From an uncultured Bacteroidales bacterium (GTDB lineage Bacteria; Bacteroidota; Bacteroidia; Bacteroidales; UBA932): a stretch of 36,599 bases of DNA. Below are positions 1-36,599 of this stretch, piece by piece. How positions within the stretch are numbered: position 1 is the first letter of the stretch; each line of letters starts with the position of its first letter. Location: contig CAMKTW010000002.1 of NCBI GenBank assembly GCA_946415795.1, positions 1 through 36,599 of the forward strand. The letters are read 5' to 3'. A program made the position numbers and the translations under genes. The notes beneath the pieces are model-generated. The model was not told the origin of the DNA, did not search any database, and saw nothing but the letters and a program-made list of their open reading frames with translations.

Positions 1-1714
1 TGGCGTCAAGCCGACAAGTATCACGTCCCCAAGATTGCGTACGTGAACAAGATGGACCGCACCGGAGCCGATTTTCTGGCAGTGGTGGAGGAGATTCACG
101 CCAAACTGGGCGCCAATGCAGTGCCCATCTGTCTCCCGATTGGGGCCGAAGACAATTTCGAGGGAATAATTGACCTTATCGCAATGAAAGCTATTTGTTA
201 CGATAACGGTACCGAGCTCGTCAACTACGAGATTAAGGATATTCCTGAAGAGATGAAAGCCGAGGCTGAAGAGTGGAGAGACAAGCTGCTGGAGACGGTC
301 GCAGAGTTTGACGATGACCTTATGACCAAATTCTTCGACGACCCCGATTCGATATCACAGGAGGAGATAATCGCCGCCCTGAGAAAGGCTACCATCAACA
401 TGTCGGTCGTACCGACCTGCTGCGGTTCGTCTTTCAAGAACAAGGGTGTCCAGTTCCTGCTGGACGCTGTAATCCGTTATCTTCCCAGTCCGCTCGATGT
501 AGGCAGCGTGTTTGGTACAAATCCCAAGACCGGCAATGAAGTAGAGCGCAAGCCCAGCGTGGACGACCCGTTCTGCGCCCTTGTGTTCAAGATTGCCACA
601 GATCCTTATGTAGGCCGTCTCGCCTTCCTGAGGGCATATTCCGGGCGCCTGGATTCGGGCTCCTATGTCCTCAATACCCGTACGGACAAGAAAGAACGTG
701 TTGCACGTCTCTACCAGATGCACAGCAACAAGCAGAATCCGATAGACTTTGTGGAGGCGGGTGATATCTGCGCCGCAGTCGGGTTCAAGGAGCTGCGCAC
801 CGGTGACACTATTTGCGTCGAAGACAAACGAACCCGTTATCGGCGTTGCGGTGGAGCCCAAGACACAGGGCGATATCGACAAGCTCTCGCTGGCGCTGTC
901 TAAGCTCTCTGAAGAGGATCCTACCTTTACGGTGGAATCGGATCAGGAGACGGGGCAGACAATCATCAGCGGTATGGGTGAGCTTCACCTTGACATCATC
1001 ATAGACCGTCTGCGCCGTGAATTCGGCGTAGAGATTAACCAGGGCGCCCCGCAGGTCAACTACAAAGAGGCCATCCGCGGTACCTTCCAGGTCCACGAGA
1101 CCTTCAAGAAGCAGACCGGCGGTCGTGGCAAGTATGCCGACATCGTGGCGGAATTCTCTCCGGCAGACGAGGGGGTTACCGGTCTTCAGTTTATCGACGA
1201 AGTCAAGGGTGGCAATATCCCCCGCGAGTTTATCCCCGCGGTGGAGAAGGGCTTGAAATCATCTATGTCCAACGGTGTGCTTGCAGGCTACGAACTGGTA
1301 GCTATGAAAGTCCGTCTGCTGGATGGTGCTTACCACCCCGTGGATTCCGATGCGCTGTCGTTTGAGATTTGCGCTCATATGGCATACAAGGAGGCTCTCA
1401 AGAAGTGCTCTCCGGTGCTGATGGAGCCCATTATGAAACTCGAGGTAGTTACGCCGGAAGAGTATATGGGCGATATCGTGGGTGATCTCAACCGCCGCCG
1501 CGGACAGATACAGGATATGGATTCCAAGGGCAACTCCCGCATCATCAAGGCCCTTGTGCCGCTGGCAGAGCAGTTTGGCTATGTCACTGTGCTCAGGACC
1601 CTATCCAGCGGCCGCGCCACCAGTTCTATGGAGTTCAGCCATTACGAACAGGTGCCCGCACCTATCGCAAAAGAGGTTGTGGAGCGTCAGGGACGCATTT
1701 TTATAGGAGAATAA
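1..1714 (+). CDS. fusA: Translation elongation factor G, 5'-partial, reading frame broken near nt 826-832
   Basis: Frame 1 is open from base 1 ([25 protein letters not shown]...) to about [16 protein letters not shown]. Frame 2 continues [33 protein letters not shown]... to IFIGE*. Both halves are clear EF-G and lie directly upstream of rpsJ. Confidence 0.93.
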
Positions 1715-1733
1715 ATTCAAAAACAGTTATATA

Positions 1734-2042
1734 ATGAGTCAGAAAATCAGAATTAAATTGAAATCTTACGACCATGCGTTGGTTGACAAGTCAACCGACC
1801 AGCTCGTAAAGACAGTCAAGAGCACCGGCGCTGTTGTCAGTGGTCCTATCCCCCTGCCTACAGACAAGAAGATCTTCACTGTCAACCGCTCGACTTTCGT
1901 CAATAAGAAAGCCCGCGAGCAGTTCGAACTCAGTTCTTTCCGTCGCCTGGTTGACATCTACTCTTCCAACCCCAAGACTATCGATGCGCTGATGCGCCTC
2001 GAACTTCCCAGCGGTGTGGACGTAGAGATTAAGGTCAATTAG
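1734..2042 (+). CDS. rpsJ: 30S ribosomal protein S10
   Basis: 102 aa, [43 protein letters not shown]..., typical S10; follows fusA. Confidence 0.97.
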
Positions 2043-2089
2043 TCATAAGAAAAGAAGGCTGACACACTACTAGTTCCGGATAGTTTGCA

Positions 2090-2097
2090 TATATTTG
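2090..2097 (+). promoter_or_regulatory. Bacteroidetes-type -7 box (TATATTTG) upstream of the tRNA
   Basis: TATATTTG matches TAnnTTTG, 10 nt before the tRNA 5' end; no good -33 TTG at ideal spacing. Confidence 0.45.
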
Positions 2098-2107
2098 CAC
2101 CGGAAAC

Positions 2108-2181
2108 GGTCCCATAGCTCAGTTGGTTAGAGCATCTGACTCATAATCAGGGGGTCGCAGGATCATGCCCTGCTGGGACCA
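2108..2181 (+). tRNA. tRNA with CAU anticodon (elongator Met, or Ile2 if lysidine-modified)
   Basis: Cloverleaf folds by hand: acceptor ggtccca/tgggacc, D stem gctc/gagc, anticodon stem tctga/tcagg with loop ctCATaa, T stem gcagg/cctgc; 74 nt, CCA not encoded. Confidence 0.93.
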
Positions 2182-2219
2182 CAAGAAAAGAGACGGCAAA
2201 TCACCGTCTCTTTTCTTGT
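2181..2219 (+). terminator. Perfect 16-bp inverted repeat directly after the tRNA
   Basis: acaagaaaagagacgg-caaatca-ccgtctcttttcttgt; the left arm begins at the tRNA discriminator base; T-rich right arm. Confidence 0.7.
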
Positions 2220-2289
2220 GCTTGGCGGGCTCTGGCGGAGCCCGGTATCATTAGGGCTCTCCTCTAAGCCTTTGCGTCGCAAAGCGCCG

Positions 2290-2311
2290 GCCGCAGAGAT
2301 GCGGCTTTTTT
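2290..2311 (+). terminator. Intrinsic terminator-like hairpin with U tract
   Basis: gccgca-gaga-tgcggc followed by tttttt. Confidence 0.6.
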
Positions 2312-2379
2312 GTGATTTTTTTGTGGTCAGTGGTCAACCGTCAAAAGTTATTGTCAGTCCATTACAGGAATGTAAAAAA

Positions 2380-2916
2380 CTATAGTGGTTGCAATTTGTA
2401 GCCGAGGGTGTGGAGCCCAATGGAAGCTGCGAGAGTGAAAAGGGTGTCTATCGTGGCCAGGACGGCCTGGAAAGCGGCTGTGCTGCCGGCTTCGAGACCG
2501 GCGTGCATCAGATAGCTGTAGGCCTCATCTGCCAGGGAGCGCATCCTGGAGGCCAGGGTCTCGGCCTCTTTGCTGCCCAGTGGCATACCCAGCAGGTGCT
2601 CCGTGATGTGCTCGTCCATATAGTCGAACCCCTTCTCGCCGCAGAAAAACTTGTAATCCTTGGAGGAATATTGCATCCAGTCGGTGTCCCAGCACCAGGC
2701 GACAGCTGTGCCCAGATATGCCGCCCAGGCGAGCACCACTTCTGGATAACCGTTGAATTCCGGAACGGCGTCGGCCAGGAATTCGGGAGCCATAGACTGC
2801 CATTTATCGTCCAGATCGGGAGTCTGAAGCAATTCGCCGCCAAGGAGGGCCTTGCTGCGGCATATCTTCATAAGATGCTGCGCAAGCCCCTTTTTATAGT
2901 CAGAAACTGTCTCCAT
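2380..2916 (-). CDS. Hypothetical protein, 178 aa
   Basis: Open ORF with balanced composition (METVSDYKKGLAQHLMKICRSKALLGGELLQTPDLDDKWQSMAPEFLADAVPEF...); same strand and spacing as the downstream block; the overlapping plus-strand ORF looks like a shadow. Confidence 0.7.
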   Translation of the reverse strand: METVSDYKKGLAQHLMKICRSKALLGGELLQTPDLDDKWQSMAPEFLADAVPEFNGYPEVVLAWAAYLGTAVAWCWDTDWMQYSSKDYKFFCGEKGFDYMDEHITEHLLGMPLGSKEAETLASRMRSLADEAYSYLMHAGLEAGSTAAFQAVLATIDTLFTLAASIGLHTLGYKLQPL

Positions 2917-2925
2917 ACAGATATA

Positions 2926-4584
2926 TTATAGTGCCGCCAGTATCAACAGCTGAGCTGCAAGCACCCTGAGGAACATAGTGAGGGGGTAAACAGTAGCGTA
3001 GTTCACGGAGGTGTAGTCGGTGCCGTACTGGCTCTGGGCAAACGAGAGCGCCGCAGGGTCTGTGGTGCCGCCCGCCACAAGGCCGCAGATCTCATAGAAA
3101 TCGAGCCTGAGGACAATTCTTGCCAGTAGTATGACGGCCGCCACCGGTATCAGGGTGATAAGGGCGCCGTAAAGTATCCACCAATAACCTCCTGTGGCGA
3201 GACTGCCCACAAAAGTGCGTCCGGCGTCCAGGCCGACCGCCGCCATAAAGAAGGATATGCCTATCTCACGAATCATCATATTGGCGCTCACGGTGGTGTA
3301 TGTGGTAATCTTAAGCTTGGGGCCGAAGTATCCCAGCAGGATGGCAATCAATAGCGGACCGCCGGCCAGACCCAGTTTTATTGGCTGGGGGATACCCGGA
3401 ATGGTCAAGGGGATACTGCCAAAAATCACACCCACGGCAATACCAAAGAATATCGGCACCAGATTGGGATGAGTAAGCGTTTCCGGCTTGTTGCCCACGA
3501 TTTGGGCTACCAGCTGGATGTTCTCTTCAGTACCGACCACCTGGATGCTGTCACCCACCTGAAGTCTCAGGCCTGGTCTGCCCACCAGCTCGATACCGGA
3601 ACGTATCACGCGCGTAACGGTGACATTGTAGTTTTTCCTGAATCCCAGTTCAAAAAGATGTTTGCCGGTGAGGGAAGATTTTGTGATGGAGAGACGGCGG
3701 GACACCATATTGGAGTCCATTTTCTGCCAGTCCTGCTGATGCATCGGAACCTCTTTGCCAAAGATTATGCGGACAGTATCCACATCCTTGTGGTCTGTGA
3801 CGATAAGCAATCTGTCCCCTTCGTGAAGCACTGTCTCCGGCCCGGGAACGGAGATTTCACCGTCGTGGAGGATTCTTGAAGCCACAAAACCATCGCCCAT
3901 ATTGGCCGTCACTTGCGAGATGGTCTTGCCAAACACAGCGGGATTACTCACCTGGCAATGCATACGGCGGGCTGTTTCGCCGGTGTCGTGCATCTCGTCC
4001 AGAATGGCCTTCTCCTTTTCCAGATCTATCTTGAACAGCGATTTAAAGAGCAGGAGCATAACGATTACGCCCAGCACTCCGATTGGATAGGTTACGGCAT
4101 AAGCTGATGCCATCACAGAACTGTCCACAGGGGCATTTACCGCTCCGGAGAGAGTCTGCTGGGCAGCACCCAGCCCGGGAGTGTTGGTCACCGCACCCGA
4201 CATAACGCCAGTGAGAGTCACAAAGTCCAATCCGGTGGTAAGATGCAACACTACGGTGACAGCCACCGCCAGCGATACCAGCAGTATCGCCAGCAGGTTG
4301 AGTTTTACGCCCCCCTTCCTGAACGAGGCAAAAAAGCCCGGCCCGACTTGCAAACCTATTGAAAAGACAAACAGGATCAGTCCGAAATCTTTCATAAACG
4401 ACAGCACCGTAGGGTCGCTGCGGAGTCCGAAATGGCTCAATATGATACCCACGAACAATATCCAGGTGGTACCTATGGATATCCCCCTGATTTTGAACCG
4501 CCCCAGATACAAACCGCCGCCGATTACAGCGGCAAAAAGCAAAATGGAATGGGCTATGCCCGTGCCGGTAAGTATATTCTCCAT
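2926..4584 (-). CDS. YidE/AspT-type putative transporter with TrkA-C-like (RCK_C) domains
   Basis: 552 aa; two hydrophobic halves (GGGLYLGRFKIRGISIGTTWILFVGIILSHFGL...; GPKLKITTYTTVSANMMIREIGISFFMAAVGLDAG) around two RCK_C-like segments. Confidence 0.85.
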   Translation of the reverse strand: MENILTGTGIAHSILLFAAVIGGGLYLGRFKIRGISIGTTWILFVGIILSHFGLRSDPTVLSFMKDFGLILFVFSIGLQVGPGFFASFRKGGVKLNLLAILLVSLAVAVTVVLHLTTGLDFVTLTGVMSGAVTNTPGLGAAQQTLSGAVNAPVDSSVMASAYAVTYPIGVLGVIVMLLLFKSLFKIDLEKEKAILDEMHDTGETARRMHCQVSNPAVFGKTISQVTANMGDGFVASRILHDGEISVPGPETVLHEGDRLLIVTDHKDVDTVRIIFGKEVPMHQQDWQKMDSNMVSRRLSITKSSLTGKHLFELGFRKNYNVTVTRVIRSGIELVGRPGLRLQVGDSIQVVGTEENIQLVAQIVGNKPETLTHPNLVPIFFGIAVGVIFGSIPLTIPGIPQPIKLGLAGGPLLIAILLGYFGPKLKITTYTTVSANMMIREIGISFFMAAVGLDAGRTFVGSLATGGYWWILYGALITLIPVAAVILLARIVLRLDFYEICGLVAGGTTDPAALSFAQSQYGTDYTSVNYATVYPLTMFLRVLAAQLLILAAL

Positions 4585-4617
4585 AAACAGTTGGAAATTC
4601 CGGCCGCAAATATATAA

Positions 4618-5670
4618 TTATTTATTTTTCCTCAGCTTGAATCTCTCGAAAATGGCCGTCTTGCGGGAATGCCGGCGTGCTTTGAGCCGTTCCATTGCCT
4701 CGTTTGAGAGCTTGGGGAAACGCTGGCGCACCTTGCGCACCCACTGCCCCAGGGAGGCGGCGGTGTGACGGTCGCGCTTTTCCGGATACATCTCGTTGAA
4801 ACATACCATAATTCCTGTCTCTTCCACATCGGAAAACTCGTCGTTGATAGCAGTACCAAACATTTTCATAGAAGGGGAACTGTTCATATATGAGTTTACC
4901 AGCGGCGGTATGTTTGTACCCAGTTTACGCACCGCCTCCTTGAGGTTGCGGTAGTCTTCCTTGAAGTCGACATCTTTGAGTATCAGATCCATCAGGCGGG
5001 CGTTGGTTTCTGGCATCACCGGCTTTATGGGACGTACCAGCTCCTCCGGATCGGGAAAATGCTTCCAAAGGAAGTGGAGGATTAGGTCCCGGGAAGGACG
5101 GTCGTATGAGGGATACATCGTCATCTTCCCGAAGAAATAGATGACGGAGGGGTGCTCGTTAACCACAGCTCCGATTGCATCCCACAGATTATCAAGAGCA
5201 TAAAGGGCCTTTGCCCCGGCTTTGGAGCTTTGGTATTCCGGGGTTACAAAGCTGCGCCCCAGCTCCATAACGTGCGGCAGGTATTCCTTGATAAAGGTGT
5301 CGCTGAAGTGGAACATATGCGCGGTGGCCAGGCGGGGCTGACCGTTGTCATAAAACTTCACGTCCGGGCCAAGTATATAACGATAACCGCCCAGGATCGC
5401 TTTGGACTCCGGGTCCCACACCACAATCTGCTTGTAGGGGACATCCATCGTATCAAACTCGTCGATATCTATGCTCAGGCCGCTGCTGCCGCCCGCCCCG
5501 CGGAACGATATCTCACGCAGGCGGCCCACCTCCCTCATCACGTTTGGCGAGTCGTGGGCATCTATTACATATATCAGGTTCCCGCCCTTGTTTGTTTCAC
5601 ACAACATCTTGGCGGGGGTGAGTTCCGTCTCCAGAAGGTCGATGCTTACGGGATCGATAATCTTTTCCAT
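4618..5670 (-). CDS. glsB: GNAT/hemolysin-like N-acyltransferase, probable glycine-lipid synthesis GlsB
   Basis: 350 aa, REISFRGAGGSSGLSIDIDEFDTMDVPYKQIVVWDPESKAILGGYRYILG resembles OlsB/GlsB-type acyltransferases; 2 nt from an O-acyltransferase ORF. Confidence 0.65.
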   Translation of the reverse strand: MEKIIDPVSIDLLETELTPAKMLCETNKGGNLIYVIDAHDSPNVMREVGRLREISFRGAGGSSGLSIDIDEFDTMDVPYKQIVVWDPESKAILGGYRYILGPDVKFYDNGQPRLATAHMFHFSDTFIKEYLPHVMELGRSFVTPEYQSSKAGAKALYALDNLWDAIGAVVNEHPSVIYFFGKMTMYPSYDRPSRDLILHFLWKHFPDPEELVRPIKPVMPETNARLMDLILKDVDFKEDYRNLKEAVRKLGTNIPPLVNSYMNSSPSMKMFGTAINDEFSDVEETGIMVCFNEMYPEKRDRHTAASLGQWVRKVRQRFPKLSNEAMERLKARRHSRKTAIFERFKLRKNK

Positions 5671-5672
5671 AG

Positions 5673-6500
5673 CTAAAGGGAATATGCCTGTTCACGGACC
5701 CACGCCGCCCACTCGGCAGGAGTCTTGCTGCCATCAAACGTCTCCGGGGGGATAGGTTTGCCGAATGTAATCTTGAATGTCTTGTGCTGGTTGCGATAAA
5801 GCTCGTCGGGGAGGAAAATCATCGCAAAGTTGAATTTCAACTTTAGAAACTTGCAGATGTTGGCCACATTGTAGAACCGGTTGCTGTTGCGTCCTTCAAA
5901 ATGCACCGGCACAATCCAGCGTCCGGTGGCACGGCTCATCTGTATGAAATTTTTTGTCCAGGGGAGGTCCTGGATCTTCCCCTTTATCTTGCGGGAACAG
6001 AGGCCTGCGGGGAAAACCACCATATTGTTGTCCGACTGATACGCCTCCTTGATGAGCGCGGGAAGGTTACGGGCCTGTCCACCGGTCTTGTTGATGGGGA
6101 TGCAGATGGGGGCCAGCCCTTTGAGCGCCATCAGGAAGTCGTTCACCATCAGGCGTACATTGGGACCGAATTTCTCGCCCACTACACCGGCAACAGCAAC
6201 GCCGTCCACGCCGCCCAGCGGGTGGTTGCTGGCAAACGTCATCCTTGCCCCTTCCGGAACCACCACATTCTCCAACCCGTGGACATCCAGGGTAACGTCC
6301 AGATACTTGACGCTCTCCGAGCAAAAGTCGGTGCCTTCATACCCCTTGGTAGCCATAACGTTCAGGAAATCCTGATGGATGAACCTCTTTATCCAGTTGG
6401 TAATCCATTTGGGTATCTTTTTCCCGGGAAATTTGGCCGACACTACTTTATCCACATCAAAAGCCCAATCCGGCCTGGGGACAACTGCTTTCTCACTCAT
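5673..6500 (-). CDS. glsA: 1-acylglycerol-3-phosphate acyltransferase-like protein, probable GlsA
   Basis: 275 aa with FASNHPLGGVDGVAVAG (NHxxxxD acyltransferase motif) and VVFPAGLCSRK; adjacent to the GlsB candidate. Confidence 0.65.
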   Translation of the reverse strand: MSEKAVVPRPDWAFDVDKVVSAKFPGKKIPKWITNWIKRFIHQDFLNVMATKGYEGTDFCSESVKYLDVTLDVHGLENVVVPEGARMTFASNHPLGGVDGVAVAGVVGEKFGPNVRLMVNDFLMALKGLAPICIPINKTGGQARNLPALIKEAYQSDNNMVVFPAGLCSRKIKGKIQDLPWTKNFIQMSRATGRWIVPVHFEGRNSNRFYNVANICKFLKLKFNFAMIFLPDELYRNQHKTFKITFGKPIPPETFDGSKTPAEWAAWVREQAYSL

Positions 6501-6551
6501 ACACCGTTACGTTTTACAGAGTCAAATTTAGTTAAAATTACAAAACGGCTT

Positions 6552-6559
6552 TATATTTG
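6552..6559 (+). promoter_or_regulatory. -7 box TATATTTG upstream of the isochorismatase-family gene
   Basis: Matches TAnnTTTG; ATG 48 nt downstream; imperfect -33 (TTA) near 6528. Confidence 0.4.
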
Positions 6560-6606
6560 CAACAACTTTCTGTCGTATCATTATTAACCTACTTTATTCT
6601 ACTAAA

Positions 6607-7149
6607 ATGAAGAAGTATGCAGTAATTGTCGTTGATATGCTCAACGATTTTGTGACGGGCCCCATTGCAGACCCGCGAGTTCATCACATCATTGAGCCCA
6701 TCAAGCAGCTCTGCGAAAAGGCTCGCAAAGCGGGAGTTCCGGTGATTTATGCGAACGACTGCCATACCCCTGAGATTGACAAGGAGTTCCGCGTATGGGG
6801 TTCCCACGCAGTAGAGGGTACAAAGGGAGCTGAGATTATTGACGAGCTCAAAGCCCAGAGCGGTGACTATGTAATCCCCAAGAAGACCTACAGCGGCTTC
6901 TTTGAGACCACTATGGAGCGCGTGCTTCGCGAACTTGGCGTGGACACTGTCGTCATCACCGGATGGCAGGCCGACTGCTGCTGCCGCCATACCAGTGCCG
7001 ACGCTTTCTTCCGCGGCTTTGACATCGTTGTTCCGCGCGAAACCACCGATACCACATCTGAAGAGGCTTACCAGGGCGCTCTCGAATACATAAAGAACAT
7101 CTACGGCGGCACTATCTGCAACCTGGAGGACCTTCCTTTCTGGAAATAA
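6607..7149 (+). CDS. Isochorismatase-family cysteine hydrolase
   Basis: 180 aa; AVIVVDMLNDF (catalytic Asp), IPKKTYSGFFET (Lys), VVITGWQADCCCRHTSADAFFRGFDIVV (Cys motif). Confidence 0.9.
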   Translation: MKKYAVIVVDMLNDFVTGPIADPRVHHIIEPIKQLCEKARKAGVPVIYANDCHTPEIDKEFRVWGSHAVEGTKGAEIIDELKAQSGDYVIPKKTYSGFFETTMERVLRELGVDTVVITGWQADCCCRHTSADAFFRGFDIVVPRETTDTTSEEAYQGALEYIKNIYGGTICNLEDLPFWK

Positions 7150-7158
7150 CCACCTTGT

Positions 7159-8394
7159 ATGAAAGTTGGGCTTTTTATTGACACCTTCTACCCGATGGTG
7201 GACGGTGTCATCAAAGTAGTTGACAATTACGCACGCCGCCTCGCAAAAAAATGCGAGGTGGCAGTGTTTTGTCCCGATATCAAGGGATACGATAAAACAG
7301 AGGACACAAAGTATCCTTACAGGATTTTCCGCTGCTCATCGCTGCCCATTCCCGGGGCGGATTACTCCCTGCCCCTGCCGCTGGCCGACCCCGCTTTCAA
7401 TCTTCCCCTGATAAAGAGCGGACTGGACATAGTCCACATCCACTCCCCTTTTGCAGTAGGAATGGCGGGAACGCTGTACGCCAAGATGCATCAGGTGCCG
7501 GCCGTCGCCACCCTGCATTCCCAGTACCGGCAGGATTTCGAACGGTCGTTCAAGCTGGAACCTACCATAAAGATGGCTATGAACACCCTGATGATGACCT
7601 TCAACTCCTGTGACGAGTGCTGGGCCGTGAATCCCGCTATCAAAGAGCTGTATGTGGACGAATACGGCCTTGCGGCCCCCTGCAAGGTGATGCTCAACGC
7701 CACAGACCATATCCAGGTGGACGACCCGGCAGCGGCCGCAGAGCGCGTCAACCGGCGCTTGGGCATCGCTCCGGAAGAAACTGTATTCCTGTTTGTCGGA
7801 CGCATCAACTTCTTGAAGAACATCGACTTTACGGTGCGCTCCCTCCGGCTTCTTAAAGACCGGGGCGTATCCTTCAAAATGATTTTTGCCGGACAGGGCC
7901 AGGACGAAGACAAGCTCTCCGCACTTGTGGCCTCGCTTGGCCTTGAGAAAGAGGTGATAATGGCCGGCCTCAATAATCGCGAACAATTGCAGGATCTCTA
8001 TTCCCGTGCAAAACTGTTACTCTTCCCATCTATGTACGACGCCAATTCGCTGGTACAGATAGAGGCGGCCTGCCAGGGTACCCCCACCGTTTTTCTGCGC
8101 GGTTCCCGTACCTCCGCCACCGTTACAGACGGCGTCAACGCGCTGATGTCTGACCCCACAGAAGAGGCTTTCGCCGACACTGTCGAATCCATACTGGCCG
8201 ATGAAGGGCGCTACCGCCGCATATGTGCCGCCGCCCGCGAACAGCTTTATCTGGACTGGGACACGGTTGTGGACTCAGTTTACAACAAATACCAGGAACT
8301 CATCTCTGCCAAGAAAGAGCAAATCAAGCACAACCGCCTGGAAAACCGCCTCAAGCAAGCCTTCCTCCCGGATGTCGATGCCCCCACGGATTGA
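7159..8394 (+). CDS. GT4-family glycosyltransferase
   Basis: 411 aa; MKVGLFIDTFYPMVDGVIKVVDNYARRL..., HIHSPFAVG, VFLFVGRINFLKNIDF, LLLFPSMYDANSLVQIEAACQGTP. Confidence 0.9.
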   Translation: MKVGLFIDTFYPMVDGVIKVVDNYARRLAKKCEVAVFCPDIKGYDKTEDTKYPYRIFRCSSLPIPGADYSLPLPLADPAFNLPLIKSGLDIVHIHSPFAVGMAGTLYAKMHQVPAVATLHSQYRQDFERSFKLEPTIKMAMNTLMMTFNSCDECWAVNPAIKELYVDEYGLAAPCKVMLNATDHIQVDDPAAAAERVNRRLGIAPEETVFLFVGRINFLKNIDFTVRSLRLLKDRGVSFKMIFAGQGQDEDKLSALVASLGLEKEVIMAGLNNREQLQDLYSRAKLLLFPSMYDANSLVQIEAACQGTPTVFLRGSRTSATVTDGVNALMSDPTEEAFADTVESILADEGRYRRICAAAREQLYLDWDTVVDSVYNKYQELISAKKEQIKHNRLENRLKQAFLPDVDAPTD

Positions 8395-8477
8395 CATCTG
8401 GCAGACAGGACATTAGCCCATTTTCTGCTGAATCCCTGACAAATCCTTTAGCCATTGCTTATTGTGAATCCACAGTA

Positions 8478-8508
8478 TTGCAATTACTAAAGTATTTATC
8501 TACATTTG
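8478..8508 (+). promoter_or_regulatory. Bacteroidetes sigma-ABfr-type promoter for the modular lipoprotein operon
   Basis: TTG (8478-8480), 20 nt, TACATTTG (8501-8508); ATG at 8575. Confidence 0.6.
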
Positions 8509-8574
8509 CAAATCTTGGCTTTTTGTCGGCAAGATATCATTAACCCTATATTAAAAAACGAAGTACTTTTTCAT

Positions 8575-11500
8575 ATGAAAAGAAGCTTAACATTAGGCCT
8601 CCTGGCGGTGTTCGCCATCTTCGGTTGCCAGAAGGCTGAGCCGGAAATCCTCACACAGGCAGACAAACAGAAAGCCGCGGTCTTCAGCGCAACTATTGAA
8701 GTGATGGAAGACGGAAACCCCGTGGAGACGAAAACCTCTATGGATACCGATGGCAACGTGCTCTGGAAAAGCGGTGACCAGGTTAGCATCTTTGTCGGCA
8801 GCACCATCAACGAGCACTACCAGGTTACCGATGCGTCCGACGGCAAGACAGCGGCTGCACTGAACAGGGTTGAAAGCCCCGGATTCGTTGCCGGCGGGGA
8901 GATTGATAACAACGTTGCATTCTATCCGTATGCGGCTGCTGCAGAAATAGCAAAGGACGGGGCCTCATATATCATCAGCGGCATAGTTCTTCCTGCAACC
9001 CAATACTATGCAGAAGAAAGCTTTGGAAGCGGGGCGTTCCCCATGACGGCTGTTACAAGTTCGACGCGAGATTATAACCTCAAGTTCAAGAACGTTCTCG
9101 GCGGATTGAAGCTCCAGCTCAAGGGTACGGCCAAAATCACTTCAATAAACATTACCGGCAACAACGGAGAGGTCCTCTGCGGTGAGGCGGCAGTGACGGT
9201 TGCCAACGGAACCGCACCCGCTTTGAGCCTTCCCGACGATTGTACCGACGACAATGCAGATGCGTGTGCCATGACCGTTACCCTCGATTGCGGCACCGGA
9301 GTTCAGCTGAACCCGACGACGGCGACATCGTTTATTATTGCATTGCCTGCCATGACGATGCTCAGCGGCTTCACCGCAAAAGTGACCGATGCGGAAGGTG
9401 CCTCGATGGAGATAATGTCCTCTAAAATACAGACCATCACCCGCTCCAGCCTGCTCAAGATGCCGGCAGTGAATTATGTCGGGACCATACCGGAACCCGA
9501 ATTCGAGTATGTTGACCTGGGCCTGCCCTCGGGTGTGAAATGGGCCGCGTGCAATCTGGGCGCAGATTCACCGGAGGGATACGGAGATTATTATGCCTGG
9601 GGCGAAACGGAGCCTTATTACACTGAAGGCCACAGCCAGGACAATCCTTGCAGCAATTGGCGTACGGGCAGCAGTTCCGGCTATGTCTGGGCTTCTTATA
9701 AATGGTGCGGCGGCAGTGCAACCTCAATGACCCGGTATAACCACCTCAGTGCAAACGGTACGGTGGACAACAAGACTTCGTTAGGCGATTACGACTACAC
9801 GGACGATGCTGCCCGCCAGGCCCTCGGGGGCAGCTGGCGTATGCCCACAGCAGATGAATGGCAGGAGCTGATAGACAACTGCACCTGGACATGGACCACG
9901 CAAAACGGTGTGAACGGAAGGGTTGTCACCGGGCCCAACGGCAACAGCATTTTCCTCCCCGCCGCAGGGACAAGGACAGAAGGGAACCTCTCTGATGCAG
10001 GAGTCTGGGGCAACTATTGGACTTCTTCTCTCCACGCTGCAAACTCAAGCTACGCGGAGAAGGTCAATTTCAGGTCAAATGCTGCTCAGAGCACCAGCAG
10101 GGGTTCACGCTATTACGGCAGGTCAATCCGTCCCGTAACAGATGAAGACATCACTCCAGTGGGCAGCGTGGGCCTCAATAAAGCCAGCACCACAATGACT
10201 GTCGGTGATACCGAGACGCTGACGGCCACGGTCACTCCCTCCGGCGCCACAAACAAGGCGGTCGCATGGCGTTCCAGCGACACCGATGTCGTTACCGTGG
10301 ATGCCAACGGCATGGTGACGGCTCTTTCCACCGGCACGGCAACAGTTGTCGCTGCAGCAAAGAACGGCGGAAAGTCTGCCGTCTGCACGGTGACGGTGAA
10401 TCCTGCAAGTGGCGGCTCCAACGGCCACGATTATGTTGACCTGGGTCTCCCTTCAGGATTGAAGTGGGCTACCTGCAACGTTGGAGCAAGCAGCCCTGAG
10501 GAGTATGGCGATTACTTCGCCTGGGGAGAGACATCTACATATTACAGCAGCCTCGATCCGTTGACCTGGCAAAGCGGCAAGAGCTCCGGCTATAACTGGG
10601 CTTCGTACAAGTGGTGCAACGGCAGCGATACTTCACTGCTCAAGTATAACCACCTTAGTGCAAACGGTACTGTGGACAACAAGACGGAGCTGAGCTGTTT
10701 CAATTATGCCGACGATGCGGCAAGGCAGATTTATGGTGGCAAATGGCGTACACCGACCGACAAAGAGTGGCAGGAACTGATAGACAACTGCACCTGGACA
10801 TGGACAACGCAGAATGGCGTGAAAGGCAGAGTCGTCACCGGCACCAACGGAAAAAGCATCTTCCTCCCCGCCGCCGGGACAAGGACAGGCGTGAACATCG
10901 CCAACTTAGGGAGCTATGGCAATTATTGGTCGTCTTCCCTCCACATGGCAATCCCGAGCTACGCGGAGAAAGTCAGCTTCAGTTCAGGCGAAGCACAGGC
11001 TGTCAGCAGGGGCTGGCGCTATTATGGGCGGTCGATCCGTCCCGTGTGCGAAGAAGGCATCGTTGCCGTAAGCAGCTTGAGTCTCAATAAAGTAAGCATA
11101 ACGCTCGACATAGGCGATACCGAGACGCTCTCGGCTACTGTCAATCCCGCCGGCGCCACAAACAAGTCGGTCGCCTGGAGTTCAGGCAATACTGCCATCG
11201 CCACAGTCAATGCCGGCGGCACCGTGACGGCGCTCTCCGCCGGCACGGCGATAATTGTCGCAACTTCAAAGACCGGCGGTAAGACGGCAGTCTGCACTGT
11301 GACGGTGAATCCCTCCGGTGACGACGGCACGAACGGTCATGCCTATGTTGACCTTGGCCTCCCGTCCGGCGTGAAGTGGGCCACCTGCAATGTCGGCGCA
11401 AGTACTCCGGAAGGCTATGGCGATTATTTCGCCTGGGGCGAAACGGAGCCGTATTATACGAGCGGCCACTCGCAGGATTCCCCCTGCACCAACTGGCGTT

Positions 11501-11985
11501 CAGGCAAGACAGGCTACAATAATGATTCATACAAATGGGGCAGCGGAGGAGATGATGCGCTGGTCACACTTACCAGATATAACACTTGGAGTACAAAGGG
11601 TACTGTGGACAACAAAACCACATTCAGCGATTACGGCTACGTGGACGATGCTGCAAGACAGAATTTCGGAGGCAACTGGCGGACACCGACCTATGCAGAG
11701 TGGACAGAGCTCAGAACAAAATGCACATGGAAGTGGACTACCCGTAACGGAGTGTCCGGCACTCAATTCACCGGGCCCAACGGCAACACCATATTCCTGC
11801 CGGCCGCCGGAACCCGCAGTTATGTCAGTTACTACAACTGGGGGCAAGGCCAGTACTGGTCTGCCTCCCTCAATACGGGTTACCCTACCGCCGCATATAT
11901 GGTTACACTCAGCGATTCATCTATAAGCGAAGATGAGCACATGCCCCGCCAATACGGATACACAATCCGTCCCGTCATAGATTAA
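8575..11985 (+). CDS. Lipoprotein A: Mfa/fimbrillin-like N-terminus + FISUMP-Big_2-FISUMP-Big_2-FISUMP
   Basis: Start moved from 8506 to the ATG at 8575 (MKRSLTLGLLAVFAIFGCQKAEPE, lipobox); three YVDLGLPSG(V/L)KWA...RPV modules and two VTVNP-ending Big_2-like modules. Confidence 0.9.
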   Translation: MKRSLTLGLLAVFAIFGCQKAEPEILTQADKQKAAVFSATIEVMEDGNPVETKTSMDTDGNVLWKSGDQVSIFVGSTINEHYQVTDASDGKTAAALNRVESPGFVAGGEIDNNVAFYPYAAAAEIAKDGASYIISGIVLPATQYYAEESFGSGAFPMTAVTSSTRDYNLKFKNVLGGLKLQLKGTAKITSINITGNNGEVLCGEAAVTVANGTAPALSLPDDCTDDNADACAMTVTLDCGTGVQLNPTTATSFIIALPAMTMLSGFTAKVTDAEGASMEIMSSKIQTITRSSLLKMPAVNYVGTIPEPEFEYVDLGLPSGVKWAACNLGADSPEGYGDYYAWGETEPYYTEGHSQDNPCSNWRTGSSSGYVWASYKWCGGSATSMTRYNHLSANGTVDNKTSLGDYDYTDDAARQALGGSWRMPTADEWQELIDNCTWTWTTQNGVNGRVVTGPNGNSIFLPAAGTRTEGNLSDAGVWGNYWTSSLHAANSSYAEKVNFRSNAAQSTSRGSRYYGRSIRPVTDEDITPVGSVGLNKASTTMTVGDTETLTATVTPSGATNKAVAWRSSDTDVVTVDANGMVTALSTGTATVVAAAKNGGKSAVCTVTVNPASGGSNGHDYVDLGLPSGLKWATCNVGASSPEEYGDYFAWGETSTYYSSLDPLTWQSGKSSGYNWASYKWCNGSDTSLLKYNHLSANGTVDNKTELSCFNYADDAARQIYGGKWRTPTDKEWQELIDNCTWTWTTQNGVKGRVVTGTNGKSIFLPAAGTRTGVNIANLGSYGNYWSSSLHMAIPSYAEKVSFSSGEAQAVSRGWRYYGRSIRPVCEEGIVAVSSLSLNKVSITLDIGDTETLSATVNPAGATNKSVAWSSGNTAIATVNAGGTVTALSAGTAIIVATSKTGGKTAVCTVTVNPSGDDGTNGHAYVDLGLPSGVKWATCNVGASTPEGYGDYFAWGETEPYYTSGHSQDSPCTNWRSGKTGYNNDSYKWGSGGDDALVTLTRYNTWSTKGTVDNKTTFSDYGYVDDAARQNFGGNWRTPTYAEWTELRTKCTWKWTTRNGVSGTQFTGPNGNTIFLPAAGTRSYVSYYNWGQGQYWSASLNTGYPTAAYMVTLSDSSISEDEHMPRQYGYTIRPVID
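9508..10137 (+). repeat. FISUMP module A1
   Basis: YVDLGLPSGVKWAACNLGADSPEGYGDYYAWGETEPYYTEGHSQDNPCSNWR...RYYGRSIRPV. Confidence 0.85.
10159..10403 (+). repeat. Big_2-like linker module in A, first
   Basis: VGSVGLNKASTTMTVGDTETLTATVTPSGATNKAVAWRSSDTDVVTVDANGMVTALSTGTATVVAAAKNGGKSAVCTVTVNP. Confidence 0.85.
10432..11046 (+). repeat. FISUMP module A2
   Basis: YVDLGLPSGLKWATCNVGASSPEEYGDYFAWGETSTYYSSLDPLTWQSGK...RYYGRSIRPV; closely related to A1 at nucleotide level around cacctnagtgcaaacggta and ctgatagacaactgcacctggacatggac. Confidence 0.85.
11062..11313 (+). repeat. Big_2-like linker module in A, second
   Basis: VAVSSLSLNKVSITLDIGDTETLSATVNPAGATNKSVAWSSGNTAIATVNAGGTVTALSAGTAIIVATSKTGGKTAVCTVTVNP. 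Confidence 0.85.
11344..11976 (+). repeat. FISUMP module A3
   Basis: YVDLGLPSGVKWATCNVGASTPEGYGDYFAWGETEPYYTSGHSQDSPCTNWRSG...QYGYTIRPV. Confidence 0.85.
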
Positions 11986-11994
11986 CCGTGCATT

Positions 11995-14439
11995 ATGAAA
12001 AGATATTTATTAACGGTCATTATTGCCGCGTTGGCGATATGCAGTTGCCGGAAAGTGGAGCCGGAAGATGCCGTATCAGGAGGCGACCGGCAGGCTGCGG
12101 TTTTCAGCGCCACCATGGAAGCCATTGAGGACGCCGCCGTTGTCGAGACCAGGACATCTATGGACAAAGAAGGCAACGTGCGTTGGAAAGGCGGGGACCA
12201 GGTGAGTATCTTTGCGGGGAGCACCATCAACGAGCATTATCAGGTGACCGATGCCTCCGACGGCAAGACATCGGCATCGCTGAACATGGTAGAAAGTCCC
12301 GGTTTCGTCGCCGGCGGAGAAATACCGGTCAACGTCGCTTTTTATCCCTATGCGGCGACCGCAGAAATAGCCAGGCGAGGGGACGTGTACGCCATCAGCG
12401 ACATAGCGATGCCTGCTACCCAGACATACGCGGATGGAAGCTTCGCTAACGGGGCGTTCCCTATGGCGGCTGCTACAAGTTCAACGAACGATTACAATCT
12501 CAAGTTCAAGAACGTGCTCGGAGGAGTGAAGCTCCAGCTCAAAGGTACGGCCACGATTTCTTCGATATCTATATCCGGGAACAACAATGAGATACTTTGC
12601 GGCGCAGCGGTCGTGTCGGTCTCAGCTGCCACCACTCCTGCCGTCAGCCTGACCGATGCATCAGCCACAACCGTAACCTTGAATTGCGGCTCGGGCGTAC
12701 AACTTAACACGACAACGGAGACTTCCTTTATCATTGCCCTTCCGCCGATGACAATGACCGGCGGATTCACGGCAACGGTGACCGATTCCGATGGCGCGTC
12801 TATGGAGATAAAGACCACAAAGTCGCAGACCATAACCCGCTCCAACCTGCTCAAGATGCCGGCTGTGAATTATGTCGGAACGCTGCCTGAGCCCGAACCT
12901 GAACCCACCAGCGACTACGTTGACCTGGGACTCCCTTCCGGTCTGAAATGGGCGACCCGCAACCTGGGTAAAGACGGCTTTGTAAGTTCACCCGAGGATT
13001 ACGGAGATTATTACGCGTGGGCAGACCTGGAGCCTTATTACATCAGCCTCGATCCGTTGACCTGGAAGGACGGCAAGACCGGATACAACTGGGCGTCATA
13101 CACCTGGTGCCAGGGCAGCAACACTACATTGACCAGGTACAACAACAAGAGTGCAAATGGCGATGTGGATAACAAAACGGCATTCAGCGGCTACAATTAC
13201 GCAGACGATGCGGCACAGAAACTTGATGGAGGCAAATGGCGTACGCCGACAGATGCCGAGTGGGCAGAGCTGATAACCAACTGCACTTGGACCTGGACCA
13301 CCCAGAACGGGGTGAACGGATGCCTGGTCAGCGGTTCTAATGGTAAAAGCATATTCCTTCCCGCCGCCGGATGCTGGGTAAGCAACAATACAACAAGTAC
13401 CGATACCGGCGACTGGGGCAACTACTGGGCCGCATCTCTCCATACAGACGACCCGAGATATTCGATGCGCGTGAGCTTCAGCTCGAGTTCAGCCAGCAGC
13501 GTCAGCAGGGGCTGGCGCTACTATGGGCGGTCTATCCGCCCCGTTTACGACGAGGCCATCATTCCCGTCGTCAGTATGAGACTCAACAAGACCAGCCTGA
13601 CCATCGAGGCCGGCAATACAGAAACTCTCACAGTCATAACTTCTCCCGCCAACCCCACAAACAAGGCCGCTGTATGGACCTCAAGCAACACCGGCATCGC
13701 TACCGTCGATAACAACGGTACAGTAAGGGGTATGGCTACCGGCACGGCTACGATTACCGCAACTACCGTGAATGGCGGCAAGACTGCTGTCTGCACAGTG
13801 ACGGTAAATCCCTCAACCCACGCCTATGTCGATTTGGGACTCCCGTCCGGCGTCAAGTGGGCAACCTGCAACCTCGGCGCAAGCTCTCCCGAGGGGTATG
13901 GCGATTATTACGCCTGGGGTGAAACGGCCACCTATTACAGCAGCCTGAACCCGTTGACCTGGAAAAGCGGCAAAACCAGCGGATACACCGGGACCTCATA
14001 CAGATGGTGCGAAGCAATTAACGCGTATGACTATAATATGACCAAGTACAACCCGACCGACCATAAAACAGTTCTGGATCTGGCTGACGATGCTGCCCGC
14101 GCAGAATGGGGCGGTAGCTGGCGCACACCTACCGAAGCGGAGTGGAAGGAACTGCTGAGTAATTGTACCTGGACCAGAACCACTCAGAACGGAGTAAGCG
14201 GGCGCCTTGTCAAAAGCAAGATCAACAACAACAGCATTTTCCTCCCTGCTGCCGGAACCATTCACGACAAAACTCTCGCCGCTACCGGTACCGGAGGCTA
14301 CTATATGTCATCTTCCTTCAATACAAGTCAGCCTATCTATTCGAATTATATGTATTTCGATTATATCTCCCAGCAGGAATTCCTGTATTTCTACCAGGGG
14401 GTTCGCTTCAACGGCCGTTCTGTCCGTCCTGTTATGTAA
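11995..14439 (+). CDS. Lipoprotein B: Mfa/fimbrillin-like N-terminus + FISUMP-Big_2-FISUMP
   Basis: 814 aa; lipobox MKRYLLTVIIAALAICSCRKVEPE; N-terminus closely parallels A; starts 9 nt after A. Confidence 0.9.
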   Translation: MKRYLLTVIIAALAICSCRKVEPEDAVSGGDRQAAVFSATMEAIEDAAVVETRTSMDKEGNVRWKGGDQVSIFAGSTINEHYQVTDASDGKTSASLNMVESPGFVAGGEIPVNVAFYPYAATAEIARRGDVYAISDIAMPATQTYADGSFANGAFPMAAATSSTNDYNLKFKNVLGGVKLQLKGTATISSISISGNNNEILCGAAVVSVSAATTPAVSLTDASATTVTLNCGSGVQLNTTTETSFIIALPPMTMTGGFTATVTDSDGASMEIKTTKSQTITRSNLLKMPAVNYVGTLPEPEPEPTSDYVDLGLPSGLKWATRNLGKDGFVSSPEDYGDYYAWADLEPYYISLDPLTWKDGKTGYNWASYTWCQGSNTTLTRYNNKSANGDVDNKTAFSGYNYADDAAQKLDGGKWRTPTDAEWAELITNCTWTWTTQNGVNGCLVSGSNGKSIFLPAAGCWVSNNTTSTDTGDWGNYWAASLHTDDPRYSMRVSFSSSSASSVSRGWRYYGRSIRPVYDEAIIPVVSMRLNKTSLTIEAGNTETLTVITSPANPTNKAAVWTSSNTGIATVDNNGTVRGMATGTATITATTVNGGKTAVCTVTVNPSTHAYVDLGLPSGVKWATCNLGASSPEGYGDYYAWGETATYYSSLNPLTWKSGKTSGYTGTSYRWCEAINAYDYNMTKYNPTDHKTVLDLADDAARAEWGGSWRTPTEAEWKELLSNCTWTRTTQNGVSGRLVKSKINNNSIFLPAAGTIHDKTLAATGTGGYYMSSSFNTSQPIYSNYMYFDYISQQEFLYFYQGVRFNGRSVRPVM
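12916..13545 (+). repeat. FISUMP module B1
   Basis: YVDLGLPSGLKWATRNLGKDGFVSSPEDYGDYYAWADLEPYYISLDPLTWKDGK...RYYGRSIRPV. Confidence 0.85.
13558..13812 (+). repeat. Big_2-like linker module in B
   Basis: IIPVVSMRLNKTSLTIEAGNTETLTVITSPANPTNKAAVWTSSNTGIATVDNNGTVRGMATGTATITATTVNGGKTAVCTVTVNP. Confidence 0.85.
13825..14436 (+). repeat. FISUMP module B2
   Basis: YVDLGLPSGVKWATCNLGASSPEGYGDYYAWGETATYYSSLNPLTWKSGK...RFNGRSVRPVM. Confidence 0.85.
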
Positions 14440-14464
14440 AAACCATTATTTAATACTTTAAAAT

Positions 14465-14590
14465 ATGAAAAAGACAATGAAAACCAGTGTTTACAACGCT
14501 CCTGTATGCGTAGTTCTTTCTGTGGGCGCTCAGGGCGTAATCTGCGGCAGCGAAACTGAAAAGGTGACCGAGACCCAGGGCGAATGGTAG
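14465..14590 (+). CDS. Small protein, 41 aa, not in the supplied ORF track
   Basis: Read directly: MKKTMKTSVYNAPVCVVLSVGAQGVICGSETEKVTETQGEW*; starts 25 nt after B ends, stops 24 nt before C starts, same strand. Confidence 0.6.
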   Translation: MKKTMKTSVYNAPVCVVLSVGAQGVICGSETEKVTETQGEW

Positions 14591-14614
14591 AACAGGGTAA
14601 ATAGCAGTTTTACC

Positions 14615-16132
14615 ATGAAAAGAATCATATTATCAGCCCTTCTGGTTCCGCTCTTGATAAGCAGCTGCCACAAGGTTGATGCAGACAGTGCTGCCTCCGC
14701 CGACAACCGACAGGCAGTTGTCTTTACCGCCACTATGGAGGCTATAGCTGACGATGCAGCTGCCGTTGACACCAAGACATCCATGGGCAATGGGGGCAGA
14801 GTCCTCTGGAAACAGGGCGACCAGGTGAGTATGTTCTCAGGCAGCACCATCAATGAACGCTACCAGGTCTCCGATGATTCAGATGGCAAAACATCTGCAA
14901 CATTGTACCGGGTTACAAGTCCCGGCTTCGTCGCCGGAGGGGAGTTGCCTGTCAACGTTGCATTTTATCCTTACGCAGCCAGTGCGGGAATCGCCAGAAA
15001 GGGCCAAGGGGCGTATGTCATCAGCGACTTATCGCTTCCCGCAACCCAGAACTGTGCCTTGGAGAGCTTTGGTAACGGAGCCTTCCCGATGGTAGCAGTC
15101 ACAAGTTCGGCTCTTGACAATGAGCTCTTGTTCAAGAACGTTATCGGCGGTCTCAAACTCCTTTTAAAAGGCAATGCCGCCATAACCTCGATCAGCGTAA
15201 CCGGCAATAACAACGAGAAACTCTGCGGCGCAGCGGAGATTACCGTTTCTAACACCGACCTGCCCTCCATCAAACTGACAGATGCTGCAGCCAGTACCGT
15301 GACTCTGGATTGCGGCGACGGTGTCCAGCTTGAAGAGGAAACCGCAACTGCTTTCATCATCGCCCTTCCGCCTGTGACAATGACCAAGGGCTTCACCGTA
15401 ACCGTTACCGACAGCCAGGACAACCAGACGGAGATTAAAACCAATAAAGCTCAGACCATCACCCGCTCCAACCTCCTCAGGATGCCAGCGGTGACAATCG
15501 AGGGCGCTGCGGCCGACGAGCATCAGTATGTTGATCTCGGCCTGACCTCCGGCCTGAAGTGGGCAACCTGTAACATCGGTGCGGACGCTCCTGAAGAATA
15601 CGGCGATTATTTCGCCTGGGCTGAGACAGAACCGTATTACAGCAGCCTGGCACCTCTCGCTTGGAAAGACGGCAAAACCGGATATAGCTGGGGGACATAC
15701 ACCTGGTGCGAAGGCTCTTACAATACCCAGACCAAGTATTGCGTAAGCAATTCTTTCGGCATCGTGGACAACAAGACTGTCCTTGAAGCGGAGGATGATG
15801 CCGCTTATGCCAATTGGGGGAGTAGCTGGCGTATGCCTACCGACGATGAATGGACAGAGCTGATGACTGAATGCGACTGGACCTGGACCACCCTGAACGG
15901 AGTCAACGGCAGGCTTGTCACCGGTCCTAACCACAACAGCATATTTCTGCCTGCTGCCGGCAGTTGGTTTGAAACCGACCTCGAGGATACCGGCGCTGTC
16001 GGCCTCTACTGGTCTTCTTCGCTCGGTACAACTTCTGACTACGGATGGTGTACATCCTTAGACTCGTACAGTCTATTCCACACAAGCTACTGCAGATTCT
16101 TCGGTCAGTCTATACGTCCTGTTAAAGATTAA
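14615..16132 (+). CDS. Lipoprotein C: Mfa/fimbrillin-like N-terminus + one FISUMP module
   Basis: 505 aa; lipobox MKRIILSALLVPLLISSCHKVDAD; same N-terminal domain as A and B, then YVDLGLTSGLKWATCNIGADAPEEYGDYFAW...GQSIRPVKD. Confidence 0.9.
   Translation: MKRIILSALLVPLLISSCHKVDADSAASADNRQAVVFTATMEAIADDAAAVDTKTSMGNGGRVLWKQGDQVSMFSGSTINERYQVSDDSDGKTSATLYRVTSPGFVAGGELPVNVAFYPYAASAGIARKGQGAYVISDLSLPATQNCALESFGNGAFPMVAVTSSALDNELLFKNVIGGLKLLLKGNAAITSISVTGNNNEKLCGAAEITVSNTDLPSIKLTDAAASTVTLDCGDGVQLEEETATAFIIALPPVTMTKGFTVTVTDSQDNQTEIKTNKAQTITRSNLLRMPAVTIEGAAADEHQYVDLGLTSGLKWATCNIGADAPEEYGDYFAWAETEPYYSSLAPLAWKDGKTGYSWGTYTWCEGSYNTQTKYCVSNSFGIVDNKTVLEAEDDAAYANWGSSWRMPTDDEWTELMTECDWTWTTLNGVNGRLVTGPNHNSIFLPAAGSWFETDLEDTGAVGLYWSSSLGTTSDYGWCTSLDSYSLFHTSYCRFFGQSIRPVKD
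15527..16129 (+). repeat. FISUMP module C1
   Basis: Same YVDLGL...SIRPV module; shares the SSLxPLxWKDGKTGYxW variant segment with A2, B1 and B2. Confidence 0.8.
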
Positions 16133-16159
16133 CCGTAACCTTTAATAAGTAGCTGCAAG

Positions 16160-16194
16160 ACAAAGGCCCCGGTGCTGAGCGCCGGGGCCTTTGT
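16160..16194. terminator. Bidirectional terminator-like inverted repeat between convergent genes
   Basis: acaaaggccccgg (16160-16172) and ccggggcctttgt (16182-16194), 13-bp perfect arms. Confidence 0.7.
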
Positions 16195-16214
16195 AATAAC
16201 GTGTTGTAGCAAAC

Positions 16215-17330
16215 TCAGAATGTCTTCCTGTATGCGCGTCTGCGCATAAATGGAATCGTCTTATACTCCCCGAACAGCGACTGTACCTTATAGTTCTCTT
16301 CAAGCTGAGGATTGAAGATGATGCTCCTGATACCCCTGCGGATGCAGTTTTCGTGGATATGCTTGAACATCAGCACAGGGACTCCGCAAGCCTGATACTC
16401 AGGCAGGACACCTATCAGCAGCGCCTCCAGGGTGTCGTTGTGGCGCAGGGCCCTCAAGATATGAAAGAGGCCGAACGGGAACAACTTCCCCCTGCCCTTC
16501 TTTACCGCCTTGGAGAGCGACGGCACGCAGAACAGGAATCCCGCAGGGCGGTCGTCCTTATCAACCACCACCGCCACGAAATCCTTATCCAGAATAGGCA
16601 CGTATGTTCTCAGATAGTTCTTTATCTGTTTGTCGGTCAGGGGAGAAAAACCCTCCAATGGAGCAAAGGCCTCATTGTAGGCGTGAAATATCTCCATCCC
16701 GTACCGGCGGCACATAGCCTGCATACTCAGGCCTGTGACTGTGTGCACCCCAAACCGCTGCTCTACCAGTGGCGCATACTGGAACATAGGCGGCAGCTGG
16801 GGAGAGACCTCCAAATAGCGCTGGGTCCAGTCGACCTCCTTCTCAAATCCCAGTTTCTCCAGCATAGGGCCATAGTACGGATAGTTGTAAAGGCAGGTGA
16901 AAGGACTCAGATGGTCAAAACCGTCTGTGAGCAGCCCCTCCTTGTCCATATCGGTGAATCCCCAGGGGCCGCGGATTTCGCTCCGGCCGCGCTCCCTGCC
17001 CCAGGCCTGCACAGTCTCTATCAGGGTGCGCAGCACCTCCTCATCCTCTACAAAATCAAGCCAGCCAAAGCGCACGATACCTTCACGGTCATCGGCCTTA
17101 TGGTTGATTATCGCCGCCACACGACCCGCAATACGGCCATCCTTATACGCCAGAAAGCAATCTGCCTCGCAGAAGTCGTATGCTCCGTTCTTGGCGGGAT
17201 TGAAGGTGTCATACTCGTCACCCTGGAGGGCAGGAACCCAGTTGGGACAATCTTTATAGAGCTTTTCGGGGTATGTGATAAATGTCTTAAGCTGGCGGCG
17301 GTTGGCAACCCGGACTATTTCTACTGACAT
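16215..17330 (-). CDS. GNAT-fold N-acyltransferase-like protein; candidate bacterial ceramide synthase-type enzyme
   Basis: 371 aa; FNPAKNGAYDFCEADCFLAYKDGRIAGRVAAIINHKAD...FGWLDFVED...IRGPWGFTDMDKEGLLTDGFD; overlaps the start of an ACP gene. Confidence 0.7.
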   Translation of the reverse strand: MSVEIVRVANRRQLKTFITYPEKLYKDCPNWVPALQGDEYDTFNPAKNGAYDFCEADCFLAYKDGRIAGRVAAIINHKADDREGIVRFGWLDFVEDEEVLRTLIETVQAWGRERGRSEIRGPWGFTDMDKEGLLTDGFDHLSPFTCLYNYPYYGPMLEKLGFEKEVDWTQRYLEVSPQLPPMFQYAPLVEQRFGVHTVTGLSMQAMCRRYGMEIFHAYNEAFAPLEGFSPLTDKQIKNYLRTYVPILDKDFVAVVVDKDDRPAGFLFCVPSLSKAVKKGRGKLFPFGLFHILRALRHNDTLEALLIGVLPEYQACGVPVLMFKHIHENCIRRGIRSIIFNPQLEENYKVQSLFGEYKTIPFMRRRAYRKTF

Positions 17331-17560
17331 ACTTTCTCTATATAATCAATCACCTCTTTTACCGTTTCAAAGCGGGGAGAACCCTCAAACTTGAATCCGT
17401 ATTTGTTCTCCAGCGCCAGGCTCACCAGCAGGATTGTAAGTGAGTCAAGGCCCAAGTCACGCACCATCTGGGAATCTTCATCTATCCTGGTAAGATCAAT
17501 CGAGGGGCGTATTTGCCAGACTATATCTTTCAGAGATTCAAAAATATCTATTCTTGCCAT
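17321..17560 (-). CDS. Acyl carrier protein
   Basis: 79 aa with phosphopantetheine-site motif DLGLDSLTILLV. Confidence 0.9.
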   Translation of the reverse strand: MARIDIFESLKDIVWQIRPSIDLTRIDEDSQMVRDLGLDSLTILLVSLALENKYGFKFEGSPRFETVKEVIDYIEKVCQ

Positions 17561-17570
17561 AGCTTATACT

Positions 17571-19061
17571 CTATTGATTACGTAATACCTTCATTGCTCC
17601 GTTGCGCTTGAAGTCATCTTTGCGGACGGTGACTTTAGTCACACGGTGGGTGGTGGGCAGCGTAGCGTTCACCTCATCTACCAGATTCTCAAAATACTTG
17701 ACTACATCCTCCCAGGGGGTCTCGCCAAACTCCTCTATACGGGGATAAATCTCTATCGCTATCACATTGCGTCCGTCCTCTTCTACCTCCTTCACAAGGC
17801 AGTCGCGCAGTTTGCTGCACTTATAGAACGGCTCCTCTATGCTCTCAGGGCTCACATTCTCTCCGTTGGAGAGGATAATCAGGTTCTTGATGCGGCCCAC
17901 GATATACATATAGCCGTCCTCGTCAAAGCGCACCAGGTCGCCCGTCTTAACCCAACCGTCTTCTGTGAGTGTCTCTGCTGTCTTTTCAGGGTCGCCATAA
18001 TAGCCCAGGAACACATTGTCGCCGCGATACCAAAGTTCGCCGTCAACCACCTTGACCTCCTGCTCCGGGTAAATCTTACCCACTGAAGTCGGACGCTCCT
18101 TGACATCGATATTTCCTGAAGTCAGGTTTGCGCCCTCGGTCATTCCGTAGCCCTCAAAGAGGCTCACGCCATAGGTATCAAACTCTGCAATCAACTTGGG
18201 CGGGACATTTGCAGCGCCAGAAATGATATACTTCAGGCGGCCGCCTAAGAACTTGGGGCTGTACATCTTTACCAGGCCCGACATTATCTCGCAGATGCCC
18301 GGCACTGCCACCATACAAGTCGGCTGAATCATCGGGAGCTTGGAGATAGTATCCTTGATATTGGGGCACGCCACCCACTTGGCACCAATCTGCAGCGGGG
18401 TGAGGGTCGAGCATATCAGGCCAAACACGTGGCTCATAGGGAGCACGTGCGCATATACGTGGCAGCCCAGACGCGGTGTGGGGGCATAGCAGCCGTTAAG
18501 GGAGCCGCGCATCAGTGCACGGTGAGGGAGAACCGCACCCTTAGGTGCACCGGTTGTGCCGCCCGTAAAGAAAATTGCGGCGGCATCGTTCTTATCTATA
18601 GTGGCAACCGGAGCCGCCTCTGCAGCACAGTCTGCCGTGTCAATCACTTTGCACGGAACGCCGGCTGCGGCATCTTTGAAATCCTTGCCGGCTGCCAGGG
18701 CCTTCACCCTGAACTTGGCGCAACACCCCGCGATGGCGGGAGCGGGCAGCTGAGAGGGGAGCATCAGGGCCACATATCCTGCGGATGTCACCGCCAGGAA
18801 CATCTCCACTGCCTCGGGTGTAGAATTGTCCAGGATTGCCACGGTATCGCCTTTGGCAAGCCCCAGGGAATTGAGCAACGCGCGCTTGCGTGCCACAAGA
18901 GAGCACATCTCGCCGTAGGTAACGGTGTTTTCCGTGTCGGACAGAGCGGGGAGATCGCGCCATTTTTTCTCAATCCAGGTCACATAATCTGCAAGTGTGG
19001 GGAGATACTCCAACTGAGCGAGTTCCTCGTCAGAGAGCATACTTTTAAAGTAATCTTTCAT
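17571..19061 (-). CDS. Class I adenylate-forming enzyme (acyl-CoA/ACP synthetase-like)
   Basis: 496 aa; IFFTGGTTGAPKGAVLPHRAL (P-loop-like), SLFEGYGMTEGAN, GDLVRFDEDGYMYIVGRIKNLIILSNGENVSPESIE, KRNGAMKVLR. Confidence 0.92.
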   Translation of the reverse strand: MKDYFKSMLSDEELAQLEYLPTLADYVTWIEKKWRDLPALSDTENTVTYGEMCSLVARKRALLNSLGLAKGDTVAILDNSTPEAVEMFLAVTSAGYVALMLPSQLPAPAIAGCCAKFRVKALAAGKDFKDAAAGVPCKVIDTADCAAEAAPVATIDKNDAAAIFFTGGTTGAPKGAVLPHRALMRGSLNGCYAPTPRLGCHVYAHVLPMSHVFGLICSTLTPLQIGAKWVACPNIKDTISKLPMIQPTCMVAVPGICEIMSGLVKMYSPKFLGGRLKYIISGAANVPPKLIAEFDTYGVSLFEGYGMTEGANLTSGNIDVKERPTSVGKIYPEQEVKVVDGELWYRGDNVFLGYYGDPEKTAETLTEDGWVKTGDLVRFDEDGYMYIVGRIKNLIILSNGENVSPESIEEPFYKCSKLRDCLVKEVEEDGRNVIAIEIYPRIEEFGETPWEDVVKYFENLVDEVNATLPTTHRVTKVTVRKDDFKRNGAMKVLRNQ

Positions 19062-19106
19062 CTTTACAGTATCAATAAGTTATAAGTTTTTTGCCAATGT
19101 AATCTG

Positions 19107-19114
19107 CAAATATA
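19107..19114 (-). promoter_or_regulatory. -7 box TATATTTG for the ligase/ACP/GNAT operon
   Basis: Reverse complement of caaatata; 45-50 nt before the ligase ATG; directly follows the upstream operon's U tract. Confidence 0.5.
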
Positions 19115-19147
19115 CAAAAAAAGAGGCCTGAAGGTACCTTCAGGCCT
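19115..19147 (-). terminator. Terminator of the glucan-locus operon: 24-nt perfect palindrome plus T tract
   Basis: aggcctgaaggt|accttcaggcct (19124-19147), followed on the minus strand by CTTTTTTTG. Confidence 0.7.
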
Positions 19148-19177
19148 GATAAGCTCTCTTGTGGTTCCAGAATTTGC

Positions 19178-20815
19178 CTAGTGGCTGAAGCCGAGCCTTT
19201 CGAGGCCGCGGCGGATGTCGGCATCGCGCATGAAGGTGTTCCAGAGCAGGCCGGTGCGCCAGTTCTCTATCATACAGACAATCGGGCCCTGGTCAATGGC
19301 GATGTAACTCTTGGCGAACCACTGATGTTCCAGTGAGAAGGCGTCGTAGAAACCGTAGTCGCCCCAAATCCTGTTGCCAAGTTTGTAATATAAGTATTCC
19401 ATCGCCGCCAAGGATTCGTCTGGAGTGTACGGCATACTGGAAATTGCCGCGGTGGGGGCTATCGTGCCGGTGTCGTTGGTGGGTGAGGATGCGGTATATC
19501 CGTTCCAATAGTCGCTGGCGGTGAGGCCCCAGCAGACGTCGCTGTAACCATAATATCCTTTGGGGTTGGCAGCGCAGTAGGCGTGGTTTATCCTGGAGTG
19601 GGCGACGTTCTGTTCCCAATAGTCGGCGTAAGCATCGCTAAGGTTGCGGGGGTCGAGGCCCAGGAAAGAGTAGTGGGCAAAGAACATCGGGCCGCCGTAG
19701 TCGGGACCCAGCGGCAGGGTGATGTCATAGAACTGCCTGTGGTTTCTGGTACCGGAAGCCCAGCCCTTGTCATAAACCTCTTTCGAAATGGGGTGGGTGG
19801 GAGACGAAGCTGCCAGCACATAAACTATCAGCGCCTCGTTCCAGCCGCGCACCTGCATATTCATCTTCCAGTCGTAGTCGGGCGACCAGTGCCAGTAGAG
19901 CACATCCTGCCCGCTGCGGGTGAAATGGTCCCATTCCACCGCCTCCCAAAGGGAGGTTATGCCGCTGCGGATGGAGGCCTCTGTGTCGTCGCTGCCGTCA
20001 AAGAAGGCGCGCAAGGTGAGCAGCCCCTCCATTAGGAAGGCGGTCTCCACCAGGTCGGCGCCATTGTCGTATGTGCTGAAAGCGATGGTCTTGCCGGTTG
20101 TGCCGTTAAGCCAGTGGGGGAATGCGCCGTGATATCTCACCGCCTTGTTCTGAAGGAACCCGACCACCTTGAGGGCGCGTGCCGCACCCTCTTCGCGGGT
20201 GATGAACCCCCGCCTGATGCCCACAGGGATGGCCATCAGGCCGAAGCCGCTGCCGCCAATGGTGACTGTCTCATCGCTGCCGAGCCTTTCGCGGGCGAGT
20301 CCGCTGGCGGGATGCGCATAGTCCCAGAAATATGCGAAAGTGCGCTCCTGCACCTTGGTGAGCAGTTCGTCGGTGGAGATTCTGGAAAAGACATCCCTGC
20401 TGTCGTCCAGCGCGGTTATGAACGAGAAGGTGAAACCTTCTACCAAATTTACGCCGAAGCCTTCGCCAGCGGCAATACCTATTCTGTATGGGGAGAACTC
20501 GCCCAGGGGATTCCTGGGGGTAAGAACCATTACAGACGGGTCATCGGCATCCAGATGTACTTCAAGTTCGCCTCCGGAGAAGGAGAGACAGGCTGCGACA
20601 GACACTTTGTCTAACTGTATTTCGCGTGAGAAGCTGAGTAAGATTTGCGGCTGCAGCGAGACGCCGTTCACCGTGCCTGACTCGAGAACAGCCTTACCAT
20701 CTATAGTGGCGGATACGACAATGGCTTTGGGAAGTGATTCGGGGCCAACATGCTGGCCGCATGAGGTCACTGCCATAACTATGGTGGCAGCAGCGATATA
20801 ACAAAGTCGGTTCAT
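19178..20815 (-). CDS. GH144/glucoamylase-like family lipoprotein with N-terminal Ig-like domain
   Basis: 545 aa; lipobox VMAVTSCGQ; FAYFWDYAHPASGLARERLGSDETVTIGGSGFGLMAIPVGIRRGFITREEG; SFLGLDPRNLSDAYADYWEQN; YIAIDQGPIVCMIENWRTGLLWNTFM. Confidence 0.85.
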   Translation of the reverse strand: MNRLCYIAAATIVMAVTSCGQHVGPESLPKAIVVSATIDGKAVLESGTVNGVSLQPQILLSFSREIQLDKVSVAACLSFSGGELEVHLDADDPSVMVLTPRNPLGEFSPYRIGIAAGEGFGVNLVEGFTFSFITALDDSRDVFSRISTDELLTKVQERTFAYFWDYAHPASGLARERLGSDETVTIGGSGFGLMAIPVGIRRGFITREEGAARALKVVGFLQNKAVRYHGAFPHWLNGTTGKTIAFSTYDNGADLVETAFLMEGLLTLRAFFDGSDDTEASIRSGITSLWEAVEWDHFTRSGQDVLYWHWSPDYDWKMNMQVRGWNEALIVYVLAASSPTHPISKEVYDKGWASGTRNHRQFYDITLPLGPDYGGPMFFAHYSFLGLDPRNLSDAYADYWEQNVAHSRINHAYCAANPKGYYGYSDVCWGLTASDYWNGYTASSPTNDTGTIAPTAAISSMPYTPDESLAAMEYLYYKLGNRIWGDYGFYDAFSLEHQWFAKSYIAIDQGPIVCMIENWRTGLLWNTFMRDADIRRGLERLGFSH

Positions 20816-20857
20816 AGTGACGGCAGGGAGATCCCTCCCCCTGCCGCCTGAAAAACA

Positions 20858-21730
20858 TTACATAAGAGCGATTGCAACCTCTTCTTTGCGGAGAGCCTGA
20901 ATCTCGGCCTCGGTGAGAGCCTTGTTGTAGATACGGAGCTCGTCGATGCTGCCGGAGAAGAAGCTCATCCAGTCTGCTGCACCTGCGTAGGTCTCGATCC
21001 AGGATGCCCAACCACCTACATAGAAAGCATTTGCATCAGAAGGAACGCATTTGCCCCAAGGCATCATGTCGCCGAATTCAGCATCCTTAACCTTGACGCC
21101 GTCCACATAGAGTGCCCATGCACCGGTAGATGCAGTGTAGGTATAGGCGAACTGGAACCAGGAGTTGTATTTAGCGAAAGCTGCATCCCATGTGTCGAGC
21201 CACATATTGGTTTCGCTGTCGTCGGCCTTCTTGAACATTATGCGGCCGTTGACCTGCTGCCTCTCGACGCCAGTCTCTTCGTCAACACCCTTGTTGTCGA
21301 ACATAACAACCAGAGAAGGCCAGTCCTGAGTGGGGAAGAGCTTGCCGTTAACGGAGAAGAGGCCACCCTTCTGGAAATCTTTGATATTCTTGACCCAGAC
21401 GGTGAAAGTTACATCTTCAAGCTTGCTTAGGGCGTTGTCGGCAGCGAGTTTGAACTTCATGTAAGCTTCATTGTTGTTGCCAGCGGTGTTTACATAACCC
21501 TTGCCGATATAGCCTTCGCCAAAGTCAGCGGCCCCGGCCTTTTTCTCAAAGGTGAAACCCTGGCCAACCTTTACAGCGTTGTCGGCTGCCTCGAAAGGCA
21601 TGTGGAGAACCAGGTTCTCTGCGCAGGTCTTTACCTCGGGAGTAGTGTCTTTAGGGTCATCTTTAGGGGTCTTTTCGCAAGCTGCGAATGCGAACATTGC
21701 AGCGAGTGCAAGTACAAATACTTTTTTCAT
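20858..21730 (-). CDS. LamG/concanavalin-like jelly-roll lipoprotein, possible surface glycan-binding protein
   Basis: 290 aa; lipobox AMFAFAACEKTPKDDPKD; FTVWVKNIKDFQKGGLFSVNGK...GAWALYVDGVKV...FFSGSIDELRIYNKALTEAEIQAL; directly downstream of SusD. Confidence 0.8.
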   Translation of the reverse strand: MKKVFVLALAAMFAFAACEKTPKDDPKDTTPEVKTCAENLVLHMPFEAADNAVKVGQGFTFEKKAGAADFGEGYIGKGYVNTAGNNNEAYMKFKLAADNALSKLEDVTFTVWVKNIKDFQKGGLFSVNGKLFPTQDWPSLVVMFDNKGVDEETGVERQQVNGRIMFKKADDSETNMWLDTWDAAFAKYNSWFQFAYTYTASTGAWALYVDGVKVKDAEFGDMMPWGKCVPSDANAFYVGGWASWIETYAGAADWMSFFSGSIDELRIYNKALTEAEIQALRKEEVAIALM

Positions 21731-21765
21731 TGTGTTGTTGATTTGTTAGTTGGTTGATATTAAGT

Positions 21766-23241
21766 TTAGTAGGTATATCCGGGCGTTGCGGGGAGGAAGG
21801 GATTCAGCTGCCGCTGGGCGGAAGGAATCGGGAACACCTCGTTCTTGCCTGCGGTGAAGCCGAGCGGGCCGAGCACCTTGGCGGCTTTGCCCCAGCGCAC
21901 CAGGTCAAAGAAGCGGTTCTCTTCGAGCGCCAGCTCTGCGCGACGTTCATCGTAGATATTCTCCAGGGAGGCGCTTGTGGCGGCAAGACCGGCACGTGTG
22001 CGCACCTCGTTGAGTGCCATATCGGCAGTGTAGCCGGATGTGGGAGCGATTGCGGCTCCATTGGCCATGGCTTCTGCAAACATCAGAAGCACATCGGCAT
22101 ATCGTATAATCCTCATATTGTGGTCCAGGCCGTAAGCATTGTACGAACGGTTGTTGGTGCGGGTAGGTACATAAACCTTGCCGTTGTAGTAAGGGTTGGT
22201 GCAGGATTCTATCACCACGTCCCCTTCAGCGGTGGTTTCGCCGCGCACAAGCAGGGTCACTTTTTTGCGGATATTGTCGCCACGGGAGTCCAAGAAGTCG
22301 ATAAGATTCTGGCTGGGAACCTTGTACCCCCAACCCTGGAACGGCTCTTTGTTGCCACGGGGTCCCTGGATGAAAGCGTAATAGCAGAGGGGCATGCCGC
22401 CGGTGCTCTGGCCCATGTCGGAGCTCTCTATCTCCATCAGCGACTCTGCGCCGCCTTCGTTCTCTACATTGAAAGCATCTTTGAAACGGCTCATCAGAGA
22501 ATAACGGCCGCTGGCGATAATGAGGTCAGTCAGTCTGGCGGCCTCGTTCCAATCTTCGCGGTACAGCGCAACCTTTGCCTTGAGCGCCATGGCCGTATAC
22601 TTGTTATACCGGCCCTTGTAATCTGTGTGGGAGTCGGGGACCACGGCTATGGCATCGTCCAGATCTTTATAGATAAAGGCATAGACCTCTTCTGGTTTCT
22701 TTGCGTTGGCCGTTGCGAGCTCGTCTGCAGTCATGGTGCGGTCAATGATGGGGACGGTGCCGAACAGGCGCACCAGGTTGAAATATGCGTAGGCACGGAT
22801 TATCTTGGCCTCGCCCCGGCACTCCACCACAGTCTGCCGGCCCGCCTCCGAGGTGATGGCCTCGGCAAACTTGTCCATGGATTCTATTGCATAGTTTGCG
22901 GCAGAAGAGATGTTGTAGAAATAGTTCCACATTGCCTCAACATTGTTGTTGTCGGGGCCGTAGGTGAACTTGTCCAGCTGAGCTACGGTAGGGCCGTCGG
23001 CTTCTGTGGAGCCTTTGTCGGCATCGTCGGAAACAATCTCCATCACGCCGACATAGTTCTGTGCCCATCCTTCACTGAGGCGCATGCTTGCGTAGGCGGC
23101 GCTCACGGGAAGGAACACGTTCTCCGGCTTGGAATAGTCCAGTCCTGCCGAGGGCATGGAGGCCTCGGTGCGGATATCGAGCAAATCGGAGCAGGATATG
23201 GCTGCAAAAGCAGCGAGTATTATGATGATACTTTTTTTCAT
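21766..23241 (-). CDS. SusD/RagB-family nutrient-binding lipoprotein
   Basis: 491 aa; lipobox IILAAFAAISCSDLLD; IIRAYAYFNLVRLFGTVPII; LEENRFFDLVRWGKA; PIPSAQRQLNPFLPATPGY. Confidence 0.95.
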   Translation of the reverse strand: MKKSIIIILAAFAAISCSDLLDIRTEASMPSAGLDYSKPENVFLPVSAAYASMRLSEGWAQNYVGVMEIVSDDADKGSTEADGPTVAQLDKFTYGPDNNNVEAMWNYFYNISSAANYAIESMDKFAEAITSEAGRQTVVECRGEAKIIRAYAYFNLVRLFGTVPIIDRTMTADELATANAKKPEEVYAFIYKDLDDAIAVVPDSHTDYKGRYNKYTAMALKAKVALYREDWNEAARLTDLIIASGRYSLMSRFKDAFNVENEGGAESLMEIESSDMGQSTGGMPLCYYAFIQGPRGNKEPFQGWGYKVPSQNLIDFLDSRGDNIRKKVTLLVRGETTAEGDVVIESCTNPYYNGKVYVPTRTNNRSYNAYGLDHNMRIIRYADVLLMFAEAMANGAAIAPTSGYTADMALNEVRTRAGLAATSASLENIYDERRAELALEENRFFDLVRWGKAAKVLGPLGFTAGKNEVFPIPSAQRQLNPFLPATPGYTY

Positions 23242-23245
23242 GGCC

Positions 23246-26245
23246 CTAGAAATTCATGTTTATACCGAAGGAATAGATGGACTGCATGGGATATACCGAC
23301 GAAGAGTCGATGCCGTTCGCGGTGGGAGAACCGCCGATCTCGGTGGTGAAGCCGTTATAGCCAAACAGGGTCAGGGGGCGCTGTGCAGAGAGATATGCAC
23401 GGATGGTGCCGCTGCCGAATACCTTGTGGAAGGTGTATCCCACCTGGACGTTCTGGATGCGGAACATAGAGCCGTCTTCAACAAAGAAACTGTTGCTCTG
23501 GGCCATCAGCTGCTCTGTGAGCACGCGCGGGGTGGGATATGTGTCGGAGGGTGCGTCCTTGCGCCAAGCGTTCTTATAGAAGTCATAGTCGTAGTTGCCC
23601 TCGGCAAACACCTGTTTGTTGAGACGCTTGCTGTTGAATATCTTGTTGCCGATATTGGAGTTGCAAACCACAGAGAAGTCCCAGTTCTTATAATTGAATC
23701 CAAAGTCAAAACCGAGCATCAGCCAAGGCAGGGGAGAGCCGAGATATGTGCGGTCGGCCTCCGTAATCTTGCCGTCGGGGGTGCCGTCTTCGTTACCGGC
23801 AAAGTCGTGATACTGGAAGAATCCTGCGCCGGTGGTCAGTTGTGTAACGTCGGCCATCTGGGCGTCATATTCGTTCTTGAAAATGCCGTCTACCTGATAG
23901 CCCCAGAAGGCTCCGATGGGGTAGCCCACCTGGGTCATGGTTGCGTAAGCACCGTTGGTGAGGGCTCCGGGGATATTGTCACGTCCTTCAAGTGCGAGCA
24001 CGCGGTTGTGGTTGAAGGTGGCGTTCAAGCCCAGGTTGTAGCCAAAGTCGTCGCCGATATTGTCGGCCCACTTGAGGGCCATCTCCACGCCGGCATTGAG
24101 CACTTTGCCGTTATTTGCGAGCAGGGTTGCCACACCGCCGCCGGTGGCCACGGGTGCATGGAACACAACGCGGTCGGTAACGCGGTAGTAGAGGTCGATG
24201 TCGCCGGAGAGACGGTTCCTTAGGAATGCGAAGTCGGCACCGACGTTGGCCTCGGTCACGACCTCCCACTTGAGATAATTCTGGTAAACCGTCTGAGCTC
24301 CGATACCGTCCACGAGGGTGTCACCAAACACGGCAGAGGAATCCACTCCGGAGTTGCCGGCAATATTGATGTCATTGGCAGGGACATTATCGTTACCGAG
24401 CATACCCCAGCTGGCGCGCAGTTTGAGGAAATCAAAGGTCTTGTTACCCTGCATGAAAGGCTCGTCGGTAACCACCCAGCCCAGACCGATTGAGGGGAAG
24501 AAACCCCATTTCTCCTGGTACTTTGAGCTGCCGTCGGCACGGAATGTCAGTGTTGCCAGATAGCGTCCCTTATAGCTGTAGGTGCCGCGGGTGAAAAATG
24601 ACAGGCCGTTGTAGCGTGAAGCACCGTCGGTCGCATTCTGGTTTTTATAAGAACCGTTCACCAGATAGCGGGCCTGGTCGTCGTAGTCTGGCACGTTGCT
24701 CACCACGCCGCGCAGCCAGCCGTTGTACTGCATACGCAGCGACTGCCCGGCCATAACAGAGAAGTTGTGGTCTCCTATCTGGTCGGCGAAAGTCAGGGTG
24801 TTGTCAAAAATCTGATAAGTGCCGTATGCGTAGGTCTTGTTGAGCGATGATACTGAAGTGCCCTGGGAGCCGCCCACGAAGTGTTCAGGAGTATAACTCT
24901 GCTGGTCGGCAAAGCTGAAGTCAAGGTTGTAGGAAGTTTTGAACTTCAGTTTTTCTGTGATGGTAGCCTCCGCATATATGTTGAACACACTCTTCAGACC
25001 TTTTTCGCGGCTGTTGGTGTAATATGCAGAAGCGGCCGGGTTACCGTATGAGTTGGGGTAACCGTAACGCTGGGGAGAATCAAAAGCGACAGGATACGCA
25101 TCGGTGTTGGCGTCGTTGTAAACGCCGTAAACCGGAGGGTTCACAAAAGCCTGGTAATAAACCCCGGAGTTGGGGTTATGCTGGTTGTGACGGGAAACCA
25201 CGGTGTTGATACCCATCTTTAGCCAGTCAGTCATAGTCTGGTCCAGACGTGCACGCAGGTTAAAACGGTTGTAATTGTTGGTGCAGTAGTTCATGATACC
25301 GTCCTGGTAAAAATAGCTCAGGCCCACCGAGTAGTTGGTCTTTTCAGTGCCGCCCGACAGATCGAGTGAATGGCTGTGGGTGAGAGCGTTATGTACCAGC
25401 TCTTTATACCAGTCTGTGCTGACGCCGTTATAGTCGGCTGCATTCTTTGCAGAGTCGGGATATACCAGGTTGTACATCTCTACATACTGCTCTGTATTGG
25501 CAAGCTTCATAATGTTGGTAGGCACCTGCAAGCCGGCATAGCCCTCGTAGCTTACGCGCACCTTACCCAGGTCGCCCTTGCGGGTGGTGACAATTATGAC
25601 GCCGTTTGCGGCCCGCACACCATAAATGGCAGCTGCCGATGCATCCTTGAGCACGGTAAGAGACTCGATGTCATTGCTGGAGAGAAAGTTAATGTTGTCC
25701 ATAAAAGCGCCGTCAACTACATATAGCGGGTTGGCATAGTCGCCGATGGAGCCCACGCCACGGATCTTTACGGACGGTCCGGCACCAGGGGCGCCGCTCT
25801 GGGTAATCTGTACGCCGCTGACCTTGCCCTGGAGAGCGCTCATCGGGTTGGCGGCCGTCTGGCGGGAGAGTTCTTCACCCTTGACGTTAACGATAGGTGC
25901 GGTGAGGTCCTTGGACTTCTGGGTGCCGTAACCCACGACAACCACCTCGTCCAGGAAGTTGACATCCTCTTTGAGAAGGATGCTTGAAGGGACACTGTTG
26001 GCCGGGAAGGTCTGGGTGGCATAGCCTATGCAGCTCACCTCAACCATTGATTCCGGCCCCGAGACTTTCAGGGAAAAGTTGCCGTCAAAGTCGGTCGAGG
26101 TACCGTTCTGCGTACCCACCTCCATTACGGTGGCGCCTACAACCGGTCCCAGATCGTCCGAGATGACGCCCTTCACCTGATATTGTGCCTGCGCACCCAG
26201 CGCAAACGACAACAGGATCAGTGTTGTGAGGATAAATTTTTTCAT
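23246..26245 (-). CDS. SusC/RagA-family TonB-dependent transporter
   Basis: 999 aa; carboxypeptidase-regulatory-like N-terminus, DEVVVVGYGTQKSKDLTAPI, plug IRGVGSIGDYANPLYVVDGAFMDNINFLSSNDIESLTVLKDASAAAIYGVRAANGVIIVTTRKG. Confidence 0.97.
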   Translation of the reverse strand: MKKFILTTLILLSFALGAQAQYQVKGVISDDLGPVVGATVMEVGTQNGTSTDFDGNFSLKVSGPESMVEVSCIGYATQTFPANSVPSSILLKEDVNFLDEVVVVGYGTQKSKDLTAPIVNVKGEELSRQTAANPMSALQGKVSGVQITQSGAPGAGPSVKIRGVGSIGDYANPLYVVDGAFMDNINFLSSNDIESLTVLKDASAAAIYGVRAANGVIIVTTRKGDLGKVRVSYEGYAGLQVPTNIMKLANTEQYVEMYNLVYPDSAKNAADYNGVSTDWYKELVHNALTHSHSLDLSGGTEKTNYSVGLSYFYQDGIMNYCTNNYNRFNLRARLDQTMTDWLKMGINTVVSRHNQHNPNSGVYYQAFVNPPVYGVYNDANTDAYPVAFDSPQRYGYPNSYGNPAASAYYTNSREKGLKSVFNIYAEATITEKLKFKTSYNLDFSFADQQSYTPEHFVGGSQGTSVSSLNKTYAYGTYQIFDNTLTFADQIGDHNFSVMAGQSLRMQYNGWLRGVVSNVPDYDDQARYLVNGSYKNQNATDGASRYNGLSFFTRGTYSYKGRYLATLTFRADGSSKYQEKWGFFPSIGLGWVVTDEPFMQGNKTFDFLKLRASWGMLGNDNVPANDINIAGNSGVDSSAVFGDTLVDGIGAQTVYQNYLKWEVVTEANVGADFAFLRNRLSGDIDLYYRVTDRVVFHAPVATGGGVATLLANNGKVLNAGVEMALKWADNIGDDFGYNLGLNATFNHNRVLALEGRDNIPGALTNGAYATMTQVGYPIGAFWGYQVDGIFKNEYDAQMADVTQLTTGAGFFQYHDFAGNEDGTPDGKITEADRTYLGSPLPWLMLGFDFGFNYKNWDFSVVCNSNIGNKIFNSKRLNKQVFAEGNYDYDFYKNAWRKDAPSDTYPTPRVLTEQLMAQSNSFFVEDGSMFRIQNVQVGYTFHKVFGSGTIRAYLSAQRPLTLFGYNGFTTEIGGSPTANGIDSSSVYPMQSIYSFGINMNF

Positions 26246-26260
26246 CAGGTTGAACAGGTA

Positions 26261-27544
26261 TTAATTGTTATAGTAAAATCCGAGTTTTTCAAGGCCTGCG
26301 GCAATTTCAGGGCAGCTGCCGAAAAGGTTCCAGAGCAGACCGCTACGGTAGTTTTCTATCATTACCGCTTCAGGCCCCTGGTCAATAGCCAGATAGTGTT
26401 CAAGCACCTGCCTGTCTTCCGGCAGGGTATAATTGATTGCGTCATAGAAGCCGTAGGGGCCGAAGGTGCGTTTGTCGCCGAGCAGGCGGCGGATGACGGC
26501 CATACTCTCTTCAGGAGTATAGACTATTGAAGACACCGCTGCGGTGGGGCTCACCGTGCCGTTCTCCTCAGGCGTGCCGGGATAGTGGCCGGCATAGCCC
26601 AGCAGGACGTCGTCGCTGCTGGTGAATCCCCAGAAATCCTCTCCCAGCTGCTTTTCCGGGTGGTCCATAGCATAAGCGCGGTGAATCAGGCACTGGTTGC
26701 GGTTGCGCTCAAAGTAGTCGGTATGGCCGTCGCTGAGGCCGCGAGGGTCAAGGCCGAGGAAGGAGTAGTGGGTAAAGAACAGCGGCCCGCCGTAGGGCAT
26801 CCCGATGGTGAGCGGGATGCCGTAGTACTCGTTGCCGTTGTAGTAGTAGGGGCTGGTCTTGTACGACGCCTCGTAGCACTCTCTGGTGATGGGAAAAGTG
26901 GGCGATGATGCCGCCAGAATGTAGGTAATCAGCGTTTCGTCAAAGCCGCGTATGCGGTGGTTCATCTTGAAGCCGTAGTTCTTGGACCAGTGCCAGTAGA
27001 GGCTGTCGGTGGCCTGTGTGTACCAGTTCCACTCTATGCCCCGCCAGAGGCTGTCGCAGCGGGCCTTGATGCCTTCGTCCCCGGTCCACTGACGGGTTGT
27101 GAGGATGCCTGCGGTAAGGAAGGCCGTCTCCACCAGGTCACCTCCGTCGTCGTATTTGCTGAACGGATAAGCCTCGCCGCTGTCGCCGTCGTACCAGTGG
27201 GCCCAGGCGCCGTGGAATCGCTCTATGCGCTCCAGGGAAGAGATGATTTTCTCCAGGCGCCGCTCCCCCTCTTCGCGAGGGTAATAACCCCGCTCGGCGC
27301 CGGCGATTATCGCCATCATACCAAATCCGGTGCCGCCGGTGGTTACTATATTGCCGTGGACGTCATCGTTGCGCTCGCGGGCCATTCCGGTATTGGGCTC
27401 GGCGAATTCTGTAAAATACTTGATGGTGGCCTGCTCGATGCGGTCCAGGATGGCTTCGTCGCTCTCCTGCTTAGGGGTGCAGGCCGGTGTCAAAGTGGCT
27501 ATGGCGATAAGCACTATGGCAAACGCCGTCAATGGACGCTTCAT
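26261..27544 (-). CDS. GH144/glucoamylase-like family lipoprotein
   Basis: 427 aa; lipobox TLTPACTPK; IKYFTEFAEPNTGMARERNDDVHGNIVTTGGTGFGMMAIIAGAERGYYPREEG; HYLAIDQGPEAVMIENYRSGLLWNLF; paralogous to 19178-20815. Confidence 0.88.
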   Translation of the reverse strand: MKRPLTAFAIVLIAIATLTPACTPKQESDEAILDRIEQATIKYFTEFAEPNTGMARERNDDVHGNIVTTGGTGFGMMAIIAGAERGYYPREEGERRLEKIISSLERIERFHGAWAHWYDGDSGEAYPFSKYDDGGDLVETAFLTAGILTTRQWTGDEGIKARCDSLWRGIEWNWYTQATDSLYWHWSKNYGFKMNHRIRGFDETLITYILAASSPTFPITRECYEASYKTSPYYYNGNEYYGIPLTIGMPYGGPLFFTHYSFLGLDPRGLSDGHTDYFERNRNQCLIHRAYAMDHPEKQLGEDFWGFTSSDDVLLGYAGHYPGTPEENGTVSPTAAVSSIVYTPEESMAVIRRLLGDKRTFGPYGFYDAINYTLPEDRQVLEHYLAIDQGPEAVMIENYRSGLLWNLFGSCPEIAAGLEKLGFYYNN

Positions 27545-27547
27545 AAG

Positions 27548-29791
27548 TTATTCGTTGTAGGTGAAGGTTGCGTACTCCTGGCAGTCAGATGCGGGCCCGA
27601 TGAACAGGCGGAATTCTCCAGCTTCGGGGCCGAAAGTCAGGTCTTTGCGCCAGAAAGATATAAGTTCAGGAGTTATTTCAAACTCCACGGTGCGGCTCTC
27701 GCCGGGGGCCAGGGTGACGCGCTCAAAGCCCTTGAGCTGCTTGACGGGGCGGGTCACGCTGCCCACCATATCGCGCAGATAGAGCTGAACCACCTCGGTG
27801 CCCTCGCGACTGCCGGTATTGGTTACAGTGGCCTTGGCGGTGATGCTTCCTTTGGGACCGAAGTTATCGGCGGAGAGTTCGGGTTTACCGTAGCTGAAAG
27901 TGGTGTAGGTGAGGCCGTAGCCGAAAGGGTAGAGCGGTTCGTTTTCGCAGTCGAGGTAGCGGCTCTCATATTTGACGCCGGGGTGCACGTATGGCCTGCC
28001 GGTATTCTTCGCATAATAGTAGATGGGGACCTGTCCCAAAGTACGGGGGAATGTCACTGAAAGGCGGCCGCTGGGGCTGGCATCGCCAAAGAGCAGCCGG
28101 GCTACGGCCTCTCCGCCCATGGTTCCTGGGAACCAGGCCTCGAGTATGGCGTCTGCCATACCGCTCTCTTCGCTGAGGTCCAGGGGACGGCCGTTCATCA
28201 GTACAATCGTGACAGGTTTGCCGGTGGCGGCTACGGCCTTGAGCAGTTCAGTCTGGATTTCAGGCAGCCTTATGGATGTGCGGCTGGCCGCCTCTCCACT
28301 CCAGTCGCACGATTCGCCCAGCACCATAATCACCGCCTCTGCGCTGCGGGCAGCAGTTACGGCCGCGCCAAAGCCTGTTTTGACATCTCCGTCAAGTTCG
28401 CAGCCCCTGACGTATATGATTCTGTCAGAATAATCCCTGATGCCGTCCAGTATGCTCTTGACGCCTTCCACCTGGCCGGCGCCGCGCCAGCTGGCCAGCA
28501 GGTCGTCAGCGGAGTCGGCGAGAGGCCCTATTACTGCAATGCGTGCACCCTTTGCCAGCGGCAGGGCGTTGTCGTTCTTGAGCAGTACGCAACTCTCCTC
28601 TGCCAGGGTGCGGGCTGTGAGCAGATTGGCCCCGGTCTTGGTCTCGGCCGCCTCACGCTCTGCGCTGCAGTACCTGAACGGGTCTTGGAACAGCCCCAGG
28701 CGGGCTTTCACGGTGAGCACGCGGCGCACAGCTTCTTCCAGGGTCTTGCGGCTGACCTTGCCCTCTTCCACGGCCTTCTTCAGGAAATCTGAGAAGCCGC
28801 CGCTCTGCATGTCCATATCGTTGCCGGCGTTCAGAGCCTGTATGCTGGCATCCTCCAAATCGCGGCTGGTGCCGTGGTTAATCATCTCCATTATGCCGGT
28901 GTAATCGCTCACCACAAAACCGTCGAACCCCCACTCGTGGCGCAGTATCTCTGTAAGCAGGTGGGAGTTGGCCGTGGCCGGGATGCCGTCGTATTCGTTG
29001 AACGATGCCATAACCGTCTGCGCTCCTGCATCCACCGCAGCTTTGTAGGGGGGCAGGTAGAACTCGCGCAGCCAGCGTTCGCTCATATCCACGGTGTTAT
29101 AGTCGCGGCCGGCGTGGGGTGCCCCGTACGCGGCAAAGTGTTTCACGCAAGCGGCGATAGTCAGGGGGTCTTCAAGATCCTCCCCCTGGTATCCATATAC
29201 CATTGCGCGGGCCACGGCGCTGCCCAGAAAGGCATCTTCACCGGCGCCCTCGCTGATACGGCCCCATCTGGGCTCCACGCATATGTCGCACATTGGGGAA
29301 TAGGTCCAGTGGAGTCCGGCTGCGGCGGCCTCGCGGGCTGCGACGCGGGCGCTCTCCTTTATGAGGGGCATATCCCAGCTGGCGCTGATGCCCAGATTTA
29401 TCGGGAATATGGTGCGGAAGCCGTGGATTACGTCGTAGCCAAATAGCAGGGGAATTCCCAGGCGGGTTTCATTCACCGCAATCTCCTGCAGCTTCCGGGT
29501 GTAATCTGCAGTATAGGCGTTGAAGATATTGCCGCATTTTCCGGCACGGATGTCATCTACATAGCCGTCTCGGATGCTGGGACCGGTGACATCCCAGTCG
29601 GAGGTGTAAAGCACCAGCTGGCCGATCATCTCATCCAGCGTCATTACACGAAGCAGGGAGTCGACTATCGGGTATGTCTTGTTATAGTTGACAGCTCTTG
29701 CCGGGTCGTCTGGCGGGCATACGTCAGGTTTGTTGCCGCAGCATTCTGTCAGCAGCAGGAGAGTCAGGAGGAACAAAAGGATATTTCTCAT
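27548..29791 (-). CDS. GH3-family beta-glucosidase
   Basis: 747 aa; GIPLLFGYDVIHGFRTIFPINLGISASWD, GYQGEDLEDPLTIAACVKHFAAYGAPHAGRDYNTVDMSERWLREFYLPPYKA, FVVSDYTGIMEM, C-terminal fibronectin III-like domain. Confidence 0.95.
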   Translation of the reverse strand: MRNILLFLLTLLLLTECCGNKPDVCPPDDPARAVNYNKTYPIVDSLLRVMTLDEMIGQLVLYTSDWDVTGPSIRDGYVDDIRAGKCGNIFNAYTADYTRKLQEIAVNETRLGIPLLFGYDVIHGFRTIFPINLGISASWDMPLIKESARVAAREAAAAGLHWTYSPMCDICVEPRWGRISEGAGEDAFLGSAVARAMVYGYQGEDLEDPLTIAACVKHFAAYGAPHAGRDYNTVDMSERWLREFYLPPYKAAVDAGAQTVMASFNEYDGIPATANSHLLTEILRHEWGFDGFVVSDYTGIMEMINHGTSRDLEDASIQALNAGNDMDMQSGGFSDFLKKAVEEGKVSRKTLEEAVRRVLTVKARLGLFQDPFRYCSAEREAAETKTGANLLTARTLAEESCVLLKNDNALPLAKGARIAVIGPLADSADDLLASWRGAGQVEGVKSILDGIRDYSDRIIYVRGCELDGDVKTGFGAAVTAARSAEAVIMVLGESCDWSGEAASRTSIRLPEIQTELLKAVAATGKPVTIVLMNGRPLDLSEESGMADAILEAWFPGTMGGEAVARLLFGDASPSGRLSVTFPRTLGQVPIYYYAKNTGRPYVHPGVKYESRYLDCENEPLYPFGYGLTYTTFSYGKPELSADNFGPKGSITAKATVTNTGSREGTEVVQLYLRDMVGSVTRPVKQLKGFERVTLAPGESRTVEFEITPELISFWRKDLTFGPEAGEFRLFIGPASDCQEYATFTYNE

Positions 29792-29870
29792 ATACCTATA
29801 CTTAAATACTTTATAAATATAGGTACAAAAAAGAAATATTCCGAAATATTTCGCGAAGAAAGAGAAAAAA

Positions 29871-30908
29871 TTATCGGTTTACTTCAACACGGACACCCTT
29901 TTCTGAAGATTCAAGGGCGCCGAAAATGGCACGCATAGCGGTGAGGACCTCTCCGCCGCTTACAGGAGGCTGAACGCCTTTTTCAAGGGCGTCTATGAAG
30001 GCGTCCATCACGCCAGATTTGGTCTGGTTGTCGTTGGTCTGGATGCGGTCTATATCCAGCGTCTGGACCGTGCCGTCCTTGCCGATAACCTTGAGCGAGC
30101 AGGCGGGGTCGTCGTAAATACGGATGATGCCTTCTGTGCCGTAAATGATGGTGGAGTTGTCCTCCTGGCCGTAGAAGGTCCAGCTGGCGGTCATCGTGCC
30201 CACTGCGCCGCCGGCCATCTCAAAGATGCATATCGCATTGTCGTCCACACCGATGGGGCTTCCGTCTGCATAACACTTGTCTATAGTGGAGATACGCGCA
30301 GTAACGGCGGTGATGGTGTCGTCCAGGATATACTGTATCAGGTCGGTCTTGTGGATGCCAAGGTCGGCCAGAACGCCCATCACGGCAGCCTTCTTGTCAA
30401 AGAACCAGGTGCCGGGACCGGGGGTGATGCTCCAAGTCTCCGGGCCGGAGTGGCCGAAAGTCGTGCGGAAAGAGACAACCTTGCCGATTGCCCCCTCTTT
30501 TATCAGTTTCCTCGCCTGGGCGTGCGCAAGGGCAAAGCGCTGGTTCTGCCCAATCATCAGATAGCGGCCGTACTGCCTGGAGGCAGCCACCATCCGTTCG
30601 CAATCTTCAATATTGGTGGCCATAGGCTTCTCGCAGAGCACGTGCTTGCCCGCCTTGAGGGCGGCGATGGTGACATCGGCGTGCATATTGTTGGCCACGC
30701 ATACGCTCACGGCATCGATTGTCGGGTCGGCAAGCAAATCTTCCACAGTGTCAAATACTTTTCCGCCATATTTGGCAGCCATCTGCTCTGCCCGTTCCCG
30801 GGCGAGGTCAAAATAGCCCACCAGACGGGCGTTGGGATTGTCAGAATACTCGGGGATATGTCTCACTTGAGAGATTTTGCCGCAGCCGATAATGCCGATG
30901 CCTTTCAT
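29871..30908 (-). CDS. Gfo/Idh/MocA-family oxidoreductase
   Basis: 345 aa; GIIGCGKISQVRHIPEYSDNPNARLVGYFDL..., VLCEKPMATNIEDCERMV. Confidence 0.95.
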   Translation of the reverse strand: MKGIGIIGCGKISQVRHIPEYSDNPNARLVGYFDLARERAEQMAAKYGGKVFDTVEDLLADPTIDAVSVCVANNMHADVTIAALKAGKHVLCEKPMATNIEDCERMVAASRQYGRYLMIGQNQRFALAHAQARKLIKEGAIGKVVSFRTTFGHSGPETWSITPGPGTWFFDKKAAVMGVLADLGIHKTDLIQYILDDTITAVTARISTIDKCYADGSPIGVDDNAICIFEMAGGAVGTMTASWTFYGQEDNSTIIYGTEGIIRIYDDPACSLKVIGKDGTVQTLDIDRIQTNDNQTKSGVMDAFIDALEKGVQPPVSGGEVLTAMRAIFGALESSEKGVRVEVNR

Positions 30909-30969
30909 AGAACAGTTTTTGGTTGATTACGACCATAAAAGTAATAAAATATTTCCTTACCTTAGTGGT

Positions 30970-31758
30970 ATGAAAAGAATTCTTTTGGTATTGACGGTGG
31001 CGGTGATGACCACCTCCTGCGGAGTCCTTGCAAATGTGGATGCCTCCAGAGCACTGTATGGTGCCACAAAAGCGTTGCAGGCGGCCACGATAACCGACGA
31101 GCAGGTACAATCTTATATGAGGCAGTATGTTGCAAAACTGGACGCATCCAACAAGATATGTGCGGCCAACAACTCCTATAGCCGTCGTCTGGCGACCCTC
31201 ACCAAGGGATTGACCGATGTGGACGGGCTGCCGCTCAATTTCAAGGTTTATCAGACAAACCAGGTGAACGCCTTTGCCTGTGCCGATGGCAGCGTTAGGG
31301 TCTATAGCGGCCTAATGGATTTGCTCACCGATGATGAGGTGCTGGGTGTAATTGGCCACGAGATAGGCCACGTGGCGCTGAAACACTCCAAGAAGGAGGT
31401 ACAGAACGCATACCTTACCAGCGCCGTGCTCGACGGCCTGGCATCTACAAGTACCACAATCGCCACCCTGACGGATTCGCAGCTGGGCGCGCTGGGAGAG
31501 GCTGCTCTGAATGCCAGATATTCAAAGAAGCAGGAGAATGAAGCTGATGATTATGGCTATGAATTCCTGAAAACGCACGGGAAGAATCCCGTTGCAATGA
31601 TAAAGAGCTTCCAGAAGATGCTGGCTCTCAAGAATGCCTCCGGTGCGAAATCAAGCAGTGGAGTGAACCAGCTGCTCTCTTCACACCCTGAGCTGGAGAC
31701 ACGCATATCCCGCATCACCCAGAAGGCGATAGCTGACGGATATATTAAAGTAAAATAA
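30970..31758 (+). CDS. M48-family metallopeptidase lipoprotein
   Basis: Start moved from 30877 to the ATG at 30970 (MKRILLVLTVAVMTTSCGVLAN lipobox); GHEIGHVALKHSKKEV, ENEADDYGYEFL. Confidence 0.93.
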   Translation: MKRILLVLTVAVMTTSCGVLANVDASRALYGATKALQAATITDEQVQSYMRQYVAKLDASNKICAANNSYSRRLATLTKGLTDVDGLPLNFKVYQTNQVNAFACADGSVRVYSGLMDLLTDDEVLGVIGHEIGHVALKHSKKEVQNAYLTSAVLDGLASTSTTIATLTDSQLGALGEAALNARYSKKQENEADDYGYEFLKTHGKNPVAMIKSFQKMLALKNASGAKSSSGVNQLLSSHPELETRISRITQKAIADGYIKVK

Positions 31759-31785
31759 AAAGAGCGTCGCTCTTGTTTTATTTGG
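31758..31785. terminator. Terminator-like hairpin between convergent genes
   Basis: aagagc-gtc-gctctt flanked by A-rich and T-rich tracts; overlaps the rubredoxin stop codon. Confidence 0.5.
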
Positions 31786-31939
31786 CGGGGCTGAAGTCTT
31801 CTTTGCCTACGCCGCACAGGGGGCAAACCCAGTCTGCGGGGAGATCTTCGAAAGAGGTGCCGGGAGCGATGCCGTTATCGGGATCACCGGCTGCGGGGTC
31901 GTATTCATACCCGCAAACGTTGCATACGTACTTGCTCAT
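31778..31939 (-). CDS. Rubredoxin
   Basis: 53 aa within the longer listed [56 protein letters not shown]; two CxxCG motifs. Confidence 0.96.
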
Positions 31940-31946
31940 AATGTGA

Positions 31947-33146
31947 TTATTGGATTCTCTTGACAAATTCGCGTCCATATTCTTCGCACTCGGCGAGAGC
32001 CGCCTCGTCGGGGACCCAGAGAGTGCGCAGGCCGTCATCGACCACCGATATGCCCGCCTCGGTGAGCAGCGCGGAGAGCTGTTTGACGGCTTCGCCGCTC
32101 CAGCCATACGACCCAAACGCCGCACCCGCTTTCTTCTTGAGCTTCATCCCCTTGACCATCTCCATCAAGCCCGCGATGGCGTATGAATGACCGTTGTTGA
32201 TGGTGGGAGAGCCCACAATCAGGGCGCTGGAGTGGAATATCTCCGTGAGGATGTCATTCTTATCCTCCTTGGCAGCGTTGAAGAGCTTCACGACAGTGTC
32301 GGGCGCCGATGCCGTGATACCGCGGGCAATCGCCTCAGCCATCTTCCGGGTGCTGTTCCACATCGTATCATATACAATGGTAACCTGATTCTCGGCGTAA
32401 GCATCAGCCCAAAGAATATATTTTTCTATAATTTTTTCCGGCTCCTTGCGCCAGATTACTCCGTGACTGGGGCAAATGAACGTCAGCGGCAGGTTCATAG
32501 CCAGTATCTCCTTCACCTTGCGGGTCACCATAGGGCAGAAGGGAGCCAGGATGTTGGCAAAGTATTTCTCCGCTTCGGCCATCATCTCCGCTTCAGGGAC
32601 CTCGTCGTTGAAAAGGCTCTCGCTGGCATAATGCTGTCCGAAGCCGTCATTGCTGAACAGGATGCCGCCGCAGCCGTCGTAGTAGCTGAACATAGTATCG
32701 GGCCAGTGGAGCATAGGCGCCTCGATGAAGGTAAGGCTCTCGCCGCCGCCCAAATCCAGTCTGTCGCCAGTCTTGACTTTTACAAAGTTCCAATCCTGGT
32801 GGTAGTGCCCGCGGATAATGGCCTCTCCCTTGGCGGTACAGTATATCGGGGTGCCGGGAATGGCGCGCATCAGCTCAACGAGGGCGCCGGAATGGTCGCT
32901 TTCATTGTGCTGCATAATTATGGCGTCAATCTGCCCTAAATCAATCTCCTGCTTAAGTCTTGCCACGAACTCGCGGTCGTAGGGACCCCACACGGTGTCA
33001 ATCAGAACCGTCTTGGATGCGCCGCGCAGCAGATAGGCGTTGTAGCTTGACCCGCGGCGGGTGCTGAGCTCGTTGCCGTGGAACATTTTGAGCTCCCAGT
33101 CGGTCTTGCCGACCCAAGAGATGTTTTTGGTTATTCTCTTTGCCAT
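31947..33146 (-). CDS. Flavodiiron protein (FprA-type A flavoprotein)
   Basis: 399 aa; [14 protein letters not shown], beta-lactamase-like diiron domain, C-terminal flavodoxin domain ([23 protein letters not shown]); adjacent rubredoxin. Confidence 0.93.
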
Positions 33147-33752
33147 TTAACCAGCCTGGTTTAACACAAGTGTATCTGAGTCGCCTTCAATTGTAAAATC
33201 GACAGTGATTTCCCTTGCCGCATTGGTGGGGTTGGCGGGGATAATGATGCTTACCGTCTCGTTGCCTGTATTGCCGGAAGCGGGTTGAACGGCTACGCCG
33301 GCAGTGTTGCATTTTGCCTTCCACTGGCCGTTGGCGGTGACGATGGCCTTTATCATACCACCTTCTGCGGGAACTGTACCGGCATCTGCAGAGACAGATA
33401 CACAGGGCCTGTAACCCTGGGTGATATAGGCTAATTTGCTGCTGTAACTGTTACCATTGCTGCGGCAGTAGAACTGCACTTTAACACAGGAGGTTGTCCA
33501 GCTGTCTGTGGCAGGGATGGTAATTGTCACCACGTCATCGCCCGCTCCGTTGGCTTTGGAAACGGCAGCATTGCTGCCTTCATCCACAACTACCTTCCAG
33601 GGGAGGTCGGTCATAATCCTGACATCCACGCTCCCGCCAGTATAAGGGACGCTGGACAGGCTGGGCGTTATCTGAATTGTGGGGGAGAAATTCTCCGAGC
33701 AAGCGCAAATCAGCGGCAGGACCGCAATCAGTATTAAAAAGGCTTTCTTCAT
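33147..33752 (-). CDS. Lipoprotein with two BACON-like Ig domains
   Basis: Start moved to MKKAFLILIAVLPLICACSEN at 33752; repeated VPYTGGSVDVRIMTDLPWKVVV and VPAEGGMIKAIVTANGQWKAK segments. Confidence 0.75.
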   Translation of the reverse strand: MKKAFLILIAVLPLICACSENFSPTIQITPSLSSVPYTGGSVDVRIMTDLPWKVVVDEGSNAAVSKANGAGDDVVTITIPATDSWTTSCVKVQFYCRSNGNSYSSKLAYITQGYRPCVSVSADAGTVPAEGGMIKAIVTANGQWKAKCNTAGVAVQPASGNTGNETVSIIIPANPTNAAREITVDFTIEGDSDTLVLNQAG

Positions 33753-33807
33753 ATATACCGCAAATATATTAAATTTTGTGTAACTTCGCCTAGTCAATCT
33801 GATCGGG

Positions 33808-34218
33808 ATGAAAAAGTGGTTCTTATGTGTATGTGAGATGGTTGCCGCCGCTGCCGTTCTGGTGGCGAGCCTCTCTACCGCTTCTTGCGAGAAATACATC
33901 CTTCCACATCTGGATTGCACCCTCGATACCATTTGGGCGCCCCTGGAGGGTGGTTCATATCAGATTTCAATCTCCAGCAATGTCTCGTGGGCGTTTGAAC
34001 TTTCAAGCATCCCCGCGTGGGCATCTGTCGATGTCACTTTTGGCCAGAGCGACTTTGAAGAGGCCGTGTATCCCATCAAGGTTGAGGTCCAGCCCAATGA
34101 TGGCGGATCTGACCGCAACGGGGTAATGAAATACTCTTCCCAGACCCTGTCACGCACTCTGGTAATCAGCCAGAAGGGCCCGGCAACCGGTCAGGACACC
34201 GAAACCACCGCGGAGTAA
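33808..34218 (+). CDS. BACON-like single-domain lipoprotein
   Basis: 136 aa; LSTASCEKY lipobox; WAPLEGGSYQISISSNVSWAFELSSIPAWASVD. Confidence 0.65.
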   Translation: MKKWFLCVCEMVAAAAVLVASLSTASCEKYILPHLDCTLDTIWAPLEGGSYQISISSNVSWAFELSSIPAWASVDVTFGQSDFEEAVYPIKVEVQPNDGGSDRNGVMKYSSQTLSRTLVISQKGPATGQDTETTAE

Positions 34219-34224
34219 CTCATA

Positions 34225-34833
34225 ATGAAAAAGGTTTGTCTTATACTACTCTCAGGAATATTGATGTTGTCTGCTTGTCACAAGGACATCTGGGACAGGC
34301 TGAACGACCACGAAGAGCGGATCGCCAAGCTGGAAGTTATTTGTAATCAGCTTAACACCAATATCAGTTCTCTGCAGGCCATAGTAAATGCAATCAAAGA
34401 AAGGGATAGTGTAAAAGACGTTGTTCCCGTTATGGATAACGGGACGGTCATAGGTTACACCATTTCATTTACCGCAAGCAATCCAATCACTATTTACAAC
34501 GGCACAGACGGGAACATCCCTCTGGTAGGCATCAGTCAGGACACAGACGGTGTCTGGTACTGGACGCAGGATGGAGAGTGGATACTCGATCCGGATAACA
34601 AAAAAGTCCGTGCTGACGGCATTACCCCTCGTCTGAAGATAGAAGAGGACTTCTGGTGGGTGTCTTACGATAACGGCAAGTCCTGGTCAAAACTGGCTCG
34701 CGCCGCTGACGGGCAAGGCGCCGGAAGTATAATCCAGAATATCCGTCAAGACGAGAACTACGTTTACATAGTTCTCGCCAACGGAGAGGAGATCAAAATC
34801 GCCAAAGGCGGGTTGCACTGGGTTTACGTATAA
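34225..34833 (+). CDS. DUF4988 / PL29-N-terminal-like lipoprotein
   Basis: 202 aa; MLSACHKDIWDRLNDHEERIAKLEVICNQLNTNISSLQAIVNAI (coiled coil), GYTISFTASNPITIYNGTDGNIPLVGISQDTDGVWYWT. Confidence 0.75.
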   Translation: MKKVCLILLSGILMLSACHKDIWDRLNDHEERIAKLEVICNQLNTNISSLQAIVNAIKERDSVKDVVPVMDNGTVIGYTISFTASNPITIYNGTDGNIPLVGISQDTDGVWYWTQDGEWILDPDNKKVRADGITPRLKIEEDFWWVSYDNGKSWSKLARAADGQGAGSIIQNIRQDENYVYIVLANGEEIKIAKGGLHWVYV

Positions 34834-34908
34834 CCCCGCCGTTTTCTTATGAAACGGCATCATTGAGTTCCAAATGGATTTGGAGTCCTTTAACGGATTC
34901 AACCCCGA

Positions 34909-35358
34909 TTAACGATTGGATAACATAGACCATCCGATTGCTACGTACGATTCATTGTTCCTTACGAAGGGGTAAACAACAGCCATGGTATTATTATCCT
35001 CATTTGAATATACCTCGGTGTTGTTGAATAGCCCTAAATGAGTATATCCTTTTAGATAACGGTTGCCAATTGATTCGACGTCTTCTTCTTTGCCTGGTAA
35101 CAGAACAAGAGTTGAAGAAAGAAATGCTGAGGAGAATTGATAAGCAACCACTGCGAATTCTTTATAGTCTGAGAAATACATGGTGGTTTCATCCTCGGTA
35201 AAATGAGTTTTTCCCATTTTGTCTGCAACTTCAGATCTTGTTTTTCCCCAATCAAGACAAACCTGTTTTCCGGCATCAGTTGAACCGCCGTTCTTTTCAC
35301 ATGCAAAGAAAAAAGCAGAGCAGATAGATAGCGTAATAAGTATAGTGAGACGTTTCAT
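34909..35358 (-). CDS. Hypothetical lipoprotein, 149 aa
   Basis: MKRLTILITLSICSAFFFACEKNGGSTDAGKQV lipobox; 4 nt downstream of the Big_2 protein. Confidence 0.75.
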   Translation of the reverse strand: MKRLTILITLSICSAFFFACEKNGGSTDAGKQVCLDWGKTRSEVADKMGKTHFTEDETTMYFSDYKEFAVVAYQFSSAFLSSTLVLLPGKEEDVESIGNRYLKGYTHLGLFNNTEVYSNEDNNTMAVVYPFVRNNESYVAIGWSMLSNR

Positions 35359-35362
35359 AGGG

Positions 35363-36599
35363 CTATTCTTTTTTATCGGCAGCTTTATATGCCAAGGTTT
35401 TCAATTGTTCTATAATAGGTATTGTATTATTGGTATTATTCTTTTCAGAAACAGGCACCACCGTGATGACAGACTCTGCCGTCAAACCATTTGCTGTGGT
35501 CACCGTGATTGTTACAGAACCTTCGGAAAGACCCTTAACGTATCCAAGTGTGCTGACTGTTGCTATAGATGTATCAGAAGATTTCCAATAGTATTGTGTG
35601 CTGGCATCTTGAGGTGAAAGGGTGCAGGCTAACTTTATGTAATATCCTACGGAGATCGTGGCAGCCTTTTTAACTAATTCGACTTTTGTAGGTGCCACAG
35701 GCTCAGTAACATTTATCCTGCACTCAGAGGATAAACCATTACTTGTTTTAACGTAGATGATGGCTTCGCCTTCATTAACAGCCGATACTACACCATCCTG
35801 TGATACCGAGGCTATATTAGTATTAGAACTGCTCCACGTTAGAGTTGCCTTGGAGTCTTTTGGCTCCATTGTGACTTCGATAGTCCTAGAACTCCCTTTC
35901 GGCATAGATATGGTGGCGGGGATAGAAATCTTATCGGGGAATTGGTAAACAGATACATTACAGGTAGCCTTTTTACCATTGCTGGTGGATACAGAAATAA
36001 TAGTATTTCCGGCACTCACACCGGTAACCAACCCTTCCTGAGAAACAGAGGCGACTTTGGGATTATTCGAAGACCACGTTAACGTTGTAGATGCGTTGTT
36101 TGGCTCCAGATTGGCTTTTAGTTGAAGATTCTCATTTATGGCAATTGAGGCAGATGACTTTGACAATGCAATTGAAGTAGGGTCTACCGAATAAACCGTC
36201 ACATTACAATATGCAGTCAGTCCATTGCTGGTTCTTGCGCAGATAGTGGCGCGCCCTTTAGAATAAGCGGTAACTCTACCGGAGCTTGATACGGATACCA
36301 TTCCATATGAATCGTACGAAGAGACGGACCATTCAACAGAGCTTGTCGCGTCACTCGGATATAACGTAGCTTGTAATTGAATAGATTCGCCAATTGCCAA
36401 TTCTGCATTTCTGGGAAGAACCTCAATACTTGTAGGGTCTGACGCAATTACCGTCACACCACATATTCCCGCAGGCCCCATATTTTGCTCGGCTTTAATG
36501 GCTGTCTCTCCGGCGCTTACGCCTATTATGTATCCGTTGCTAACGTTGGCCACACGCACATCGTCAGACGTCCATGTTATTTTCGGACTTTTACCATAC
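35363..36599 (-). CDS. Big_2 (bacterial Ig-like group 2) repeat protein, 5'-partial (runs off window)
   Basis: Four full Big_2-like repeats plus a partial one; the frame stays open upstream of the listed start (YGKSPKITWTSDDVRVANV...) to base 36599. Confidence 0.9.
   Translation of the reverse strand, partial: YGKSPKITWTSDDVRVANVSNGYIIGVSAGETAIKAEQNMGPAGICGVTVIASDPTSIEVLPRNAELAIGESIQLQATLYPSDATSSVEWSVSSYDSYGMVSVSSSGRVTAYSKGRATICARTSNGLTAYCNVTVYSVDPTSIALSKSSASIAINENLQLKANLEPNNASTTLTWSSNNPKVASVSQEGLVTGVSAGNTIISVSTSNGKKATCNVSVYQFPDKISIPATISMPKGSSRTIEVTMEPKDSKATLTWSSSNTNIASVSQDGVVSAVNEGEAIIYVKTSNGLSSECRINVTEPVAPTKVELVKKAATISVGYYIKLACTLSPQDASTQYYWKSSDTSIATVSTLGYVKGLSEGSVTITVTTANGLTAESVITVVPVSEKNNTNNTIPIIEQLKTLAYKAADKKE

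Follow-up and report, generated by a model that had tools for sequence, protein, structure and literature searches.

Organization of the locus

The window (the whole 36,599-nt stretch analyzed in this work, i.e., contig C2 of a 1.6-Mb Bacteroidales MAG, 73% complete) carries three adjacent genes, A, B, and C, encoding lipoproteins in which an N-terminal domain (N) is followed by FISUMP/Lcl_C modules (M) and Big_2 linkers (B) (Table 1). MAGs from the rumen or reticulum of goat, sheep, and water buffalo are the close relatives of this genome.

Table 1. Features of the A-B-C locus in the window and, in the last three rows, of the DGR cassette of the relative G006
Feature	Position	Strand	Remarks
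Promoter candidate 5' of A, Bacteroidales-type: TTG (8478-8480), N20, TACATTTG (8501-8508)	8478-8508	+	
Gene A, lipoprotein	8575-11985	+	1136 aa, N-M-B-M-B-M, three heads
A signal peptide, lipobox (Cys18), fimbrillin-like N-domain	8575-9504	+	alignment; fold assigned through the C model
A module 1 (FISUMP/Lcl_C head)	9511-10137	+	
A linker 1, Big_2	10138-10434	+	Pfam PF02368
A module 2	10435-11046	+	
A linker 2, Big_2	11047-11346	+	Pfam PF02368
A module 3, C-terminal head	11347-11976	+	orthologous group 100/99 in module tree
Gene B, lipoprotein	11995-14439	+	814 aa, N-M-B-M, two heads
B signal peptide, lipobox, N-domain	11995-12912	+	alignment
B module 1	12919-13545	+	orthologous group 100/100
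B linker, Big_2	13546-13827	+	Pfam PF02368
B module 2, C-terminal head	13828-14433	+	module tree
Small ORF between B and C	14465-14590	+	41 aa, MKKTMKTSVYNAPVCVVLSVGAQGVICGSETEKVTETQGEW; sequence
Gene C, lipoprotein	14615-16132	+	505 aa, N-M, one head
C signal peptide, lipobox, fimbrillin-like N-domain	14615-15526	+	alignment, AlphaFold2 model, fold match
C module 1	15530-16123	+	module tree
Hairpin AAAGGCCCCGG...CCGGGGCCTTT after C	16160-16194	+	-33.0 kcal/mol for 55-nt stretch
G006 VR	2141-2331		
G006 template (TR)	3343-3533		
G006 RT	3698-5182		

All three genes are complete ORFs beginning with MKR, and a lipobox cysteine at residue 18 (IFGC in A, ICSC in B, and ISSC in C) marks each product as an extracytoplasmic lipoprotein. 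The N-domains (about 285 aa) share 59–70% identity with one another and the six modules (about 200–210 aa) show pairwise identities of 52–73%, while the Big_2 linkers are about 95–100 aa long. Consecutive modules start 924 and 912 bp apart in A and 909 bp apart in B, and genes A and B are separated by 9 nt. The lipobox and the module alignment thus bore out the sequence-only reading, in which three paralogous lipoproteins with exactly three, two, and one FISUMP-type modules, a module spacing of about 910–924 bp and a 9-nt A-B gap had been described. The residues following the cysteine (QKAEPE, RKVEPE, and HKVDAD, respectively) resemble the acidic signal for export that surface lipoproteins of Bacteroidota carry.

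The small ORF between B and C gave no match in Pfam or NCBIfam; its homologs are located immediately 5' of many lipoproteins with the same type of N-domain, one of which is a DGR target. Neither this ORF nor the DGR link was part of the sequence-only reading. A promoter scan found no strong sigma-70 promoter; in place of the single strong upstream promoter proposed earlier there is the Bacteroidales-type candidate, which aligns and is conserved upstream of gene A in three relatives (L017, L018, and G006:C74). The hairpin 3' of C, preceding a convergent gene (16215–17330), is a probable terminator. Judging from this layout (the 9-nt gap, the promoter candidate, and the hairpin), A, B, the small peptide, and C probably constitute one operon, as had been suggested for the three lipoprotein genes.

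Domain composition of the lipoproteins

The linkers, predicted earlier to be Big_2-like, were identified as such by Pfam (two in A and one in B) and were also recovered by structure search. In the case of the modules, the Lcl_C (PF07603) scores were 56.3 bits for A, 20.7 for B, and 13.7 for C, of which only the first passes the curated cut-off of 34.9, and the FISUMP model TIGR02145 scored 32.2 and 19.9 bits (A and B), under its cut-off of 41.65. Of 46 module relatives, 35 match Lcl_C; the modules can be assigned, on profile evidence, to the Lcl_C/DUF1566 family, which is likened to Fib_succ_major in PMC4159848. Of the domain combination for which an HMM search had been recommended, Big_2 was found and the module was recognized above the cut-off through Lcl_C (in A) rather than TIGR02145; Mfa_like_1 did not appear.

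Across 39 relatives, the N-domain was matched by none of the Mfa/fimbrillin models of Pfam (Mfa_like_1, Mfa2, and FimA). Foldseek was run with the model of C on PDB and BFVD and with that of A on PDB. The AlphaFold2 model of C, which has a mean pLDDT of 86, matched the Bacteroides "cell adhesion" fimbrillin-type structures 3t2l, 3ufi, and 4k4k with probability 1.00 and, more weakly, Mfa3 and Mfa2 of Porphyromonas gingivalis (5nf4 and 5nfi). The modeled N-domain thus appears to be fimbrillin-like at the level of the fold, and the Mfa/fimbrillin-like N-terminus postulated earlier holds at that level but not at the level of the Pfam models. For the module, a lectin-like fold may be presumed by family homology; no C-type-lectin fold emerged from the Foldseek searches, in which N-domain and Big_2 matches predominated, and profile searches with the module and with N plus M against PDB sequences returned no match.

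The fold of the N-domain leads to an explanation that we regard as unlikely, namely that the three lipoproteins serve as alternative tip pilins in a type V pilus: their fimbrillin-like domain would polymerize onto a stalk made elsewhere, and their modules would be C-terminal domains that bind ligands at different reach. An additional ligand domain at the C-terminus is typical of tip pilins, and in Bacteroides tip pilins are diversified by DGRs (PMC12632263). Three putative tips in an operon with no stalk or anchor gene would be unusual, however, and Mfa_like_1 does not match the N-domains of A, B, and C, for all that their fold is of the fimbrillin type (including the weaker matches to Mfa3 and Mfa2) and that Mfa_like_1 proteins are encoded elsewhere in the genome (e.g., on contig C60). 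FimA (PF06321) was detected in none of four genomes and Mfa2 (PF08842) gave a weak partial match in two of these four, the window's own genome being 73% complete. Hence, of the surface or pilus-tip adhesins proposed earlier, the adhesin-like build is retained and the pilus tip, for which no stalk or anchor genes were found, is not.

Inheritance of the 3-2-1 array

When domain profiles were run over the relatives, the 3-2-1 order was met again in L017 (RGIG8287) and L018 (RGIG6579), and in G006 (RGIG3478) gene A is placed at the end of one contig and B, the small ORF, and C at the start of another, which fits a broken array in a third relative. As the order recurs in other MAGs, it is neither a product of chance nor an assembly artefact. 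The small ORF is retained in L018 and G006 and missing from the B-C gap of L017. The three complete arrays have diverged to about 74–82% nucleotide identity with gene order and module number unchanged. The upstream glycosyltransferase gene is common to the window and L017, and the neighborhood in L018 is rearranged.

Altogether, the array is present in four of the 26 genomes of the genus. In six other members, the p545 gene comes immediately after the glycosyltransferase gene (an empty site), and in G013 a BspA-type leucine-rich-repeat lipoprotein occupies the site. The occurrence of the array in few relatives, with other sites empty or holding the BspA-type gene, indicates a single inherited event that has been maintained.

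In a tree of 45 modules, cross-species groups defined by position in the array were obtained for A3 (support 100/99), B1 (100/100), B2 (100/96), and C1 (100/98), and a weaker one for A2 (90/61), whereas A1 did not form one exclusive group and joined A2 and B1 in a clade supported at 98/96. The tree thus shows that the inner modules A1, A2, and B1 are closely related, while the C-terminal modules A3, B2, and C1 are each distinct. Between the window and L017, dN/dS ranged from 0.07 to 0.29 per segment (0.10 for the neighboring glycosyltransferase gene), i.e., every segment of A, B, and C is under purifying selection, and dN/dS gave no sign of positive selection on the heads. Since the modules mostly group by position and purifying selection acts throughout, the set has been inherited and maintained. 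The comparison of module number in related genomes, which had been recommended as a check, therefore gave a stronger result than claimed, namely an arrangement inherited across species.

Module numbers at other loci

The window's genome also encodes a lone three-module paralog, gene D (contig C1), with an orthologous site in G015. Between these two loci, the flanks are mostly 87–100% identical at the nucleotide level and the N-domains about 97% identical at the amino acid level, and the three-module arrays are mostly 41–74% identical in nucleotides. Arrays of about 50–55% identity stand behind an N-domain of about 97%. Conservation of the N-domain together with divergence of the array implies that head arrays are exchangeable behind a constant pedestal. 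No such exchange of arrays was seen at the 3-2-1 locus.

At locus D of G016, there is one module, which gives 3, 3, and 1 across the relatives, and other tandem clusters comprise 2+2, 2+1, and 1+2 modules. As several relatives have other module numbers, the 3-2-1 series is one inherited arrangement among many, and the idea that its numbers have exclusive significance was weakened. The length-graded set of the earlier reading is a matter of geometry. It might even be argued that the series is meaningless as such, being a product of ordinary tandem duplication and module gain or loss, inherited once in a small clade, with neutral numbers. This suggestion, to which we give little credence, would accommodate the single evolutionary event in only four of 26 genomes, the diversity of the other clusters and the variation at locus D, but it has to contend with an order and number kept in three complete arrays at about 74–82% nucleotide identity, all of whose parts are constrained. 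Such constraint and constancy are an argument for a function of each gene rather than for any importance of the gradient as such.

DGR cassettes in the relatives and the footprint in the heads

DGRs were found in three array-bearing relatives (G006, G010, and G015), and their targets end in the same module type. In G006, a single contig carries the small ORF, an N-M lipoprotein with the VR, an Avd-like ORF (NF033474, E 3e-5; bAvd, 0.004), the template, and the RT, and cassettes of this kind, with RT, Avd-like ORF, and template, are also present in G010 and G015. Template and VR differ at 26 positions in G006 (23 at template A), at 31 in G010 (29 at template A), and at 25 in G015 (24 at template A). 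The target of G015 (L152) has a different N-domain, and a gene with a similar N-domain is present on contig C99 (L015) of the window's own MAG, where it ends inside the module at the contig end. No RT was found in this MAG, which is 73% complete. In every A, B, and C module, the final ~62 aa are homologous to the Asn-rich template peptide (GNYWSSSLNTDNPNNAWNVNFNSDEVNRNNNNRYNGQSVRAV), and it is in this stretch that the module family varies most (2.14 vs. 1.25 bits).

As DGR mutation of AAC codons keeps the third base, changes at codon positions 1 and 3 were counted, as raw counts at AAC/AAT template codons with one template taken from a relative. In true VRs, 12–17 of 20 codons were changed at position 1 and 0–1 at position 3. 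The corresponding counts were 8/11 for A1, 8/10 for A2, 10/10 for A3, 10/8 for B1, 14/12 for B2, and 17/7 for C. Accordingly, the adenine-type footprint is absent, by this codon-position test, from A1, A2, A3, B1, and B2, and C is intermediate, with a first-position bias (17/20 vs. 7/20) that could be an old DGR trace, in which case C was formerly diversified. Moreover, it is at third positions that the tandem heads within A and B differ most, which is the pattern of ordinary divergence (for A1 vs. A2, 12, 13, and 24 differences at the three codon positions of the variable segment).

A different pattern was observed in three other Bacteroidales (L040, L058, and L076), whose tandem heads differ in the variable segment at 12, 13, and 3, at 15, 20, and 5, and at 15, 17, and 3 sites of the three codon positions, respectively, while their module scaffolds differ mainly at third positions (synonymous drift). 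Judging from codon positions, these tandem heads carry a DGR-like footprint; no RT was found in their genomes, the later of the searches having no positive control among its genomes. Over 162 modules, last modules showed a more pronounced footprint than internal ones (one-sided Mann-Whitney p = 2e-6), a comparison that is descriptive, because its rows are related to one another and template copies are counted in the internal group.

The codon positions and the tandem comparisons led us to reject active DGR targeting of A, B, and C. That the three proteins are nevertheless remote targets of an unassembled DGR, with heads hypervariable within the population, is very improbable, because neither the DGRs of three array-bearing relatives, nor the truncated gene on C99, nor the bias kept in the C head outweighs five heads with no adenine-type footprint, third-position differences between the tandem heads of A and B, and purifying selection on heads of which A3, B1, B2, and C are inherited by position across species.

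Proposed function

The explanation that we favor, and consider probable on the sequence evidence, is that A, B, and C are fixed multi-headed surface adhesins belonging to a family in which DGRs can act on the end heads. The operon would give rise to three self-anchored outer-membrane lipoproteins, in which the fimbrillin-fold N-domain would serve as a pedestal for one to three FISUMP/DUF1566 heads and Big_2 Ig domains would space these heads. The heads may bind a surface ligand, for which glycans or proteins from feed, the host mucosa, or other microbes are the most likely candidates; the ~62 variable residues at the C-terminus of each head would form the binding face, and avidity would depend on the number of heads. 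The family would then have two modes. In the relatives, a single-module C-like or related lipoprotein is the DGR target, its terminal head being mutated via the Asn-rich template, and A, B, and C would represent fixed copies, whose heads are for the most part passed on by position and kept under purifying selection.

How the fixed heads arose can be addressed tentatively. It is possible, although we rather doubt it, that a DGR diversifies the terminal head and that useful heads subsequently become fixed when they are copied into tandem chains and into paralogs that the DGR does not reach. If so, retired heads would be kept in the 3-2-1 operon as in a conserved store, and the single-head cousin driven by the DGR would keep exploring.

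The fixed adhesin reading links actively diversified DGR lipoproteins and fixed multi-headed relatives within the same bacteria, and it raises the questions of what becomes of a binding domain after DGR mutation and whether multivalent adhesins are built from such domains. For the rumen Bacteroidales, it provides a defined candidate adhesin set together with a small linked ORF.

Comparison with known systems

Multi-copy FISUMP lipoproteins are known, and repeated FISUMP copies in lipoproteins are typical of Fibrobacter succinogenes (TIGR02145 description). The modules of A, B, and C are homologous to FISUMP/Fib_succ_major (TIGR02145, PF09603) and DUF1566/Lcl_C (PF07603) proteins, from which the three lipoproteins differ in the alternation of heads with Big_2, the fimbrillin-like pedestal, and the conserved 3-2-1 operon.

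The earlier remark, made without a search, that no described system of such architecture was known was too strong, as fimbrillin-plus-FISUMP lipoproteins are known as DGR targets: according to PMC4159848, DGR variable proteins of Bacteroidales combine Mfa2 with Fib_succ_major or Big_2/Big_3 domains. With these proteins, A, B, and C have in common the fimbrial lipoprotein N-domain, the C-terminal FISUMP head, the Ig linkers, and the homologous variable segment, and close relatives of C are themselves DGR targets. The differences are that A, B, and C bear no clear adenine-directed footprint and have internal as well as terminal heads, and that neither RT nor template was found in the window's incomplete genome.

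Type V pilus tip pilins (PMC12632263) resemble A, B, and C in the lipobox, the fimbrillin-like fold, and the C-terminal ligand-type domains. They differ in that our locus has no stalk or anchor gene, no FimA was found in four genomes, and the N-domain lies outside Pfam Mfa_like_1, Mfa2, and FimA.

A further parallel is offered by LdtA of Legionella, the C-terminal variable domain of which has a C-type-lectin fold. This DGR-diversified surface lipoprotein (Arambula et al. 2013, as cited in PMC4159848) is similar to A, B, and C, which are predicted surface lipoproteins, in its C-terminal variable-type domain, but it has a single head and another N-terminal part and is actively diversified.

DGR cassettes and exchange of module arrays

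Locus D is a three-module paralogue of the array genes on another contig of the same genome (L012:3003-6269, minus strand). Its flanks and N-domain are near-identical to those of its counterpart in a relative (L030:3399-6698, plus strand), but the three modules behind the N-domain form an entirely different array; a third genome (L142) has one module there. The differences between relatives are head arrays exchanged behind a constant N-domain. Three genomes related to that of the window carry DGR cassettes, each comprising a VR, an Avd-like ORF, a template and an RT.

Small ORF family

Many N-domain lipoprotein genes, one DGR target among them, are directly preceded by a small ORF of about 35-50 aa with the pattern Y-x-A/S-P...VIC.S..E.V.E..GEW. 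Besides the four members listed below, about 20 more loci were found; the family was without match in Pfam and NCBIfam, and no signal peptide was apparent.

Small ORFs and DGR cassettes
Feature	Location	Strand
Small ORF	window 14465-14590	
Small ORF	L011:3183-3317	-
Small ORF	L012:6297-6428	-
Small ORF	L126:551-709	
DGR cassette	L126:2141-5182	
DGR cassette	L152:1000-3824	
DGR cassette	L153	-

On contig C1 of the window's own genome, an in-frame fusion joins a small ORF to the latter half of a FISUMP module, TETQGEWKELMTKC (L011:3521-3964, minus strand), apparently by deletion at the similar EW motif. After it come another small ORF, this one intact, and a gene with a single module. In G006 (L028:813-1794), about 690 nt, most of the gene C N-domain, are lost, leaving the small ORF and a module 98-99% identical to that of window gene C.

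Other genes

At the contig end, the window holds an ORF (35363-36598, minus strand) that spans at least 411 aa and contains about five Big_2-like domains. Elsewhere in the genome, on contig C60, lies a cluster of four proteins matching Mfa_like_1 (PF13149), each about 560-680 aa long (G000:C60:1381-8828). In one relative, a BspA-type LRR lipoprotein (L155:6173-8896, plus strand) occupies the array's site; thus, the glycosyltransferase-p545 site holds differing surface proteins by species.
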